From Bacillus marasmi (GTDB taxonomy: Bacteria > Bacillota > Bacilli > Bacillales > Cytobacillaceae): 64,000 nucleotides of DNA. The DNA is taken from positions 1 to 64,000 of the forward strand of contig NZ_LR656181.1 of assembly GCF_902168435.1 (NCBI RefSeq), given 5' to 3'. Positions 1 through 64,000 of this stretch are shown here, in pieces. The translations under genes were made by a program, and so were the position numbers. The first letter of the stretch is position 1. Every line of letters begins with the position of its first letter. The notes under the pieces are model-generated. The model was not told the DNA's origin and ran no database searches. It worked only from the letters and a program-made list of their open reading frames with translations.

Positions 1-29
1 TGGCTGTATACGCTGACAAAAATAAATAA
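1..29 (+). CDS. C-terminal end of a TipAS-like protein (partial)
   Basis: Read in frame from base 3, the first bases encode AVYADKNK followed by TAA at 27-29. This is nearly identical to the C-terminus of the TipAS-like protein that ends at 8416 ([10 protein letters not shown]), although the codons differ, so it is a diverged paralogue rather than a recent copy. TipAS domains bind thiopeptide antibiotics and usually sit at the C-terminus of MerR-type regulators; the rest of this gene lies upstream of the window, so whether it has a MerR head cannot be seen. A terminator follows directly. Confidence 0.7.
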
Positions 30-44
30 TAATGTTCCACCATT

Positions 45-76
45 AAAGGTTATGGCTTTTGCCGTAGCCTTTTATC
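45..76. terminator. Intrinsic terminator after the TipAS-like gene
   Basis: A 12-bp stem (AAAGGTTATGGC pairing with GCCGTAGCCTTT, some G-U pairs) with a TTTT loop is followed by a T-rich stretch. It separates the plus-strand gene ending at 29 from the convergent VOC gene. Confidence 0.7.
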
Positions 77-79
77 TTT

Positions 80-517
80 TTACCCGATTTTCTCCGCCAA
101 TTCTAAAATAATCCCCTCTGGACCACGAACGTAGCACAGCTTATAACTTTCTCCATATTGCTCGATTTCACTAAAGATCTCTGTACCCCTATGTTTCAAT
201 TTTGCTATGATTGCCTCTATATCTTCAACCGCAAAGCAAATATGACTGATACCCAGCGTGTTTGCAAAAGGTTGCTGAATCCCACCTTCATCTGCCGGAG
301 TAATATATTTCACTAACTCTATCCATGTCCTATCATCCGGCATCCCCAAACCGACACATGCCGTTTTAACACCCTTTAGCCCAACGATTCTGTCCAGCTG
401 TTCTCCATCCAATTCCCATTCTGCTTTCACTTCAAGTCCTAAGTCAAGGAAAAACGCTTTAGCCTCTGACAAGTCATTTACATTGATACTTACGTGATCG
501 ATTCTATTGATTTTCAT
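80..517 (-). CDS. VOC family (glyoxalase/dioxygenase superfamily) protein
   Basis: A 145-residue single-domain protein of the vicinal oxygen chelate fold. The N-terminus (INRIDHVSINVNDL) gives the first metal-ligand histidine, GISHICFAVEDIE the repeat of that beta-alpha unit, and LCYVRGPEGIILELAE the C-terminal strand with the ligand glutamate. This pattern resembles methylmalonyl-CoA epimerase/glyoxalase-like proteins, but the substrate cannot be told from sequence. The ATG is preceded by AGGAGG with 7-nt spacing. It is a single-gene unit, separated by 23 nt from the ABC permease gene upstream. Confidence 0.85.
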   Translation of the reverse strand: MKINRIDHVSINVNDLSEAKAFFLDLGLEVKAEWELDGEQLDRIVGLKGVKTACVGLGMPDDRTWIELVKYITPADEGGIQQPFANTLGISHICFAVEDIEAIIAKLKHRGTEIFSEIEQYGESYKLCYVRGPEGIILELAEKIG

Positions 518-540
518 ATCTCAACCTCCTAACTTCATGG

Positions 541-2610
541 CTATTCGTTTAAATTAGATAGATACTTCTTCCTTAATCCAAAGTAAAATAGAATCTGCAA
601 TACCACATACATTCCTACCACCAACAATGCCTGCATCATCGTATAATGAATTTTTGAGTAGTTAGTATTTACTAAAGCAATATAATACATAGCCATAGTG
701 ACACCAAACAGGGTTGGCACAAAAAATATTAGTATCAACTGTTTCGTTAAATTTCGTTTCATCTCAATGTTGGTTACTCCGATTTTTCTTAAAATCGTGA
801 TTTGAAGCTTATCTTCCGCAATATCTGTTACAACTTTATAAAGTAGTACAATACTTGAAGATATCAGGAGTAATGAGCCTAAAAAGGCCATCGAGAAGTA
901 AAAAACTCCATTTACTTCTTTATCTGTTTCTACTTTTTCGATTTTAGAAAAAGGTCGATATGCTTCCAACATTGTCGTTTCATTTATCGGCCCGCCTAAA
1001 AAAGCTTTGTTCTTCCATATTGTTTCATCGGCGTGATTTACTTTTCGTAATGCATCGAGAATCCCAGCGAAAATCTTACGTTGATCCCCGTTAGATAGAT
1101 TTATTAAATGATATTTGGAAGGAGTATGATAACCGCTGTTTATTTTGATTATTTCATAGTCTTTATCATCTACTACATAAGCGTGGTAAGTTGAATAGGC
1201 ATTGGTGTACTCCAAATTTGTCAATTGATCCTTTTCATTCAAAATCCGTCCTTTTGGAACAGTAAATAGGTCAGCAGAATTCACCCGCTGAAAGAAATCC
1301 GAAGAATCCATCGTGAAATTCACATCATCAAATTGTTTAACTGGCTTTTGAATACTTTTTCCATTCATTAAAAACATGATATCTTCAGTAGGTTTTGTTT
1401 GAATCTCGCCACCATCAAGAAAAACATCTAGCATGTATCCTTTTTGTATGTCTTTATTTGAGCCCGTATGCTGGTTGTAATTGCTCTCACTGATTATCAC
1501 ACTGTTAGAATACGTCCGCTCACCCGTCTTGACTTTCCCATCCTTCATTTTGTATATCGGTAATGAAAGATAGTCTAAGACAGCATAATTCTTAATCTCT
1601 CCTCCATTATCTTCAATAACTTTTCGGATCTCATCCTGCGAAATATGATTGTATTTATCATTTTCTACAAACATAAAGTCATAAGGTCTCTCCAAATCGT
1701 TGAATGTAACTGTGTTTTTATGAATCGTATAACCGGTTCCAATCAAAAAAACACCCAAAGACACCATGAGAGTAACGACATAAAGAATGGTTCGGTATGA
1801 GATAAAACGGTGTGCTAAATTGGACAGTACTAATAAATTTTTATTGTAACTTCTTGGGTATTTTTGAATCACTGATCGAAGTACTGTAATTAATGTACTG
1901 ATAATAAATAAAGGACCAACAAATGTCGCTACCGCACAAAGTGTTAGGATTACTTTATTTCCATCAAAAATGTCCCCGGTATATACCTTTGGTAAGAGGT
2001 ACATCGCTATTGCAAATACAATAATCGCTAGGACTCCGGTTATAGGATTGGCAGCTGCTATCTCTTTTTTCGCGCTGGATTGAATGACTTCAATAATAGA
2101 AAGTTTTGTCAAATATCTCTCAGTAAAAAATGTACTGATAATAAAAATTGGCAAAAAGACACTGACCGTAAGTAAAAAAGTGTTAAAGCTGATGCTGTAT
2201 TCAATGTTAACTAACACTTTACCTAGGATTAAATAAAACATCCTCGAAAAAAGCAAACCGGCTACAATTCCCGTTAACAATGAGCTAGAAATAATAATGA
2301 GATTTTCCCAGCGCAGCATTTTTTTGAGATCACGCGTCGTCATCCCTAACGTCAAATATACACCGAACTCTTTTCCACGAAATTTCACAAAATATGTTTG
2401 AGTATATGAAATAAAGATAATACAAAACAATACAATCGCCACAAAAGAAAAATTAAAAATCCCTTTTGTATTGTCAGGGATAGTATCGTTAAAAAACAAT
2501 GTCCCATACATAAATAGGACAGCCACAATAAAACTGTTTACTAGATAAAATGAAATGTAACGGTTTAAATTGTATTTTAAATTTTTATAAACAATGGTAG
2601 AGAAGGTCAT
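541..2610 (-). CDS. BceB-type ABC transporter permease (FtsX-like)
   Basis: A 689-residue permease with about ten predicted membrane segments: an N-terminal pair, a block around residues 50-310, a large extracytoplasmic domain at roughly 310-570, and three C-terminal segments. The size, the FtsX-like halves and the big extracellular loop are those of BceB/VraG/YtsD permeases, which remove or sense bacitracin and other cell-wall peptide antibiotics with a BceS-type kinase. Its start overlaps the ATPase stop by 4 nt (ATGA), so the pair is translationally coupled. The kinase partner survives only as a fragment upstream, so the module is probably cut off from its normal regulation. Confidence 0.9.
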   Translation of the reverse strand: MTFSTIVYKNLKYNLNRYISFYLVNSFIVAVLFMYGTLFFNDTIPDNTKGIFNFSFVAIVLFCIIFISYTQTYFVKFRGKEFGVYLTLGMTTRDLKKMLRWENLIIISSSLLTGIVAGLLFSRMFYLILGKVLVNIEYSISFNTFLLTVSVFLPIFIISTFFTERYLTKLSIIEVIQSSAKKEIAAANPITGVLAIIVFAIAMYLLPKVYTGDIFDGNKVILTLCAVATFVGPLFIISTLITVLRSVIQKYPRSYNKNLLVLSNLAHRFISYRTILYVVTLMVSLGVFLIGTGYTIHKNTVTFNDLERPYDFMFVENDKYNHISQDEIRKVIEDNGGEIKNYAVLDYLSLPIYKMKDGKVKTGERTYSNSVIISESNYNQHTGSNKDIQKGYMLDVFLDGGEIQTKPTEDIMFLMNGKSIQKPVKQFDDVNFTMDSSDFFQRVNSADLFTVPKGRILNEKDQLTNLEYTNAYSTYHAYVVDDKDYEIIKINSGYHTPSKYHLINLSNGDQRKIFAGILDALRKVNHADETIWKNKAFLGGPINETTMLEAYRPFSKIEKVETDKEVNGVFYFSMAFLGSLLLISSSIVLLYKVVTDIAEDKLQITILRKIGVTNIEMKRNLTKQLILIFFVPTLFGVTMAMYYIALVNTNYSKIHYTMMQALLVVGMYVVLQILFYFGLRKKYLSNLNE

Positions 2611-3365
2611 TCATTTTCTCCCCCAATCATACCTTGTGCTTCTAAAATTCGATCGAAAAATTCATTCCTATCTCCACCCGATGTAATCTCCATATTAACC
2701 GCTCCATCTTTAATAAAAATAATTCTTTTGCAAAAAGATGCGGCGAATGGGTCATGGGTAACCATCAAAACAGTGCTATTCCTTTCATCATTTATTTTTT
2801 TTAGTGTCTTCATAATATTTTTCGAAGATTTTGAATCAAGATTTCCGGTTGGTTCATCAGCTAATACGATGGCTGGATCGTTTATTAGTGCTCTTGCCAC
2901 GGCAGCTCTTTGTTTTTGTCCACCAGATATATGGTAAGGGTATTTATTTTGGATATGCTCAATTTCAAAAAATGATGCAAGTTCTTTAAGCTTAATGTTG
3001 ATTTTATCAGGTTCAACATTGTCCAATATTAACGGAAGCGCAATATTTTCATAAATCGTAATGCTATCAAGTAAGTTATAGTCTTGAAATACATAGCCAA
3101 CACTTCGTCTTCTAAATAAAGCCATTTCCTCACTTGATAATTCAGTTATATTTTTATCCTGAATAAAGATTTCTCCTGAAGTAGACTGATCAATGCCTGC
3201 CAATAAATTCAAAAGTGTAGTCTTACCACTTCCGCTAGGTCCCATAATTCCAACAAAATCTCCACAATGTACACGAAGGTTTATTCCATTTAAGGCCATT
3301 ACTTCTTTTGCTCCCTTAAATGAGCTATACACTTTAGACAGATGATTTACTTTTAAAATTTCCAC
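2607..3365 (-). CDS. BceA-type ABC transporter ATP-binding protein
   Basis: A 252-residue ATPase with Walker A GPSGSGKTT near residue 42, Q-loop VFQDYNLLD, signature HISGGQKQRAAVARAL, Walker B IVLADEPTGNLDSK and switch histidine VTHD. It belongs to the MacB/BceA group that partners FtsX-like permeases, and the permease follows with a 4-nt overlap. The start is GTG with GGAGG seven nt upstream. In related loci a response regulator and a BceS kinase precede this gene; here only the kinase tail remains (3452-3771), 86 nt upstream. Confidence 0.92.
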   Translation of the reverse strand: MEILKVNHLSKVYSSFKGAKEVMALNGINLRVHCGDFVGIMGPSGSGKTTLLNLLAGIDQSTSGEIFIQDKNITELSSEEMALFRRRSVGYVFQDYNLLDSITIYENIALPLILDNVEPDKINIKLKELASFFEIEHIQNKYPYHISGGQKQRAAVARALINDPAIVLADEPTGNLDSKSSKNIMKTLKKINDERNSTVLMVTHDPFAASFCKRIIFIKDGAVNMEITSGGDRNEFFDRILEAQGMIGGENE

Positions 3366-3451
3366 AGTAAAACCTCCAATAATTTAAAGCTTGATTACCA
3401 AAAGTATATAGGGAGAAAGAAGAAGAAAAAATCGATTTTCATCTCGTAATC

Positions 3452-3771
3452 TTACAGTTTTGAAAGAAAAGTAATTTGGACAGTAGTACCTTTGTCCTTT
3501 TGCGATTGAATTCGAATTTTATGTCCTAATCGGTCTGAAATAAGTTTTACCATGTAAAGCCCAATTCCTGTAGCATTTCTGTCGCGTCTACCGCTTTCTC
3601 CAGTAAAAAAAGGATCAAATACACGGTTGATATCCTTTGCATCTATTCCAATTCCTTCATCTTTAATAGACAGAATAACGTTATCTTCTTCATCTTCGGT
3701 TACATCAATAACGATCGCTTCGCTTTTCTCTACGTTAGAATACTTAATCGCATTTGATAGAATTTGCTCTA
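3452..3771 (-). pseudogene. BceS-type sensor histidine kinase, C-terminal fragment
   Basis: In the frame ending at the TAA at 3452-3454, about 105 residues match only the end of an intramembrane-sensing kinase ATPase domain: an N-box (QILSNAIKYSN), a G1 box (DEGIGIDAKD) and a G2 region (FDPFFTGESG followed by ATGIGLYMVK). There is no start codon, membrane segment or H-box; upstream the frame runs into penicillin-binding-protein sequence. The fragment lies just before bceA-like and bceB-like genes, where bceS belongs. A deletion has therefore removed the response regulator and the 5' part of the kinase. Confidence 0.85.
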
Positions 3772-5015
3772 TTCATCGGCTGATAACCGTTTAAATTCAA
3801 AGGTTGATCAGATAGTTTATCCCAAATCTCATATCCTTCTTCCAAAGCTGGTGTATAGACAGCGAGTGGCTTCAATGTCGACCCTGGCTGCCGTTTAAGC
3901 TGTGTTGCCCTGTTAAATCCTCGAAAAACATGCTCACCTCGACCACCAACTAGTGCCTGGATTCCTCCTGTTGTAGGATTGATGAAAATCGCACCGCTTT
4001 GGATTAACTGATCAGGTGAACTAGCCGGAAACATTCCATCATTAGCATATACACGTTCAACAGATTCCTGAATTGTTGGATTGAGCTCTGTATATATATG
4101 ATAGCCGCCCGAAAGAACCTCTTTTTCTGTTAGTCCATAATCTTTAATCGCTTCGGAAATAATATGATCCACATAATATGGAAATTTCCCCTTATATTCA
4201 TCCTCATTCTTGCCCGCTAATTCTATCGTTTCTGCTTTAGCCGCAGCCATATCTTTTTGATTGATATATCCTTCTTTTTCCATTAGAGACAGTACAAGGT
4301 TTCTTCGCTCAATCGATTTCTCCATATTTTTAAATGGAGACAGAACAGAAGGTGCTTTAATTAATCCTGCAAGTATAGCGGATTCGCTAATGGTTAATTC
4401 GCTGGTATTTTTACCAAAATAAGTTTGAGCTGCTCGTTGGACCCCCCATGCCCCTTCACCAAAATAAATCTGGTTTAAATAACGCTCCATTATTTCATCT
4501 TTAGAATAAGTCCGTTCGATTTTTTTGGTTAAAATTAGTTCTTTTATCTTGCGGGTGTAAGTTCGTTCATGAGTTAAAAAAGCATTTTTGGCAAGCTGCT
4601 GTGTAATCGTACTTCCCCCGGCGACAATTTCACCGCTAACGGCATTTTGGGTTAATGCCCGAGCGATACCAAGGTAATTCACGCCATGATGCTTATAAAA
4701 TTGTTGATCTTCTGTCGCTATCACAGCGTTAATAAGATGACGTGGAATTTGCTTTATTCCAACACCTTCAATATTTGAAGCGGCGATTTTACTGGCAACA
4801 GCTCCATCTTGGTCATAAATAATGGTTGGTTGAGGTGCCGGTTCCTCTAGCTGACTAACATCACTTGTCCAAATAAATACATTGACAATGAGCAAGCAGC
4901 TGAGTGCAACTGCAAACCCAACTAAAATAATTTTCCCAATTAACCTTTTCGATTTTAATAATCCTAAAATTTGCTTTGGAGATTTCCTTTGCTTTCTTCT
5001 TTCCATTCTTCCCAC
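3744..5015 (-). pseudogene. Class A penicillin-binding protein, truncated in the transpeptidase domain
   Basis: The 423-residue product begins with a basic N-terminus and a membrane anchor (about 28-49), then a glycosyltransferase-51 domain with the catalytic region EDQQFYKHHGVN and GGSTITQQLAKN. The transpeptidase domain starts and still shows the SxxK motif in RQPGSTLKP, but the protein leaves the family after NGYQPMNR and ends with seven unrelated residues (ANSIKCD) read from kinase DNA in another frame. The SxN and KTG motifs and some 250 residues are missing. It could still act as a glycosyltransferase but not as a transpeptidase. Start is GTG; an ATG lies three codons on. Confidence 0.88.
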
Positions 5016-5060
5016 GGCCTAAATCCTACTTTCCACTATTGAATAAAGATATCTTGTGCA

Positions 5061-5088
5061 AAAAAATAACACCTATTAATAGGCGCTA
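5061..5088 (-). terminator. Intrinsic terminator after the ABC-2 permease gene
   Basis: On the minus strand a stem AGCGCCTAT/ATAGGTGT with a two-base loop is followed by TATTTTTTTG. It lies between the permease stop at 5157 and the penicillin-binding-protein start at 5015. Confidence 0.75.
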
Positions 5089-5156
5089 AATCATGTTCAT
5101 TTATAGCTTTCATCATAAACTATTCGGATTAATGAACCGTTTTTTGTCCATAAAAT

Positions 5157-6113
5157 TTAGTAAATATCTCGTTTTGAAAAAAATAATATTGATAAGACTA
5201 AAAATACACCTAAATATATGCATAACATATACATCGAAAATGAAAGTGTCATCCCTTCAACCAGTGGGACACCGTCAATATACACCGATAAATCTGTATT
5301 AGCGAATAGGAAATATTTTAACCAGTTAAATTTTTCAGCGAATAGCACAGTTATTGCCTTCCCCATGAACAAAGAAAATACCGACAAACCGATTGCTAAA
5401 TTACTATTTCGAAAAATTGCAGAAATCATAAAGGCCATTGTTGCAATCATAAGTAAGTCTACAGAGTTTAATATGTATTCAAGTATCAACTGACCCACTA
5501 TATTTCTTTCAATTACATTTCCATTATAATAGGCAAGATGAAAAACCTCGCCATCGGGAAATCCAAACAAAACGATTCCTATTATCGTTGATAATATTAA
5601 GAGCGTTGCAGACAACACAAGTCCGAAAAGCAGTACTGTCAAGTATTTAGATAAGAGGATTTTCGAACGCTTTATGGGGCGTATTGCTAATAGTTTTATC
5701 GTTCCCCATGAAAATTCAGCAGACACTATTCCAGCAGCAATTATTATCACATAGATTCCTATTAGTCTGATAAGCTCTCCGGATAATCTAACAAAGTCCC
5801 AAACATGTAACTTTGCTGATGGTTCAATATTACGGGCGATTTTGTATTCATTAATCGCAATTTTCCTTTCGAAATTCATTTTCTTATTATCATTAATGTT
5901 ACCCAATTCCATTAACTGATCTTGATCATGTTCAATTTGAAGCTTTAACTCTGCTTTCCAATGATTATTTTCCTTTGGAGGATACTTAATTTCATCATAC
6001 ATTGAAATTCCAGCGATGCCAAAAATCATAAAGACAAATAACTCCACCATGATAATCGTCCCGGACCTGCTAAAAAGCTTTATCCATTCATTCATAATTA
6101 AATTGAGCATCAT
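5157..6113 (-). CDS. ABC-2 type transporter permease (orphan)
   Basis: A permease of about 318 residues: one N-terminal membrane segment, a charged extracytoplasmic stretch rich in K, E and N (about 45-105), then five membrane segments. The phrase GIVSAEFSWGTIKLLAIRPIKRSKILLSKY is the ABC-2 (NatB/BcrB-like) signature between segments two and three. I place the start at the ATGATG preceded by AAGGGAAG, six codons inside the longest frame. No ATP-binding gene is adjacent, which is unusual because these permeases normally sit next to their ATPase. Confidence 0.8.
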   Translation of the reverse strand: MMLNLIMNEWIKLFSRSGTIIMVELFVFMIFGIAGISMYDEIKYPPKENNHWKAELKLQIEHDQDQLMELGNINDNKKMNFERKIAINEYKIARNIEPSAKLHVWDFVRLSGELIRLIGIYVIIIAAGIVSAEFSWGTIKLLAIRPIKRSKILLSKYLTVLLFGLVLSATLLILSTIIGIVLFGFPDGEVFHLAYYNGNVIERNIVGQLILEYILNSVDLLMIATMAFMISAIFRNSNLAIGLSVFSLFMGKAITVLFAEKFNWLKYFLFANTDLSVYIDGVPLVEGMTLSFSMYMLCIYLGVFLVLSILFFSKRDIY

Positions 6114-6376
6114 AATCTTCCCTTCAAGCATTATCTTGACTTGACTTATTAGGAAGTAATTCTTTGATGATTAATGAACGAAAACATATACCTTATATCT
6201 CCTATTATTTACTATTTTTCTAGCAAACTCAAAAATTAGGTCGATTTAACTATTAAAGTCCTAAGTCCGATTCCTTTTTTTAACAATTGTACCGGAATAA
6301 TGTTAACGTTAGATTACCCTTGGTATAAAATTCATTTACGAAATAATAATAAAGATAAAACGCTTAGAGGTGAATA

Positions 6377-6926
6377 ATGGATAAATCGGAAAAGATAGAA
6401 CAAGTTGAAGACTTTTTTGCGAAATTTCATGACCTGCATGCAGACTATGGACAATTTTGGTTAAACGAGACTTTTCGATTGGGATTGGTGGGGTTCTGTA
6501 TTTTTAGCAGTTGCTCCCTGGGTATTTTGGTTTTTTTATCGAAAAAGGGAAAGTACCCATCGTTTACTTTATGCCGGTGTATCTGTGATGTTAATTTCAT
6601 TATGTCTTGATTATATTGGTGTAGCACTTGGGCTTTGGCATTATTCCGGAAAAGAAACGCCATCATTTCCAGCGTGGTTACCATTTAATTTTTGTATGCT
6701 TCCTGTTACGATTATGTTTTTAATACAAACTAAACTACATATAGCAGCTTGGAAAAAGGCATTGTTTTACGGTGCTTTAACTGCATATGTTGGTGAACCT
6801 ATCTTTGTTTGGGCAGGATACTATATCTTAACAGGATGGAAATACACTTACTCCCTACCGATATATGCAATCATATTCTTATTTGCATATTGGTTAACAA
6901 ATAGGAAGACGTTCTCAGATGTTTAA
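6377..6926 (+). pseudogene. CBO0543-family membrane protein, frameshifted
   Basis: Two overlapping frames together give one family-typical protein of about 183 residues. Frame one (6377-6610) encodes the N-terminus up to YGQFWLNET; the family motif FDWDWWGS, then APWVFWFFYRKR and the membrane segments continue in the next frame to 6926. The switch falls at a run of four T (ACTTTTCG, about 6471), where removing one T restores ETFDWDWW. The gene is therefore disrupted by one inserted base, or the base is a sequencing error. A likely intact family member lies at 28157-28666. Confidence 0.8.
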
Positions 6927-6927
6927 A

Positions 6928-6951
6928 AAATCGCCGAAATTTCGGCGATTT
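6928..6951. terminator. Bidirectional terminator between convergent genes
   Basis: A perfect 24-base palindrome (AAATCGCCGAAA with its complement) lies between the plus-strand CBO0543 pseudogene and the minus-strand gene ending at 6966. A/T runs on both sides allow function in both directions. Confidence 0.75.
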
Positions 6952-6965
6952 GAAGTGACTTATTG

Positions 6966-7490
6966 TTAATTCAATTTGATATCTGATGAGTCACTGGTAG
7001 TTTGATATAGAGAATTGCAAATCGCAGATGACTGTTTCTTAAAAAGGTGTTCATAAGCAAATTGGAATCCGTAGAGTAATAATGCTCGAACCAAAAATAA
7101 AAGGACTAATTGATACGGCTCCAAAACCTTGAATGAAACAACTCCGATGCGCTTAAAAAATCTCATACCAGGAAACGCAAACAGAATGTGACCAATTGTG
7201 TTAGAAATTAAATATAATAGCAATTTGCCATAAGTAAATTTTAGAGTCCATAAAGCTGCCAAAAATTCTGGACCAATAATATACGCCGTGCTTCCACTAA
7301 TGACGGAATTAATTTTTGTATGAAATCGCCACCAGTCCATTCTGTTTGCGATAATATGAATAATTTTAGAAATCAAACTTATGAATATTGTTGCAGGTAA
7401 GTATCTTTTAATACAACTTTTACCTAGAATCGGAAGTGTGAGCCAAGGTAATATCGTCATTAAAAGTAAAAAAGTACGCGGTTTTATCAT
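6966..7490 (-). CDS. Uncharacterised integral membrane protein
   Basis: A hydrophobic protein of 174 residues that I cannot assign to a named family. It has about four membrane segments: residues 5-25, 30-50 with KIIHIIANRMDWWRFHTKIN directly after, 85-105 and 125-145, and a polar serine-rich tail. The start is placed at the ATG with AGGAGGAGG eight nt upstream rather than at the GTG three codons earlier. It stands alone, convergent with the CBO0543 pseudogene. Confidence 0.65.
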   Translation of the reverse strand: MIKPRTFLLLMTILPWLTLPILGKSCIKRYLPATIFISLISKIIHIIANRMDWWRFHTKINSVISGSTAYIIGPEFLAALWTLKFTYGKLLLYLISNTIGHILFAFPGMRFFKRIGVVSFKVLEPYQLVLLFLVRALLLYGFQFAYEHLFKKQSSAICNSLYQTTSDSSDIKLN

Positions 7491-7560
7491 TATTTGCACC
7501 TCCTCCTACTAATTATTAGACTGTGCATGTAGTAATAAAATATACATTGCAAAAATAATA

Positions 7561-7588
7561 AAGCGCTAATCTATGGAGATTAGCGCTT
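7561..7588 (-). terminator. Intrinsic terminator overlapping the cupin stop codon
   Basis: A 12-bp perfect stem (AAGCGCTAATCT with its complement) includes part of the stop codon at 7587-7589 and is followed on the minus strand by TATTATTTTTG. Confidence 0.8.
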
Positions 7589-8084
7589 ATTTTGTAATAT
7601 AGCCTAGCTTATTAATAATTTCTTCATGTTCGGGGTAAGTTGCCAACAATTCTTCTTGATCAAACAACTCGAAATCCTCAAAATCAAAACCAGGTGCAAC
7701 CATACAACCCACTAGCGAAAATGTATCTTTATTCATTACCGAGGAACCAAAGATGGAGTTTTTCGGTACTAAGACTTGTGGCACTTCACCAGCTTCAAGG
7801 TTCAATCCTAATTTATATTCCTCGTATTTTCCGTTCGCGTCAATTACATGAACAGTCAATGAGCTACCGCCATGGTAGTACCATAATTCATCTGAACGTA
7901 ATCTATGTAAATGCGAAATATCCTCACTTCGAAGCAGAAAATAAATACTAGTATAGAGCTTTCGTTGTTTTCCGCTAACATTAATTTCAATCTCCGAACT
8001 CACCGTACTTTGATAAAATCCACCTTCTGGATGGGGAACTAAATTGAGATGCTTAATATAGTACTCTGCGTTCTGTAATGTCAT
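7587..8084 (-). CDS. Cupin domain protein (DUF985/cupin_5 family)
   Basis: A 165-residue protein of the YML079w-like cupin family: N-terminal AEYYIKHLNLVPHPEGGFYQST, then TSIYFLLRSEDISHLHRLRSDELWYYHGGSSLTVHVID, which carries the histidine/glutamate positions of cupin motif 1, and a C-terminal VGCMVAPGFDFEDFELFDQEEL that is a family hallmark. The fold is a small beta-barrel that probably binds a sugar or nucleotide-like ligand; the physiological role in bacteria is unknown. The start has AAAGGGA upstream. It is monocistronic. Confidence 0.88.
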   Translation of the reverse strand: MTLQNAEYYIKHLNLVPHPEGGFYQSTVSSEIEINVSGKQRKLYTSIYFLLRSEDISHLHRLRSDELWYYHGGSSLTVHVIDANGKYEEYKLGLNLEAGEVPQVLVPKNSIFGSSVMNKDTFSLVGCMVAPGFDFEDFELFDQEELLATYPEHEEIINKLGYITK

Positions 8085-8161
8085 ATTAAAGTCCCTTTCA
8101 ATATATTTTTTTGATTAGAGCACACCCTGTTATAACAAAAAAGAAAAAAGGAGAGATTCAA

Positions 8162-8416
8162 ATGTCTAACAAAGAAAAATTCGAAGGCTTTGACTTTAGC
8201 CACAATCCATATGAACAAGAAGCGCGAAAAGGAAATAAAGTTTGGTTTGAGTCCCTTAACAAATTAGGAAACTATTCTCTAGATGCCTTCAAAGGCTTAG
8301 GGCAAATGTATGTAGATGATGAGCGTTTCACTATGAACATTGACCAATTCGGTGAAGGCCCATCTCATTTCATGTGTGACGCAATGGCGGTTTATGCAGA
8401 TAAAAATAAAGAATAG
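8162..8416 (+). CDS. Shortened TipAS-domain protein
   Basis: The 84-residue product starts at the ATG after AAAAGGAGAGATTCAA; the longer upstream frame is not needed. [17 protein letters not shown] matches the beginning of a TipAS domain and [30 protein letters not shown] its last helices, but the central helices, roughly 45-60 residues, are absent, so the thiopeptide-binding pocket cannot be complete. There is no MerR DNA-binding domain. It may be a decayed remnant or a minimal binding protein. A diverged paralogue ends at position 29 in the same orientation. Confidence 0.7.
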
Positions 8417-8537
8417 TGAAATGTACAACACTTATAGCATTAGCATGTCAAATATATTAATACCCCTTTTTTATGATGATACATCAAGAAGAGGGGCCTT
8501 ATCACTGAGATAGTTCCTTACTCAGTTTCACTATAAA

Positions 8538-8573
8538 AAAGAAGGTACTATTCCAAATATTAGTACCTTCTTT
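8538..8573. terminator. Bidirectional terminator
   Basis: A 13-bp perfect stem (AAAGAAGGTACTA and complement, ten-base loop) lies between the plus-strand TipAS-like gene and the minus-strand btuD/cbiZ gene, with A and T runs on its sides. Confidence 0.75.
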
Positions 8574-8646
8574 ACGTAGTATTTGATAAAATGGGTAATC
8601 ACCACCAACGGTTACCTATGATCTTGTTCGAATCTCATCTAATTCA

Positions 8647-10149
8647 CTAACAATATACCTTGCCAGAAACAGCCTCATGTTTTTCCATAACCATTCTACT
8701 GCTTTTCTTCATTGCCTCTTGTACTGCAAAATGGATGATCTGGCTAATCCCCTTACCAATAATGGTTCCTTTTCCAGCCTTTTTAGATTTTTCACCTTGT
8801 TGTGTTAGTCCAATTAATATCGTATCTGTTAACTCGCTGGCATCATCAGCTTCAATGGAATTTGATCCACCTAATAATTCCAGTACTGCCCTCACTTTTG
8901 CCTCAGTCGCAGTCATCAATGCACTAATTAGTGCCCCATCTGTTAAATGGGCATCAATAAACAGCATCAAATTTAGCGAACTATAGAGATGTGAGGAATT
9001 GCAAATGATATCATTTTCATCGATATACCCATCACCGTCATTAGTCGTAACCACTACAAGCATCTGAATCCCTTCAAATTCATCTTGAACAAAAACCGAA
9101 TTCTCCAACTTAATATTAGTCTCAATCCCAAACGATTGTTCATGTGGGATTGAATGTGTCTCAAAACGTTTTTTCAAACTTGACTCAGCCTCTATGCCAA
9201 CTACGTTTTCCTCAGCATAAAATTGGCAAAAGTGCTTTAACCACTGGATGCCATCCCCCATTACTCCGTTAGAGATAGTCCGTAATGGCTGAGTAAACTC
9301 AACATGAACATACTCAGAGGTATGTTTAATATGATAGGATTGCTCAAAATCAACAGATTGACTGAAAGATGTATTTTTAGGTGTCATCAAGATTTGCGGC
9401 TTAGGGATAGTTGGATGTGATTGCGAATTAAGCTCTACCTCATACACCTTTTTTAGTTGATTTACCTTTCTTAACGTATCTACATCGCCAATCTCTAAGA
9501 TGCTTCCTTGATGTAATAAGGCAATCCGATCAACAAAAAGTGAGGCGATATTTAAGTCATGTAAAATGGCAAAAATTGTGAGGCCCATTGTAGCCTGTCT
9601 TTCTTTTAATAAATCCAACATTTGAAGCGTATGTTTAATATCCAAATGATTGGTAGGCTCATCTAATAGTAAAATTTCAGGCTCCTGTGCTAAAGCTTTT
9701 GCTAATAAAACCCTTTGTTTCTCGCCACCACTGATCATTCGAAAGGGAGTATTTCGATAATAGCTGATATTAGTGATTTCCATGACTTCTTCAATCACAG
9801 CTCGATCATGTTTCGATATCTGCTTAAGGATTCCTTTTTGATGAGGGTACCGACCTAAACTCACAATTTCCTCAACCGTATAATCAAACGAAATCTGTGA
9901 TTCTTGAGTCAGAACAGCCATTTTCTTTGCTTTTTCAAGCTTGGAAAAAGTTGAGATATCTTTACCACTAAGTAAAATTTCACCCTCCATAGCCTGAAGT
10001 TGGCCGGTAATAAGCTTAAAAAGTGTGGACTTCCCACTGCCATTTGGTCCGAGAAGGGCAAAAAATTCACCTTGCTGAATTTCGAGATTGACACCGTTGA
10101 TAATTGGGCAATTCATGTAACCACCAATCAAATTCTTTACTTTTATCAT
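8647..10149 (-). CDS. btuD: Cobalamin ABC transporter ATPase fused to CbiZ adenosylcobinamide amidohydrolase
   Basis: A 500-residue fusion like YvrA of B. subtilis. Residues 1-240 are a BtuD-type ATPase (Walker A GPNGSGKST, signature MISGGEKQRVLLAKAL, Walker B ILLLDEPTNHLD, switch ILHD). Residues about 280-495 are a CbiZ domain (TISNGVMGDGIQWLKHFC, VVVTTNDGDGYIDEND, LTDGALISALMTATEAKVRAVLELLG). CbiZ hydrolyses adenosylcobinamide or pseudocobalamin amide bonds so that the product can be rebuilt into usable B12, coupling import to remodelling. It is third in the riboswitch-led operon, two nt after btuC. The start has GGAGG upstream. Confidence 0.93.
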   Translation of the reverse strand: MIKVKNLIGGYMNCPIINGVNLEIQQGEFFALLGPNGSGKSTLFKLITGQLQAMEGEILLSGKDISTFSKLEKAKKMAVLTQESQISFDYTVEEIVSLGRYPHQKGILKQISKHDRAVIEEVMEITNISYYRNTPFRMISGGEKQRVLLAKALAQEPEILLLDEPTNHLDIKHTLQMLDLLKERQATMGLTIFAILHDLNIASLFVDRIALLHQGSILEIGDVDTLRKVNQLKKVYEVELNSQSHPTIPKPQILMTPKNTSFSQSVDFEQSYHIKHTSEYVHVEFTQPLRTISNGVMGDGIQWLKHFCQFYAEENVVGIEAESSLKKRFETHSIPHEQSFGIETNIKLENSVFVQDEFEGIQMLVVVTTNDGDGYIDENDIICNSSHLYSSLNLMLFIDAHLTDGALISALMTATEAKVRAVLELLGGSNSIEADDASELTDTILIGLTQQGEKSKKAGKGTIIGKGISQIIHFAVQEAMKKSSRMVMEKHEAVSGKVYC

Positions 10150-10151
10150 GA

Positions 10152-11216
10152 TTAATTCCTCCGCCCAATTCTTTCTCTTATCAACAATATAGCAAAAACC
10201 GGCGCACCAATTAAAGCAGTGATTACTCCGATTGGCAGTTCTTTAGGTGCAATAATAGTTCTTGAAAATAAATCAGCTAACACAAGAAAAGCTCCACCAA
10301 CCAGCAATGAAAGCGGAAGGACATGGCGGTGGTTCGGACCAGTTATTAAACGGACTAAATGTGGAATCACTAAACCTACAAATCCAATCGAACCCGATAC
10401 GGCAACAGAGGCACCTGTTAATAAGGATGCACCAAACAGGATAAACATTTTCCCTCTTTTTACATCTACACCAATATGATCAGCCGCTTCCTCCCCAAGT
10501 GCTAAAGCATTTAATTCCCGGTAATGATAAAACAATATCAATGAACCTAATAACATAAACGGGATAATCAACCCGACATGGTTCCATCCCCTCATTGCAA
10601 CACTTCCATATAACCAATAGATGATTTGAGTCATATTGTCTTGATCACTTAATGAAATAATGAGCGAAACCACCGCGCCAATAAATGCACTAACAATGAT
10701 TCCTGCCAAAATAATCGTTTCAATTGCCATGCTTCGGCTGCTTAACCGAACAAGTCCGAAAACAATAAACAATGCGATAAATCCACTAATAATTGCCATT
10801 ACAGGTAAAGTAAAGCTGCCCAAACCAATAATCGTAAATTGAAAAAACAATACAAACACAGCACCTAATGATGCACCAGAAGACACCCCAATTGTATAAG
10901 GATCAGCTAACGGATTTCTTAACAGACCCTGGAAGGCTGCACCTGCAAGAGCTAGAGATGCACCAACACAAAAAGCTAGAAGGACCCTTGGTAAACGAAT
11001 ATTCCAAATAATCATCTCTTCATTTTTCGGAATACTTTCAAGCCAACCGAGGCCAAGAGTTTTGTCTAAAATAATATGTAAGATTGTAGGAACAGGAACT
11101 TGAACACTACTAATAAATAACCCAAGGAGGGCTGCAGCAACTACAAGCCCTCCACTTATACAATAAAACCAAGTAATTTTACTTATCAAAAACTTCCGGA
11201 TAGATGAACTTTGCAA
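10152..11216 (-). CDS. btuC: Cobalamin/corrinoid ABC transporter permease BtuC
   Basis: A FecCD/BtuC-type permease of about 354 residues with ten membrane segments. It shows the family phrases IWNIRLPRVLLAFCVGASLALAGAAFQGLLRNPLADPYTIG and GSIGFVGLVIPHLVRLITGPNHRHVLPLSLLVGG. The frame begins at a TTG that overlaps the end of btuF by 38 nt; a second TTG nine codons on (11189) has a better-placed GGAAG, so the true start may be there. It forms the channel between BtuF outside and BtuD inside the membrane. Confidence 0.92.
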   Translation of the reverse strand: MQSSSIRKFLISKITWFYCISGGLVVAAALLGLFISSVQVPVPTILHIILDKTLGLGWLESIPKNEEMIIWNIRLPRVLLAFCVGASLALAGAAFQGLLRNPLADPYTIGVSSGASLGAVFVLFFQFTIIGLGSFTLPVMAIISGFIALFIVFGLVRLSSRSMAIETIILAGIIVSAFIGAVVSLIISLSDQDNMTQIIYWLYGSVAMRGWNHVGLIIPFMLLGSLILFYHYRELNALALGEEAADHIGVDVKRGKMFILFGASLLTGASVAVSGSIGFVGLVIPHLVRLITGPNHRHVLPLSLLVGGAFLVLADLFSRTIIAPKELPIGVITALIGAPVFAILLIRERIGRRN

Positions 11217-12153
11217 GAGTCTCGACTCCTTCTATTAAACGAGGACCTGGTCTAGTAACCGTATCGTTTTCCACATCAAAAACTTGTTTTTCTTTAATAG
11301 CAGGTACTTCAGCCCATCCTTGGCGAGATAGTACTTCTTTTTTAGGATCATCGATATAGTAGCCGTAAGTTGTAACAATGACATCCGGATTTAATTTAAC
11401 AATTTCTTCCTCTGTTAGTTTAACCCAACCTTCATGATCCTCAGCTGCGTTTACAGCTTGAATAGCTTCAAGCATTTCATGCATAAATGTTTTTGTGCCT
11501 GTTGTATAAATATCTGGAGCAGGAGCTACTTCAACCCATACTTTCTTTTTATCCTTTACTTCTTTAGCTTGTTCTTTAATTTTGGCTAAACGATCTTGCA
11601 TTTCTGTTACGATTTCTTTAGCTTTTGCCTCAGTCCCAGTAGCTTTACCCATCATTTCAATTTTCTGATAAACTTCTTTAAAGGAAGAAGCATCACCGAC
11701 TACAATTACTTTAATACCGGCATCTTCTAGCTGTTTTAAAATATCAGGATGAGACTCATAATGATAGTCGGTCACAAATGCCATATCAGGCATAAGGGAT
11801 AGAACTACCTCTGTATTAATGTCTTGTGCGCCAACCTTTTGGATCTTTTTTACTTCTTTTGGGTAGTTATCATAATCAGATACACCGACAATTTTATCGC
11901 CAAGACCAAGTGCAAACGCAATTTCTGTTGGGCTCGTTTGAATTGATACAATAGTTTCAGGTTCCTTTTCAATCGTGATTTCACGGCCAGCATCATCTGT
12001 AATTGTTACTGGAAAAGCCTTGCCGCTTTCAGTTGTTTTTTCACTTGATTTACTTTCTGCCTTCTCCTCATTCGTATTGCAGCCTGCAATCATTCCAACT
12101 GCTAACAAAAGCACAATACTCATTAGCCACCACTTTTTAATTCTCTCTTTCAT
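11179..12153 (-). CDS. btuF: Cobalamin/corrinoid-binding lipoprotein BtuF
   Basis: A 324-residue solute-binding protein. The signal peptide ends in a lipobox (MIAGC), so it is anchored to the outer face of the membrane. The mature part is a two-lobed periplasmic-binding fold of the BtuF/FepB class: ITIEKEPETIVSIQTSPTEIAFALGLGDKIVGVSDYDNYP in the first lobe, a long linking helix, then VTTYGYYIDDPKKEVLSRQGWAEVPAIKEKQVF in the second. It is first in the btuF-btuC-btuD/cbiZ operon and lies 192 nt downstream of a cobalamin riboswitch, which fixes the substrate class. Start ATG follows GGGGGAAG. Confidence 0.92.
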   Translation of the reverse strand: MKERIKKWWLMSIVLLLAVGMIAGCNTNEEKAESKSSEKTTESGKAFPVTITDDAGREITIEKEPETIVSIQTSPTEIAFALGLGDKIVGVSDYDNYPKEVKKIQKVGAQDINTEVVLSLMPDMAFVTDYHYESHPDILKQLEDAGIKVIVVGDASSFKEVYQKIEMMGKATGTEAKAKEIVTEMQDRLAKIKEQAKEVKDKKKVWVEVAPAPDIYTTGTKTFMHEMLEAIQAVNAAEDHEGWVKLTEEEIVKLNPDVIVTTYGYYIDDPKKEVLSRQGWAEVPAIKEKQVFDVENDTVTRPGPRLIEGVETLAKFIYPEVFDK

Positions 12154-12182
12154 TTTTACTTCCCCCTAATATTTTTGAACAC

Positions 12183-12211
12183 AAAAAAACGCTATTCCAG
12201 CAGAAAGCGTT
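12183..12211 (-). terminator. Terminator between riboswitch and btuF (likely expression platform)
   Basis: On the minus strand AACGCT(TTC) pairs with (GAAT)AGCGTT and is followed by seven T, about 30 nt before the btuF start. Placed between a B12 aptamer and its operon, it is the natural candidate for the B12-dependent off switch. Confidence 0.7.
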
Positions 12212-12344
12212 GATTAAAGGCGGCATTATCATACTATCACAATTGGTAATAGTAAAATAAAAAGGTAATCTTCAATTAAATATGTATAGTTAATCGATTA
12301 CTTGCTCTTTAAACTTTCCCTTTCCACGAGGAAGCTTAAAAAAT

Positions 12345-12525
12345 AAATAGGCAGGTCTCCTGACTTGCGTATCATCAGTTGGTTAATCCTTCCCTTGTTA
12401 AATAACAAAGTGGATCATCTTTAACCTTCCTACACGCATACAGTGGCGGGTCCGTGTTGGATTTGCACCAACTTCCCTCTTCGTCCTAATACTCATCATA
12501 TGAGAGTTATTAAGAAACCTATTCA
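12345..12525 (-). promoter_or_regulatory. Cobalamin (B12) riboswitch
   Basis: The minus strand carries the cobalamin aptamer core: GGGAA, then GGTGCAAATCC, then the B12 box with GACCCGCCACTGT around 12430-12475, and the closing element AAGTCAGGAGACCTGCCT at about 12350-12368. It precedes btuF-btuC-btuD/cbiZ on the same strand. Binding of adenosylcobalamin or another corrinoid should reduce expression of the uptake operon. About 130 nt separate the aptamer from the putative terminator. Confidence 0.93.
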
Positions 12526-12600
12526 TAAATATTCATTTTTTGTATTCTAAAAAATTATATTACACTCTTAACCAATTGTAAAATAAAAAAGGCGACAAAA

Positions 12601-12650
12601 GGTGACAGGCACCGCCCGAATTTTCTTGTTTCACATTTGTGTTTCACAGC
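12601..12650. repeat. Degenerate copy of the GGTGCCTGTCACC palindromic repeat
   Basis: GGTGACAGGCACC followed by GCCCGAATTTT matches the arms of the elements at 54134, 55751 and 63881, but the second half has decayed. It lies between the riboswitch and the YiiX-like gene. Confidence 0.6.
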
Positions 12651-12663
12651 GCAAATAGACAAA

Positions 12664-12706
12664 AACCATCCTTTTTATCATTTTTAGTTTGATGAAAAGG
12701 ATGGTA
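12664..12706 (-). terminator. Terminator after the YiiX-like gene
   Basis: ACCATCCTTTT pairs with AAAAGGATGGT across a 19-base A/T loop, just beyond the stop at 12729 of the minus-strand gene. Confidence 0.65.
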
Positions 12707-12728
12707 ATTATTCTGATTGATTCGTTTT

Positions 12729-13493
12729 TTATGAGTCAATATGAAATTTAAACTCCGGATGGATATAGATTAATTCAAATTCAGGATGGTTAATACAATT
12801 GGAATAGACATCCTCAGGTGAAAACCATAAATGATCATTAATAAACTCAATCCCTGCGCCATAGTAATAACTTAGCCATATTAATTTTGTGCAGTAAATA
12901 TAAGTCCACTCATCGTGCAATGGGGTTTTTATCGTAAACTTAAACTTTGGTTTTTTTATTCCCTTTATTTTATTTTCCTGATAAATATTTAAATAACGGA
13001 TAGCATAATTTGCGGCATTTAACCCTTTGGCTTCTGATACTGGGCGAAACTGAGCATGGTTGGGATGGTCCGATTTAAAGCTTTCTATGGTGATTTTTCG
13101 TACTATGGGATCAAGTGGAATTGATTCGATAGCTTCTTGATCACTTATCACTAGAGCACCATGCCCCATAAATCCAAATGGGAGTCCATTTACATTATCG
13201 CATGAAACAAGAATGTCCCCAGGTTTGTATTGTTGTTTACGAAAAGCATTTTGTCTTACATGATGAGTTTCATTGTGTCTCAAAACTCTTCCTTCATATA
13301 CAACCTCATATTGTATTTGTATTTTCTTAGGTAGATAACCATTTGTTTGAATGACAAAGGATTGCAGTAATCCCAACGAACCTAAATAATGGTGATCTAT
13401 AAATACCGAGATTTGATTTACTCTGACATTCGTATACTTTAGTTGTATGGTGATATCATTTCCATTTACTACCACTTCGAAAAGTTTGGCCAA
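12729..13493 (-). CDS. YiiX/YebB-like NlpC/P60-superfamily cysteine hydrolase
   Basis: A 254-residue protein. The N-terminal 90 residues form a beta-rich region without a recognised family. From about 92 a permuted papain-like domain appears: YKPGDILVSCD, then GFMGHGALVISD with the candidate catalytic histidine, and TYIYCTKLIWLSYYYGAGI with the candidate cysteine, followed by WFSPEDVYSN. In this family the histidine precedes the cysteine, as here. Substrates proposed for relatives are peptidoglycan or lipid amides; none is proven here. Start TTG is preceded by GGAGAGG. No signal peptide is visible, so it probably acts inside the cell. Confidence 0.75.
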   Translation of the reverse strand: MAKLFEVVVNGNDITIQLKYTNVRVNQISVFIDHHYLGSLGLLQSFVIQTNGYLPKKIQIQYEVVYEGRVLRHNETHHVRQNAFRKQQYKPGDILVSCDNVNGLPFGFMGHGALVISDQEAIESIPLDPIVRKITIESFKSDHPNHAQFRPVSEAKGLNAANYAIRYLNIYQENKIKGIKKPKFKFTIKTPLHDEWTYIYCTKLIWLSYYYGAGIEFINDHLWFSPEDVYSNCINHPEFELIYIHPEFKFHIDS

Positions 13494-13630
13494 GATCCTC
13501 TCCTCACTTTTTCCCTATCGCGTGTTTTCTTTAGACAATAATGTTTATTTTATTTGTCATAATGGTTATCTTATGTGGTCCTCTAATCTCGGGGAACAAG
13601 TCCGTAAAATTTCAGTTCCATCTAACACAA

Positions 13631-13672
13631 AAAAACCAAGTGAATCCTCAAAGGAAGGTCCACTTGGTTTTT
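13631..13672. terminator. Terminator-like hairpin without an obvious upstream gene
   Basis: AAAACCAAGTG and CACTTGGTTTT form an 11-bp stem followed by TTTATTTTC on the plus strand. No real plus-strand gene ends here, so it may be a remnant or serve a short untranslated transcript. Confidence 0.6.
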
Positions 13673-13701
13673 ATTTTCTTAGCCGTGAAATTTGTTTGTG
13701 A

Positions 13702-13955
13702 TTTCCGCTCCAGACACGTGCGGTTCATGGGGCTAACTGGGAGCCTGTCTAGCTCCAGCGGCTAGGAGCTCGGGGTCATAAGCCAAATCACTCAAGAGAC
13801 TAACGTCTCTTGCGCGATTCGTCTTATGCCTGTCGCTCCTGAGCAAGCCGCTTCCGCTTTTCGAACTCCTCGGCGCTTTGCGCCTGTGGGGTCTCCCATG
13901 CCAGCTACTCCCATAGGAGTCTACGTGTCTTACGCTCCAATCAACGTGGGAAAAA
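13702..13955. repeat. GC-richer intergenic repeat element, probably dispersed
   Basis: About 250 bases stand out as GC-rich and full of internal inverted repeats: CTAGCTCCAGCGGCTAGGAGCT, AAGAGACTAACGTCTCTT and GAGGAGTTCG-like segments. Outer segments near 13714 (AGACACGT) and 13923 (ACGTGTCTT) are inverted copies. From memory, the block starting GCCTGTCTAGCTCCAGC and continuing with CTTATGCCTGTCGCTCCTGA recurs between genes in many Bacillus genomes. It has no coding capacity. A non-autonomous mobile element or a structured RNA are both possible. Confidence 0.65.
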
Positions 13956-14016
13956 TTCCCCTACGCATTAACACAACCATTTATTAAAATAATTATCCTA
14001 ATTAATAGTAGTTGTA

Positions 14017-15267
14017 CTATTCACTGCTTTCACTTGTCGCTGGTTTTCCTGTTTCAATCAGGACTTTGTCGATAGCTAAAAATACAGTGAGTATTACAAT
14101 GAGCAAGCCTGTTCCAATCAATAACCATTCAATATCAATCACATCAGCCATAGGACCAAACAACAGCATCCCTACTGGCATCATCGAGGTTGATATCATT
14201 CCAAATACCCCAAATATTCTTCCTAAATAGTTCTCATCAACAGATTCTTGCAACAGGACCATCGTTGGCGTGTTGAAAAACGGCATCGCAATTCCGAAAA
14301 TCGCCATTGGAATTAAATATATCCAAAATACAGGCACCATTCCTAGTGCAATCGTACATAATCCCATTATGAGACTTGAAAATGCCATCGTATGGATTTT
14401 ATTTTTAAATCCACCCCACGCTGCTATTAATCCTCCTCCAGCCATCATTCCAACTGAAAAAGCAATCTCAATCGCTGTTAATCGCCAAACATCATCGCCG
14501 AAACTACGAGTAACTTGAAGTGGAGTTAAAAACGCACCGGGAGCCAACAGTACAAAGAAGACTGCAAAAAACAGAAAGAATTTTTTCAAAAAATCATGTT
14601 CTTTTATATAAATGATGCCTTCCTTAAAATCGTTAAAATAACTTGTAGTTTGTTTTTCGGTTGCCTTTGTATGTACCGCTACCTTAACAAACAATAGAAA
14701 AATGAATATCCCAATGACCGCAGTTACTACATCGATAAAGAAAATGGTTTCAATCGTTGACACGGATAATAATGCCGCACTCACCATTGGCGCAACGAAC
14801 ATATTGACTGCTTGTAGAGATCCATTGATTCCATTTACTCTTGTAAGCTGTTCAGTCGGTACAATTTGCGGTAAAATTGCCCCTACTGCCGGGGTTTGAA
14901 TTCCAGTACCAACAGCACGAACGGCCGCCATCAGAAACAGCAACCAAACTGAATCATATCCCATTAAAAATAATATTGCTAAAATCAGTGTCGCCAAAGC
15001 AATCATACCATCTGATAACATAATCAATAATTTCCGGTTATATCGGTCAGCCCACACCCCGGCAACCGGCGATAACAGAAACGTAGGTATAAAGCCACAA
15101 ATAATAAACAAGGTCATCATAAGGCCTGATTCTGTCGTTAGCGTAACATGCCACATAATTGCATATTGAACCAGCGAAGTTCCAAATAGTGAAATGGTTT
15201 GGCTACTGAGGAAGAGAATGATATTCTTTTTCCAATTTTCCTTATGTTGTACATTTAAATTTGTCAT
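14017..15267 (-). CDS. MFS drug exporter (DHA3/Mef-like group)
   Basis: A 416-residue, twelve-segment major facilitator. The loop 2-3 motif is VAGVWADRYNRKLLIMLSDG, and the stretch VRAVGTGIQTPAVGAILPQIVPTEQLTRVNGINGS is typical of the DHA3 group that includes Mef macrolide pumps. The ATG at 15267 with GGAGAG seven nt upstream is preferred over the TTG five codons earlier. It is monocistronic and divergent from the YibE/F pair. No attenuator hairpin was found in its 5' region, unlike the related exporter at 38707. The substrate is unknown. Confidence 0.85.
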   Translation of the reverse strand: MTNLNVQHKENWKKNIILFLSSQTISLFGTSLVQYAIMWHVTLTTESGLMMTLFIICGFIPTFLLSPVAGVWADRYNRKLLIMLSDGMIALATLILAILFLMGYDSVWLLFLMAAVRAVGTGIQTPAVGAILPQIVPTEQLTRVNGINGSLQAVNMFVAPMVSAALLSVSTIETIFFIDVVTAVIGIFIFLLFVKVAVHTKATEKQTTSYFNDFKEGIIYIKEHDFLKKFFLFFAVFFVLLAPGAFLTPLQVTRSFGDDVWRLTAIEIAFSVGMMAGGGLIAAWGGFKNKIHTMAFSSLIMGLCTIALGMVPVFWIYLIPMAIFGIAMPFFNTPTMVLLQESVDENYLGRIFGVFGMISTSMMPVGMLLFGPMADVIDIEWLLIGTGLLIVILTVFLAIDKVLIETGKPATSESSE

Positions 15268-15526
15268 CGTATCACTCTCCAATCTGTTCCTAAATATATA
15301 TAACCAAATAATAAAACATCTGTTCTAGTTTAAGATAACTGATGTGGTATATCTATTCAAGTGTTGTGCTATTTGAATGATTGAACAAACCTAGTAATTA
15401 TGAAATAATGTGAAATTAATTGAACAAATAATGAAGGAAATGTTTTAAATTTGTATTGATTCCCTATCTAGTCTACTAAAAGCTTCAACACCATTACTTC
15501 AAGCTATGCCTATCGGAGGTTACTTT

Positions 15527-16666
15527 TTGAAAAAGATTGTATCTAATTTACATCAACTACCACGCCTAAAAATTGGGATTTATTTCATCTTGGTACTTAG
15601 TTTTGTTATCTCGATTGTGTTCGTTGAAAACAATTATTTATTTTACGAAAAGCCAATTGCCAAAGTTATTGAAGTCAATCTGATTGATAAAACGGACACG
15701 GTTGACCGAAATAATAACAAGGACACCCTATTCACTCAGCAAATTATCGCAGAATTAAAAAATGGAGAAAACAAGGGAGAGCTCATCTATTTAAATAATG
15801 AATTTTCCTCTTCTCGTGGATATGACCACGAAATCAAAATTGGAAACGAATTATTTGTTTTTATGAACGAAAATACTAATCATACTAAACAATTAACAGG
15901 AACGATTATTGACATTAAACGTGACAAATTCGTTGTGATGATTACCTGGGTTTTTATCTTTACTTTACTAATCGTTGGAACAAAGCAAGGTTTATTTTCA
16001 ATCTTAAGCCTGGCTATTAATGCGATTCTGTTATCGTATGCATTGGATCTATACATACATAAATCTAACATCAGTTTATTATTAATATGTAGTATTAGCG
16101 CTATCCTATTTACCTGCATTTCATTGTTACTTGTTAGTGGATTTAATGAGAAAACCTATGCAGCGATCGTGGCAACCTTATTAGGAACTTTTATCTCTTT
16201 AATTATCGCCTATCTTGTCATTTGGTTTTCAAATGAAAGAGGGCTCCGGTACGAAGAAATGCAATTTATTACGCGGCCTTATCGAGCGGTATTTATTACT
16301 GGGCTTTTACTCGGTTCATTAGGAGCGGTTATGGATGTAGCGATAACAATGTCCTCTTCCATTTTTGGATTATATGAAAAAAATAACAATATTACGGTTA
16401 AAGCACTTATAGCATCAGGACTTGATATCGGAAAAGATATCATGGGTACTATGACAAACATTTTGTTCTTTGTCTATATCAGCGGTTCGATTCCAATGCT
16501 TGTTTTGTATTTAAAGAACGCCTCGCCATTAGGTTTTACACTTTCAATGAATCTTTCATTGGAACTAGCACGGGCGTTAGCTGGAGGCATTGGAATTGTA
16601 TTGACCATTCCGATTGGTCTATATACTTCTATTCTTTTTGTTAAGCGAAAGAGGGCAAAATCATGA
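15527..16666 (+). CDS. YibE/F family membrane protein (first of pair)
   Basis: A protein of about 379 residues. One N-terminal membrane segment is followed by an extracytoplasmic region (about 35-120) and then seven or eight membrane segments. The family motif region ITGLLLGSLGAVMDVAITMSSSIFGLYEKN and ASGLDIGKDIMGTMTNILFFVYISGSIPML is clear. The start is a TTG placed nine nt after GGAGG. The stop overlaps the start of the second YibE/F gene by 4 nt, so they form a coupled pair, probably a two-subunit membrane complex of unknown transport or signalling role. Confidence 0.88.
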   Translation: MKKIVSNLHQLPRLKIGIYFILVLSFVISIVFVENNYLFYEKPIAKVIEVNLIDKTDTVDRNNNKDTLFTQQIIAELKNGENKGELIYLNNEFSSSRGYDHEIKIGNELFVFMNENTNHTKQLTGTIIDIKRDKFVVMITWVFIFTLLIVGTKQGLFSILSLAINAILLSYALDLYIHKSNISLLLICSISAILFTCISLLLVSGFNEKTYAAIVATLLGTFISLIIAYLVIWFSNERGLRYEEMQFITRPYRAVFITGLLLGSLGAVMDVAITMSSSIFGLYEKNNNITVKALIASGLDIGKDIMGTMTNILFFVYISGSIPMLVLYLKNASPLGFTLSMNLSLELARALAGGIGIVLTIPIGLYTSILFVKRKRAKS

Positions 16667-17445
16667 ATGTACTGTTGATATTAGCAATTATACTTTTTGT
16701 TTTGATGGCTCTAATCGGTGGTAGTAAAGGAGCACGTTCCTTCCTTGCATTATTTTTCAACTTTGCCGTCCTGTTTGTTTCTGTCATAATCATGACGATT
16801 CCATCAACTAATCCCATTTACATCACAGTTATTGCCTGTATTGTGATAAGTTGTATCAATTTGTTTTTTATTAATGAAGTGAACACAAAAACAATCATCG
16901 CTTTTGTTTCAACAATGATTACCTCCGTTATCTTACTATTTTTCATTGTTCTTGTTACTGAAACGGCCATGATTCAAGGGTTTGGTGAAGAGGAAGTCGA
17001 GGAACTGAGCATTTTTTCCCTTCATATTGGAGTTGACTTTGTAAAAATTGCTGCTTCAGTCATCATAATCAGTACAATCGGTGCTATTATCGATGTGGCG
17101 ATTTCGATTGCCTCACCGATGCGAGAAATCTATTACCACAATCCAACCATAACTAGAAAATCATTATTCCTCTCTGGTTTAAGTATTGGCAAGGATATTT
17201 TAGGCACTAGTGCGAATACATTGTTTTTCGCCTTTTTTGGTAGTTATTTGGCTTTACTTATTTGGTTTAAGGATTTAGCTTACTCTGCTAGTGATATTGT
17301 CAACTCCAAAATATTTAGTGCAGAACTTATCAATATCTTATTTGCTGGAATAGGGGTAGCGTTAAATATTCCGATTACCGCCTTGATTACGGCCTATTAT
17401 TTAACAAAAAAAAGGAAAAGTGAAGAGTCTGTTAAACATATATAA
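16663..17445 (+). CDS. YibE/F family membrane protein (second of pair)
   Basis: A 260-residue relative of the preceding protein without its extracytoplasmic domain. It has about seven membrane segments and the same motif order: IISTIGAIIDVAISIASPMREIYYHNPTITRK and LSGLSIGKDILGTSANTLFFAFFGSYLALL. The ATGA overlap with the upstream gene indicates translational coupling. A terminator follows 38 nt later. Firmicutes often encode this family as such a tandem pair; its biochemical function is not known. Confidence 0.88.
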   Translation: MNVLLILAIILFVLMALIGGSKGARSFLALFFNFAVLFVSVIIMTIPSTNPIYITVIACIVISCINLFFINEVNTKTIIAFVSTMITSVILLFFIVLVTETAMIQGFGEEEVEELSIFSLHIGVDFVKIAASVIIISTIGAIIDVAISIASPMREIYYHNPTITRKSLFLSGLSIGKDILGTSANTLFFAFFGSYLALLIWFKDLAYSASDIVNSKIFSAELINILFAGIGVALNIPITALITAYYLTKKRKSEESVKHI

Positions 17446-17482
17446 TGATAAAAATATCTAAAAAAAACTACCAACAACACAT

Positions 17483-17515
17483 AAAACGGAAGGCGTAACG
17501 TTTACCTTCCGTTTT
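17483..17515. terminator. Bidirectional terminator
   Basis: AAAACGGAAGG and CCTTCCGTTTT form an 11-bp stem with an 11-base loop, followed by TATATTTTT. It lies between the YibE/F pair and the convergent acetyltransferase gene. Confidence 0.8.
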
Positions 17516-17529
17516 ATATTTTTGAACTG

Positions 17530-18180
17530 CTACTGTAAAAATCTTTTATTCATCGCTAAATTTGTAAACTGATTCACTTGCTGTGTTGTTATGTTTTTTC
17601 CTGTCCGAGCTGTCATAAAATTGACATCGTATCGTGCGATATCAGGTTCATTCGTTTCGTATTCTTCAAATCCCACAGAACCTAAAACACGTTTTAGCAT
17701 GTGCATGTACTTGACTGAATCACCGTTCGTCATAGAGAGATCCCAATGCCAGCACAACGCTAATGAGATGACAATGAACTTCTCTGTTTCTTGTAAAAGA
17801 AACAATGACTGCAGTAAGCTTTGAGCTACCTTTTGATTACGGTAGTTTGGGGCAACTTCAACCACCCCTAATATTTTTATGAAATCTAACTGCCTCCACC
17901 TCTCATCAGGTTCTGGTTCGAGAATAATTGCATAGCCGATGATGGTTTGATGAGATAAGGCGAGAGACATTAATCCTTGATTTGAATCCATTACGGAAAG
18001 CATGGTCTTTTGCTGCTTATCCCAGTCACGGAAATTATTTAAATTATGGTCAAATTGATAATCTCGCAAAATGGTTTTAACATCCTCTTGATTTGTTACA
18101 ATTGAGTATGGAATGGAATCACAACCCTTTAATCTATTTATTATGTAAACACATCCTGTATCCCGTAGCTTTATTGCCAT
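17530..18180 (-). CDS. acuA: AcuA-like GNAT acetyltransferase
   Basis: A GNAT protein of 216 residues. The acetyl-CoA site is seen in VVEVAPNYRNQKVAQSLLQSL, and the C-terminal half follows AcuA closely: CWHWDL, TNEPDIARYDVNFMTARTGKN and QFTNLAMNKRFL. AcuA acetylates and inactivates acetyl-CoA synthetase AcsA in B. subtilis. Here acuB and acuC are not adjacent, and the N-terminus is poorly conserved, so a different target is possible. The start is uncertain: ATG at 18180 is chosen, a TTG lies eight codons upstream, and neither has a good ribosome site. Confidence 0.7.
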   Translation of the reverse strand: MAIKLRDTGCVYIINRLKGCDSIPYSIVTNQEDVKTILRDYQFDHNLNNFRDWDKQQKTMLSVMDSNQGLMSLALSHQTIIGYAIILEPEPDERWRQLDFIKILGVVEVAPNYRNQKVAQSLLQSLFLLQETEKFIVISLALCWHWDLSMTNGDSVKYMHMLKRVLGSVGFEEYETNEPDIARYDVNFMTARTGKNITTQQVNQFTNLAMNKRFLQ

Positions 18181-18311
18181 TATAATTGTTTTTTTAAAGG
18201 TCAACTATGATTATTTTGTAAATTCAAAGGAAAAGACTGAAGCAGCGGCGAATTGTTTTGCTAAGATATGGAATTAAATCATAAAAAACATTTATAAAAG
18301 GGGGAATGATT

Positions 18312-18824
18312 ATGTCCAACGCTGAGATCAAAACTTCCGTTGACGGACAAGAACTTGTAATAGAACACACGGTTAATGCACCTAGAGATTTAGTTTTCAA
18401 GGCCTATTCAGAAGATGAGTTGCTATCGAGCTGGTGGGGCCCACAAGGTTGGCAAACGGAAAACCGTCAATTTGAATTTAAGCCAAACGGAGTATGGCTA
18501 TATTGCATGCGATGTGTGGATCAAGATCAAGGTGAGTTTTATGGCATGGAATCATGGGGGAAAAGCATTTACCATGAAATCATTGCTCCTGAAAAGATTA
18601 TATACACAGATATGTTTTCAGATAAAGATGGAAACCCAATCGAAGGAATGCCAGAAATCAAAGTTACTATGCTATTCACTAAAAAGGATGGAAACACACA
18701 AATATCTGTCCATAATAAATTTCCTTCAACGGAAACACTCCATTTTGTTATGGAAATGGGGCTGGTTCAAGGCTACGCTTCTCAGCTCGAACGCCTTGAT
18801 GAGCTAATGACACAACTCAAGTAA
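18312..18824 (+). CDS. SRPBCC domain protein (AHSA1-like)
   Basis: A 170-residue START-like protein of the AHSA1/CalC group: VIEHTVNAPRDLVFKAYSEDELLSSWWGPQGW at the N-terminus, a middle of beta-strands, and the long C-terminal helix ending QGYASQLERLDELMTQL. These proteins have a hydrophobic cavity for small ligands; the ligand is unknown. The ATG at 18312 is eight nt after AAAGGGGGA and is preferred over the in-frame ATG two codons earlier. Confidence 0.85.
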   Translation: MSNAEIKTSVDGQELVIEHTVNAPRDLVFKAYSEDELLSSWWGPQGWQTENRQFEFKPNGVWLYCMRCVDQDQGEFYGMESWGKSIYHEIIAPEKIIYTDMFSDKDGNPIEGMPEIKVTMLFTKKDGNTQISVHNKFPSTETLHFVMEMGLVQGYASQLERLDELMTQLK

Positions 18825-18830
18825 AGGAAC

Positions 18831-18884
18831 GGGGACATCAATTTCCAATTTATTCAAGTACAATGGGAAATGTCCCCTATTTTG
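18831..18884. terminator. Terminator-like GGGGACA/TGTCCCC hairpin
   Basis: GGGGACAT pairs with ATGTCCCC, with an inner TTCC/GGAA pairing, and is followed by TATTTTG. It separates the convergent SRPBCC and tag genes. Confidence 0.65.
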
Positions 18885-19457
18885 TTATGGATTCTCCGAA
18901 TGATATGGACACGTTACAACATGATCATCGATGATTCCAATTGCCTGCAAATAAGAATAAATGGTAACGGGACCTACAAATTTAAAGCCTCGTTTTTTCA
19001 TATCTTTACTAATTTTCACTGACAATTCACTTTGGGCAGGAAGCTCTTCTACAGCAGTCCAATGATTGATGATTCTCTGGCCACCGGTAAAATGCCAGAC
19101 ATATTTTGCGAAACTCCCAAATTCCTCGATTACTTTCTGGGCAGCGAGAGCATTCGAGCGTACAGCCTTAATTTTTAACCTATGACGAACCACCTCGCCA
19201 GTTAAGGCAACTTCCTCAAGCTCATCATCCGTCATAGACGCACATAGGTTGATTGTAAAACCATGAAAAGCTTTGCGATACCCCTTACGTTTATTCAAGA
19301 TAATTTGCCAAGAAAGACCAGCTTGTGCACCTTCTAGATTCAACATTTCAAACAAATACGTATCATCATAGTTAGGTACACCCCATTCCAGATTGTGATA
19401 TTCTCTCATCAATTGATTGGACTGAGCCCAGGAACATACCATTTCAGATTGGTTCAT
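18885..19457 (-). CDS. tag: DNA-3-methyladenine glycosylase I
   Basis: A 190-residue base-excision repair enzyme that removes 3-methyladenine from alkylated DNA. Typical Tag features are CSWAQSNQLMREYHNLEWGVPNYDD at the N-terminus, LEGAQAGLSWQIILNKRKGYRKAFHGF, and KRGFKFVGPVTIYSYLQAIGIIDDHVVTC near the end. The zinc site of the family uses an N-terminal cysteine and histidine and a C-terminal H..C..H set, seen here as C at the start and DDHVVTCPYH at the end. The start follows AGAGGTG. The next gene on this strand lies 41 nt upstream. Confidence 0.93.
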   Translation of the reverse strand: MNQSEMVCSWAQSNQLMREYHNLEWGVPNYDDTYLFEMLNLEGAQAGLSWQIILNKRKGYRKAFHGFTINLCASMTDDELEEVALTGEVVRHRLKIKAVRSNALAAQKVIEEFGSFAKYVWHFTGGQRIINHWTAVEELPAQSELSVKISKDMKKRGFKFVGPVTIYSYLQAIGIIDDHVVTCPYHSENP

Positions 19458-19497
19458 CTTCTTCACCTCTTCTCTTTTTCATAAATTAGGATAAAAA

Positions 19498-20250
19498 CTA
19501 CTTATACTTAAATCCCTGCTTTTTGACAGTAGGACTTGAGTTTTGAGCATATTGTTCAAACCCAGTATCATAAAAATGCGATATACTGCTAGACCAATCT
19601 CGAGCATCTTTTCCACCAGTTCGTTCAAACATATAAGCAGAAATGGTCTTGTCATATTCATCGATAGATTCTTTTTGAACTTCAGTACTATACTTCTCCT
19701 TCTGAAAAGTTGCCATAAGTGGCAATCTCGGTTTCTGTTCAGGAATGGTTCGTGGTGCACCAATAACTAGACCAGAAATGGGAAACACATACTCCGGAAG
19801 ATTTAACACATCAACAAAGACCTGAGGATTTCGCCTAACCCCTCCAATTGGAACAATTCCAAGTCCTAATGATTCCGCGGCAATAATTGCATTAGCTAGC
19901 GCAATTCCAACATCTGTGGAACCGACCATAATGGCCTCTATATCTTCAACAATTTGAAATTGATGCCCATTTTTCTCAGCTGCCAACATTGCTCGATAAA
20001 AATCCATGCAGAACAGTAAAAATACTGGAGCTTCCTCGATCCACTTTTGATTGCCCGCAGCTTTAGCCAGCCTTGACTTCTTTTCAGGATCCCTTATTTC
20101 AATAACAGTTACATTTTGTCCATTAGCCCAATTTGGCGCCGCCATTGCCGCCTTCACAATGGCTTCTATTTGATCCTCGCTAACATCAATATCTTGATAG
20201 AAATCCCGAACACAACGATGGTTTCCTATCAATTTAATCGTTTCATTCAT
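19498..20250 (-). CDS. nfrA: NADPH-dependent flavin oxidoreductase/nitroreductase, NfrA-like
   Basis: A 250-residue FMN nitroreductase that follows NfrA1/NfrA2 (YcnD) of B. subtilis throughout: IGNHRCVRDF, PVFLLFCMDFYRA, VGIALANAIIAAESLGLGIVPIGGVRRNP, PEYVFPISGLVIGAP and the C-terminal YMFERTGGKDARDWSSSISHFY. Such enzymes reduce FMN or nitro compounds with NADPH. The gene may be co-transcribed with tag, which begins 41 nt downstream. Confidence 0.9.
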   Translation of the reverse strand: MNETIKLIGNHRCVRDFYQDIDVSEDQIEAIVKAAMAAPNWANGQNVTVIEIRDPEKKSRLAKAAGNQKWIEEAPVFLLFCMDFYRAMLAAEKNGHQFQIVEDIEAIMVGSTDVGIALANAIIAAESLGLGIVPIGGVRRNPQVFVDVLNLPEYVFPISGLVIGAPRTIPEQKPRLPLMATFQKEKYSTEVQKESIDEYDKTISAYMFERTGGKDARDWSSSISHFYDTGFEQYAQNSSPTVKKQGFKYK

Positions 20251-20300
20251 ATCGACACCTCACTCTATTTTTAGCCTTTACTTCAAATCCCCTAATCTAA

Positions 20301-20489
20301 CTAATAGACTTCCTCGATAAACTTAAAATTCTTAACAAATTCATTTTCATTAATTGATACCCTATCCGATAAATCCTTCGTCCGCAAAACAAACTCCTTG
20401 ACCCCGATATATTCTGACTCCGCAATCAAGAAAAATTGTGTTCCTTTTTTATAGCTTTTGTACTTCTTACTCAATACATATAACTTCAT
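20301..20489 (-). CDS. Small uncharacterised protein
   Basis: A 62-residue basic, soluble protein with no family I recognise. It has a lysine- and tyrosine-rich N-terminus (KLYVLSKKYKSYKKGTQF) and probably a small beta-fold. The ATG has AGAGGTT five nt upstream, which supports real translation. It follows the DUF3784 gene by 38 nt on the same strand. Confidence 0.55.
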   Translation of the reverse strand: MKLYVLSKKYKSYKKGTQFFLIAESEYIGVKEFVLRTKDLSDRVSINENEFVKNFKFIEEVY

Positions 20490-20527
20490 TGACTAACCTC
20501 TATTATATTAAATTGATAATTTTTAGA

Positions 20528-20872
20528 TTAATTAGACTTATTGTGTTTTTTAAATCTATTGCCTGTATTAATGTAAATGAGCATAAAAACTAGGATTGCC
20601 ATAAATAAGGCAAGGCCAAAAACGAATAACCAATTATTTTCATACGCAACACTAAGCACCCAAAATATCATACTAAATGATAAACCGAACATCATTTTCC
20701 CGACAAACTTCAAGAGAGCAGCTGTGTCATATTTTTTCTTTTCTTCTGGTTCCATTGTATTATATCCTGCAATAAATGAAGAACCTTTACCATTGATAAA
20801 GATTATCCCCAATATAACAATCAACACAATCGGAACTACCATAATGATCATTAGGACCAGCTTATCTTCCAT
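20528..20872 (-). CDS. DUF3784 membrane protein
   Basis: A 114-residue protein with three membrane segments (about 5-25, 55-75, 80-105). The loop FINGKGSSFIAGYNTMEPEEKKKYD is the DUF3784 signature. The function of the family is unknown. The start has GGGAGGG seven nt upstream. The small gene at 20301-20489 may be in the same transcript. Confidence 0.85.
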   Translation of the reverse strand: MEDKLVLMIIMVVPIVLIVILGIIFINGKGSSFIAGYNTMEPEEKKKYDTAALLKFVGKMMFGLSFSMIFWVLSVAYENNWLFVFGLALFMAILVFMLIYINTGNRFKKHNKSN

Positions 20873-20941
20873 CTTTTAACCCTCCCAATCATTCACTCCT
20901 AATACAACAATCATTATTAATATAGCAAAAAAGGCGAAAAT

Positions 20942-20968
20942 AAAAAAAGGTCGCCGAAGCAACCTTTT
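20942..20968 (-). terminator. Intrinsic terminator with TTCG tetraloop
   Basis: On the minus strand AAAGGTTGC-TTCG-GCGACCTTT forms a 9-bp stem with a stable tetraloop, followed by TTTTATTTT. It ends the nitronate monooxygenase transcript. Confidence 0.85.
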
Positions 20969-20994
20969 CTATTCAATACATTATTAAATTAACA

Positions 20995-21972
20995 TTAACT
21001 GTGAGTACGCTCAACAATAATGTTCTCCATACGGTTCAAGCCTTTATTAGCTGTAGAAATCATATCATTAAATAATTCTTGAACTGAAGGAACATCGTTA
21101 ATAAGCCCCACAACCTGTCCAGCCCAACCGAAACCTTCTGACTCATTTCCATCATAAATATAATTGCAATTTGCTTTACCGCTAATCAAATCCTTTATAT
21201 CTTCATAAGTTGCACCTTTATGTTCACGGTCAATAATATCCATGGCAAAGTCTGATTTCAAAGCACGTGCAGGAGCACCCAAAGTTCTCTTAATAACCAC
21301 AGTATCTGTTTCGTTTGCCTCTAAGATTGCCTGTTTATATTTTTCGTTTGCATGTACACATTCTTGCGTTGCAATAAAGCGTGTTCCCATTTCAATCCCT
21401 TCCGCTCCGAGTGCGAAAGCAGCCAATAATCCTCGGCCGTCACCAATACCACCGCTGGCAAGAACAGGAATAGATACAGAATCAACAACACGTGGAATTA
21501 ATACCATAGTACCGAGATCTTCGCGACCTAAATGTCCTCCGCCTTCTTGCCCAACTGCCATTACCGCGTCTGCACCTAGCTCTTCAGCTTTTTGAGCTTG
21601 TCTTGCACCAGATACAAGAACAAGCGTCTTGATGTTTTCTCCTTTAAGTCGTTCAAATACTGGTTTTGGATTACCACCAGTGATTGAAATCGCTGGTACT
21701 TTTTCTTCAATCGCAACTTCGAGTAATTCTTCGTATCGACCATCGTGTCTTGAGATGGCAAAATTCACCCCAAATGGTTTATCAGTAAGTGTACGAATTT
21801 TTTGAATCTCACTACGAAGTCTTTCAGGTGTACGAAGTGTAGCAGCAGTAATCTGTCCTAACCCGCCCGCATTAGAAACTGCAGCTGCCAACTCGGCGTA
21901 AGCAAGATAAGCTAGTCCGCCTTGTACAATCGGATACTTAATTCCAAAAATCTCTGTAACACGTGTTTTCAT
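20995..21972 (-). CDS. Nitronate monooxygenase / FabK-like flavin oxidoreductase
   Basis: A TIM-barrel FMN enzyme of 325 residues: TEIFGIKYPIVQGGLAYLAYAELAAAVSNAGGLGQIT, GVNFAISR, SGGIGDGRGLLAAFALGAEGIEMGTRFIATQEC. These match 2-nitropropane dioxygenase/nitronate monooxygenase and the enoyl reductase FabK, which cannot be separated safely by eye; no fatty-acid genes are adjacent, so detoxification of nitronates is favoured. ATG at 21972 follows GGAGTGG; the longer TTG start is unlikely. The gene is transcribed alone. Confidence 0.87.
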   Translation of the reverse strand: MKTRVTEIFGIKYPIVQGGLAYLAYAELAAAVSNAGGLGQITAATLRTPERLRSEIQKIRTLTDKPFGVNFAISRHDGRYEELLEVAIEEKVPAISITGGNPKPVFERLKGENIKTLVLVSGARQAQKAEELGADAVMAVGQEGGGHLGREDLGTMVLIPRVVDSVSIPVLASGGIGDGRGLLAAFALGAEGIEMGTRFIATQECVHANEKYKQAILEANETDTVVIKRTLGAPARALKSDFAMDIIDREHKGATYEDIKDLISGKANCNYIYDGNESEGFGWAGQVVGLINDVPSVQELFNDMISTANKGLNRMENIIVERTHS

Positions 21973-22246
21973 TATTTTTCCACTCCATTTCAACTGTTCG
22001 ATTTTATGTCCATTAGGTTACTTATTCGATTTTGATACCGTAAACCCTTTTTATTATTTTAATATTTATAATTTTTATAATATTTTAATAATAACTCTTC
22101 CCTTTAAGCTTGAAGTACTAAGACTCTTCTATTTATAGACAACTGGTTTCATGTTACAATATAAGGAACGTTTGTTCTTCACTTCCTTAAAAATTATTTA
22201 TTACTATATATTTGTCTTAAAGTACATAACAATGGGGGTTTATGTG

Positions 22247-23236
22247 ATGGCGGTTACTTGTTTATTAGAGATTACACCTGGTAGTTCTTTTGAAGGCTTT
22301 TGTCTTGTAAAAGAAGTGAAACAAGAAAAAACAAAAAAAGGCGATCCGTATCTAAATATTACAGTTGCGAAAAAGCATAAAATGGTGGCCTGTAAGCTTT
22401 GGAACAATGGATTTGGAGGTAGGTCAGTCGACGAATTATTAACGATTTTTGCGAATGGAGTCATCCTTCATTTAACTGGTGACGCCACAGAGTATAATGG
22501 ACAAGTTCAAATGACGATTAGCCATTTCCGGTTAGCTGAAAAAGATGAAGTCGATATTAGAGAATTTATTGAGGCCGCCCCTGAAACTGTTGAAAGCATG
22601 GAAGCAGAAATTCGCTCATACATCGACGAAATCAACATCCCAATTCTACATCAAATTACTTCTGAGTTATTTGAAGAAAATAAAAAATACTTTATGGAGC
22701 ATGTTGCTGCAGTTAAAATGCACCATAATTTCAAAAGCGGTCTCGCCTATCATACATTGTCGCTGCTGCGAATCTCCAAGAATATTTGCGATCAGTACGG
22801 TCCGTTGGTTAATCGGAGTAAAATGTATGCAGCATTGACCCTCCACGATATGGGTAAAATCGTGGAAATGTCCAGGGATTATACCGCTCCAGAATACACT
22901 ATATTTGGACAATTTTTAGGCCATATTCAAATCGTCAACCAAATGATAGACCGAAGGCTCGTCGCGATTCGCAATGATCGTGCTGTTTCCAAAGACGAAG
23001 TAACCGTTGTATATGAACTGATGAACATCATTTCAAGCCATCACGGTCCACTAAGCAATGGCTGGGGCAGCACAGCAGAACCAATTACGCTAGAAGCACA
23101 CCTTTGCCATTTAATTGATAATATCGATGCAAAAATCAATATGATTTCCAAAGCAATGGTTGATATGCAGGATGGAGAAGTTCAAAAACTATGGGGTCTT
23201 GGGAAAATTTATAAACCTAAAGATGTTGAGTGGTAA
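22247..23236 (+). CDS. yhaM: 3'-5' exoribonuclease YhaM
   Basis: About 330 residues: an N-terminal OB-fold (LEITPGSSFEGFCLVKEVKQEKTKKGDPYLNITV) that binds nucleic acid, and an HD metal-dependent phosphohydrolase domain (HHNFKSGLAYHTLSLL, ALTLHDMGKI, SSHHGPLSNGWGS, CHLIDNIDAK). YhaM trims RNA 3' ends and can degrade single-stranded DNA. The paralogous architecture is close to full length (B. subtilis YhaM is about 314 residues). The start ATG at 22247 is chosen from homology; an in-frame ATG at 22232 is also possible. Confidence 0.9.
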   Translation: MAVTCLLEITPGSSFEGFCLVKEVKQEKTKKGDPYLNITVAKKHKMVACKLWNNGFGGRSVDELLTIFANGVILHLTGDATEYNGQVQMTISHFRLAEKDEVDIREFIEAAPETVESMEAEIRSYIDEINIPILHQITSELFEENKKYFMEHVAAVKMHHNFKSGLAYHTLSLLRISKNICDQYGPLVNRSKMYAALTLHDMGKIVEMSRDYTAPEYTIFGQFLGHIQIVNQMIDRRLVAIRNDRAVSKDEVTVVYELMNIISSHHGPLSNGWGSTAEPITLEAHLCHLIDNIDAKINMISKAMVDMQDGEVQKLWGLGKIYKPKDVEW

Positions 23237-23254
23237 AAGTGGAAAAATAGACGT

Positions 23255-23312
23255 ATTCGCACCATCTACCTTCCTAATTAGAGTGATAGATGGTGCGAAT
23301 ATCGCTTTTTTA
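23255..23312 (+). terminator. Intrinsic terminator after yhaM
   Basis: ATTCGCACCATCTA pairs perfectly with TAGATGGTGCGAAT (23287-23300) and is followed by ATCGCTTTTTTAA. It also lies in the 5' region of the UvrA-like gene, and a hairpin with the same GCACCATCT/AGATGGTGC stem follows that gene. Confidence 0.8.
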
Positions 23313-23444
23313 ATATACCTAACCTCTAATATCACCCACTAGATAGCGCGATTCTCACAAATGTCATGTTAAACAGGTTTGAATGATGTACGATGTTAAT
23401 GTACAAGATTGATAATCCATAGAAAAATAGTTAGGAGGACTTGC

Positions 23445-25685
23445 ATGAAACAAGAATATATCGAAATTATTAATGCCAGAGTAAATAACCTTAAAAATAT
23501 CAATTTACAGATTCCGAAAGGAAAAATTTCTATTTTTACAGGGGTATCTGGCTCGGGAAAGTCGTCCATTGTTTTTGATACCATCGCGCAAGAGGCTGGT
23601 CGGCAATTAAATGAAACATACAGCAGCTTTACCCGCCTTTTCCTACCAAGGTACACAAGGCCCGAAGCAGATGAGATCAACAATCTTTCAACAGCTGTTG
23701 TCGTCGATCAAAAACGGCTCGGCGGAAATGCGAGATCTACACTAGGAACAATAACAGATATCAATCCCCTTCTACGTCTACTATTTTCAAGATTTGCCCA
23801 ACCACATATCGGTTACAGCAATGCCTATTCTTTTAACGATCCGAGTGGGATGTGCCCAACATGTGAGGGTATTGGCAAAATCATTACATTAAACATTGAT
23901 GCTGCAATCGATATGGAAAAATCATTAAATGAAGGTGCCATTTTGCTCCCAGGATTCGCACCTGACTCATGGCAATGGAAGTCATACGCGGAATCAGGAT
24001 TCTTTGATAATGATAAAAAGATTAAAGATTACACTAAGGAAGAATTCGACAAGCTCATCTATGCAGAGCCCGAGAAAGTTGTCGTTACATATAAAAATAG
24101 TGATATAAATACTACATACGAAGGCATTGCCGTTAAGTTCATGCGCCAAAATGTGAAAAAAGATAAAGACACGTCTAAACAAGGCGAAAAGAAACTGAAG
24201 GAATTTACCACAAATGGAATATGCCCTGTTTGTGACGGTAGACGATACAACGAAAAAGTTTTATCATCAACGCTCAATGGCTACTCCATTTATGATTTGA
24301 CATCCATACAGCTTGATGAACTAATGGACGTTCTGCCAAAAATTGCAGATTCAAAGGCGAAACCCATTATCGACGGGATAATGGAACGTTTGAAAAATCT
24401 TTGTGACATTGGCTTAAGCTATATGACCCTTTCTCGAGAAACTCCTACCTTATCAGGTGGTGAATCACAAAGGGTAAAAATGGTGAAATATTTATCTAGT
24501 ACGTTAACAGGTTTAATGTACATATTCGATGAGCCAAGCACTGGGCTTCATCCTCGTGATGTTCACCGACTAAATGAATTACTAGTGCGACTTCGAGACA
24601 AAGGAAACACTGTTTTAGTAGTAGAGCATGATCCAGACGTTATCAAAATTGCTGACTATATTGTTGATGTAGGACCACATGCCGGCTCTGATGGTGGAAA
24701 AATTATGTTTTGTGGGAATTACGAGGATTTCCTTTCTTCCAATACATTAACTGCGAAATTTTTAAATAGTAAAAACGAAATCAATCCAAATCCTAGACAG
24801 GTTTCTGAGTTCCTTGAAAGCCACAATAGCAGCCTTCATAATTTGAAAAACATCAGCCTTCGTGTTCCTAAAGGTGTATTCACGGTCGTAACAGGTGTGG
24901 CAGGCTCTGGTAAAAGCACCATCGTAAACGAAGTATTTGCCAAGGATTATCAGGATGCGATTCGAATTGACCAAAGTCCCGTACACACCAACATTCGTTC
25001 AAATCCAGCCACCTTCACTGGGATTATGTCGTCGATACGGAAAGCCTTTTCCGTTGCAAACGGAGTTGATAGTGGATTGTTTAGTTACAATTCTACTGGT
25101 GGATGTAAAGCATGTGGTGGAACTGGTAGTATCGAACTTAATTTGTCTTTTATGGACAAGATGGAAGTTGAATGTAGTGAGTGTAATGGTACCCGTTATC
25201 GGCAAGATGTGCTTCAATACTTATATAAAGGGAAAAATATTGTTGATATCATGGAAATGTCAGTTGAGGAAGCCTTGGAATTATTTGAAGCCAAAGACAT
25301 TCGCACAAAGCTCAAAAGCCTTCATACTGTCGGGCTTGGCTATCTATCCCTAGGCCAGCCACTGAACACCTTGTCCGGCGGAGAATGTCAACGTTTGAAG
25401 TTAGCCAAAGAGCTCAATACAAAAGGAAACATCTATATCCTTGATGAACCAACAACAGGCTTGCATATGTCAGATGTGGAGAATATTCTCCGAATCATTC
25501 ATACATTAGTAGAAAAAGGAAATACTGTTATTGTCATCGAACATCACCTAGATGTAATTCGACATAGTGATTGGATTATTGATTTAGGACCAGATGGTGG
25601 GACTGCTGGAGGAGAAATCCTATATGAAGGACCACCAGCTAGTATTGTGGAATGCCTACGTTCAGTTACAGCACAATATATATAA
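23445..25685 (+). CDS. UvrA-like ABC ATPase (short UvrA paralogue)
   Basis: A 746-residue tandem ABC ATPase. Walker A motifs are GVSGSGKSS (near residue 34) and GVAGSGKST; signatures are TLSGGESQRVKM and TLSGGECQRLKL; two zinc modules show CPTCEGIGK/CPVCDGRRY and CKACGGTGS/CSECNGTRY. True UvrA is about 940-950 residues; this one lacks some 200, probably including much of the UvrB-binding region. Such paralogues have been linked to self-resistance against DNA-binding drugs (DrrC) or have no known role. Start ATG after AGGAGG. It has its own transcription unit framed by two similar hairpins. Confidence 0.9.
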   Translation: MKQEYIEIINARVNNLKNINLQIPKGKISIFTGVSGSGKSSIVFDTIAQEAGRQLNETYSSFTRLFLPRYTRPEADEINNLSTAVVVDQKRLGGNARSTLGTITDINPLLRLLFSRFAQPHIGYSNAYSFNDPSGMCPTCEGIGKIITLNIDAAIDMEKSLNEGAILLPGFAPDSWQWKSYAESGFFDNDKKIKDYTKEEFDKLIYAEPEKVVVTYKNSDINTTYEGIAVKFMRQNVKKDKDTSKQGEKKLKEFTTNGICPVCDGRRYNEKVLSSTLNGYSIYDLTSIQLDELMDVLPKIADSKAKPIIDGIMERLKNLCDIGLSYMTLSRETPTLSGGESQRVKMVKYLSSTLTGLMYIFDEPSTGLHPRDVHRLNELLVRLRDKGNTVLVVEHDPDVIKIADYIVDVGPHAGSDGGKIMFCGNYEDFLSSNTLTAKFLNSKNEINPNPRQVSEFLESHNSSLHNLKNISLRVPKGVFTVVTGVAGSGKSTIVNEVFAKDYQDAIRIDQSPVHTNIRSNPATFTGIMSSIRKAFSVANGVDSGLFSYNSTGGCKACGGTGSIELNLSFMDKMEVECSECNGTRYRQDVLQYLYKGKNIVDIMEMSVEEALELFEAKDIRTKLKSLHTVGLGYLSLGQPLNTLSGGECQRLKLAKELNTKGNIYILDEPTTGLHMSDVENILRIIHTLVEKGNTVIVIEHHLDVIRHSDWIIDLGPDGGTAGGEILYEGPPASIVECLRSVTAQYI

Positions 25686-25730
25686 ACTACCTCCTTGATC
25701 AAAATTATAAATAACGTCTAAGACTAAATG

Positions 25731-25761
25731 CACCATCTGACACATACTGCCAGATGGTGCG
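25731..25761. other. Hairpin GCACCATCT/AGATGGTGC after the UvrA-like gene
   Basis: A 9- to 10-bp stem with a 12-base loop lies 45 nt past the stop. It lacks a proper T-run, so termination would be weak. The stem repeats the core of the terminator at 23255-23300 upstream of the same gene. Confidence 0.55.
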
Positions 25762-25812
25762 ATGAAATAACTAATTATTTAAATCACAAATAAAAGCTGG
25801 AGGAGTCTGGTG

Positions 25813-26322
25813 ATGGTGACTTCAAAAAATTCACTATGTGCTCCGCTTCAACAATTAATGGCCGAACACGTGGAGCTAAGGGCAAATATGTCTCGTTTTT
25901 ATGAAATCATTGAAGATATAGAATACGAAACGGGTCCGACTGTGATTCAATTGTTTATTAAGTTGCACAAACAAATTACTACATTTACAGATAAATTGAA
26001 GGCTCATTCCAAACGTGAGGAAAAATGGCTATTCCCTATGATGAACTTCCACCTAGGCGATAATGACCGAACAATACAAGAGATGGAGCGCGAGCATGAA
26101 AAAGCGGAGCAGCATCTACTAGATTTTTTAACTGAAGTTAACAAGGCGGGAGCTAATCTAGATGAAACCATGGTCGAATGGATTACTACATTTGCTTTCC
26201 AGGCCCACGCTACCTTAACGGAACACTTTGCTAAGGAAGAAAAATCGCTATTTCCGTTGGCGGAAGAGATTCTATCTTTTGATGAAAAGAAAGAACTATA
26301 TAGACTACTACAGGAGCGATAG
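25813..26322 (+). CDS. Hemerythrin domain protein
   Basis: A 169-residue four-helix protein with the spacing of hemerythrin-like iron ligands: QLMAEHVELRANM, HKQITTFTDKLKAHSKREEKWLFPMM, EREHEKAEQHLLDF and AFQAHATLTEHFAKEEKSLFPLAEEIL. These supply histidines and glutamates for a di-iron site that may sense or store O2 or NO. GGAGGAG stands about seven nt before the ATG; a GTG one codon earlier is also possible. It is monocistronic. A related helical domain occurs in the DUF438 protein at 52904. Confidence 0.88.
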   Translation: MVTSKNSLCAPLQQLMAEHVELRANMSRFYEIIEDIEYETGPTVIQLFIKLHKQITTFTDKLKAHSKREEKWLFPMMNFHLGDNDRTIQEMEREHEKAEQHLLDFLTEVNKAGANLDETMVEWITTFAFQAHATLTEHFAKEEKSLFPLAEEILSFDEKKELYRLLQER

Positions 26323-26403
26323 ACAAAGTAGTCAGTTACCTTTATTATTATCAAAAAAATAGCGATAACCCTTTGTGGATTAACACTATTAGATCAATGA
26401 TTT

Positions 26404-27933
26404 TCAAGATGAACTTGGTTTGAAGTATTCATTAAAATCTTTCTTCAAGTCGGTTCCTTCGCTCTTTAATAGCTCTTTTGCTAAATAATAGCCACTAGCC
26501 ATTACACCCGCCACACCAAAACCTGGGAACACCCATTGACCAACCAAAAATAAATCTTTTATATCTGTCCTTTGTTTCATATATTTGCCAAAATCCTTTT
26601 CCTCTACCGCCCAGCCCATAAAGGAACCGTGCTCGCTATATGTATATCGCTCGTAAGTGATTGGAGTTGATAACTCATGGAACACAACCGCTTTCGAAAA
26701 TTCATCTCCCAAGTGTTTAGTAATACGGTTTAGTATTGTCCCCTCTACCCTTAACTTTAATGTCCGATACGCATCACCACGACCATCACCTCCTGAAGTT
26801 TTCCAATAATCTTCATAGGCATAAGTCAGTGGAATCAGTGCTACAAGTGGACGGTATTTATCCCCTTCGCGCTTCGGATAAATATTAATAACAATTGGTG
26901 CTGAATCTGCTGTAAATTCCTGTGGTCTCTTGCGATAATCCTCGCTACCAGCAATACTAATACATTCTACGTTTCCAATATCATAAGTATCATCAAGAGC
27001 TATAAACAAAGCACAAATAGAAGGGAATATCTCCTTATCGGCTATCCTAGTCACCATTTTTCCGACATATTTTTCGTCACCCTTAATCCATCGGTAAGTA
27101 TATTGTGGAGAAACGCCACTTATCACCTTTCCACGATATTCATCACCAGCTTTAGTCCTTACACCATATGCATGCCCATCCCTAACAAGAATTTCTGTTA
27201 CCTCTGAATTTAATTTAAGCACACCGCCCATATGTTTAAGACTTATGACTGCTGCATTTGGAATGGCCTGCATACCTGCCTTCGGATATTCATTATTACT
27301 AAACACTCCCCACTGATATGCAAAAGCCATAAATACCATAGGGTACGGACAATAGGAATAAATCGTTGATTTTAGTCCTTCCGAATTTGTAAATTGATCA
27401 AGTACCTTCTTTACGTCCTTATTTCCGTATTTCATAAACATCGGTTTTTGTTTCCTGGACTTCATACCGAATTTAATTAATTGAAACAAGTTCATATCAT
27501 AAGGAGGCTCAGGTGCTTCTGTACCGGAGAACATCTCCGTATTGATGGTTTCCATTACATTAAAAAGCTTGTCAATATCAGCTGCAAATTCAGGAAATTC
27601 TCGTTTAAAATCATCCATTACTTTTCCATGTCTAAATACATGCTTTTTCCCATCAATGAAGCAATACATATCTCCCCTACATGGAACAGTTTCAATCTGA
27701 GGCGCACCCCAAAACTCCAAAAACTGCGGGATTGCTTGTTTTTCCTTCAATTCATATAAACCATGAATTCCCAAATCGAAATGAACGCCTTGTCTCGCAA
27801 AAGAGGTGACTAAACCTCCTGGAATATTGTGCTTCTCTAATACTAAAACCTTTTTATTGTACTTTGCTAAAAAATTAGCTACGCTTAAGCCTCCCATTCC
27901 AGCTCCAATAACAATGAAATCATACTTTTGCAT
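26404..27933 (-). CDS. CrtI/retinol-saturase-like FAD oxidoreductase
   Basis: A 509-residue flavoprotein. The N-terminal dinucleotide motif is DFIVIGAGMGGLSVANFLAKYNKKVLVLEKHNIPGG and the C-terminal FAD motif DLFLVGQWVFPGFGVAGVMASGYYLAKELL. This is the phytoene desaturase/13,14-retinol reductase superfamily. No carotenoid genes lie nearby, so the substrate is open; an isoprenoid or fatty-acid-derived polyene is the usual guess. ATG at 27933 follows GTGGTGG; upstream GTG codons in frame are probably part of the ribosome site. Confidence 0.85.
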   Translation of the reverse strand: MQKYDFIVIGAGMGGLSVANFLAKYNKKVLVLEKHNIPGGLVTSFARQGVHFDLGIHGLYELKEKQAIPQFLEFWGAPQIETVPCRGDMYCFIDGKKHVFRHGKVMDDFKREFPEFAADIDKLFNVMETINTEMFSGTEAPEPPYDMNLFQLIKFGMKSRKQKPMFMKYGNKDVKKVLDQFTNSEGLKSTIYSYCPYPMVFMAFAYQWGVFSNNEYPKAGMQAIPNAAVISLKHMGGVLKLNSEVTEILVRDGHAYGVRTKAGDEYRGKVISGVSPQYTYRWIKGDEKYVGKMVTRIADKEIFPSICALFIALDDTYDIGNVECISIAGSEDYRKRPQEFTADSAPIVINIYPKREGDKYRPLVALIPLTYAYEDYWKTSGGDGRGDAYRTLKLRVEGTILNRITKHLGDEFSKAVVFHELSTPITYERYTYSEHGSFMGWAVEEKDFGKYMKQRTDIKDLFLVGQWVFPGFGVAGVMASGYYLAKELLKSEGTDLKKDFNEYFKPSSS

Positions 27934-28110
27934 CGTATCCACCACACTTTATTTATTTTTCAAACAACCTCTGCTTGAATCTCGAGTGTGAATATTCAAT
28001 GTTTTAAGAAATGAATTAATCTAAAAATTGTATGTATATTAATAATTTTACAACAAATCACGAAATTGATTGTGTCCTACATTTGAACAATCCGAGGAAC
28101 ATCTTATAAT

Positions 28111-28134
28111 AAAAAAAGCCGTCATTTGACGGCC
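28111..28134 (-). terminator. Intrinsic terminator after the CBO0543 gene
   Basis: On the minus strand GCCGTCA and TGACGGC form a short stem followed by seven T, 24 nt after the stop codon at 28157. Confidence 0.8.
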
Positions 28135-28156
28135 TTATACTGTAAATTATCATAAT

Positions 28157-28666
28157 TCAAGCTCTTTCATCTGCATTACATATTTTCAGTTCTAATTTAA
28201 TTACCCATTTATAAAAACCAACAAGAATAAGTATCAAAACGGGAACAATGATTAAGTCATACCACAACTTCCACCAACCAAAATGGAAAAATCCCCAAGG
28301 TTCAGGTAGTATAGTGACCCATTCATAAAAAACAACAACTAATGTCCAACAAAGAATGTAAATCGTTTGTTTAAATAAATTTGTTTTAAAAGGAAACCAA
28401 CTTATAACCATTACATTTACAGGTGGAATTAAAAATAAATGTGCAGGGAGTCCATGCCAATCTACTCCTTTATCAAAATACCAATATCCATGGTACTTAA
28501 ATTCAATAATAACATCAAAGATGATTTGAATCGTTATTGTAAATAACCAAATATGAACAATCCGATTCATGGTTTTTATTTTATTCATTTTCAGAGCTAT
28601 ATAATTAAATAAGAAAATCGAAATATATAATATCATAATAATAATAAAATAGCCATAATTTGCCAT
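28157..28666 (-). CDS. CBO0543-family membrane protein
   Basis: A 169-residue protein with five membrane segments. The conserved phrases FDVIIEFKYHGYWYFDKGVDWHGLPAHLFLIPPVNVMVISWFPF and LPEPWGFFHFGWWKLWYD identify the CBO0543 family, whose role is unknown. The ribosome site is weak (ATGATAGTATATGAATG), so the start is uncertain by a few codons. A frameshifted, more distant member is at 6377-6926. It lies downstream of the YolD/WYL pair on the same strand. Confidence 0.82.
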   Translation of the reverse strand: MANYGYFIIIMILYISIFLFNYIALKMNKIKTMNRIVHIWLFTITIQIIFDVIIEFKYHGYWYFDKGVDWHGLPAHLFLIPPVNVMVISWFPFKTNLFKQTIYILCWTLVVVFYEWVTILPEPWGFFHFGWWKLWYDLIIVPVLILILVGFYKWVIKLELKICNADERA

Positions 28667-28709
28667 TCATATACTATCATGAATTATAAGTAATTATTAT
28701 AGTTCATCC

Positions 28710-29045
28710 TTACTTTTCTACTTTAACCTTCAATATTTCCTTGAATTTTATTACTGTCAACTCGCCATTAAACGCCTTTAAGCTAATTTCTTTCGTAATT
28801 TGATCAAGTCGTTGAACAAATCCGTGTTTATTTTCAATAAAACCATCAACGTAAACTTCTATATCAACATGTAACTTATAATCAATCGCATAGCGTAAAC
28901 TCTCCTCAAATTCTTGCAGCTGATATTCATCTAAAATAGGCATTGCTATTCTTTGATCTTCAAGCCAAATATTCTTTAACTCACCCGTATGTTCCGGCAT
29001 AAAAAAACCGTGCCATTTTTTCAGACCTCTATCTCTAATACTCAT
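28710..29045 (-). CDS. YolD-like protein
   Basis: A 111-residue protein matching YolD: IRDRGLKKWHGFFMPEHTGELKNIW at the N-terminus and YVDGFIENKHGFVQRLDQITKEISLKAF in the middle. YolD proteins usually precede or follow a Y-family DNA polymerase (UvrX/YqjW) and belong to the SOS response. Here no polymerase is adjacent. The start lies three nt after the stop of the WYL gene, with AGGGGGCA as ribosome site, so both are one operon behind an SOS-like box. Confidence 0.87.
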   Translation of the reverse strand: MSIRDRGLKKWHGFFMPEHTGELKNIWLEDQRIAMPILDEYQLQEFEESLRYAIDYKLHVDIEVYVDGFIENKHGFVQRLDQITKEISLKAFNGELTVIKFKEILKVKVEK

Positions 29046-29048
29046 CCA

Positions 29049-29276
29049 TTATGCCCCCTGTTTTCTACTCATCCTAATTGGAGCAATTGATAAAATATTG
29101 CTTTGTTTAAACACTCTCCGTTTATGGCGTAAATAACAATATGCTGTAAATATTTTTTCTGACACATTGATTACTTTTATTTTCCTTTGGGTTATTTCAC
29201 CTTTATTAGAAATATAAATCATTTCAAGCATTTCACCAGATTCAGCAGCTTTTTTCAACAAAGGCAAACAATTCAT
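29049..29276 (-). CDS. Small WYL-type domain protein
   Basis: A 75-residue protein starting at the ATG after AAAGGGGTGAG. It matches a single WYL-like SH3 beta-barrel: EMLEMIYISNKGEITQRKIKVINVSEKIFTAYCYLRHKRRVFKQSNILSI. WYL domains sense ligands or nucleic acids in DNA-damage and defence regulators, but here there is no DNA-binding domain. It is the first gene of the pair with yolD. Confidence 0.75.
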   Translation of the reverse strand: MNCLPLLKKAAESGEMLEMIYISNKGEITQRKIKVINVSEKIFTAYCYLRHKRRVFKQSNILSIAPIRMSRKQGA

Positions 29277-29306
29277 CAAACTCACCCCTTTGTTATATAT
29301 TATATA

Positions 29307-29320
29307 CAAACGTACGTTCT
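29307..29320 (-). promoter_or_regulatory. SOS (LexA) box overlapping the yolD/WYL promoter
   Basis: On the minus strand AGAACGTACGTTTG matches the Bacillus LexA site CGAACNNNNGTTCG at eight of ten defined bases. It lies directly upstream of a TATAAT -10 hexamer and about 30 nt before the WYL start, the usual place for repression. YolD genes are typical SOS members, which supports the call. Confidence 0.65.
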
Positions 29321-29448
29321 GTTACTACAGAAAAATAAAACATATTTTTAATTTAGTGTACTTATAATGAAACTAATCTATATTATTTCCGTATGTTCTT
29401 TATAAAGAAAGATTGATGGGTCCAATAAAGTGAGAGGTGGAGAAAAAA

Positions 29449-30039
29449 ATGGATTTAGTGCAAATAAAGAACGATCTTTCGATTAGGGGGAAAAACGGAA
29501 TTGGCTTTTTATTATCAGGAAGCGTCATTTGGACAATCATTACTGTAATATTTTTTCAAGAAATGGATATTCAAATCAAAAACATCTTGATGTTATTTGC
29601 TACAGGAATCATGTTCCCGTTAGCAATCCTTATTTCAAAAATCATTAAAGCAGAATGGATATTTAAGGATGTCCCGCTTAGCAGCTTAGGCGTGATTTTC
29701 AATGTAGCACAGTTTTTTTATTTTCCAATCATGTTTTATGCCTTTGCAAAAAGTCCTAATGAAATGGTTCTCTTTTTCGCTATCATTACTGGTGCGCATT
29801 TCTTCCCTTATGGCTGGCTTTATAATTGTAAACCATTTTATTTTTTATCTCCGATATTAGCAGTTATGATCGTTATCATCGGCTGGTCCTTAGAGCCGTC
29901 AAAGCTTTGGCTTATCCCGCTGTCACTAGTGATCATGTTACTTCTGTTGATTACAATGCTTTATGTTGATTATATGAAAAAAGCTAAAAGACAATTTAGC
30001 GTGAATAATGAACACGACTCAATGAAGAATCCCTTGTAA
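29449..30039 (+). CDS. DUF7010-type membrane protein
   Basis: A 196-residue protein with six membrane segments. The N-terminus DLVQIKNDLSIRGKNGIGFLLSGSVIW and the segment FATGIMFPLAILISKI fit an uncharacterised Bacillus membrane family (I believe DUF7010). The ATG after AGGTGGAG is preferred to the GTG four codons earlier. It is divergent from the WYL/yolD operon and transcribed alone. Confidence 0.75.
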   Translation: MDLVQIKNDLSIRGKNGIGFLLSGSVIWTIITVIFFQEMDIQIKNILMLFATGIMFPLAILISKIIKAEWIFKDVPLSSLGVIFNVAQFFYFPIMFYAFAKSPNEMVLFFAIITGAHFFPYGWLYNCKPFYFLSPILAVMIVIIGWSLEPSKLWLIPLSLVIMLLLLITMLYVDYMKKAKRQFSVNNEHDSMKNPL

Positions 30040-30189
30040 TTATTCCGGTTCTACCAATTAAAAAAACTTTAAACTAAAAAAATTTTGATTTTTAAATGTA
30101 AGATATTTCTATATAATAGATTTAGTTAGGAGTACTTCAGTATAGCTGCAGTACTCCATTTTTTAGAATAATTGGAGGCGAAACATTCC

Positions 30190-30660
30190 GTGTCTAATGA
30201 TAATGAGAATTTATTTGAAAAAGGAAAGCGTAATGAACCAAAAATGAAAATTGAAAGGAAAGAAGGAGAACCAACTGCTGCATTCAAAGGAGCGTCATGG
30301 GCTGCACTTCTTGTTGGTGTTGCGGCATATTTAATTGGTTTATTTAATGCAACAATGGAGTTGAACGAAAAAGGTTATTACTTTGCGGTTCTAATATTTG
30401 GACTTTATTCATCTGTTTCCTTACAAAAAGCAGTAAGGGATAAAGAAGAAGGTATACCTGTTACAAGTATTTATTTTGGTATTAGTTGGTTTGCACTTAT
30501 TGTATCTATTTCATTAATGGCTATTGGCTTATACAATGCAGGTAGTATCGTTTTAAGTGAAAAAGGTTTCTACGGCATGGCATTTGTTCTAAGTATATTT
30601 GCTGCTATTACAGTTCAAAAGAATATCCGAGATACTCAGAGAGCAAGAGAAAGAGAGTAA
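30190..30660 (+). CDS. YiaA/YiaB-type inner membrane protein
   Basis: About 156 residues with two copies of the two-helix YiaA/B unit: [53 protein letters not shown] and [54 protein letters not shown]. That gives four membrane segments and a charged N-terminal tail. The start is taken as the GTG 11 nt after GGAGG; the TTG six codons upstream overlaps that site. Function unknown; a terminator follows. Confidence 0.85.
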
Positions 30661-30671
30661 TCTCCAAACCA

Positions 30672-30700
30672 AAAACGACAGGAAAAGCTCCTGTCGTTTT
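30672..30700 (+). terminator. Intrinsic terminator after the YiaA-like gene
   Basis: AAAACGACAGGA and TCCTGTCGTTTT form a 12-bp stem with a five-base loop, 12 nt past the stop, followed by CATTTATTTATT. Confidence 0.8.
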
Positions 30701-30855
30701 CATTTATTTATTACTTTTATATCACCGTTAACTGGGATTGTAGTGATTGGTCCCACCACTTTTTCTAAAACAATATCACCCGAAAAGGTTGAGACATATA
30801 GTTTTTCTGAATCGATATTCTGCACATGAACATCACCTTTATTATTTATATTCAT
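30700..30855 (-). pseudogene. C-terminal fragment of a DUF4097 (LiaG/adhesin-like) protein
   Basis: The minus strand encodes 51 residues: INNKGDVHVQNIDSEKLYVSTFSGDIVL and then a second, similar turn ending PVNGDIKVINK. The repeating SGDI/NGDI turns are those of the right-handed beta-helix in DUF4097 proteins, normally 250 residues or more with a membrane anchor. The ATG at 30855 has no ribosome site and no upstream extension, so this is a remnant of a lost gene. Confidence 0.6.
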
Positions 30856-30927
30856 GGAATAATAATTTGGTAAATATGGGAAAGTTAATTAATATATGCT
30901 TGTTAATTATTTAGGAAGGATTTGTTT

Positions 30928-31908
30928 ATGATGGTTATGAAAAAATTAACTCCTGCAGAAATTACTAATCTTTGGAATAACTACATTGCAAACACAATGG
31001 GTGTTTGGGTTTCCCGTCATTTTATCGCCAATACACAAGATCCTGCAGTATTAAAAATGCTAAAATTTGCAGAGAATATTGCATTTAAAGAGTCAGAACA
31101 ATCTAAACTATTCCTTGTCGAATCGGGACAACCTCTTCCACAACCTTTTGATGAACATGATATTAAAATTAATGCAGTACCACTTTTTACAGATAACTAT
31201 GTGATTCTACTGAAATATGGCTTAACCCAAGCTGCAATGACAGTCCATGCGCTCTCAATTAATACTTCGTCCCGCAGCGATATTCGTATGTTTTTCCAAA
31301 CATGCCTAGAAGATTCATCAAATCTTCTAAACCAATGTGTAGATTTAATACAATTCAAGGGATTACATCACCCTGAGATTCATATTCCTATCCCGGATAA
31401 AATTGAGAAAGTTGAAGAACAAAACTTTCTGACTGGTATTTTTTCTGACACAAGGCCAATTAATGCCCTTGAAATTGGTCAATTAGTCTATAATTATCAT
31501 GCTACTGAAGTACATAAAGAGTTTATAAAAGGAGCAGCACAGGTCAGCAGCTCAAAAGATCTGCAAGAAAACTATCAACGTGGCACTAAAATTTTTGAAA
31601 AACAGCTTGAGGTTTTCCAGTTAGTTCTTTCACAAAATGGCCTGCCCAAGCTTCCAACTTGGGAAACAGAAATACTAGATACAACAGAATCACCTTTTTC
31701 TGAACGTTTGATGTTTTTTAAACACGCTGCTTTAACATCGCAAACCGCGGCTCGTTATGGTGCTACTTTATCAAGTACAACAAGAAAGGATTTAGGCTCC
31801 CATTTTATGCGTTTTTTAGGTGAAACGCTTAAGTATGGTGAAGATGTTGCAAATCTAATGATAAAAAACAAATTCTTAGATCAATTACCGATTGCAAAAG
31901 GTGAGTAA
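30928..31908 (+). CDS. DUF3231 protein (tandem ferritin-like repeats)
   Basis: About 326 residues made of two homologous halves of roughly 160: LTPAEITNLWNNYIANTMGVWVSRHFIANTQDP with LKYGLTQAAMTVHALSINTSSRSDIRMFF in the first, and LNALEIGQLVYNYHATEVHKEF-like with FFKHAALTSQTAARYGATLSSTTRKDLGSHFMRF in the second. This is DUF3231, all-helical and distantly related to ferritin-like spore coat protein CotF. It is common in spore formers and its role is unknown. AGGAAGG precedes the ATG; a terminator follows. Confidence 0.87.
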   Translation: MMVMKKLTPAEITNLWNNYIANTMGVWVSRHFIANTQDPAVLKMLKFAENIAFKESEQSKLFLVESGQPLPQPFDEHDIKINAVPLFTDNYVILLKYGLTQAAMTVHALSINTSSRSDIRMFFQTCLEDSSNLLNQCVDLIQFKGLHHPEIHIPIPDKIEKVEEQNFLTGIFSDTRPINALEIGQLVYNYHATEVHKEFIKGAAQVSSSKDLQENYQRGTKIFEKQLEVFQLVLSQNGLPKLPTWETEILDTTESPFSERLMFFKHAALTSQTAARYGATLSSTTRKDLGSHFMRFLGETLKYGEDVANLMIKNKFLDQLPIAKGE

Positions 31909-31925
31909 CTTACAGGTCTTATCAC

Positions 31926-31955
31926 AAAAAACAGCTAATTAATAGCTGTTTTTTT
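31926..31955 (+). terminator. Intrinsic terminator after the DUF3231 gene
   Basis: AAAACAGCTA pairs with TAGCTGTTTT, followed by TTTTG, 18 nt after the stop. Confidence 0.8.
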
Positions 31956-32005
31956 GTTTGTCTGGCAGCATCCTACACTCTCACAGGGTGAGAGCCCCCA
32001 GCGTT

Positions 32006-32473
32006 TCAACAATGATCCATCAAGTTTTTCTCAAAACAGTTAACTACTTTACCTTCCCATGTACTTTCACCATAATATTCAAACCCTAGTGACTTCCAAA
32101 ACGCTTGAGCTTTCAAATTTTTTTGTAATACGCCAATACGAACATTATCGTAGTTTTCTTGTTTTAATTTTTCTTCAAATGCAGCGTAAGCCATTTTTCC
32201 ATATCCTAAAGAATGATAATCTTTATGGATCATAAGTAAACCTAACCATGGGTGATTGTCATTAGGATTATTTGCTAGAAAATCAATTAATCCAATATAC
32301 TCGTTTTTATACAATATTAGAAAACTCTCAGTATTTGGGTTTAGAAATTCCTTGCGTACTTCTTCAATTGACCTAATTGGATGACCGTTTTCTAATATAT
32401 TATACCTTCTATTTGAATTAACAATTTCCAATGCTAACTCTATCAATAATTCTGTAACAGGTTCAAAAATCAT
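32006..32473 (-). CDS. GNAT family N-acetyltransferase
   Basis: A 155-residue single-domain GNAT enzyme. The acetyl-CoA binding region is LLMIHKDYHSLGYGKMAYAAFEEKLKQ (motif A with the pattern GYGK), followed by VRIGVLQKNLKAQAFWKSLGFEYYGES (motif B). The acceptor cannot be predicted. It is monocistronic and divergent from the secreted-protein/ApbE cluster. Confidence 0.88.
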   Translation of the reverse strand: MIFEPVTELLIELALEIVNSNRRYNILENGHPIRSIEEVRKEFLNPNTESFLILYKNEYIGLIDFLANNPNDNHPWLGLLMIHKDYHSLGYGKMAYAAFEEKLKQENYDNVRIGVLQKNLKAQAFWKSLGFEYYGESTWEGKVVNCFEKNLMDHC

Positions 32474-32651
32474 GCAACTAACCTCCTAACATAACTATAC
32501 CCTACACTTTACTTTTATTCCCTGCAAACAATACCTCTATGAATAATCCCCAAACATGAAAAATCTCTAAAAAGACTTGTTTTCCTTATCTTTCTTTCAT
32601 TTTTTTTTCAGAAAACGTGATTATGATGGTTCTTATAAGGAGGCGATTAAG

Positions 32652-33326
32652 TTGAAAAAAACAAAATTATTAAGGTGGAGCTTACCGATTTTTATGATTT
32701 TCTTCATTTTTCAATCAGTCATTATTGTGAAAGCTGATGATGATGACGATGACAATCGTGATTATAAGGAGCATGAACGGTACGAAAGGTATGAAGGCGA
32801 CGAAAATGATCATGATGAATGGGAAGAAGAAGAACATGGTGAAGAGTACGAGGAGTATGATTCAGAGGAAGATGGTAATCGCTCTGTTAATCAAGAGAAT
32901 CAGACTCAACCATCATATTGGAATATTTGGACTAGAGATACTAATTCTTCAAGTACAGAAAATCTTCCATTTAATGAAGCTAAAGAAATTGCAGTAGAAT
33001 TGAACGGTAAAACTGAGTATCTTTATGTGTTTCCCTTCAACGGTCAAATGCTTGTATCAGGCGAAAAAATGGCACAACTACTTAATTTAGAGCACAAATT
33101 TTACAAACAAAGCAGAATTCTTGTCGTTTCAAAAGGAAAGGAAGAACTAGTTGTTCGTGCCGGTTCCAATGCTGCTTATGAGAATATGATAAAAACACCA
33201 ATGCCTACGAACGCTCTTTATTTCGAGAAATCAACATACTTACCAATTTCAGTAATCGCAAATGCTTTTGGTTATCGAGTGAATTGGAATGCGGAGAATG
33301 AAACCATTGTCCTAGAGAAAATTTAA
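32652..33326 (+). CDS. Secreted acidic protein with copper-amine-oxidase-type stalk domain
   Basis: About 224 residues from a TTG start eight nt after AGGAGG. A signal peptide or anchor (residues 6-26, cut near VKA) is followed by an acidic low-complexity segment (about 28-75) made of D, E, H, Y and R. The C-terminal 100 residues form a copper amine oxidase N-terminal-like domain: IAVELNGKTEYLYVFPFNGQMLVSGEKMAQLLN and TYLPISVIANAFGYRVNWNAENETIVLEK. Such domains are surface modules. The acidic, His-containing stretch may bind cations. It heads a cluster with ApbE and a ferric-reductase-like protein. Confidence 0.8.
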   Translation: MKKTKLLRWSLPIFMIFFIFQSVIIVKADDDDDDNRDYKEHERYERYEGDENDHDEWEEEEHGEEYEEYDSEEDGNRSVNQENQTQPSYWNIWTRDTNSSSTENLPFNEAKEIAVELNGKTEYLYVFPFNGQMLVSGEKMAQLLNLEHKFYKQSRILVVSKGKEELVVRAGSNAAYENMIKTPMPTNALYFEKSTYLPISVIANAFGYRVNWNAENETIVLEKI

Positions 33327-33341
33327 TAGAGGTGATTGTAT

Positions 33342-33596
33342 ATGAAAGTAAACAATAAAGCAAAATGGATTGTCGGCATCACAGGAGCAGCATTTTCTGC
33401 TTTCGTGATTGGCCAATTAAATGATAATCCTAATCCAGTAGCTCAAACAAGCTCAACTGTTACTTCAGTAGAAATCAATGATTCAATGAGTAAGCGAGAA
33501 AAAGAACTTGTCAAACTAGATTGGAACAATTTTTCTATTCAAGAAAATGATTACCAAGGTGGAAATGAACGTGATCGTACGACAAGAAGAACGTAA
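33342..33596 (+). CDS. Small membrane-anchored protein in the ApbE cluster
   Basis: An 84-residue protein with one membrane segment (about 10-27, IVGITGAAFSAFVIGQL) and a polar tail that ends in charged residues (NERDRTTRRT). I do not recognise a family. ATG at 33342 follows GAGGTGATTGTAT. Its end overlaps the ApbE start by about 32 nt, so the two are translated together. No flavinylation-type sequence is evident in its tail. Confidence 0.7.
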   Translation: MKVNNKAKWIVGITGAAFSAFVIGQLNDNPNPVAQTSSTVTSVEINDSMSKREKELVKLDWNNFSIQENDYQGGNERDRTTRRT

Positions 33597-34512
33597 TGAC
33601 AGCAGACTTGAATCAGTGCAATTAAATATGATGAATACTTCTTTTTACATTGCGGTTTCGGATGATTACCAAACTGAATGGAAAAGCCCAATCATATCCT
33701 ATCTTCAATATATTGAACGGGAATTCTCTAGATTTCGACCTAATAATGAATTAATGCGATTAAATGAAGCAAAACCAGCTACGACTATCAAAGTATCACC
33801 TATTCTTTTTGATCTTTTACAAAAAGCAGAAGCATATCGGCTGCAAACGGACGGACGATTTTCACCTTATATGCTAACTCAAATGGAGGCCCATGGATAT
33901 AATCAATCATTCCCCTTTAAGGTCGCAAATAGTGAGGCAGGGATTGTCCATCATCAAATGGTATCCCAGCCTCTGACTTTTCTAGATGGTTGTAGATTAA
34001 TCAAAAATACTGAACAAAAAATTGACCTTGGTGGGATTGCCAAGGGCTATGCAGTGGAAGCTATCGCGAAATGGTTGCAAAAACATACTAAAAGCAATTA
34101 CGGAATTGTTGACGGTGGCGGTGATATGTCGATGTGGTCAAATGGAGATAAAACCTGGACTATCGGAGTGATGGATCCTTTCAACGAAGAGGAAGAAATC
34201 GGGTCCTTTTCCATCCGTAACGGAGGAATCGCGACTTCAAATATTATTTATAGAAGTTGGTTACAAGGACAATGTAAAAAACATCATATTCTAGATGGGA
34301 GAACCGGTATGCCGGTAATCTCAGAAATCGTCCAGGCAACGATTGTGACCGAACACTGTCTGGATGCTGAAATCAGTGCAAAAATATGTTTTATGGACGA
34401 TTTATTATCTGTAAAACCCATTCTTTCTAAGATCAGTCCAAAATTTAATTATGTACTTGTAAATTCCAGAGGAAAAATCGAGATGGGAGGGAGCGAAAAT
34501 CATGAACAGTGA
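33565..34512 (+). CDS. apbE: FAD:protein FMN transferase (ApbE family)
   Basis: About 315 residues. ApbE motifs are present: SRFRPNNELMRLNEA, then DLGGIAKGYAVEAIAKWLQ, GIVDGGGDMSMW, HHILDGRTGMPV and IVTEHCLDAEISAKICF. ApbE attaches FMN to a threonine of acceptor proteins on the outer side of the membrane. The last motif has serine where the metal-binding threonine usually stands. No signal peptide or lipobox is visible, which is odd for this family. The start is ambiguous (ATG 33547 or 33565). The next gene overlaps by 11 nt. Confidence 0.85.
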   Translation: MNVIVRQEERNDSRLESVQLNMMNTSFYIAVSDDYQTEWKSPIISYLQYIEREFSRFRPNNELMRLNEAKPATTIKVSPILFDLLQKAEAYRLQTDGRFSPYMLTQMEAHGYNQSFPFKVANSEAGIVHHQMVSQPLTFLDGCRLIKNTEQKIDLGGIAKGYAVEAIAKWLQKHTKSNYGIVDGGGDMSMWSNGDKTWTIGVMDPFNEEEEIGSFSIRNGGIATSNIIYRSWLQGQCKKHHILDGRTGMPVISEIVQATIVTEHCLDAEISAKICFMDDLLSVKPILSKISPKFNYVLVNSRGKIEMGGSENHEQ

Positions 34513-35071
34513 TTTCTTTGATTTACTTTCAACCTGGAATTTAATCCGTGTCTCCGGCTTTCTAAGCTATTTTCTGCTTACATTTGCAATCGCAGCAGGT
34601 TTGATGAACCGTTTATTGTGTTTCCAAAAGCAAAAGCCACTTATGATTGAACTTCATAAAGTAAGTGGATGGACCGGATTGCTGACAATAATTTTTCATA
34701 TCTCATTACTGTTAGTGGATGAATATGTTCCCTATTCAATTTTGGATATTGTCATCCCTTTTTCAGCCGATAATGACCCAGTCTTTTCTGGACTCGGCAC
34801 AATATCCTTGTATTTATTTTTAGTAACATTTGCTACATCAGATTTTTTGATGAAAAAACTAGGTCGGACATTATGGAAAAAGATCCATTTTCTTGTTATA
34901 CCAGCATGGATTCTGATGGTCCTGCACGGCATTTTCATTGGGACAGATACTTCTCAAACATGGGCTGCCTTTGTTTATGTTGGATCCATCATCTTGATCA
35001 TGCTACTCCTAACATTTCGCTATTTGGAAAGCCAGCTTGGTTCTACAAAAAGAAAAAATGCAAGTTTTTAA
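34502..35071 (+). CDS. Ferric-reductase-like transmembrane protein
   Basis: A 189-residue protein with five to six membrane segments. Four histidines sit in membrane-helix contexts suited to two b-type haems: IELHKVSGW, IIFHISLL, KKIHFLVIPAW and MVLHGIFIG. It resembles the haem domain of ferric reductases and MsrQ-like proteins, without NAD(P)H or FAD domains. It overlaps ApbE by 11 nt and ends at a terminator. An electron route from the membrane to an FMN-carrying surface protein is the likely job (inference). Confidence 0.8.
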   Translation: MNSDFFDLLSTWNLIRVSGFLSYFLLTFAIAAGLMNRLLCFQKQKPLMIELHKVSGWTGLLTIIFHISLLLVDEYVPYSILDIVIPFSADNDPVFSGLGTISLYLFLVTFATSDFLMKKLGRTLWKKIHFLVIPAWILMVLHGIFIGTDTSQTWAAFVYVGSIILIMLLLTFRYLESQLGSTKRKNASF

Positions 35072-35127
35072 GCTCAAAGCAATATTTCAGTTTCAGAATG
35101 GAAAGATAATTCAGGAGAACTTATACA

Positions 35128-35168
35128 AAAATAGGCGCATCTCTTCTATTCGAGAGATGCGCCTATTT
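35128..35168. terminator. Bidirectional terminator between ApbE cluster and kinase gene
   Basis: ATAGGCGCATCTCT pairs perfectly with AGAGATGCGCCTAT, with A-rich and T-rich flanks. It ends the plus-strand cluster and possibly the convergent kinase transcript. Confidence 0.85.
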
Positions 35169-35237
35169 TATTTTCATATCATCTTCCTAGAGCCTCACGC
35201 TAATTCCTGGATGATCTTAATCAATATAGGTAAAACA

Positions 35238-36566
35238 TTATTTTTTTATAAACTTAATCATAAATTCTGTCCCTACACCTATCTCGCTTTTTACTTCAAT
35301 TTTCCCACTATGTGCATCTACAATTGTTTTGGCAATGGATAGACCCAGACCAGAGCCATCTCTTTTTCTTGAGGAATCAGCTCGGTAAAAACGGTCGAAA
35401 ATATGAATGATTTCGTCTTGAGGAATTCCAGGTCCTGTGTCTTTAATGCTTAAAACGATTTCCCGTCCATGATTTGTTAATGAACAACTAATCTTTCCTT
35501 CCTTTGTATACCTCATAGCGTTGTCTAATAAAATATATAAAAGCTGTTGTATCCTTACCTTATCCCCCTTCATGACGATGCCAGTTTGGATACTCTCCTC
35601 GAGAGATAAATGTGATGGAACGATTCTTCTAAATCTATTCATCAAAGTGCTTAGCAGCAAGGATAAATCCAGTTCCTCTATTTCTAACTCGAAATTCCCC
35701 TGATCATTTCTTGCTAAAAACAGTAAATCATTCAATAATTTATTCATCATTTCAGATTCATTTTTAACATCCTCTAAAATCTCTTTTCCGAATGGACTTA
35801 AATTTTCCCGTTCCTCACTAGAAAGAACGTCTATTGAACTGTAGAAGATGCTCAAAGGGGTCCGTAGTTCATGTGATGCATCTGAAACAAACTTTTTTTG
35901 AGTGTTGAAGGCTCTCAAGATGGGTTTCATTGCCTGTCCAGCAAAGAAATTTCCCGCAAAAGCAAATAACAAACTGAACATTAGCGTCAGCAATAGCAAA
36001 ATCCATATGATATTTTGAATTAAGTGTTTTTCATCTGTAACATCCAATCCGATGGTAACACTTCCTATCTGATTCTGACCATCTTGAAGGCTATAACTGA
36101 TAATCAATAGATGGGACTTCTCCCATTCTATTTCGTTAATCATTTTGGAAGATTTTAAATGCAGGTTATTACGATAGATATAACGGGCTAATCCACTAAC
36201 CGCTTCCTCTCCCTTTACCAAATAGTGATTTTTATCAAATACGTAATAGAAAATTCCCCTATCCGGGTCATACTCTAGTTGATCCAATTCATGTTCATGA
36301 CTATTTCCAGATGCCTTATATTCTCGGTCGTCGTGTTCTTCTTCACCTTCATGTTCCTTATTAACTCTCTCAGAACGATTCTCATAAATATCTTCTATGA
36401 ATTCATGTTTTTCCTCTTCATAAAATCGGTCTAATTGTTCTATTTCCTGTTTTTTTATCGCTCCGGATATTAATAGATATAATACTATGATAAAAATAAT
36501 TAATATGAACAGCAGCGAACCTGTATAAAGCAGGTTAAGTTTTGATTTTACTCGATTAAATTCCAT
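35238..36566 (-). CDS. Sensor histidine kinase with acidic extracytoplasmic domain
   Basis: A 442-residue kinase. Membrane segments at about 10-33 and 180-205 enclose a sensor domain that includes a charged stretch rich in E, H, D and R (about 45-95). Then come the H-box FVSDASHELRTPLSIFYSSIDVL, N-box LLDNAMRYTKEG, and G boxes IKDTGPGIPQDE and GSGLGLSIAKTIV. The acidic/His stretch resembles that of the secreted protein at 32652, suggesting both meet the same cationic or metal signal. The start overlaps the response regulator by 11 nt. Confidence 0.93.
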   Translation of the reverse strand: MEFNRVKSKLNLLYTGSLLFILIIFIIVLYLLISGAIKKQEIEQLDRFYEEEKHEFIEDIYENRSERVNKEHEGEEEHDDREYKASGNSHEHELDQLEYDPDRGIFYYVFDKNHYLVKGEEAVSGLARYIYRNNLHLKSSKMINEIEWEKSHLLIISYSLQDGQNQIGSVTIGLDVTDEKHLIQNIIWILLLLTLMFSLLFAFAGNFFAGQAMKPILRAFNTQKKFVSDASHELRTPLSIFYSSIDVLSSEERENLSPFGKEILEDVKNESEMMNKLLNDLLFLARNDQGNFELEIEELDLSLLLSTLMNRFRRIVPSHLSLEESIQTGIVMKGDKVRIQQLLYILLDNAMRYTKEGKISCSLTNHGREIVLSIKDTGPGIPQDEIIHIFDRFYRADSSRKRDGSGLGLSIAKTIVDAHSGKIEVKSEIGVGTEFMIKFIKK

Positions 36567-37236
36567 TGCTATCCCTCAATTTATAGCCAACCCCTCGAAC
36601 GTTCTTAATAATGGAGGGCTTGCCAGGTTGGTCTACCTTTTTTCGCACAAGTTTTACTAAAGCATCTAGAGCATTTTCAGTTATATCAACTTCAAAACCC
36701 CAAATTCGATCAATAATAACATCTCTTGTCAGCACTTGGTGTTTGTTGCGTAGTAATAATTCTAATAGCTCATATTCTTTCTTTGATAGTTCAATTACAT
36801 GACCGTCTCGTTTTACAACATGTGTATTAAGATTCAATTGCAACTCGTTTGCTGTTAAAAATTCTTCAAAAGGCTTTGCAGTCCGTCGCGACAAGGCACG
36901 AAGTCTAGCTGCTAGCTCCTCATATTTAAACGGCTTAATTAAGTAATCATCTGCACCAGAGTCTAATCCTGTGACAACATCCTCCAATGAATCCTTGGCT
37001 GTTAGAAATAGTATCCCGCCTTTAAAGCCTTTTTTTCTAAGTCTTTCACATGTCTCAATTCCATTTAAAACAGGCATCATCCAATCAAGTATAATCACAT
37101 CATACTCTGTCAACATGGCATATTCATAGGCGCTCTGCCCGTCCTTAACCCAATCGACCCGGTTAAATTCCTTCTGCAGCAAATGAAGGATTAATTTCCC
37201 TAAACTTTCATCATCTTCTGCAAACAAAATATTCAT
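36556..37236 (-). CDS. OmpR-family response regulator
   Basis: 226 residues: receiver domain with the acidic pair AEDDES, phospho-acceptor in VIILDWMMPV, conserved LTAKD and KPF lysine (YLIKPFKYEEL), then a winged-helix DNA-binding domain (LSKKEYELLELLLRNKHQVLTRDVIIDRIWG, VRGVGYKL). ATG at 37236 follows GGAGAAGGTG. It forms a pair with the kinase at 35238. The ApbE/ferric-reductase cluster next to it is the likely target (inference). Confidence 0.94.
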   Translation of the reverse strand: MNILFAEDDESLGKLILHLLQKEFNRVDWVKDGQSAYEYAMLTEYDVIILDWMMPVLNGIETCERLRKKGFKGGILFLTAKDSLEDVVTGLDSGADDYLIKPFKYEELAARLRALSRRTAKPFEEFLTANELQLNLNTHVVKRDGHVIELSKKEYELLELLLRNKHQVLTRDVIIDRIWGFEVDITENALDALVKLVRKKVDQPGKPSIIKNVRGVGYKLRDSNGI

Positions 37237-37352
37237 AAAAATCCGCACCTTCTCCATTTTTCTATAAGAATATCAAAGAAATCTGAAAAAAGATTGAAAA
37301 ATTCTAAAAGGACGCAATCCTTATTGAATTGCGAAATGTTGTGTAATCCTAA

Positions 37353-37673
37353 TCAATCTTCTGCTAATTCTTCTTTTTGAACAATGCGCCAGTCATTTGC
37401 CAATAGTTTTTCGATATATTCATTGATACTCATTTCCTCTAATTCCAATACAAGTGGGTGTAGAGATACAAAGCATTCATTTTTTGCATAATTTAAAGTT
37501 ACTTTTACAACCTCGTATCCATTATGAAACCTTGAGTCAAATCCTGGATCATCGATAATATCACCTTGAACAGGGCGAATTGTTGATTCAAATGTTTTCA
37601 TCATTAGTTCAGCACGATTAGTTTCTTGTTGTTCCTTTGTAGATGTAAGAAAAATGATCATTTTGATTTTCAT
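37353..37673 (-). CDS. Uncharacterised soluble protein
   Basis: A 106-residue protein with no family I can name. It has a mixed alpha/beta pattern: IKMIIFLTST, then RPVQGDIIDDPGFDSRFHNGYEVVKVTLNY and a C-terminal helix LEEMSINEYIEKLLANDWRIV. ATG follows TTAGGAGC. It is downstream of the DUF1697 gene by 23 nt on the same strand, so probably co-transcribed. Confidence 0.65.
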   Translation of the reverse strand: MKIKMIIFLTSTKEQQETNRAELMMKTFESTIRPVQGDIIDDPGFDSRFHNGYEVVKVTLNYAKNECFVSLHPLVLELEEMSINEYIEKLLANDWRIVQKEELAED

Positions 37674-37696
37674 ATTGTTGCTCCTAATCGGTTTAT

Positions 37697-38248
37697 TTAA
37701 TTTCGTGAGTTTTGCGCTTGCATCAGTTCATATATCTTCCGTGCGGTGTTGACATTTCTTACGGTAACTTGTTTATATATCTTTGAACCAACAATCTTTG
37801 ACTTTCCACTTTTCGTTACATCCTGCTTGTCAATTGACCATAGGATTGCACCTGGGACATATATGACATGATCAATATTTGGTTTAATGACTAAATTTTC
37901 AAGGACGGATTCATCATCAATTTCGTCCCATAAAAACATGACATCACTAGACATCTCTTTATCATTTTTCCATATATCCGGAATAGCATTAATGATACCG
38001 CGGACATCATCAACACTACGAATAACTACTTTAATTTGTAATCGGAAATCAGTATGTATCGCTTCTTCCAAAACTCGTGATAATTCAGTTTTTGATACGT
38101 CCTCGAATGAAAATATAATATTACCTGTATTGATATAGGTCAGCACATCATTCATCCCGACCTTTTCAAAAGTTTGTTTGAGTAGCTTCATGTCTATTTT
38201 ATTTTTTCCACCGACATTAATGCCGCGAAGAAGTGCAATAAAAATCAT
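37697..38248 (-). CDS. DUF1697 protein
   Basis: 183 residues with the DUF1697 hallmarks: IFIALLRGINVGGKNKIDMKLLKQTFEKVGMNDVLTYINTGNIIF, then VMFLWDEIDDESVLENL and the C-terminal KQDVTKSGKSKIVGSKIYKQVTVRNVNTARKIYELM. The family is widespread and of unknown function. ATG at 38248 follows AAAGGATGG. It is divergent from the Mef-like exporter leader. Confidence 0.88.
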   Translation of the reverse strand: MIFIALLRGINVGGKNKIDMKLLKQTFEKVGMNDVLTYINTGNIIFSFEDVSKTELSRVLEEAIHTDFRLQIKVVIRSVDDVRGIINAIPDIWKNDKEMSSDVMFLWDEIDDESVLENLVIKPNIDHVIYVPGAILWSIDKQDVTKSGKSKIVGSKIYKQVTVRNVNTARKIYELMQAQNSRN

Positions 38249-38317
38249 ATCCACCATCCTTTCGATTAGTTTCAGTATAACACTTTACTATACTCAGATA
38301 TTATTCTAGTGCTATCA

Positions 38318-38346
38318 TTGACAGAATGAAAACGGCACAATATAAT
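38318..38346 (+). promoter_or_regulatory. Consensus sigma-A promoter of the Mef-like gene leader
   Basis: TTGACA (38318-38323), exactly 17 bases, then TATAAT (38341-38346). Transcription should start near 38353, about 350 nt before the exporter start codon. Confidence 0.85.
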
Positions 38347-38386
38347 AACCTAGTACTTTTTATTATTTTAGGAGGATTATTAAAAA

Positions 38387-38428
38387 ATGACACACTCGAT
38401 GAGATTACGTTTCCCTACTTTGAACTAG
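38387..38428 (+). CDS. ErmD-type leader peptide (macrolide-responsive)
   Basis: AGGAGG followed by ATG opens a 13-codon frame encoding MTHSMRLRFPTLN and a TAG. As I recall it, the leader peptide of ermD (B. licheniformis) begins with exactly this sequence. Its Arg-Leu-Arg motif makes macrolide- or ketolide-bound ribosomes stall, which induces the downstream methylase. Here the same peptide stands before an efflux gene with hairpins in between, so stalling should control read-through or translation of the exporter. Confidence 0.88.
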   Translation: MTHSMRLRFPTLN

Positions 38429-38448
38429 TAATTGAATATGTTCAAAGG

Positions 38449-38495
38449 CTCTGTTTGTATATACAGAGTAAACGGGATAGGTCTGTCCTTTTTTA
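38449..38495 (+). promoter_or_regulatory. First attenuator hairpins after the leader peptide
   Basis: CTCTGT/ACAGAG form one stem (38449-38468). GGATAG/CTGTCC followed by TTTTTT (about 38475-38495) form a weak terminator. They start only 20 nt beyond the leader stop, within reach of a stalled ribosome's influence. Confidence 0.6.
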
Positions 38496-38648
38496 ATAAT
38501 CTTCATTTTAATCAACACATAAAATGAATAGATTCGGATTTTAATACCTTTCTTATTTTTTGTGTAATTTCCCTTCTTTGACTTGGAGGGAAGTTTATTT
38601 GGTGATCTCTACCTTATAACACAAATCATTATGATCCCCTTACTCTCA

Positions 38649-38677
38649 ATCACAGACAAGCTGTCTGTGATTTTTTT
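38649..38677 (+). terminator. Attenuator terminator in the Mef-like leader
   Basis: ATCACAGACA pairs with TGTCTGTGAT across a three-base loop, followed by seven T. It lies only 30 nt before the exporter start, inside the same transcript as the leader peptide, so full-length mRNA requires antitermination. Confidence 0.85.
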
Positions 38678-38706
38678 ATTTTTCATTTAATTCGGAGGGA
38701 TTTATT

Positions 38707-39897
38707 ATGCTAAATAATAATTGGAAACGTAAATTTATAGCCATATATACAGGACAGTTCTTTTCATTACTTAGTAGTGCAGCTGTTCAATTTAGTATTA
38801 TTTGGTGGTTAACTGATACATCGGGCTCACCACTTGTATTAACACTTGCAGGACTCGCTGGCTTCTTACCGCAAGCATTGGTTGGTCCTATCGCTGGAAC
38901 ACTGACAGATCGATACTCTCGTAAAATGATGATGATTTTAGCAGATATGACTGTTGCTCTTGGCAGTATCCTATTGATTATTTCAATCTATTTTAGTGAA
39001 CCAAGTATTTCCCTAGTACTGCTTGTCCTAAGCATCCGATCACTTGCTACCGCTTTTCATATGCCAGCATTTCAAGCATCGATTCCATTGCTTGCGCCAG
39101 AAGAGTATCTTACAAACGTTGCTGGCTGGGGACAAACAGTGAGTTCGCTTTCTAATATTGCTGGACCAGCAGTTGGGTTATCTTTGCTGGCAGTTAGTTC
39201 ACTACAATGGGTGTTATTACTTGATGTTTTTGGAGCTGTAATAGCTAGTGGTGTATTACTATTTGTTCATATTCCGCGAGCACCAAAATCTAAAGAACAG
39301 CTAACTCACAACTTTTTTGCAGAAATGAAGGAAGGCTATCAGGCAATCGTAAAACATCCTGTCATCCTGAAGCTTACCATAACGATGACCGTTGTTGCGC
39401 TTTTATTCATTCCACTGGGAACGTACTTTCCACTCATTACACGTAACCATTTTGGAAAAGGTGTTGTAGAAGCAGGAATCGTTGAGATGGTCTTTGCGAT
39501 TGGTTTAATTGCAGGCGGTTCATTATTAGGAGTAATAGGGGAACGCTTTGAAAAAGTCAAAACAATGGCTGTTGGCATGTTGTTAATGGGAATCGCTTTA
39601 TTCATAACTGGATGGCTCCCCCATTCCCTATTTTATATATTTATTGTCTTAAGCGGATTAATTGGCTTGTCTGGACCTTTATTTTCAGCTCCATTCTATG
39701 CCTTTATTCAAACAGAGATACAACCACACCTACTTGGACGGGTATTTAGTTTTGTAACAAGCGTCTCATTACTGGCAACACCAATAGGTTACGCACTAGC
39801 TGGAATCATTATCGAATTTACTAGTGTTGCCTCATTATTTACGATAGCTGGTGGCTTTATTATTTTGAATGCAGTTATAACATTAAAAGTAAAATAG
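38707..39897 (+). CDS. Mef-like macrolide efflux MFS transporter
   Basis: A 396-residue, twelve-segment DHA3 transporter that follows Mef(A)/Mef(E): NNWKRKFIAIYTGQFFSLLSSA at the N-terminus (Mef has NNWKRKFYAIWAGQ), GPIAGTLTDRYSRKMMMILAD, IRSLATAFHMPAFQASIPLLAPEEYLTNVAGW and LLGRVFSFVTSVSLLATPIG. GGAGGG lies seven nt before the ATG. Mef pumps expel 14- and 15-membered macrolides and normally pair with the ABC-F protein Msr(D), which is absent here. The ErmD-type leader and attenuator upstream support macrolides as inducer and probable substrate. Confidence 0.87.
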   Translation: MLNNNWKRKFIAIYTGQFFSLLSSAAVQFSIIWWLTDTSGSPLVLTLAGLAGFLPQALVGPIAGTLTDRYSRKMMMILADMTVALGSILLIISIYFSEPSISLVLLVLSIRSLATAFHMPAFQASIPLLAPEEYLTNVAGWGQTVSSLSNIAGPAVGLSLLAVSSLQWVLLLDVFGAVIASGVLLFVHIPRAPKSKEQLTHNFFAEMKEGYQAIVKHPVILKLTITMTVVALLFIPLGTYFPLITRNHFGKGVVEAGIVEMVFAIGLIAGGSLLGVIGERFEKVKTMAVGMLLMGIALFITGWLPHSLFYIFIVLSGLIGLSGPLFSAPFYAFIQTEIQPHLLGRVFSFVTSVSLLATPIGYALAGIIIEFTSVASLFTIAGGFIILNAVITLKVK

Positions 39898-39921
39898 GAG
39901 AAAAGAGGAGTGAGGGAGAAA

Positions 39922-40761
39922 TTAAAACTTTCTCCCGCCTCCTCCAATTCCTCCACCTGAACCACCAGAAAAAGAACCTCCGCTATTATTATTATTGTTA
40001 TTTTGGATCTTTTGCTGGGTCACAATCGTATTGTAATGTTGGTCTCTTTTTTTCGTTATGACAAAGGAATCACCTTGTAAATAAGTACTAGCCGTAACAG
40101 TTGAGCGCCCCTTATTCCCCATCGCCATAATCCCCACCACTATTCCGCCAATAGCGAGTGAGATGAGTAAATAGATTCCAATTTTATCAAACATGCTTAG
40201 TTCTATTGATGAACTTCCATTCCCCTCCTCTGTATTATCATAGCCAGAGTCCCCAGACGAATCATTGATTGAATTTGCTGGAGCTCCAGCTGCCATGATT
40301 TTTTCCACTTCATCGAGGAAAAGATGAACACTTTCGCTATACTTCCCATCAGCTAAGGACGGATATACAAGGTCGAGTAATTCATCAACTCTACTAGCAT
40401 CAATATAATTTGTACCCTTATCTCTTGTAAAAATATAAACTTCCCGTTCATCCATATTAATTAAATACAGAACACCGTCTAGCGTCCCTTGATAGCCAAA
40501 CCCATGTTCCTCATAATAATCTAGAGCATATTGACTAGAAGCCTTATCCTGACTATCGTCGGTTGTCACAATCACAATATCCATTTGAGTTTGGTCAGAT
40601 AAAGCGAGTGCTTTTTCATTTATTTCAGCGCGTTCTTGTTCTGACAATAAATTGGCATCATCATAAACCTTTTCATAGTTTGCTAGAACATTTGTCGAGA
40701 TTAGTAATAACCACATAAAAAAAACAACCTGCATGATGAAGGACTTTTTACTTTTTACCAT
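39922..40761 (-). CDS. ydjH: YdjH-like TPM-domain membrane protein
   Basis: 279 residues: signal sequence, TPM domain (YEKVYDDANLLSEQERAEINEKALALSDQTQMDIVIVTTDDSQ, YDYYEEHGFG-type region, VYIFTRDKGTNYID), a membrane segment near 195-215, and a Gly/Ser-rich tail (GGSFSGGSGGGIGGGGRKF). In B. subtilis YdjH acts with YdjG and YdjI in a PspA-linked envelope-stress membrane complex. ATG at 40761 follows GGAGGG and overlaps the end of the ydjG-like gene by 7 nt. Confidence 0.85.
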   Translation of the reverse strand: MVKSKKSFIMQVVFFMWLLLISTNVLANYEKVYDDANLLSEQERAEINEKALALSDQTQMDIVIVTTDDSQDKASSQYALDYYEEHGFGYQGTLDGVLYLINMDEREVYIFTRDKGTNYIDASRVDELLDLVYPSLADGKYSESVHLFLDEVEKIMAAGAPANSINDSSGDSGYDNTEEGNGSSSIELSMFDKIGIYLLISLAIGGIVVGIMAMGNKGRSTVTASTYLQGDSFVITKKRDQHYNTIVTQQKIQNNNNNNSGGSFSGGSGGGIGGGGRKF

Positions 40762-41825
40762 AAAAATTGCCCTCCAATCATTAACATGACAAATGTACTG
40801 GCCGAAATCGCACCAAACCACGAAGCTGCTCTACCGGCACTTATCGGCAGCTTTCCGGAGATTTTTCCAGTCTGGCCGTTCATCGCAAACATATAAGTCT
40901 TTCCATTAAATTGATAGGTAAACATCCAAACCGGCAACAATACATATGTTGCCTCGACCTGTTTTAATTTTATATCGGAACTACTGACCGTAACGGAACT
41001 GTAGCCTTGGATTGTGTCACGCAACAACGAAGTCATGTTGTTACGAATGATCTTGGAAACTCTGTTGTACACATCGTTTTGATCCATGTCATATTTTTCT
41101 GCTAAAAATCCAGATAAGTAAGACATGGAAAAATCAGTTAAATCTTTATAGTCATACGGTTCAAGGATACTCATTAACTCATCATCCATTTTTTTCGAGC
41201 CATCTGCCGGTACGTCTTGGAAAATCGCTTTCCCTTCACGGAGAATATGATAATACTTCGTTTCGGTATAGCGGGTATCCCCACTTGTATATGAGCGAAC
41301 TATAGTGGCTTCCCCACTGACTTCTCCATTTGATTGACAATCAAACAACCAAAACGGCACATAGATTCCAGAAAGCTTTTCGAGCTCAGATGTCGATGTG
41401 AATTTTTTTGAAAGAAGAGGTTTCTTCTTACACCAAGCTTTAAAGATCTCTGTCGCTTTATCTCGATTAAATTTAAACGGAATAACCTTTTCGGGACGAT
41501 ATTCCCCTTCCAACCTTCGTGGGATGATGGTCGGATTATGGCAATAATAGCAAAAGGTTGCAACTGTTGTTTCATCCGTCACAATCTCAGCACCACAGCT
41601 TTCACATGAATATCCCATTGCCTTTTCATGAAATTCTTGATCTTGCTCTTGTAATGTGTTAGAACTAGCTGACGCTTCGGTCACTGATTGCTCATTGTGA
41701 ATAAAATTACGAACATCTTGTTCGCTAAATTTACTCATACAATAATCACAAGTCCAGTTTTGAGATTCTGCCTTAAACGCTAGTGGTCCACCACAATTAA
41801 TACACTTGTAAACGATTACCCCCAC
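40755..41825 (-). CDS. ydjG: YdjG-like zinc-ribbon membrane protein
   Basis: About 356 residues with two N-terminal zinc ribbons (YKCINCGGPLAF with CDYCMS; YSCESCGAEIV with CYYCHNP) and a hydrophobic C-terminal end, like YdjG of B. subtilis. The middle (IYVPFWLFDCQSNGEVSGEA, VTVSSSDIKLKQVEATYVLLPVWMFTYQFNGKTYMFAMNGQTGKISGKLP) is the conserved core. GTG at 41825 is the best-placed start after AGAGGTG. It is the second gene of the ydjI-ydjG-ydjH-like operon. Confidence 0.85.
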   Translation of the reverse strand: MGVIVYKCINCGGPLAFKAESQNWTCDYCMSKFSEQDVRNFIHNEQSVTEASASSNTLQEQDQEFHEKAMGYSCESCGAEIVTDETTVATFCYYCHNPTIIPRRLEGEYRPEKVIPFKFNRDKATEIFKAWCKKKPLLSKKFTSTSELEKLSGIYVPFWLFDCQSNGEVSGEATIVRSYTSGDTRYTETKYYHILREGKAIFQDVPADGSKKMDDELMSILEPYDYKDLTDFSMSYLSGFLAEKYDMDQNDVYNRVSKIIRNNMTSLLRDTIQGYSSVTVSSSDIKLKQVEATYVLLPVWMFTYQFNGKTYMFAMNGQTGKISGKLPISAGRAASWFGAISASTFVMLMIGGQFLW

Positions 41826-41846
41826 ACCAATCACCTCTTGGCTAGC

Positions 41847-43145
41847 TTAAAATTTTGTTCCACACTCCGGACAGAACTTCATGTTTGCAGTTTCGGGCTT
41901 CACGAAACCACATTGTTTACATGACTCAATTTCGGGCCTTTTGTTTCCGCAATTCGAGCAGAATTTCCCATTGTTTTTTTGGCCACAATCACATGTCCAG
42001 GTGTCCTTTTGTGGCTTTGGTGATCCGCACTCAGAACAAAATTTACCACCATTACGATGACCACATTTGCATTCCCATAATTCAGGTGAAGGCATGTTAG
42101 CAGGCGCAGCATCTTTTACATTTTGGGCATTTTGGGCCTGTTGCTGCATTTGCATCCGATTCGTTTCTGCTGCATCCTTCATAAAACCTCCAGCGCCTTG
42201 CATCCCCATTCCCATGCCGATAAACCCATTCATTGCGCCGCCACTATCATTCGAACCAGCCGCTTCAAGCCCACGCGCAATTGCGCCCTGGATATAACCT
42301 TCTCTTACAGATGGATCCTGAAGCATAGCACCTTGGTTTCTCATATTGATTAATTTCTGCGATTGCTCATCGTACGTAATACTATTGATTCCGACTGACT
42401 CCACGTGCATGCCACGAAGTCGATTCCAGTCTTCATCTAAAACATTAGCCATATATTTCGCTAATTCCATGCCACGGGATGTGACATAAGAAATCCGAAT
42501 CCCGTCACTGGACATTTGGTTAATTGCTGTTTGTAATGCATTCATAAATTCAGCTAAATACTGTGCATTAATTTCCTGAATATCGACTTGTTCTTTATTT
42601 CTAGGAATGGCTTCCTTAAAAGTCTTCAGTGGATCCACGATTTTGATTGAATAGGTTCCATGTGCTCGTAAAAATAATTCAGCGTTATAAAAACGATCGA
42701 AATAATTAATCGGATTCCGAGTCCCAAACTTAATCCCTTTAATTTCTTGAAGATTAATAAAATACGCTTTTTGCGATGATGACGGGACTCCTCCAAACTT
42801 AATTCGATTAAACGTCTCCATAACTGCTTCATCAAGTTGCCCATTAAATAGCGATGGTGCAGATGAATTCGCGACCTGGTAATACCCTGCTTCAGCTGTA
42901 TAGTCAATAATTCTTCCACCATCAACCAATAGCATGAATTGATTTGGTTGGACATGGATAATAGAGCCATTTGAAATAGTCGTATCCGTCCCCTTCACAT
43001 TATGATTACGTCTATCCTTAGCCCGAAATTTCACTCCAACTGACATCACCGTCGTATCACTCATCTCTTGCGGTGCAATTACCTCCAACCACTGGTCAGC
43101 AAATCCTCCACGCACAGCATCCACGGCAGCTTTAATAATCCCCAT
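41847..43145 (-). CDS. ydjI: YdjI-like SPFH-domain protein with C-terminal zinc ribbons
   Basis: 432 residues. The N-terminal 300 are a YdjI-type SPFH domain (IIKAAVDAVRGGFADQWLEVIAPQEMSDTTVMSVGVKFRAKD, then SDGIRISYVTSRGMELAKYMANVLDEDWNRLRGMHVESVGINSITYDEQ). A Gly/Met/Gln-rich linker follows, then three zinc-ribbon-like CxC/CxxC units (WECKCGHRNGGKFCSECG, WTCDCGQKNNGKFCSNCG, CKQCGF with FCPECG). B. subtilis YdjI is shorter and has fewer ribbons. Start ATG after GGAGG. It is first in the operon; pspA, which leads the B. subtilis operon, is missing. Confidence 0.87.
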   Translation of the reverse strand: MGIIKAAVDAVRGGFADQWLEVIAPQEMSDTTVMSVGVKFRAKDRRNHNVKGTDTTISNGSIIHVQPNQFMLLVDGGRIIDYTAEAGYYQVANSSAPSLFNGQLDEAVMETFNRIKFGGVPSSSQKAYFINLQEIKGIKFGTRNPINYFDRFYNAELFLRAHGTYSIKIVDPLKTFKEAIPRNKEQVDIQEINAQYLAEFMNALQTAINQMSSDGIRISYVTSRGMELAKYMANVLDEDWNRLRGMHVESVGINSITYDEQSQKLINMRNQGAMLQDPSVREGYIQGAIARGLEAAGSNDSGGAMNGFIGMGMGMQGAGGFMKDAAETNRMQMQQQAQNAQNVKDAAPANMPSPELWECKCGHRNGGKFCSECGSPKPQKDTWTCDCGQKNNGKFCSNCGNKRPEIESCKQCGFVKPETANMKFCPECGTKF

Positions 43146-43363
43146 CCATTCATCCTCCACTTCTATATGTAATCAGTATTTTCATAGGAATTTGATGAAA
43201 TATTTCCATCTCTATAAGTATAACATTCGAAATTTATAAAATGACCGAAACATAAAAGCTGTCTGTATCAATGACATTTAAGCACATAACATATTTCCTG
43301 TTGTGTTGATAAATACTACATTTACCATTTGAAATTTTGCAAGGTTAGGTGGACAGCAATTCA

Positions 43364-45577
43364 ATGAAAAAAGAAAAAGGCTTTCAGAGAATAAGATTAG
43401 TACTTACATTTGTCATCATCGCTCAAATGATCGTATTTGGTATTCTTTACTTTTTACATGAAATCGGTAAATCCTTTCATTATGTTGCATTTTCCATAGA
43501 GATGAGTATATGCATTTTATTACTCTATATGGTTTCAAGAATTCACAGTACAAAAGCGGAAATAGAAAATAATAAACGAAAGTTAACCAATATTTTTGAA
43601 ACACTTGATGTTGCGATTTGGTCACATGACCTAGTGACAGATCATTTGTTAATTACAAAAGGAATTGAAAAACTATATGGTCGTAAATTAGAGGAATTTT
43701 ATCAAGACCATGAACTGTGGAAAAAGGTCATTCTTCCTGAGGATTTATTAATTTTATCAGAAAGAGACTTTAACCTTAGAGCAGGAAAATCCGTGACGTC
43801 TATTTATCGAATCCTCCGGCCGAATGGAGAAATGCGTTGGATACAAGATAGGGGCATTCCAACGCTTGATGAGGATGGAAACTTTGTTGATTTTACAAGT
43901 GTTATTTTCGACATTACCGACCGGAAAGAAAGTGAAGACCGCTATCAAACCATTGTTGAAATGTCGCATAATTTAGTCGCAATTATTGCGAATAAAAAAA
44001 TTGAATATATTAATGATGCAGGTTGTCAAATAATCGGTGCCACTTATCCTTCTGAATTAATTGGACAATCGTTTGAAAAAATAGTCACCCCAAAAATGAT
44101 GGATAAAATTGAAAAGCATGTGCAATCTATAGATTTTGAAAAAGGAATCATGTTTGAAATTGAAGGACCTAAAATAGATGGAAAATGGATTGAGATGGAG
44201 GTGTCAGCCCGCTTAATTCATGTAGATGGAAAAAAGGCGATTCAAATCATTGGGCGAGACATAACCGAACAAAAAAAATCTGAAAGAATTATTACTCATT
44301 TAGCATTTTACGATGAGCTAACAGGACTTCCAAATCGAAATATGTTTAGAAACGAATTATATAACTCTTTACTGAATAAAGACATTCAAAATATAGCAAT
44401 ATTATTTTTAGATTTAGATCGCTTTAAAATCATCAATGATACAAAAGGCCATTCTGTAGGAGACCTCATCTTAAAAGAAGTAGCTGAAAGATTGCAAAAC
44501 ATCTTTCAAAATGAAGGTTTGGTTTCAAGGCAAGGTGGCGATGAATTTTTAGTCTTGTTGGTGGATGTTAATCGCGGGAAAATCTTTGATTTCTGTCAAC
44601 GAATCATTAATCGATTTTCATCGCCCATCAGCTTGGATGGTGAAGAGTTTTATATCACCGTCAGTATTGGGATTAGCCGTTATCCTGAGGATGGTGTTGA
44701 TGAAGAAACATTAATTAAGCATGCTGATACTGCCATGTACCATGCAAAAGAAAAGGGAAAAAATAATTTTCAATTTTATCATTCGTATCTTAACCGCCAT
44801 ACAATTCACATCATGGAATTGGAAACATCTCTTAGAAAAGCGATTGAACTTAATCAATTCGTGCTGCATTATCAACCCCAGGTAGATTTAAGTACAGGAA
44901 CGATTGTAAGTGCTGAAGCGCTATTGCGATGGAATCATCCTGAACTGGGGATTATTCCTCCAAATGAATATATTCCTTTAGCTGAAGAAACCGGTTTAAT
45001 TGTCCCCCTGGGTAAATGGATTTTAAAGACTGCCTGTTTACAAAATAAGCAATGGCAAAACGCTGGCAAACGCCCTATCCCTGTCAGTGTCAATATCTCT
45101 GTTCGTCAATTACAAGAAGAAGATTTTGTAACATATACAAAGAAAGTATTAGATGAAACACAACTTCTACCCCATTATTTAGACTTAGAAATCACGGAAA
45201 GTATCATGCAGGATGTTGAAAGCTCCTTAAAAATCTTGACTGAATTAAAAGAAATAGGTGTATTCATTTCAATAGATGACTTCGGTAAAGGTTTCTCCTC
45301 ATTAAGCTATTTACGTCATCTTCCAATTGACCAAATTAAGATAGACAAATCATTTGTTGACGATATTACTTCTAACGCTAAATCGAGTCAAATTGTTAAA
45401 ACCATTATCGATTTAGGACACAATTTAAATTTTGATTTAATTGCTGAAGGGATTGAAAATGAAACGCAACTTCAATTTTTAGTCAATCACGCTTGTCAAA
45501 AAGGTCAAGGATTCCTTTTCAGCAAACCAGTTCCTGCAGAAGAAATGGAAAAACTATTGATTCATGGTTACACCTGA
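43364..45577 (+). CDS. PAS-GGDEF-EAL cyclic-di-GMP enzyme
   Basis: About 737 residues. Two N-terminal membrane segments (about 8-30 and 38-58), two PAS domains (about 70-190 with PNGEMRWIQDRGIP, and 195-305), a GGDEF domain (LTGLPNRNMFRNELY, LDLDRFKIINDTKGHSVGDLIL, SRQGGDEFLVLL) and an EAL domain (VSAEALLRWNHPELG, LEITESIM, SIDDFGKGFSSLSYLRHLPIDQIKID). All key catalytic motifs of both activities are kept, but no RxxD inhibitory site precedes GGDEF. It could make or break cyclic-di-GMP in response to a PAS signal. Start ATG is chosen; a GTG five codons earlier is possible. Confidence 0.93.
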   Translation: MKKEKGFQRIRLVLTFVIIAQMIVFGILYFLHEIGKSFHYVAFSIEMSICILLLYMVSRIHSTKAEIENNKRKLTNIFETLDVAIWSHDLVTDHLLITKGIEKLYGRKLEEFYQDHELWKKVILPEDLLILSERDFNLRAGKSVTSIYRILRPNGEMRWIQDRGIPTLDEDGNFVDFTSVIFDITDRKESEDRYQTIVEMSHNLVAIIANKKIEYINDAGCQIIGATYPSELIGQSFEKIVTPKMMDKIEKHVQSIDFEKGIMFEIEGPKIDGKWIEMEVSARLIHVDGKKAIQIIGRDITEQKKSERIITHLAFYDELTGLPNRNMFRNELYNSLLNKDIQNIAILFLDLDRFKIINDTKGHSVGDLILKEVAERLQNIFQNEGLVSRQGGDEFLVLLVDVNRGKIFDFCQRIINRFSSPISLDGEEFYITVSIGISRYPEDGVDEETLIKHADTAMYHAKEKGKNNFQFYHSYLNRHTIHIMELETSLRKAIELNQFVLHYQPQVDLSTGTIVSAEALLRWNHPELGIIPPNEYIPLAEETGLIVPLGKWILKTACLQNKQWQNAGKRPIPVSVNISVRQLQEEDFVTYTKKVLDETQLLPHYLDLEITESIMQDVESSLKILTELKEIGVFISIDDFGKGFSSLSYLRHLPIDQIKIDKSFVDDITSNAKSSQIVKTIIDLGHNLNFDLIAEGIENETQLQFLVNHACQKGQGFLFSKPVPAEEMEKLLIHGYT

Positions 45578-45615
45578 ACCATTTAGATTTCAGTTACTGT
45601 ATTGGGAAGAATAAC

Positions 45616-45651
45616 AAAGCCATTCATGATGTAAAAAGCGAATGGCTTTTA
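45616..45651 (+). terminator. Intrinsic terminator after the GGDEF-EAL gene
   Basis: AAAGCCATTC pairs with GAATGGCTTT across a 14-base loop, followed by TTATATG, 39 nt past the stop. Confidence 0.75.
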
Positions 45652-45740
45652 TATGTTTGTCAGGAAAATGACACTCTCACAAATAACCCCTTCTAGAAGA
45701 AAATATAATCATTCTCAAAACTAAGTTTGATAGGAGTAAT

Positions 45741-46427
45741 ATGATTGTGAAAATTGGCTACTTAACAATAGAGCTTATACTTGGATTCTTCTTATTATTT
45801 ATCATCATAAAAATCGTTGGGAGAAAAATCATTAACCAAATATCACCTTTTACCTTTATCGCTTCAATTGTGTTAAGCGAGTTGCTTGGAAATGCTATCT
45901 ATGATCATGAAATCGGTCTTGGTTATATCATATTTTCAATGAGTTTATGGGGGCTGTTATTCTTAAGTGTTGAATTATTAGGACAAAAGTTTTTATTTTT
46001 TCGTGGAATATTTGAAGGAAAGCCTATTGCACTTATAAAAAATGGGCTGGTTGACAAAGAGGCACTTAAGAAAAGTCGAATGACGCTAAATCAGCTTCAG
46101 AGCTTATTGCGACAAAGCGAAACCTTTTCAATTCGAGAGGTTGCCTTTTGTTACTTAGAGACCAATGGCTCAATAAGTATATTAAAGAAACCTAAATACC
46201 AAAAAACTACATTAGAGGATTTCAATCTGCCTGGGAAACCGGCCTACGTACCTGTTACGGTCATTCGTGACGGAGAAGTACTGTGGGATGAAATTCACGA
46301 CCTGGGTTTTGATGAATCCTGGCTTAAAACGCAATTATCCACACAGAGTGTCACGAATTTTGAAGATGTATTTCTAGCTGAATGGTTGGATGGAGACGGC
46401 TTCTTTGTACAAACCATACAAAAATAA
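45741..46427 (+). CDS. DUF421/YetF-family membrane protein
   Basis: 228 residues: three membrane segments (about 5-25, 40-55, 60-80) and a cytoplasmic domain with the YetF pattern GKPIALIKNGLVDKEALKKSRMTLNQLQSLLRQSETFSIREVAFCYLETNGSISIL. ATG follows TAGGAG. DUF421 proteins often occur near sporulation genes, and the ger operon begins 133 nt downstream on the same strand, so joint expression in the spore line is possible. The biochemical role is unknown. Confidence 0.88.
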   Translation: MIVKIGYLTIELILGFFLLFIIIKIVGRKIINQISPFTFIASIVLSELLGNAIYDHEIGLGYIIFSMSLWGLLFLSVELLGQKFLFFRGIFEGKPIALIKNGLVDKEALKKSRMTLNQLQSLLRQSETFSIREVAFCYLETNGSISILKKPKYQKTTLEDFNLPGKPAYVPVTVIRDGEVLWDEIHDLGFDESWLKTQLSTQSVTNFEDVFLAEWLDGDGFFVQTIQK

Positions 46428-46439
46428 ATGAATACATCA

Positions 46440-46460
46440 CGCAAAAATTTGCGTTTATTT
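46440..46460 (+). terminator. Weak terminator after the DUF421 gene
   Basis: CGCAAA and TTTGCG form a six-bp stem with a two-base loop followed by TTTATTTAA. It is short, so partial read-through into the ger operon is likely. Confidence 0.4.
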
Positions 46461-46560
46461 AACAAACGAATTGCCCCTTCATCTTTACCTACATATTTCC
46501 AATACTGTTGATTCATACTAACCCTACCATAGGAATTTACTTGTAGGGTTAGGTGGTAAA

Positions 46561-48081
46561 ATGTTCAGAAGGAAAAAAGTTCAACACCCTAAAAAAAGCT
46601 ATGAAACCGAAGAAAAAACAATCGATGAAATTTTTAAAAAGTCTAGTAAATCGGTTGACTTTATCACCTTATCCCCATTAGGACCAGCTTGTACCTTACA
46701 AATTAGTTATTATAAAACACTGATAGATCCAATCGTCCTTCAAAAATCGGTTTTACCTTGCCTAAAGGAACATGCTTTGAAAATAAAAGAGCTATCTGAT
46801 TTGAAAAATATTGTACCGCTGGATGGCATCAGAATCATTCATGGTTCGAATGAGGTTGAAAAAGCCCTTCATGTTGGAAATATAATCATATACTTCAAAG
46901 AACAATTGGGGGAATATGCTCTCGTTGACATTAGTAATCCTAGATTGGGACAACGGGAAACAAATGATACACAGAATGAATTCAGTGTAATAGGACCAAA
47001 GGTAGGTTTTATTGAAGATCTCGCCACCAATCTTCATTTAATAAGGGACCATCTTAGTAGTTCTGATCTCATTTTTGAAGAGATGATTATTGGAACAAGG
47101 ACAGGAACAAAGGTTGTATTGGCATATTTGGATGGTGTTACCTATCCAGGGTACGTAAACACATTGAAACAGCGACTAACGGACCTTGACGTCGATGCCT
47201 TTTTTGACACTACACAACTAGAACAAATGATATCTGACAATAGCTCCACACCTTTTCCATTGTATATCACAACAGAGCGTGTGGACAGAGCTATAGGCGC
47301 ACTTGTACTCGGCCAAGTTGTTCTTATTAGTGATAAGTCATCCTATGCGTTTATTGGCCCAGCAACATTGATGGACTTTTTTTCAAACCCTGAGGATTTT
47401 TACCTTCCAACGTTTATTGCGTCATTTTTTAAATTGATTCGCATATTTGGGATGTTGTTTTCAATTTTTGCTACATCCTTTTATGTTGCGATTCTAACCT
47501 TTCATTATGAAGTGGTTCCGAAGGATTTGTTAGGTCCAATCATCTTTTCACGAGCGAACGTTCCCTTCCCGCCTGTTTTAGAAGTTTTATTCTTAGAAAT
47601 TACGATTGACCTATTGAGAGAAGCTGGAGCCAGATTACCAACAAAAATTGGACAAACCTTAGGGATTGTTGGAGGAATTGTAATTGGGCAAGCAACAGTT
47701 GAAGCTGCACTTACAAGTAATATTTTATTAATTTTTGTAGCACTTGCAGCGTTATCATCCTATACAACACCAATTTATAAAATGTCCAACGCCGTACGAT
47801 TATTACGATATCCTTTCATTTTACTTGCCAGCATCTGGGGTGGCTTAGGTATTTATGTAGGATTAATCTTTTTAATCGCCCATTTAGCTCGACTCAAATC
47901 ATTAGGGGTCCCATATTTACTCCCGCTTTATCCTTACCGCAAAGGAGGAGTGGCTGATTCGTTTATTAGGTCCAATTATATAAAAAACGATAATCGGCCT
48001 TGGTATTTAAGACCTTTAAGCTTAAAACGATTTACACCTAAAGCCAAAAATGACCCTGATGATGGCCTTAACGCTGAATGA
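46561..48081 (+). CDS. Spore germination protein, GerA subunit
   Basis: 506 residues of the GerAA/GerKA family. The cytoplasmic N-terminal domain (to about 285) shows SVDFITLSPLGPACTLQISYYKT-like start and ERVDRAIGALVLGQVVLISDKSSYAFIGPATLMDFFSNPEDFYLPTFIASFFKLIR; about five membrane segments follow with ISRANVPFPPVLEVLFLEITIDLLREAGARLPTKIGQTLGIVGGIVIGQA. It is part of a nutrient receptor in the spore inner membrane. Start ATG after AGGTGG. Order here is A-C-B, 24 nt before the C subunit. Confidence 0.93.
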   Translation: MFRRKKVQHPKKSYETEEKTIDEIFKKSSKSVDFITLSPLGPACTLQISYYKTLIDPIVLQKSVLPCLKEHALKIKELSDLKNIVPLDGIRIIHGSNEVEKALHVGNIIIYFKEQLGEYALVDISNPRLGQRETNDTQNEFSVIGPKVGFIEDLATNLHLIRDHLSSSDLIFEEMIIGTRTGTKVVLAYLDGVTYPGYVNTLKQRLTDLDVDAFFDTTQLEQMISDNSSTPFPLYITTERVDRAIGALVLGQVVLISDKSSYAFIGPATLMDFFSNPEDFYLPTFIASFFKLIRIFGMLFSIFATSFYVAILTFHYEVVPKDLLGPIIFSRANVPFPPVLEVLFLEITIDLLREAGARLPTKIGQTLGIVGGIVIGQATVEAALTSNILLIFVALAALSSYTTPIYKMSNAVRLLRYPFILLASIWGGLGIYVGLIFLIAHLARLKSLGVPYLLPLYPYRKGGVADSFIRSNYIKNDNRPWYLRPLSLKRFTPKAKNDPDDGLNAE

Positions 48082-48105
48082 CTCTTACAATAAGGGCTGA
48101 AAAAA

Positions 48106-49200
48106 ATGAGAAAATGGAGAAAACTATCCAAGGTTTTATATTTATTCATAATTTGTATAGTCGTCCTTTTTGGTTGTTCAAGAACAAGGATCATTGACAA
48201 AATTAGCATTATCCATGTATTCGGGTTTGATCAAGCTGAAGATGGCCAAATAATAGGAACTGCGTTAACACCTGAATACACTAAGAGCAAGGATAGCTCA
48301 CAAATAAATTATTTGCAAGAAAAGGCAGAAACAACAGCTCTAATCTTACCGAAAATGGCCGCACAAACGAGTACTCCAGTAGAGATAGCAAAAATCAGGG
48401 TAATCATATTTGGAAATGAGTTAGCTAAACAAGGTATTCAAAAAATGGTAGATCGCTTTATCGTTACTCCTCAACTAGGGACACATATTCAAATCGCTGT
48501 CTCTACTCGCTCAGCTAGAGAGACAATGAAAATATTTAAACAGGAAAAATCACTTACCCTAGCTGAAAGGTTAGAACATAATATGATTGGACAGAATTTA
48601 CCTAAAATGACCCTCCATCGCTTTTTAAATAACTTTTATGGGGAAGGCATGGATGCATATGTTCCTATGCTAACCATCAATGAAAAATATAAAGTTACAA
48701 TTGATGGTATAGGTGTTTTTAAGGATGACAAACTTAAACTCCATTTAAATCCAGAACAAACGTTTTTGTTTTCAATTCTTCAAGATTTTCGAAATCAAGG
48801 AACGTTTAAAATCGATTTTGATGATAAAGAAGCAAAAGAATTTTTAACGGTTCGTGCTTTTCGAAGTATGCCCGACTGGAAATGGGACCAAAACATGCAA
48901 GAATTACTTCTTAACCTAAAACTAGAATGGACGCTTGTTCAGTATCCAAAACGATTTAATGTTGGAAATCCTGAAGATGTACGGAATATGAAGAAAATAA
49001 TTAATGAAAAATTAGAAGAGAAACTTGCAGATTTAATGGAAACCTTTAAGAAAAATGAGGTGGACCCTATAGGAATTGGAAATATTGTGCGATCACAGGA
49101 TCGAACATGGAACGAAGATTCATTTTATAAACAGTATCCAAATTTACCAATCAAAGTGAAGGTTGATTTTCAAATTATACATACTGGCCTTGACAGCTAG
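48106..49200 (+). CDS. Spore germination lipoprotein, GerC subunit
   Basis: 364 residues with a signal peptide ending in the lipobox LFGC, so it is lipid-anchored in the inner spore membrane. The Ger(x)C fold is seen in IIDKISIIHVFGFDQAEDGQIIGTALTPEY, ILPKMAAQTSTPVEIAKIRVIIFGNELAKQGI and the C-terminal EEKLADLMETFKKNEVDPIGIGNIVRSQDRTWNED. It is second in the operon, 15 nt before the B subunit. Confidence 0.93.
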   Translation: MRKWRKLSKVLYLFIICIVVLFGCSRTRIIDKISIIHVFGFDQAEDGQIIGTALTPEYTKSKDSSQINYLQEKAETTALILPKMAAQTSTPVEIAKIRVIIFGNELAKQGIQKMVDRFIVTPQLGTHIQIAVSTRSARETMKIFKQEKSLTLAERLEHNMIGQNLPKMTLHRFLNNFYGEGMDAYVPMLTINEKYKVTIDGIGVFKDDKLKLHLNPEQTFLFSILQDFRNQGTFKIDFDDKEAKEFLTVRAFRSMPDWKWDQNMQELLLNLKLEWTLVQYPKRFNVGNPEDVRNMKKIINEKLEEKLADLMETFKKNEVDPIGIGNIVRSQDRTWNEDSFYKQYPNLPIKVKVDFQIIHTGLDS

Positions 49201-49215
49201 CATCAGAGGATGAAG

Positions 49216-50319
49216 ATGATGAACTCGAAGGTGAAGGAAAATAAACAGGTGTCCCCCTACTTGCTGTTTTTTCTAATTCATGCACCACAAACAGGGGTAA
49301 GTGTATTGAAATTTCAATCAGATCTTATTAAGGTGGCAGGTCATAATGCATGGTTATCCCTTATGGCTTTTGGTTTAATATTGCATGTAATCCTCTTTAT
49401 GATGTTATATGTCTTAAAACAGTCCAGAACGGGGGATATCCTTACCTTCCACCAGGACGTTTTTGGGAAGTTCTTTGGAGGTATCATAAATATGATTTTG
49501 GCAAGTTATTTCTCTATTGCTAGCCTTTTCACTTTATACACCTATATCGAAATCCTTCAGATTTGGGTGTTTGATGGGATAGCTAATTGGGAATACGCCT
49601 TGCTTCTGTCTGTTCTTGTTTTTTATATTGTTGCTGGAGGATTTAGAGTTGTAACTGGGATTGCTTTCTGGGGTGTTGTTATCCCTAGTTTCTTGGTGCT
49701 TTCATTCCTATATTTATTAAATTATATTGAGGTATCCTATATTTCCCCGTTAGTTCAAGGTCGATTACAGGACTATTTCAAAACGACTCATGTAGTTGCA
49801 CCAATGTACCTTGGTTTTGAGACGGTCCTTGTTTATTTTTCGTTTATTAAAGATAAGAAAAAGGCAAAAAAATGGGGGCATTTGGGTTTATTGTCTACAA
49901 CCATTTTATATACGTTTCTTGCTATGTTTTCATTTATGTTCTTTTCGCGAGGAAAATTAGAACGTTTGGAATGGCCAACTTTGACGATGATAAAAATGAT
50001 CCAGCTCCCGTTTTTGGAGCGATTTGAATTTATTTTTATTTTTACATGGTTATTAGTGGTGATGCCTGTCATTTGTATTTATCTATGGTCGGCCATTAGG
50101 TGCATTAAATGGACCATTCCAAAGCTAAAATCAACCTATATAATGTTGGGATTACTTGTTATTTTTTTCATTGTGAATATTCAATTTTTGGATATAACAT
50201 ATGCCAGCTTTATGGAAAAATTGGTCTTATATTTCGGATTAATCTTTCTTTTTTGCTACGTACCAATCCTATTTTTGATTGCTATTGTCAGAAATAAATT
50301 CAAAAGTAATGCGTCATGA
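49216..50319 (+). CDS. Spore germination permease, GerB subunit
   Basis: About 367 residues and ten membrane segments of the amino-acid-permease-like GerAB/YndE family. QVSPYLLFFLIHAPQTGVSVLKFQSDLIKVAGHNAWLSLMAFGLILHVILFMMLYVL is the typical N-terminus. This subunit binds the germinant. Two adjacent ATG codons (49216 and 49219) follow AGAGGA; either could be used. A terminator ends the operon. Confidence 0.92.
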   Translation: MMNSKVKENKQVSPYLLFFLIHAPQTGVSVLKFQSDLIKVAGHNAWLSLMAFGLILHVILFMMLYVLKQSRTGDILTFHQDVFGKFFGGIINMILASYFSIASLFTLYTYIEILQIWVFDGIANWEYALLLSVLVFYIVAGGFRVVTGIAFWGVVIPSFLVLSFLYLLNYIEVSYISPLVQGRLQDYFKTTHVVAPMYLGFETVLVYFSFIKDKKKAKKWGHLGLLSTTILYTFLAMFSFMFFSRGKLERLEWPTLTMIKMIQLPFLERFEFIFIFTWLLVVMPVICIYLWSAIRCIKWTIPKLKSTYIMLGLLVIFFIVNIQFLDITYASFMEKLVLYFGLIFLFCYVPILFLIAIVRNKFKSNAS

Positions 50320-50335
50320 TTATTGTCTAAGCGCC

Positions 50336-50373
50336 GAGGGTGTCCCCCGATATTTTGGTACCCTCATTTTTTT
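50336..50373 (+). terminator. Intrinsic terminator of the ger operon
   Basis: GAGGGT pairs with ACCCTC across a GC- and T-rich loop, followed by ATTTTTTT, 16 nt after the stop. Confidence 0.7.
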
Positions 50374-50522
50374 AATATTGTTTTTTAACTTATTATTTAT
50401 TACTTGGTATTCGATCGAATGTGATTTAATCAGAATTTTTTGAAAATTCTAAAATAAAATGTATCCGCTTTCATAAAAATCAGATATAATATATTTAACT
50501 ATTTTTATAAGGAGGTGATTCA

Positions 50523-50753
50523 ATGATTATTCCAAAAGAGGACATTCATTATCTAGTAGAACAAATAAGAGAACAAGACAGCCATCTGGTATACCAGCTT
50601 ATCAGTTACATTATTCAAAAAGGCAATTGTGAGGATATAGGGTTGGATTTGGACTTTTCTCCATTGCCAGAAAGAGGACAAAGACTACTTAATGAAGCTA
50701 AAATGAATACCGAAATTGATGAGCTAATCGTCTGGTATGATCAGCACATTTAA
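50523..50753 (+). CDS. Small acidic protein, unknown family
   Basis: A 76-residue, mainly helical acidic protein (IPKEDIHYLVEQIREQDSHLVYQLISYIIQKG, SPLPERGQRLLNEAKM). The helical segment and size recall antitoxins or regulators of adhesion-type partner proteins, but no toxin gene is adjacent. The ribosome site AAGGAGGTGATTCA is excellent and a TATAAT-like hexamer lies about 35 nt upstream, so expression is very likely. Confidence 0.7.
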   Translation: MIIPKEDIHYLVEQIREQDSHLVYQLISYIIQKGNCEDIGLDLDFSPLPERGQRLLNEAKMNTEIDELIVWYDQHI

Positions 50754-50773
50754 TATAGGAAAAACAACATAGT

Positions 50774-50800
50774 GGGAACAAAGGAATTCATTCCGTTCCC
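50774..50800. other. Hairpin after the small acidic gene
   Basis: GGGAAC/GTTCCC with an inner GAAT/ATTC pairing. It lacks a clear T-run, so it may be a weak terminator or a processing signal. Confidence 0.5.
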
Positions 50801-50897
50801 ATTATTCCTAAAAATACATAAAACATTGGATTTCCCCTTCTATACTTAAACTAATCCATTTTGTGAGAAAAATTGGACGGCGTTAACACTTGAGCAT

Positions 50898-50932
50898 AAA
50901 AAACGATCACATAGCACTTGACTATGTGACCA
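50898..50932 (-). terminator. Intrinsic terminator after vgb
   Basis: On the minus strand GGTCACATAG pairs with CTATGTGATC across seven bases and is followed by GTTTTTTATG, 19 nt past the stop. Confidence 0.85.
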
Positions 50933-50950
50933 TTTTTAACCAAGTTACCT

Positions 50951-51841
50951 TCAAAGCAAACTCAGCTTCCCTATCGTGTTACATGCTTCCAATGCGAACC
51001 AAACAGCTCTATCTTTACCATACACAATACCATGCGGCTCTGCTTTTGCCGTTTGTATAGGATATTCTTCAATTGTACCCTCACTTTTAATTCGCCCAAT
51101 TTTATTTGCGCACCATTCGGTAAACCATAATTCAGCACCATTTCCAGATACAATTGCATGGGGACGTGCATCTATGGTAGGAATTTCATACTCCGTTATT
51201 TCTCCAGCAGTAGTAATCCGTCCAACCTTATTCCCGATGATTTCTACAAACCATAGTGCGCCATCATTGCCTTTCGTAATTCCAACTGGTCCTGAAGCAG
51301 GTGTTGGAATCAGAAACTCAGTAATATCACCGCTCGCAGTTATTCTCCCGATGGCATTATGTTGATTTTCGGTGAACCAAACTGCATCATCTGAGCCCAA
51401 AGTAATAAATGAAGGATAAGAATCTTTATTTGGTAATTCATATTCACGAATTTCTCCACTAGCAGTTAATTTACCAATTCTATTACCATTTAATTCAGTA
51501 AACCATATTTCTCCGTTTAGTCCTTCCGTGATGCCATATGGAGCTGAATCTGGATGTGGCAAGGATATTTCTGTGAAATCTCCTCCCTTTGACAGCTTTC
51601 CAATTTTGTTTGCTCCATTCTCAGTAAACCAAACATCTCCGTTTGAAGAAACTATCAAGCACATCACTCTAGCATTTGGAGTAGGGACAGTGTATTCATT
51701 GATAGCACCTTCTTGTCCAATACAGCTAATCTTGTTTGCTTTATGTTGAGTAAACCATATCGTTCCATCTGGTGATACTGCTATGCCATAAGGTCCGGAA
51801 TCTGAACTCGTTACACTTATTTCATGCATCTCGTATTTCAT
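50951..51841 (-). CDS. vgb: Virginiamycin B lyase (streptogramin B resistance)
   Basis: 296 residues forming a seven-bladed propeller; each blade carries a phrase such as DGTIWFTQHKANKISCI, GDVWFTENGANKIGKL, GEIWFTELNGNRIGKL, DAVWFTENQHNAIGRI. It follows staphylococcal Vgb almost throughout. The catalytic histidines (ARPHAI and AEPHGI) and the nearby glutamate (WFALEACN) are kept. The enzyme linearises type B streptogramins by elimination. ATG at 51841 follows GGAGG; the longer frame runs through the attenuator and is not used. It is a single-gene unit with a 300-nt leader. Confidence 0.93.
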   Translation of the reverse strand: MKYEMHEISVTSSDSGPYGIAVSPDGTIWFTQHKANKISCIGQEGAINEYTVPTPNARVMCLIVSSNGDVWFTENGANKIGKLSKGGDFTEISLPHPDSAPYGITEGLNGEIWFTELNGNRIGKLTASGEIREYELPNKDSYPSFITLGSDDAVWFTENQHNAIGRITASGDITEFLIPTPASGPVGITKGNDGALWFVEIIGNKVGRITTAGEITEYEIPTIDARPHAIVSGNGAELWFTEWCANKIGRIKSEGTIEEYPIQTAKAEPHGIVYGKDRAVWFALEACNTIGKLSLL

Positions 51842-51870
51842 AAAAATTCCTCCAGCAAGTTTTATCAAAC

Positions 51871-51907
51871 AAAAAAACCTCCTAATCTCATTTTCCGAGA
51901 TTGGAGG
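51871..51907 (-). terminator. Attenuator terminator in the vgb leader
   Basis: On the minus strand CCTCCAATCTC pairs with GAGATTAGGAGG (one bulge, seven-base loop) and is followed by seven T. It lies only 30 nt before the vgb start and within its transcript, as in antibiotic-induced attenuators. Confidence 0.8.
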
Positions 51908-52144
51908 CAATGCAATCCAAAATAAGACTAATAAAAGACTTTTATTCAGTCCAATAGTCTACGTAAGATACATTATCCAATAATCCAGTCTCAGAAAAAT
52001 CAATCATAAACATTACAAATAGGCTTTCAAATCACTAAGAAATATTCAAAGCCTGTATGACTATGTTTAGTTATCGATTCATTCTTAATGTATGGATTAT
52101 AGGATCATGTTCTTTTTTCACCCTTCCGTTCATTACTTAATTCC

Positions 52145-52173
52145 ACAATAATTTTTCTTCCCAATTTTGTCAA
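52145..52173 (-). promoter_or_regulatory. Putative vgb leader promoter
   Basis: TTGACA (52173-52168), 17 bases, TATTGT (52150-52145) on the minus strand. Transcription from about 52138 gives a 300-nt leader. Shortly downstream, AAGGGTGA precedes a three-codon frame (MIL, 52097-52108), and a 20-codon frame (52071-52133) also exists. Confidence 0.65.
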
Positions 52174-52569
52174 TTAAGTTGTTCTTTTTTCCCAATAAGC
52201 TTTTGCTGATTCCTCAAGTACCTTTAGTCTTCTGTAGTAATCTGGAAATTCATTAAGGTGAGCTAGCGCTATTTTCCCAGTAACAAGGGGGTTATCATCA
52301 GTAACATTCGTTTGACTGGATATTTTCCCATGTTCCAGCTCAACATTTACTCCCATCCAAAACTCATTTAAATCAAACTTACTTTTATTAAAATCAATCC
52401 CTAATAGCAAAGCAATGGCTGCAGATTCCTGTTTTGAAAATGATTTTTCCCTCATTGTACTAAAATTGTTTCTATACCAGCTTTGATGTCCGTTGGATGG
52501 ATAATGACACTGTGAACCGTAGTAATAATAATTAGTGTAGTGGCTTAAATACGGATTGTAGTCGTACAA
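52174..52569 (-). CDS. DUF5661 protein
   Basis: 131 residues. After a tyrosine-rich N-terminus comes the DUF5661 core: AIALLLGIDFNKSKFDLNEFWMGVNVELEHG, then SQTNVTDDNPLVTGKIALAHLNEFPDYYRRLKVLEESAKAYW. The family function is unknown. The start is TTG with AGGAGAGG upstream. It ends one base before the -35 element of the vgb leader. Confidence 0.8.
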   Translation of the reverse strand: MYDYNPYLSHYTNYYYYGSQCHYPSNGHQSWYRNNFSTMREKSFSKQESAAIALLLGIDFNKSKFDLNEFWMGVNVELEHGKISSQTNVTDDNPLVTGKIALAHLNEFPDYYRRLKVLEESAKAYWEKRTT

Positions 52570-52706
52570 TATACACCTCTCCTAAAAACGATAGTTAGCA
52601 TCACTATATGTTGAATGCTTATATACGAGCATGTCTGATAAAAGTTTTACACTTAGATTATGCAACTTAAGAGACCTTTGATTGTACAAAGTACTGTCCG
52701 TTCCTA

Positions 52707-52736
52707 TCCAGTTCGCTAAAACTGGATCCGTTTTTT
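52707..52736 (+). terminator. Isolated terminator-like hairpin upstream of the DUF438 gene
   Basis: ATCCAGTT pairs with AACTGGAT and is followed by CCGTTTTTT on the plus strand. No plus-strand gene precedes it within 1.9 kb. It is either a remnant, or ends an unrecognised RNA. Confidence 0.6.
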
Positions 52737-52761
52737 ACGTCATTCCCTCTAGTTTATTACA

Positions 52762-52777
52762 CGTGATGAGCATCACA
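52762..52777 (+). promoter_or_regulatory. FNR/CRP-type operator upstream of the DUF438 gene
   Basis: CGTGATGAGCATCACA matches the Fnr/CRP palindrome TGTGAN6TCACA with one mismatch. It lies about 140 nt before the start codon. Oxygen- or NO-dependent control would suit a hemerythrin-like protein. Confidence 0.55.
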
Positions 52778-52903
52778 AACGACTCATATTTCTCGTGATA
52801 CATTATCAGTGAGAACCATAATCATTTATTAAGCAGTGCTTACTTTTATATGAAAAATTACATTACTTATTTAATCAATAAATACAGATTAAGGAGCATC
52901 CTT

Positions 52904-54127
52904 ATGAGTGAAATGATTAATAACCGTGAACAAGTCTTGTTAAATGCATCGACACACCAAAATCTTCTAGTAACTATCATCAAAGAGATCCAAAACGGAA
53001 AACCCGTCGCAGACGCGAAGGATCAATTCATGGAGATTGCAGGAAGTATTACTGCTACAGAATTATCTCAATTAGAACAAAAACTGAAGCAGGTTGGTGT
53101 TCCTATCGACGATATTCACTTCTTATGTTCTATCCACGCTTCTGCATTAAAACAAAAAGAAGTTTCCGGTCAAGCTAAGAAACCTGAAGAACAGCCAGGT
53201 CACCCTGTTCACACTTTTATTTTGGAAAATAGGAAAATTCTAAAACTACTAAATACAAGGCTTCAGCCAAACTTTGAGGCATTTATAAAAGAAGAATCTC
53301 CTGAAATCATCTTTAAATTAATTAATGATTTAAATCTGATGTTGGATGTCGATAAGCATTACAGCCGGAAAGAAAATTTGCTCTTTCCTTATTTAGAAAA
53401 ATACGGTATTTATAGTCCAACTCAGGTAATGTGGCGATATAATGACTTTATTCGCGATGCGATTAAGGATTCTAAGCGTAAATTAACACACTATAACGGT
53501 GATAAGGCATCCATTATTCAGACGATTAGTTTTATTATCCGAGAAACTCTGGATATGATTGCTCGCGAAGAAAATGTCCTATTCCCAGTTTCGTTGAAAA
53601 CGCTCACCGAGGATGAATGGATCAAGATTGCACATGAAAGCGATGAAATCGGCTATTGCTTAACAGGTCCTGCGGGGGTTTGGAAACCGGAACGAAAAGA
53701 GATGCAAATTAACGCGATGTCAGAAGGATTCATTCGAATGGAGACAGGCATTCTCTCTTTAAAACAACTTGAGTTATTGTTAAACCACTTGCCAGTAGAC
53801 ATCACTTTCATCGATCACAATGATGTCGTCCGCTATTTTTCACATGGAAAAGAACGAATCTTTGCTCGTACAAAGGCAGTCATCGGTAGAACGGTTCAAA
53901 ACTGTCATCCACCACGAAGCGTTCATACAGTGGAAGAGCTTTTGGCTGATTTCAAAGCTGGTAGAAAGGATTCCGAGGACTTTTGGATTAAGTTTAAAGA
54001 TAATTATGTGTACATCCGCTACTTCGCCGTTCGAGATGAACAAGACCAATACATCGGAACCCTAGAATTCACCCAAAACATTAACCCAATCCAAGAAATC
54101 CAAGGCGAAAAACGCATCCTAACGTAA
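52904..54127 (+). CDS. DUF438/hemerythrin-like/PAS protein
   Basis: 407 residues starting at the ATG after AAGGAG. Order: DUF438 domain (about 15-90), hemerythrin-like helical domain (about 110-265: HPVHTFILENRKILKLL, DKHYSRKENLLFPYLEKYG, MIAREENVLFPVSLKTL), and a PAS domain (about 300-400: LPVDITFIDHNDVVRYFSHGKERIFARTKAVIGRTVQNCHPPRSVHTVEELLADFKAGR). The whole is the Firmicute type of DUF438 protein, linked to NO or O2 biology; function is not proven. A palindromic repeat follows six nt after the stop. Confidence 0.9.
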   Translation: MSEMINNREQVLLNASTHQNLLVTIIKEIQNGKPVADAKDQFMEIAGSITATELSQLEQKLKQVGVPIDDIHFLCSIHASALKQKEVSGQAKKPEEQPGHPVHTFILENRKILKLLNTRLQPNFEAFIKEESPEIIFKLINDLNLMLDVDKHYSRKENLLFPYLEKYGIYSPTQVMWRYNDFIRDAIKDSKRKLTHYNGDKASIIQTISFIIRETLDMIAREENVLFPVSLKTLTEDEWIKIAHESDEIGYCLTGPAGVWKPERKEMQINAMSEGFIRMETGILSLKQLELLLNHLPVDITFIDHNDVVRYFSHGKERIFARTKAVIGRTVQNCHPPRSVHTVEELLADFKAGRKDSEDFWIKFKDNYVYIRYFAVRDEQDQYIGTLEFTQNINPIQEIQGEKRILT

Positions 54128-54133
54128 AAAAAG

Positions 54134-54200
54134 GGTGCCTGTCACCGCCCGAATTTTGTCGAAAGTGTTTCGGTGAAATTTGGGGCGGTGACAGTGCACC
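54134..54200. repeat. Palindromic GGTGCCTGTCACC repeat, copy 2
   Basis: GGTGCCTGTCACCGCCCGAA at the left end is mirrored by GGGGCGGTGACAGTGCACC at the right, with TTTTGTCGAAA in the middle. It is immediately after the DUF438 stop codon and may act as terminator. Confidence 0.75.
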
Positions 54201-54398
54201 GAAACTACCTTTTCCTATCCTTATTTCATCTCCTAAATCATTGTTTTCATTAGTATAACTAAAGTTCCCCATAATTTTTCCATTTATTATTAATATTGCA
54301 TCCTCCTTCTATTTACTTTGAATTATTACCCCATTTAAATAGTATTTCTGTTATAATTTTAAAGGTTTTGAATTTTCATATTAAGCGAGGTAATAGAT

Positions 54399-55262
54399 TT
54401 GTCATTTGTAAAAATTATTAGGAAAGTTGTCGGCATTGCCCTTATTATTTTTTCAATAGCGTTTGGTTTTTTCTCATTATTTTTTGCAGAAAGGGAAACC
54501 ATTATTCAATATGGTTTAATTTATATTACAACCGGAATTTTACCATTATTATTGGGTGATTTGATCCTCGAAGGATTTAAAAACTTAAAGCTAACGATTT
54601 GGCCAAAACTTCGACTTTACACATATTTTACATTTGTCATACCAATGGTGATTAATGCTGCAGATTATTTAATAGTGAATAAGGAAAAACGGGTCACGAG
54701 TCCGAGTGATCTCTTCTTGATTTCTGACTCTGAATGGTCAGCATTAATAGTGATTCCGGCAGGGATATTTGCAGTCATATATTCCCTACCCGTTTTCGTT
54801 AGTGGATGGTCAAATACCGAGAAATTTCCCAGGAGAATGTTTACCATCTCTACGCTCATCTGCCTCACAATCACACTAGTTACATATAATGAATACAGTG
54901 CGATTCGAAAGGAAGGTCTAGCTTTTTCTGGCTTTTTTAAAGAAGAAATCGTTCCGTGGTCTGAAGTGGAAAGTGCCCAACTAGATGGAGAGGTATCCAA
55001 AGCAGGTTACTCAAAAAACAACAGCTTCAATTGGACCTATACCTTTGTTTTATCTGATGGGAGAATAAAAGAATTCCGTCGACTATATCTTCATGAATCT
55101 GAACTTGAAACTTCTAATAAAATAAACCAACGCTTATCAGAAGCAGGAGTTCCATTAACCGTCGACCCATTAAGTGAAGATGAGATCCAATTTTGCCAGA
55201 ATAAAGTGGATAATGATATTATAGACGCTGATCAGTTTAACTCAGTATTCTTTGCAAATTGA
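54399..55262 (+). CDS. Uncharacterised membrane protein
   Basis: 287 residues; start TTG eight nt after GCGAGG. Five membrane segments in the first 165 residues (about 8-28, 35-55, 70-88, 110-130, 143-162), then a soluble C-terminal domain (about 170-287) with alternating strands (GFFKEEIVPWSEVESAQLDGEV, WTYTFVLSDGRIKEFRRLYL) like a bacterial PH-type domain. I do not recognise the family. Confidence 0.7.
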   Translation: MSFVKIIRKVVGIALIIFSIAFGFFSLFFAERETIIQYGLIYITTGILPLLLGDLILEGFKNLKLTIWPKLRLYTYFTFVIPMVINAADYLIVNKEKRVTSPSDLFLISDSEWSALIVIPAGIFAVIYSLPVFVSGWSNTEKFPRRMFTISTLICLTITLVTYNEYSAIRKEGLAFSGFFKEEIVPWSEVESAQLDGEVSKAGYSKNNSFNWTYTFVLSDGRIKEFRRLYLHESELETSNKINQRLSEAGVPLTVDPLSEDEIQFCQNKVDNDIIDADQFNSVFFAN

Positions 55263-55481
55263 ACTCTAGGATCTCCCTGTTTTAACTTTGATTAATAATT
55301 GACGAAAAGCCTCGTTATAAACTGAAAAATGAAATATTTTCTATCAATTTCCTTTATTAGGACTTTTAATGACTTTCTAAGCAATTGTAATAATGATAGG
55401 TTCAGCTATCTTTGGATACAGAGCTACAACCAGATTTGGAGCAAAACGAAAGAAATAGCATTTGTTTTGGGGGAATTTTTT

Positions 55482-55736
55482 ATGGTGAATTATTTAATAA
55501 TGAGATGGAAATTCTTACTTCCATCTTTTTTAGCAGGTTTTTTGATAACTATAATAAACGGAAATAAAGTCAGTTTCGGATTATTAATTGGTTTATTTCT
55601 TGCGTTAAGCTCGGGGAATGGAGCATTTTACATCATAGTTGAAAAATTAGGTTATATTGAAGCTTTTTTTCGATCACTAAAATACATAGCGGTAATGTGT
55701 TTGATTCTTATAATAGTTTCTGCTTTAAACTATTAA
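55482..55736 (+). CDS. Small membrane protein
   Basis: 84 residues with three membrane segments (about 8-22, 28-45, 62-80), starting at the ATG after GGGGGA; the longer frame upstream has no ribosome site. No known family. Just before it (55393-55458) a 21-codon frame in another phase reads MIGSAIFGYRATTRFGAKRKK, which looks like the tail of a decayed gene. Confidence 0.6.
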   Translation: MVNYLIMRWKFLLPSFLAGFLITIINGNKVSFGLLIGLFLALSSGNGAFYIIVEKLGYIEAFFRSLKYIAVMCLILIIVSALNY

Positions 55737-55750
55737 CCTAAAACAAAAAA

Positions 55751-55815
55751 GTGCCTGTCACCACCCGAATTTTGTCGAAAGAGTTTGGATAAGATTCGGG
55801 TAGTGAAAGTACACC
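55751..55815. repeat. Palindromic GTGCCTGTCACC repeat, copy 3
   Basis: GTGCCTGTCACCACCCGAA at the left, imperfectly mirrored by TTCGGGTAGTGAAAGTACACC at the right, with TTTTGTCGAAA in the centre. It lies 15 nt after the stop of the small membrane gene. Confidence 0.72.
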
Positions 55816-55848
55816 TATACTGCTTTATAAAAAGGAAAACATCCATAA

Positions 55849-56511
55849 TCAGTATTTCACCAATGCTCTCCCATTGATATAAGACCTATGAATACTATTC
55901 ACATCATCTTTATTATCTCCCACATATATATCAAGCGAGAGCTGTTTTGGTGTCCCGTTTAGTTCGGTATTAATTAATTTAGCCATTTCATCCATGACCT
56001 TAATCGGTTCTTCATCGCTCAGCCCTGCGTCGTCCAAAGTTAACTCCACTAAGAAATAATTTGTTTCCAATCTAGTCTCTTTATTCTTAGAAAAAAAGTC
56101 AAATTCAATACCAGCTACTTCTATATGATGCTCTTCTTGTACCAACAACTTAAACTTCAAATTTGGATATTGCTTCTCTAGTACCTTACTTATCCTTGTT
56201 TGTAATTCGTCCGTAGCCAAATACGCACCATAAGAATCATACATCGTCAATTCGTATCTAGAGGTCTCAAAAACTGCATTTTTATCATCAATTGGCCCCA
56301 TCGTGATATTGTAATCCGGAATTAAGAAATTATATCGTGCTGAGTAAACTTCGAATTCCTTGTTATACTTTTCCTCATAAAAAGCCAATACTTCTTTTTT
56401 CGCTTTTGCTTTACTTATTGGGTTTCCAAAGAACGTATTGAGAAAAAATACTACTACAGCCAAGATTAGGATTGTCAAGATGAGTACTATTAATTTTTTC
56501 AATTTCATCAT
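55849..56511 (-). CDS. YfjL-like protein
   Basis: About 220 residues: an N-terminal membrane anchor (about 5-25, KLIVLILTILILAVVVFFLNTFF) and an extracytoplasmic domain with NPISKAKAKKEVLAFYEEKYNKEFEVYSARYNFLIPDYNITM, the YfjL N-terminal signature, and a C-terminal region with a conserved-looking TNYFLVELTLDDAGLSDEEP. The function of YfjL is unknown. Start ATG after GGGAGTGAGC. Confidence 0.72.
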   Translation of the reverse strand: MMKLKKLIVLILTILILAVVVFFLNTFFGNPISKAKAKKEVLAFYEEKYNKEFEVYSARYNFLIPDYNITMGPIDDKNAVFETSRYELTMYDSYGAYLATDELQTRISKVLEKQYPNLKFKLLVQEEHHIEVAGIEFDFFSKNKETRLETNYFLVELTLDDAGLSDEEPIKVMDEMAKLINTELNGTPKQLSLDIYVGDNKDDVNSIHRSYINGRALVKY

Positions 56512-56741
56512 GCTCACTCCCACATTTTATTACATATAATTACATCCTTAAATGCTCCTCTTCAATAGTACTCACAAAAAAGGTTTACAGCTATATAGTT
56601 TAATTTTACACCATTTTTACAATTATGAAAATACACAATTTTTAATATCATACCACCTTTACGTCAAAACCTGCCTTATTGGTCTAACAGACAAATCAAA
56701 TCATATTTTATTAAAAACAATATAAAGGAGTGCTAAATCGG

Positions 56742-58151
56742 GTGAAAAAAGTAAAGGTACATTTACGGCCTATTGTAATCAAAGTGAATTTACCGACTGT
56801 TATAAAAACGACATTCCTTCCGGGTGATTCCAGTGAAAGCTTATTTATTGCAACACAGGTAGGAGAAATCTTTTACATACGAAACTCGAGCATAAGGACG
56901 TTTTTAGATATTCGCCCACAAATCATAAAATTAGGTAGTTCTGGTGGCGGGTATGATGAGCGTGGATTGTTAGGGCTGGCGTTTCATCCCGAATTTTATT
57001 ATAACGGCTTGTTTTATCTTCATTACTCAGTAGCTGGAACACAGGGTCCTGGAGCTCTTCCTAATGGCTTTAATCCTGATCCATGTAACCCCAAGACCCT
57101 TAATCTTAAGTGGAGAAATCGAGAAACACAATATGATCACATTGATACAGTTGAAGAATGGATACTACCATCAAACCTCAGTCCTCAAAAACGACGGACA
57201 TTGCTTAACTTAAGAAGACCTTTTATGAATCATAATGGTGTCAATAGCTTAAACTTTTCACCTGAAACAGGCAAACTGATTTTAACAACTGGTGATGGGG
57301 GTTCTGGCTATGATCCATTTAACTTAAGTCAGGACAATCTTGAATTTGCTGGAAAAATCATCGAAATCGATGTACGTAAAAATACATCTATCAATACTCC
57401 CCCCATCGTCACCCGATTTAATGAACTTCCCGAACCTATTCAGGAAATGCTTACGATAATGGCCAAAGGCGTTCGCAACATACCTGGCATCACATACCAA
57501 AAGTTTAATAATCAATATATCAAATATGTAGGAAATGTCGGACAGGATTTAGTTGAGTCGATATTTTCATTCGTACATTATAAACCAGTACCAGTCACAC
57601 AGCTTGTTCAAGCTTCTTCTAATAACGCCAAACCAATTCAAGAAGGATTGATAAATTTTGGCTGGCGAGGATGGGAAGGTGATCTTCCTACTACAATTAT
57701 TAGGAGTTGCACTGAAAATTCGACCTCAAATCAGAAAACCATGGCTTATTACAATGAGGCAGTCATCCTTTCAAGTAGTCGCCTTCAGCCATTAACTAGT
57801 TATTTTCACCAAGACCCCCGCCCTGATAAGTTTGAAGGAACTGCCATTACTGGAGTTCAAGCCTATTTGGGTAGTGGAATCCCTGCTTTAACCGGAAGCG
57901 TTGTCTTTACCGATTTTGCCCGAAGAAACGGATCCAAAAAAGGAGTGTTAGCTTATACTAGGCTGAGATCAGACGGTAGACAAAATGATTTTAGCGTGAT
58001 TGAAACTGATAATCCTTTTGGGACACAATCTGCTTATTATGTTAGTTTGGGGACAAATTTAGATCAAACAAGGTTATACTTAGGTGTTTACGGCTCGATG
58101 AAAGTGACCGATTTTAACCAAGGTGCAGTTTTTGAAATCGTTCCAAGTTGA
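56742..58151 (+). CDS. PQQ-dependent sugar dehydrogenase-like beta-propeller
   Basis: About 469 residues of the glucose/sorbosone dehydrogenase fold. Marker phrases: IATQVGEIFYIR, GYDERGLLGLAFHPEFYYNGLFYLHYS, NHNGVNSLNFSPETGKLILTTGDGGSGYDP, YVGNVGQDLVESIF and INFGWRGWEG. The active-site histidine of the family fits FMNHNG. No signal peptide is seen, which is unusual, and PQQ synthesis genes are not near, so a cofactor-free or imported-PQQ role is possible. The start is GTG 11 nt after AAAGGAG. Confidence 0.82.
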   Translation: MKKVKVHLRPIVIKVNLPTVIKTTFLPGDSSESLFIATQVGEIFYIRNSSIRTFLDIRPQIIKLGSSGGGYDERGLLGLAFHPEFYYNGLFYLHYSVAGTQGPGALPNGFNPDPCNPKTLNLKWRNRETQYDHIDTVEEWILPSNLSPQKRRTLLNLRRPFMNHNGVNSLNFSPETGKLILTTGDGGSGYDPFNLSQDNLEFAGKIIEIDVRKNTSINTPPIVTRFNELPEPIQEMLTIMAKGVRNIPGITYQKFNNQYIKYVGNVGQDLVESIFSFVHYKPVPVTQLVQASSNNAKPIQEGLINFGWRGWEGDLPTTIIRSCTENSTSNQKTMAYYNEAVILSSSRLQPLTSYFHQDPRPDKFEGTAITGVQAYLGSGIPALTGSVVFTDFARRNGSKKGVLAYTRLRSDGRQNDFSVIETDNPFGTQSAYYVSLGTNLDQTRLYLGVYGSMKVTDFNQGAVFEIVPS

Positions 58152-58180
58152 GACAGTGATTTATTTGAATCAAAAATGAT

Positions 58181-58222
58181 AAACCAAGGGTGCATTCAAT
58201 TTGCCGCCACCTTGGTTTTTAT
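58181..58222 (+). terminator. Intrinsic terminator after the sugar dehydrogenase gene
   Basis: AAACCAAGG pairs with CCTTGGTTT, with inner GTG/CAC, and is followed by TTATTTTTG, 30 nt past the stop. Confidence 0.8.
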
Positions 58223-58337
58223 TTTTGCCCATAGAATATTTACCAACTATTCACTCAAACTAATCATGATAAAACTGCTGCTCCCTGCAATATTCAGTCA
58301 TGATGTTATTAAAATAAGTCTCATAAGGAGGCACATT

Positions 58338-59936
58338 ATGAAGGTATCGGACGTTATAGTAAATTGCTTGGAAAATGAAGGTGTAGAATACGTATTTGGA
58401 ATCGTTGGCACAGAGACTCTAGACCTCGCTGATTCCTTATCAAAATCCCCCAAAATTGCCTTTATCAATGTAAGGCATGAACAAGGTGCAGCCTTTATGG
58501 CTGATGTATATGGAAGGCTGTCAAAGAAAGTGGCTGTCTGTTTATCCACCTTAGGACCTGGGGCTACAAACCTCCTAACGGGAATTGCCAGTGCCCAACT
58601 TGATCATTCACCTGTCGTGGCACTTATTGGACAAGCAGATGTGGCGCGAAATCATCCAGAATCTCACCAATATATCGACATTGTTAAATTATTTGACCCT
58701 GTTACCAAATGGTGTACACAGATAAAAGATTCACAGACTGTACCTGCCGTGATTCGAAACGGGTTCAGATTGGCCATGATGGAAAAACCAGGAGCAGTAG
58801 CCATTTCATTACCCGAGAATTTTTTATCACAAATGATTTCTAATAAGCCATTGAAAGTTCTGTCTATACCAGAAAGTGTTCCTGTTATGGAGGCAATAAT
58901 TGCTGCAACAACCCTAATTCATAACTGTACAAAACCATTTATCCTAGTAGGAAATGGAGCCGTTAGACAAAACGCCATCGCAGAGCTTCAGTCCTTTATT
59001 AATACCCTTCAAGCCCCTGTCACCCACAGCTTTATGGCTAAAGGTGTAGTAGATAAAGAACATCCTAATAATTATTTTACATTTGGCTTTAATGAAAATG
59101 ATGAAGTTTTAGCCGGAATTGACCAGGCTGATCTATTAATTTCTATAGGTTTTGACCTTGTTGAAAAACTGCCGAGCGATTGGAATAAAAAGAAAATCCC
59201 CGTTTTGCATATAGACGCATTACCAGCTGAAACAAATGAGTTTTATCCCGTTGAGCTAGAACTGATTGGGAACATAAAGACTACACTTCGATTGCTTAAC
59301 GAGTCCAAATTACCAAGCAAATCCTGGGAACCCTTCGGAAATATGAAAGAAAAGATATTTTCTGCTTATCACATAAATCGGAACCAACCAACACCGACTG
59401 ACCAACCCTTTACCATTGAAAATTTGCTTCACATGATCGAAAACGACACACCAGAAAATAGCATCATCATTTCAGATGTAGGCGCACATAAGGTTTCCAT
59501 CGCCCGTACATATCAACCAAAAATGCCAAATCGATTAATTATTTCGAACGGCTTGGCTTCTATGGGGATAGCGATTCCTGGTTCTATCGGTGCCAAACTA
59601 GCTTGTCCAGATGACCCTGTCATATGTATTACTGGTGATGGTGGAGCATTAATGAATTTTTCTGAAATAGAGACCGCTAACAGGTTAGGCCTCACGTTCA
59701 TCATCATTCTAATAAATGATTCAATGTTAAAGCTGGAAGTGCAGCAAATGGATAGGCTATTTGGAGAAAGCTACGGTGTAACTTTTGATAACCCCAATTT
59801 TCTAAAATTAGCCCAAGGATTCGGAATTAAGGGAATGCAGGCAAAGAGCTTTGCAGAATTCCAGACAGCTCTACAGGATTCCTTACAAACCCAAGATAAA
59901 ATCGTCTTAATCGAGGTCATCTTCCAAAATCAGTAA
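58338..59936 (+). CDS. Thiamine-pyrophosphate enzyme, acetolactate-synthase-like
   Basis: 532 residues with the three-domain plan of TPP decarboxylases. The N-terminal PYR domain has the catalytic glutamate in NVRHEQGAAFMADVYGRLS; the central domain shows KPFILVGNGAVRQNA; the C-terminal PP domain has ITGDGGALMNFSEIETANRLGLTFIIILINDS, the TPP-Mg motif. It resembles IlvB/AlsS but lacks a nearby regulatory subunit or decarboxylase, so the substrate is open. ATG follows AAGGAGG six nt upstream. It is monocistronic. Confidence 0.88.
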   Translation: MKVSDVIVNCLENEGVEYVFGIVGTETLDLADSLSKSPKIAFINVRHEQGAAFMADVYGRLSKKVAVCLSTLGPGATNLLTGIASAQLDHSPVVALIGQADVARNHPESHQYIDIVKLFDPVTKWCTQIKDSQTVPAVIRNGFRLAMMEKPGAVAISLPENFLSQMISNKPLKVLSIPESVPVMEAIIAATTLIHNCTKPFILVGNGAVRQNAIAELQSFINTLQAPVTHSFMAKGVVDKEHPNNYFTFGFNENDEVLAGIDQADLLISIGFDLVEKLPSDWNKKKIPVLHIDALPAETNEFYPVELELIGNIKTTLRLLNESKLPSKSWEPFGNMKEKIFSAYHINRNQPTPTDQPFTIENLLHMIENDTPENSIIISDVGAHKVSIARTYQPKMPNRLIISNGLASMGIAIPGSIGAKLACPDDPVICITGDGGALMNFSEIETANRLGLTFIIILINDSMLKLEVQQMDRLFGESYGVTFDNPNFLKLAQGFGIKGMQAKSFAEFQTALQDSLQTQDKIVLIEVIFQNQ

Positions 59937-59948
59937 TTTTGAAAATCA

Positions 59949-60509
59949 TTAAACCAAGATCATCTTTAACTTTTTAAAAATAATGATCGCAAGTTCCACC
60001 CATAACCAGCTATATAGGAATGCAAATAATAGGATGCCTCCTATGGTTAGCAATGAAAAAGAATCATTGACGACTGGACCTAAAATGGGAAATTGAAAAA
60101 TATATAGAAGACTCACAATCCCTAACAACAATAGAATTGTGCCAGTAGTAATTATGCTTATTCTTTTTCTAAAAAACGAAAAAGCTAACCCTATACCAAG
60201 TCCTAACAGTCCAGTCGTAAAAGGAAACACAAATAATTCAGTTGGCTGTAGGATGAATAACACCATAATGGTTAGAAAATAGGACATTAGTCCAAATGGT
60301 ATAGATAACATAGTACACAATAGAATAGGTGCAGTAGCAAGCGGACTGATAAAATATCCTATTCCTGGTAAAAATCCGCCAGCTGCCTGTAAAATTGCAG
60401 CTATACAGGCAAATATAGATACCAGCATAAGCTTCATCGTTCTTTTATGTTTATTAAAGATCATTCGGGTTGAATGAATTTCATCAGAAATTGGTTTTAA
60501 AAAATACAC
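59949..60509 (-). CDS. Uncharacterised multi-pass membrane protein
   Basis: 186 residues, about five membrane segments. The region LVSIFACIAAILQAAGGFLPGIGYFISPLATAPILLCTMLSIPFG and LQPTELFVFPFTTGLLGLGIGLAF recalls ECF-type substrate-binding subunits, but I cannot name the family. Start GTG after GGGAGGTGG. It is convergent with the TPP enzyme (12-nt gap) and transcribed alone. Confidence 0.68.
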   Translation of the reverse strand: MYFLKPISDEIHSTRMIFNKHKRTMKLMLVSIFACIAAILQAAGGFLPGIGYFISPLATAPILLCTMLSIPFGLMSYFLTIMVLFILQPTELFVFPFTTGLLGLGIGLAFSFFRKRISIITTGTILLLLGIVSLLYIFQFPILGPVVNDSFSLLTIGGILLFAFLYSWLWVELAIIIFKKLKMILV

Positions 60510-60601
60510 CTAACCACCTCCCTATTAATGTAATGTACTACGTTCCAATCCATTACATTCCCAATAATTAGAAGTGGAAAAAGTGAATTATTCAAAAATG
60601 A

Positions 60602-60632
60602 AACAAGCAAGGCCTTATCGGCCCTGCTTGTT
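60602..60632 (-). terminator. Intrinsic terminator after the cupredoxin gene
   Basis: AACAAGCA, GGCC and their complements form a long stem (31 bases in all) that overlaps the stop codon and is followed by TTCATTTTTG on the minus strand. Confidence 0.8.
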
Positions 60633-61014
60633 ATTTGACTATGACTTTACCAACCATTCCTGCTTGGAAATGGTACCGACATATCAATTCATATGTACCG
60701 GTCTGGTTTGGTGTAATCGTGATCGTTTTTTCTTTACCTGCCTGAACCTCAGCGTCAATTCCGAGCTTTTCCACGGTAAAGGTGTGCTCCTTCTTTCCTT
60801 TATTTTTCAATAACAATGTTGTGGTTTTCCCCATCGGAATTGTGATGACCTTCGGACTAAAGTAATCATCATTTAATTCGACTTCAATCGCTTTCACTGT
60901 CTCCGAAGGCTTATTTGCAACCGTAGATTCAGCAAATACGCTGAATGAGCCTAGCGTCGTTACAGCCACAATCATTGCAAGCAAAACAACTGATGCCCAC
61001 TTTTTCACTGACAT
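60631..61014 (-). CDS. Secreted cupredoxin-domain protein
   Basis: 127 residues: signal peptide (cut near VFA-ES, about residue 29), then one cupredoxin domain. The type-1 copper ligands are visible: histidine in KKEHTFTVEKLG, then C, H and M in LICRYHFQAGMVGKVIVK. It should carry electrons or copper outside the membrane. ATG has AAGGAGGG upstream. It is divergent from the carbonic-anhydrase-like gene. Confidence 0.9.
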   Translation of the reverse strand: MSVKKWASVVLLAMIVAVTTLGSFSVFAESTVANKPSETVKAIEVELNDDYFSPKVITIPMGKTTTLLLKNKGKKEHTFTVEKLGIDAEVQAGKEKTITITPNQTGTYELICRYHFQAGMVGKVIVK

Positions 61015-61168
61015 TTACAATCCCTCCTTCCTCCACCCTATTTTTTTCAAATTCCAATAAAATTATCAATATAAAATAAACACTGTCTTCAGGCAAATCA
61101 AATCCACGCCTCCTGCAAGGTAAAAGCATAATATATTGAAAAAAATGATATATGAAGGAGGTGTTAAG

Positions 61169-61846
61169 TTGGAGGAGAAAAAAATATCAACTCCCTCTCA
61201 GACTTATCTTCCTAAATGTTTCCAACCATTTATTGGTCCAAATCCGATTACTTCATTTAATCCGATTCAACGCTTTCCAAAAATAGATTCAACAGCATTT
61301 ATCAGCCAGTTTTCCAGTGTCATCGGTGATGTTACGATTAGAAACAATGTTTATGTCGCGCCAAATGTAAGCATCCGTGCTGATGAAGGTACTCCTTTTT
61401 ATATTGGAACTAATGCAAATATCCAAGATGGAGTAATTTTTCACGGATTATTAAATAAAAGAATTTCAGTTGGAACGAAAACATATTCAATATTTATAGG
61501 GAATGAAGTAACCCTTGCTCATGGGGCACTTGTACATGGTCCAAGTTATCTCGGAAATAAAGTGTTTGTAGGATTTAAGGCGATTGTTTATAACGCAATT
61601 GTTGCAGATGGTGGGTTTATATCCAATAATGCTGTAGTAACAAACGGGGTAAAGATTGCCTCGAATCGATTCGTTCCACCTGGAGCACATATAGATTCAC
61701 AGGAAAAAGCTGATGCCCTTTCAAAAGTACCAAATGACAGTAAAGAATTTGCCAAAGAGGTTCAACGTGTAAATCAGGAATTTCCTGCCTCTTACCATCT
61801 GTTATTTGGAGCAAATCGCTGCTCTTGTGGATTTGCCTGTGACTAA
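61169..61846 (+). CDS. Gamma-type carbonic-anhydrase-like left-handed beta-helix protein
   Basis: About 225 residues from a TTG seven nt after AAGGAGG. The repeats of the beta-helix (DVTIRNNVYVAPNVSIRADEGTPFYIGTNANIQDGVIFHG) match Cam/CamH carbonic anhydrases, and the histidine of VIFHG plus the H-x4-H of TLAHGALVHGP provide the three zinc ligands. The acidic loop residues of classical Cam are not evident. The tail ends CSCGFACD, three cysteines in seven residues, which is unusual and could bind metal. No signal peptide. Confidence 0.85.
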   Translation: MEEKKISTPSQTYLPKCFQPFIGPNPITSFNPIQRFPKIDSTAFISQFSSVIGDVTIRNNVYVAPNVSIRADEGTPFYIGTNANIQDGVIFHGLLNKRISVGTKTYSIFIGNEVTLAHGALVHGPSYLGNKVFVGFKAIVYNAIVADGGFISNNAVVTNGVKIASNRFVPPGAHIDSQEKADALSKVPNDSKEFAKEVQRVNQEFPASYHLLFGANRCSCGFACD

Positions 61847-62055
61847 TTTTAGCGGAGAGCGGGGAACTCCCAATTGATTTTTCTAAAAGAGTGATATGTC
61901 CCGCTCACCCTTTCGTTTGAAATCCTTCATGTTTCAAACAAATATGAAGATTTTTTTCAAATGACTTTAAAGAGTATACACCTTGATTGAATATATTATT
62001 TTCATCATTATTTTTTACGCAATGAGTTTGAAAACATGTGTGTATATATCGATTT
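61847..62055. other. Intergenic stretch after the carbonic-anhydrase-like gene
   Basis: A GAGCGGG/CCCGCTC hairpin with a long loop (61856-61906) may end the upstream transcript. The remainder is AT-rich and no gene or site was recognised. Confidence 0.4.
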
Positions 62056-62245
62056 TTTCGTGCATATTCACATTTAAACGTTCATATCTGCGATTTTGTG
62101 AGCATATAAATTTTGAAGTGTTCGAAAGTTGTGCATATATTTGAAAAGTTGTATCATATATCTCAAAAGTCGTGCATATAATTTTTGAATTGTATCATAT
62201 TCGCAATTTTGCGTGCATATCACCATTTTTCTGTGCAAATATTTC
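62056..62245. repeat. Helically phased array of about nine CATAT motifs
   Basis: The core GTGCATAT or a variant recurs with its C at 62063, 62083, 62103, 62134, 62155, 62175, 62196, 62216 and 62236. The spacings are 20, 20, 31, 21, 20, 21, 20 and 20 bases, that is two or three helical turns. Flanks are A/T-rich. A 78-codon minus-strand frame through the array is a by-product of the 21-base period. Confidence 0.75.
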
Positions 62246-62575
62246 AATTTAAAAATACCTATTTTTAATAATACACACAAAAATAGCTCCAAATTCAATA
62301 AATCTATCAAATTCCTTTAGGTATTTCATCAAATTGCTTCCAAACTGGTTCAAAATCCAATTTTTTTAGTTATTTTTAAAAAAATAAGTTACCTGTCTTT
62401 CCAATACAACAAAAAATACAGCTAGACGGATTACGTGCAATAACATATGTATTTATCTCCTTTATCATTGAATTTTGAAAGTACTTTTCCGTGGTTTTTT
62501 AGATAAATTATCAGATTTCAACAATCAATTAAAATCAAACCTTTGATGTCGAAACGATTAATAATTCAAATTGAT
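62246..62575. other. AT-rich gap with nothing recognised
   Basis: About 330 bases of A/T-rich sequence between the repeat array and the small glycine-rich gene. No ribosome site with a frame, no clear hairpin and no known motif was seen. Confidence 0.4.
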
Positions 62576-62800
62576 TCACCGTTTCTTAAACGCATTAATA
62601 ATTAACGTTAATACTAATCCACACATCCCCCCAAATAGTCCACCCACAATTGCACCAATTTGTCCAACCGCCTCGTATCCACGTAATCCATTGAATACAA
62701 AGTCCTCAAAATAATTACCACCCAAATTCATTCCAAATAACAAACCAACAACACTACCAGCAACCGCACCGATTATCATTCCTATTATTTTAAGTCGCAT
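62576..62800 (-). CDS. Small glycine-rich membrane protein
   Basis: 74 residues with two membrane segments rich in glycine (KIIGMIIGAVAGSVVGLLFGMNLGG and IGAIVGGLFGGMCGLVLTLIINAF), joined by a polar loop. Such glycine-zipper hairpins occur in many small stress or envelope proteins; no family is recognised. ATG at 62800 follows GGAGGCGG; the longer frame starts inside that site. Confidence 0.65.
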   Translation of the reverse strand: MRLKIIGMIIGAVAGSVVGLLFGMNLGGNYFEDFVFNGLRGYEAVGQIGAIVGGLFGGMCGLVLTLIINAFKKR

Positions 62801-62962
62801 CAAACATCCGCCTCCATTAAACATGTTATGAGTTGATTTAATGTTCTCTTTGTATATACTAATTTTACAAGAGTAAGGGTATTATTTTATGAAAAAAAGA
62901 AACATTTTTCTTGGTAATCCGTATTACATAAAAGAAAATACCTTTTAAGGAGGAAATGAAGG

Positions 62963-63169
62963 ATGAGTCGATCAGGTTGTGTGAAATGTGGAAGTAAAAG
63001 TGCAGATACAAAAGATGTTGCCATGACAGGTACGGGTTTATCGAAAATATTGGATCTCCAGAATAACACCTTCACGGTCGTGTATTGCAAAAACTGTGGA
63101 TATTCTGAGTTTTACCACAAGAAAACAAGTAAAGCTTCAAACCTGCTTGACCTATTTTTTGGTGGTTAA
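62963..63169 (+). CDS. Small zinc-ribbon protein
   Basis: 68 residues with two cysteine pairs (SGCVKCGSKSAD and VVYCKNCGYSEFY) that form one zinc ribbon, and a C-terminal FFGG. It matches the COG3478-type predicted nucleic-acid-binding proteins of Bacillus. AAGGAGG precedes the ATG. Monocistronic with a strong terminator. Confidence 0.8.
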   Translation: MSRSGCVKCGSKSADTKDVAMTGTGLSKILDLQNNTFTVVYCKNCGYSEFYHKKTSKASNLLDLFFGG

Positions 63170-63211
63170 TTTATAACATGTGTGTCCCTGTATTTATCCT
63201 CATACACATGC

Positions 63212-63246
63212 AAAGAACCCCAGTTTGCGATAAACTGGGGTTCTTT
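63212..63246. terminator. Bidirectional terminator
   Basis: AAAGAACCCCAGTTT pairs with AAACTGGGGTTCTTT across five bases, between the zinc-ribbon gene and the convergent cueP gene. Confidence 0.88.
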
Positions 63247-63279
63247 GCTATATACGGATTTTTAACTTGCTTGAATTTG

Positions 63280-63837
63280 CTACATCAATTGCAAGTTGGT
63301 AATGCAGGTGCCATCATCCTCAAAAGTAGAAATCTGTGAGTCTACCTTTTTTCCGTCATGTTCTATCTTTACTTGATATGTTTTGTTTCGAGGCAGCCAA
63401 TAATCGATAAATCCATTTGGTTGGGATTTACGCGTCTCGTCTACCAACACATTACCATCAGTGTCTTCAATAACAATCTTAAACTCTTCTTCCACCATCT
63501 CACCTTGACAACCTGTCAAGCTATGGTTTGTTCAGGGGTGAGTTTGATTGATATAAGGTGCAAAAGAGACAAAAAAGTCCTCTCTAGACAAGTCATAGAC
63601 GACATCTTTTCCGTCCGCTTCAACAATTAGTTGATTGGGGAATATAACTGCAGACTGGTCTGTAATGTTGCGCATGCTGAAATCATAAACTAATTCCTTG
63701 ATGTTTATTGTTTCCTTTTCCACAGAGGAAGTTTCACTGCTAGAGCTGATCTCTGTATTATCCTCTTTGCTAGTACCGCTGCAGCCAACTAATGCAACAG
63801 CAACCAACAAAGTAGTAGTAAATAGTTTTAGCTTCAC
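63280..63837 (-). CDS. cueP: CueP-family copper lipoprotein with an in-frame UGA codon
   Basis: One continuous frame of 185 codons interrupted only by TGA at 63532-63534 (codon 102). The start GTG follows AAGGAAGGGG, and the signal peptide ends in the lipobox LVGC. Before the TGA: KELVYDFSMRNITDQSAVIF and DFFVSFAPYINQTHP; after it: TNHSLTGCQGEMVEEEF, SQPNGFIDYWLPRNKTYQVKIEHDGK and DDGTCITNLQLM, all CueP. UGA falls where CueP has its first copper-binding cysteine (HPC); the other two (GC, TC) are intact, eight residues and later. It is either a nonsense mutation, a sequencing error or selenocysteine; a hairpin at 63504-63520 supports testing the last. Confidence 0.82.
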
Positions 63838-63880
63838 ATTATCCCCTTCCTTTCACCCTACTATTATATCAGTATAACGA

Positions 63881-63932
63881 GGTGCCTGTCACCGCCCGAA
63901 TTTTGTCGAAAATTCGAGCGGTGACAGGCACC
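63881..63932. repeat. Palindromic GGTGCCTGTCACC repeat, copy 4 (near-perfect)
   Basis: GGTGCCTGTCACCG, CCCGAATTTT, loop GTCG, AAAATTCG and CGGTGACAGGCACC make an almost perfect 52-base palindrome. It lies upstream of cueP in an intergenic gap. Confidence 0.8.
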
Positions 63933-64000
63933 AAGTTAGCAGTATTCAGCCTCCACTATCTATTTTCCACGGTTGACAAAACGTTTCGTGCCTTCGTTCT

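Follow-up and report, generated by a model that had tools for sequence, protein, structure and literature searches.

By homology, the predicted macrolide exporter gene analyzed here is preceded by an erm(D)-type leader and attenuator, and closely related RNA elements stand in front of several unrelated resistance genes in Bacilli. The gene lies at 38707–39897 of the window, which is the whole 64,000-nucleotide stretch of Bacillus marasmi DNA that was analyzed. We put a probability of about 0.78 on the reading that these elements form one homologous family of macrolide-sensing transcription attenuators, which has been exchanged in Bacilli in front of unrelated resistance genes and to which the window copy belongs as a somewhat degraded member. 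The features of the locus are the following:

38318..38346, + strand: sigma-A-type promoter, TTGACA-17-TATAAT, with 12 of 12 consensus matches
38370..38375, + strand: ribosome-binding site (RBS) of the leader, AGGAGG (Shine-Dalgarno, SD), from sequence
38371..38387, + strand: 5′ strand of helix P0 (leader RBS and spacer), pairing with 38489–38504
38387..38428, + strand: leader peptide MTHSMRLRFPTLN, 13 codons, with the RLR arrest motif at codons 6–8, from sequence
38411..38416, + strand: leader codons 9–10 (UUCCCU); the window fold predicts that UCCC pairs with GGGA at 38474–38477
38418..38425, + strand: strand a, CUUUGAAC, pairing with strand b′ at 38440–38447
38440..38447, + strand: strand b′, GUUCAAAG, pairing with strand a, with covariation
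38449..38468, + strand: hairpin H (CUCUG / CAGAG), whose strands are also used in the predicted antiterminator
38452..38478, + strand: 5′ strand of the predicted antiterminator (AT), in duplex with 38634–38658
38475..38494, + strand: short T1-like hairpin (GGAUA / UGUCC) with U6, from sequence and folds, of putative role
38489..38504, + strand: 3′ strand of P0, UUUUUUAAUAAUCUUC, with covariation
38566..38595, + strand: weak terminator-like hairpin, from a terminator scan
38634..38658, + strand: 3′ strand of the predicted AT, overlapping the 5′ arm of T3, in duplex with 38452–38478
38648..38672, + strand: strong intrinsic terminator T3, then T7, from sequence and scan, conserved in aligned relatives
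38694..38699, + strand: mef RBS, from sequence
38707..39897, + strand: predicted Mef(F)-like MFS macrolide exporter, 396 aa, from NCBIfam, Pfam and identity to Mef(F)

The consensus promoter named in the first-pass annotation was found as described. It is the only 12/12 match in a scan that returned 13 promoter-like sites in the 2401 bases scanned (9.0 expected from shuffling), and in most aligned relatives a promoter is aligned at the same place. The GGAGG of the leader RBS is invariant across 25 aligned elements. The reading frame of the leader starts with the ATG at 38387 and ends with a TAG at 38426–38428, immediately followed by a TAA; in relatives, the leader is mostly one codon longer (Q, K or R) and then ends with TAA, and the window has TAG at the position of that codon. 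The identification of a 13-codon ErmD leader was correct, since MTHSMRLRFPTLN corresponds to the first 13 residues of ErmDL/ErmKL. Four terminator-like sites were returned by the scan against 1.5 expected, and both the weak and the strong terminator of the earlier description are present; the stem of the strong one ends 34 nt before the mef ATG (38707). The mef RBS is located 3′ of T3, and no second leader ORF was found in the 5′ region of the window. By eye, the conserved middle terminator T2 lacks its 5′ arm in the window copy. The leader-plus-attenuator of the window is real and goes beyond what is expected by chance.

The gene behind the attenuator belongs, by homology, with the Mef-like MFS exporters of the Mef(F) group, and its product may be expected to export macrolides. 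In the NCBIfam ranking the protein is nearest to Mef(A) and Mef(B), with 304.2 bits for Mef(A), which is under the cut-off of 675; it scores 127.9 bits against Pfam MFS_1 and is 72% identical over 397 aa to an annotated Mef(F). The proposal that the regulated gene encodes a Mef-family pump and not a methylase therefore stands at the level of a Mef-like protein. Its neighbors, a DUF1697 gene on the upstream side and a TPM-domain gene on the downstream side, are encoded on the opposite strand. The lack of an msr partner was likewise confirmed, as none adjoins mef in the window and the best Msr score anywhere in the genome was 339 bits, below the cut-off of 680. Among five genomes of the genus, a close orthologue of mef occurs in this one only, and the best match in each of the other four is 29–31% identical, so the gene was probably acquired.

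Comparison of the region 38318–38706 with ermD/ermK, which had been suggested as a check, revealed homology. The 5′ regions of the window and of erm(D) (locus L053) can be aligned from the SD to T3, with 91% identity over 144 nt and 83% over a further 42 nt at the terminator. The second suggested comparison, with other mef-like loci, was made on 12 mef relatives from genome contigs whose proteins are 66–80% identical to that of the window. A recognizable copy of the element core is present in 11 of them and an intact RLR-type leader in 10; in L006 the leader lacks RLR, and in L010 (Streptococcus penaeicida) the element was not found. One of these relatives, L098, is 79% identical to the erm(D) locus L053 over a block of 381 nt that opens 50 nt ahead of the start of the covariance model described below and closes with the end of T3. 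Beyond this block, the two show no similarity at E 1e-5 in the 300 nt of upstream and 900 nt of downstream sequence compared. A 150-nt query (38371–38520 of the window) has relatives of 75–93% identity in 22 of 72,556 plasmid records (best E 2e-50) and matched none of 50,697 phage records. Downstream genes were inspected in 14 of the 22 plasmid records and comprised five mph, three mef-msr, two rRNA-methyltransferase-msr, two msr and one erm(D), with one element cut at the start of its record; resistance genes of such kinds are publicly annotated in 13 of the 14. These downstream genes indicate that the erm(D) 5′ region proper, beyond the peptide, is common to several resistance mechanisms.

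For a wider survey, a covariance model (R1) that extends from the leader to T1 was built from 25 sequences, the window included. Within the family, R1 matched in 86 of 193 genomes; in the samples from higher ranks it matched in 129 of 397 (order), 76 of 398 (class) and 11 of 398 (phylum, seven of these outside the class). The genome samples overlap. In the loci read in detail, weaker overlapping R1 matches (antisense echoes of ∼28–36 bits; 46 of 255 rows) were discarded. The first-pass annotation had offered two origins, a cassette exchanged between resistance mechanisms or an ancestral sensor of Bacillaceae. Each holds in part, but the R1 matches are not restricted to Bacillaceae. A search with a leader pattern matched 49 of 398 genomes, with many of the listed matches not being leaders by eye, and the reversed-pattern control matched eight. 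In Rfam, the window segment 38340–38720 gave four matches up to E 5, all far under gathering (cmscan; best E 1.3), and loci L052, L053, L059 and L061 gave none at the gathering score.

Genes behind the element were classified for 209 elements, which are not a random sample: they comprise the mef relatives, pattern-search loci, plasmid records, the top R1 loci of the family and order samples and 120 R1 hits picked by hand across the score range, with a few places counted twice and the R1 loci of the class and phylum samples outside the set. As the gene we took the first open frame that lies within 900 nt and has 120 aa or more (80 aa or more where a contig end truncates it), and these genes were clustered by blastp. 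The first gene was Mef-like in 52 cases, an Msr ABC-F in 40, an Mph kinase in 34, an RlmA-type methyltransferase (rmt) in 28, an HflX GTPase in 24, an Erm in 14 and a short-chain dehydrogenase in five; four single genes and eight elements with no gene within reach make up the rest. The six main classes (Mef, Msr, Mph, RlmA-type, HflX and Erm) thus stand behind 192 of the 209 elements, and this set of 192, without the dehydrogenase, single-gene and gene-less cases, was used below. Nine representatives were checked against NCBIfam. Msr (758 bits, cut-off 680), Erm (249, cut-off 212) and HflX (454, cut-off 217) passed, and Mph (517, cut-off 612), the RlmA-like protein (147, cut-off 303) and the Mef-like ones were below their cut-offs, so the latter three names are to be taken at the family level. 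One of the single genes, behind L229, is LmrB-like (523 bits, cut-off 800). Contig L141 carries two elements in succession, one before mph and one before msr.

An [RK]x[RK] motif is present in 186 of the 192 leaders and is RLR in 173, with its first R or K at residue 6 in 125 and at residue 5 in 39. The N-terminal part of the leader is variable and its end (LN) is conserved. Strand a of a covarying RNA helix is made up of the LN codons, and we offer this helix as the explanation for the conservation of the end of a peptide that arrests earlier. According to the available parts of PMC8298421, telithromycin and erythromycin alike cause arrest on ErmDL when the Leu7 codon is in the P site, and an ermDL reporter in Escherichia coli is induced by erythromycin. 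The same source describes the RLR motif as critical for arrest of ErmDL by telithromycin and as dispensable for arrest by erythromycin, so the earlier statement that RLR stalls macrolide-bound ribosomes agrees with that source for the former drug and not for the latter. By analogy, the window copy would be inducible by macrolides, and very probably its element senses macrolide-jammed ribosomes.

The default fold of the leader RNA, composed of P0, helix a:b′ and hairpin H, is clearly well supported in the family by covariation. The strongest signal comes from P0, which is extended by GACA:UGUC. In 178 different cores and two alignment runs, 189–203 cells were changed on both sides over 19–20 pairs, compared with a maximum of 83–87 cells in shuffles and 63–112 with slid partners. 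In helix a:b′, as analyzed in the family, 8 of 11 pairs and 41 cells were changed on both sides (shuffle maximum 21, slid partners at most 29). In hairpin H, 97% of the cells pair and 58 were changed on both sides, with at most 40 for slid partners and a shuffle maximum of 42 cells in one alignment run and 3 in the other. The pairing of UCCC with GGGA is retained in 81% of cells across the family, with no covariation beyond shuffles or slid partners. The T1-like hairpin at 38475–38494 was considered as a true terminator and rejected, as its stem looks only 4–6 bp long; on the basis of the folds, it is probably a part of the switch. The first-pass annotation did not describe the alternative RNA structures of the leader region.

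In the mechanism that we propose, the leader would be translated and the ribosome released in the absence of drug, after which the leader RNA would fold on itself, with P0 closing over its own RBS, a paired with b′, the leader codons paired with the downstream segment, and hairpin H formed. T3 would then form and transcription would stop before the gene. A macrolide-bound ribosome stalled at the RLR codons would block this fold and free H and the downstream segment, which could pair with the stretch upstream of T3 and the 5′ arm of T3. With this antiterminator formed, RNA polymerase would read into mef.

The predicted antiterminator consists of an H strand and the conserved CAGAGUAAACGGGAUnAGUCUGUCC, paired with the stretch upstream of T3 and the T3 5′ arm. 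For its analysis, T3 was taken as the last terminator (earlier terminator criteria picked T2 at some loci) and was placed in 142 of the 192 elements, 129 of them non-redundant, leaving 50 of 192 outside the AT counts. In 115 of the 129 elements, 59 or all 60 of the dinucleotide shuffles gave a poorer duplex, and the mean z values of the families ranged from −3.2 to −6.3. In the window the duplex has 19 pairs and a z of −2.5, and at −21.0 kcal/mol it is weaker than the average mef duplex (−29.6). Across the 34 pairs of the alignment, 78.1% of the cells are paired, compared with 43–52% for slid partners and a mean of 76.4% (maximum 77.1%) for partner shuffles; the paired share is 94% in rmt, 69% in hflX and 64% in mph. 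Changes on both sides affect 19 pairs and 76 cells (shuffle maxima 17–18 and 70–71; slid partners reach 19 and 98), and 32.2% of the changed cells are still paired (shuffle mean 31.0%, maximum 32.4%). AT covariation is weak, and the support for the duplex therefore comes more from conserved position-specific complementarity, the overlap with T3 and the hflXr precedent than from compensation. When AT strands were swapped between families, the own partner outperformed the average of 15 foreign partners in 125 of 192 cases (mef 33/52, msr 27/40, rmt 23/28, erm 9/14, mph 23/34 and hflX 10/24), a test that is only mildly informative because the sequences are conserved.

The effect of a stalled ribosome was computed in ensembles of 124 elements (five of the 129 were dropped) with the transcript ended at the T3 5′ arm. 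When the leader was masked as by a ribosome stalled at RLR, the mean AT probability rose from 0.20 to 0.49, while it stayed at 0.20 with a control mask; a mask at the stop codon was about as effective (0.48). With the RLR mask, the probability rose by more than 0.2 in 53 of the 124 elements and fell in none. Folding the leader in both states, another of the checks suggested earlier, thus gave the expected rise for the family mean but not for the window with the stalled footprint alone, where the AT probability was 0.00 for the free RNA, 0.02 with the footprint and 0.88 if the leader RBS was also held open. The window copy consequently needs P0 to be kept open, which a stalled or queued ribosome may do. 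Once T3 was complete, it won at equilibrium in every state of the window, so the switch must act kinetically, during transcription.

These values bear on whether the window copy still switches. It could be a decayed passenger, i.e. an ancestral or recently acquired attenuator that no longer responds and leaves mef off or weakly constitutive. The loss of the T2 5′ arm, an AT weaker than the family mean, the AT probability of 0.02 with the footprint alone and the probable acquisition of mef, with no close orthologue in four other genomes of the genus, are in line with this. However, the promoter, RBS, leader frame, RLR, H, P0 and T3 are all intact, and the window core scores 165 bits with R1 compared with 171 for the best of the loci searched (the window being in the training set), and we regard decay as unlikely. 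It is quite unlikely that the leader acts mainly through translation attenuation or mRNA protection and not through antitermination. The weak covariation of the antiterminator would fit such a mode, and the tlrB leader is described in the available text of PMC6851288 as joining transcription and translation attenuation. In addition, 26 mef/msr relatives have a second leader of the form M..LLF[YF], which in some mef and msr relatives is accompanied by a potential SD-sequestering hairpin. In the window, by contrast, the mef RBS follows T3 with no second leader found, and the freed segment is complementary, beyond shuffles, to the strand upstream of T3 in 115 of 129 elements. Antitermination by a member of one exchanged family remains the reading that we prefer.

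Exchange is apparent from near-identical cores in front of different genes, with identities of 99.3% for an msr/mph pair (L147, L148), 98.6% for mef/msr (L092, L093) and 97.8% for mph/mef (L056, L012). Among the elements read, the best pairs between the mef, msr, mph, rmt and erm classes are 93–100% identical in nucleotide sequence, whereas hflX elements are at best 73–82% identical to those of other classes. Similarity stops at T3 in L056/L012, L098/L053 and L069/L053 and ∼49 nt past the core in L092/L093; in L147/L148 it extends from 300 nt upstream through 27 nt inside the called genes. Some pairs, judged from their alignments, are not swaps. In the msr/rmt pair L077/L082 the cores are 100% identical and similarity reaches 172 nt into the rmt of L082, which makes loss of, or damage to, the first gene of L077 more likely than a swap. 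In L113/L114 (msr/mph, 80%), similarity continues past T3 and past the called start of L113. On a tree of the cores (138 columns; poorly resolved, with 19 of 175 inner branches starred), the gene label requires 57 changes, compared with a least possible five and a shuffled mean of 117.8. The labels are therefore clustered yet often reassigned, in part because operons lost their first gene. For erm there is hardly any clustering, with 12 changes and a shuffled mean of 13.7.

Convergence of the leaders on a good arrest peptide, without shared descent of the regulatory RNA, was rejected for the Bacilli set and is very improbable as a general account, because the whole 5′ region can be aligned from before the leader to T3 and five classes reach the pairwise identities given above, even though the hflX elements stand further apart; for Mef(A)-type leaders, convergence is likely. 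At E 0.01, R1 did not match L047; this locus has the leader MTASMRLR and a gene that scores 888 bits as Mef(A) (cut-off 675), and its leader region corresponds to Rfam RF02862. In the available parts of PMC4335068, the mef(E) and erm(K) 5′ regions are reported as non-homologous, with nothing discernible in common beyond the leader.

An RLR leader on a mef gene is already known from streptococci, as the same source describes transcription attenuation of mef by the mef(E) leader MTASMRLR. The mef(E)/mel (Mega) element of Streptococcus pneumoniae shares with the window a mef pump, an RLR leader, a consensus promoter and a terminator (PMC4335068), but the window has no msr partner. The closest known RNA is that of erm(D)/erm(K) of Bacillus licheniformis, with the leader MTHSMRLRFPTLN(Q), the 91% identity over 144 nt and a terminator before the gene; it differs in controlling a 23S rRNA methylase and in having a leader one codon longer than that of the window. 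Mef(F) of Macrococcoides canis is the 72% identical protein and lies behind the same element, but there msr(G) follows. In hflXr/rli80 of Listeria monocytogenes, a 14-aa RLR ORF overlies an anti-antiterminator, followed by an antiterminator and a terminator, and the anti-antiterminator, the antiterminator and the start codon were tested by mutants (available text of PMC6310831). From that text, the attenuation logic is the same as in the window family, in which 24 HflX-type genes were found behind the element; unlike in the window, the gene encodes a ribosome-splitting GTPase. The tlrB (yxjB) gene of Bacillus subtilis, of the RlmA type that forms one class behind the element, has an RxR leader (MIIQFIRYR), a terminator and sequestration of the leader RBS, and it differs from the window in a leader that ends at the arrest motif, in its response to tylosin, in SD sequestration and in NusG pausing (both as given in parts of PMC6851288). 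By eye, the second leader of mef/msr relatives resembles MsrDL (MYLIFM), the short and hydrophobic second leader of mefA/msrD; a second leader of this kind is absent from the window.

The RLR-type attenuators of mef(E), hflXr and tlrB were described one by one (PMC4335068, PMC6310831, PMC6851288), and no paper that treats these attenuators as one homologous family was found in the titles, abstract starts and passages covered in open-licence PMC. What appears to be new, from sequence comparison, is that the 5′ region of the window is homologous to that of erm(D), and that the Bacilli versions would be one RNA on six or more unrelated genes. More tentatively, and with some doubt on our side, the element, homologous from promoter to terminator, may be a general, exchangeable drug-sensing front end of Bacilli that has been taken up by, and traded between, no fewer than seven unrelated kinds of resistance gene (mef, msr, mph, erm, rlmA-type, hflX and, at L229, lmrB-like) and has non-RLR branches sensing another signal. 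A version with a non-RLR leader precedes a short-chain dehydrogenase gene in the same genome (G000, contig C29) and at four other loci; if this reading is true, such versions point to an uncharacterised resistance or detoxification enzyme.

Overall, the element looks like a portable control module. Its RNA is well defined, and the competing folds can be probed over dozens of natural variants. R1 provides a search handle, in that genes behind the element are candidates for resistance genes. Should the elements be a single homologous module, the sensing of drugs and the mechanism of resistance would evolve independently, and a resistance gene that lands behind the element would inherit control by macrolides.

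Between T3, the strong terminator that precedes the gene, and the gene itself, a second tiny leader encoding M..LLF[YF] or a similar peptide (for example, MMMLLFY and MQFLLFF) was present in 26 of the 192 erm(D)-type elements that precede mef, msr, mph, rmt (RlmA-type), hflX or erm genes. These 26 elements are located in front of 10 mef and 16 msr genes (L001, L003, L005, L007, L009, L012 and 20 further loci), and in most of them, the second leader is followed by a ATACGAGC...GCTCGTATCG hairpin. In the aligned mef loci, the stretch behind the second leader is complementary to the Shine-Dalgarno region of the gene. Judged by eye, the second leader and hairpin look like a translation attenuator with a sensor similar to MsrDL (MYLIFM, the second leader of mefA/msrD), which would be stacked behind the first attenuator. 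At the locus of a mef relative in Streptococcus penaeicida (L010:2880–3012), the second leader (MMTLLFY) is the sole leader, as no RLR element was found there.

Two elements can also be arranged in tandem, as in L141, in which a single contig contains one at 301–438 and one at 1580–1715, one before mph and the other before msr. Two plasmid records that are labelled Stenotrophomonas rhizophila (CP031730.1, locus L057, and CP065518.1) match Lysinibacillus fusiformis L058 in the order of the genes surrounding the element and msr; the species label or assembly of these records is doubtful.

Matches to R1, our covariance model of the element from leader to T1, also precede LmrB-like DHA2 exporter genes at L229:301–429 (gene checked with NCBIfam; leader MTLKRFRFTFFA) and L256 (gene named by eye). 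Five further matches precede a short-chain dehydrogenase gene (L122, L168, L173, L236 and L239), including a 57-bit match in the Bacillus marasmi genome itself (L122; contig C29:229448–229563). Their leaders are non-RLR (e.g. MIDILALNR), and antiterminator-like pairing, scored as raw pairing without a shuffle baseline, is present at L122, L168 and L173 and weak at L236 and L239.

Two other features were recorded in the window:
12333–12537, minus strand, cobalamin riboswitch (122 bits)
14017–15282, minus strand, second MFS gene (product 31% identical to the Mef-like protein of the window)

The Rfam family RF02862, 'Enterococcus sRNA 1300', matches L047:1519–1749 with 275 bits, upstream of a Mef(A) gene. 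Since this match lies directly 3′ of the MTASMRLR leader start, the 'sRNA' is probably the attenuated leader transcript of mef/msr.
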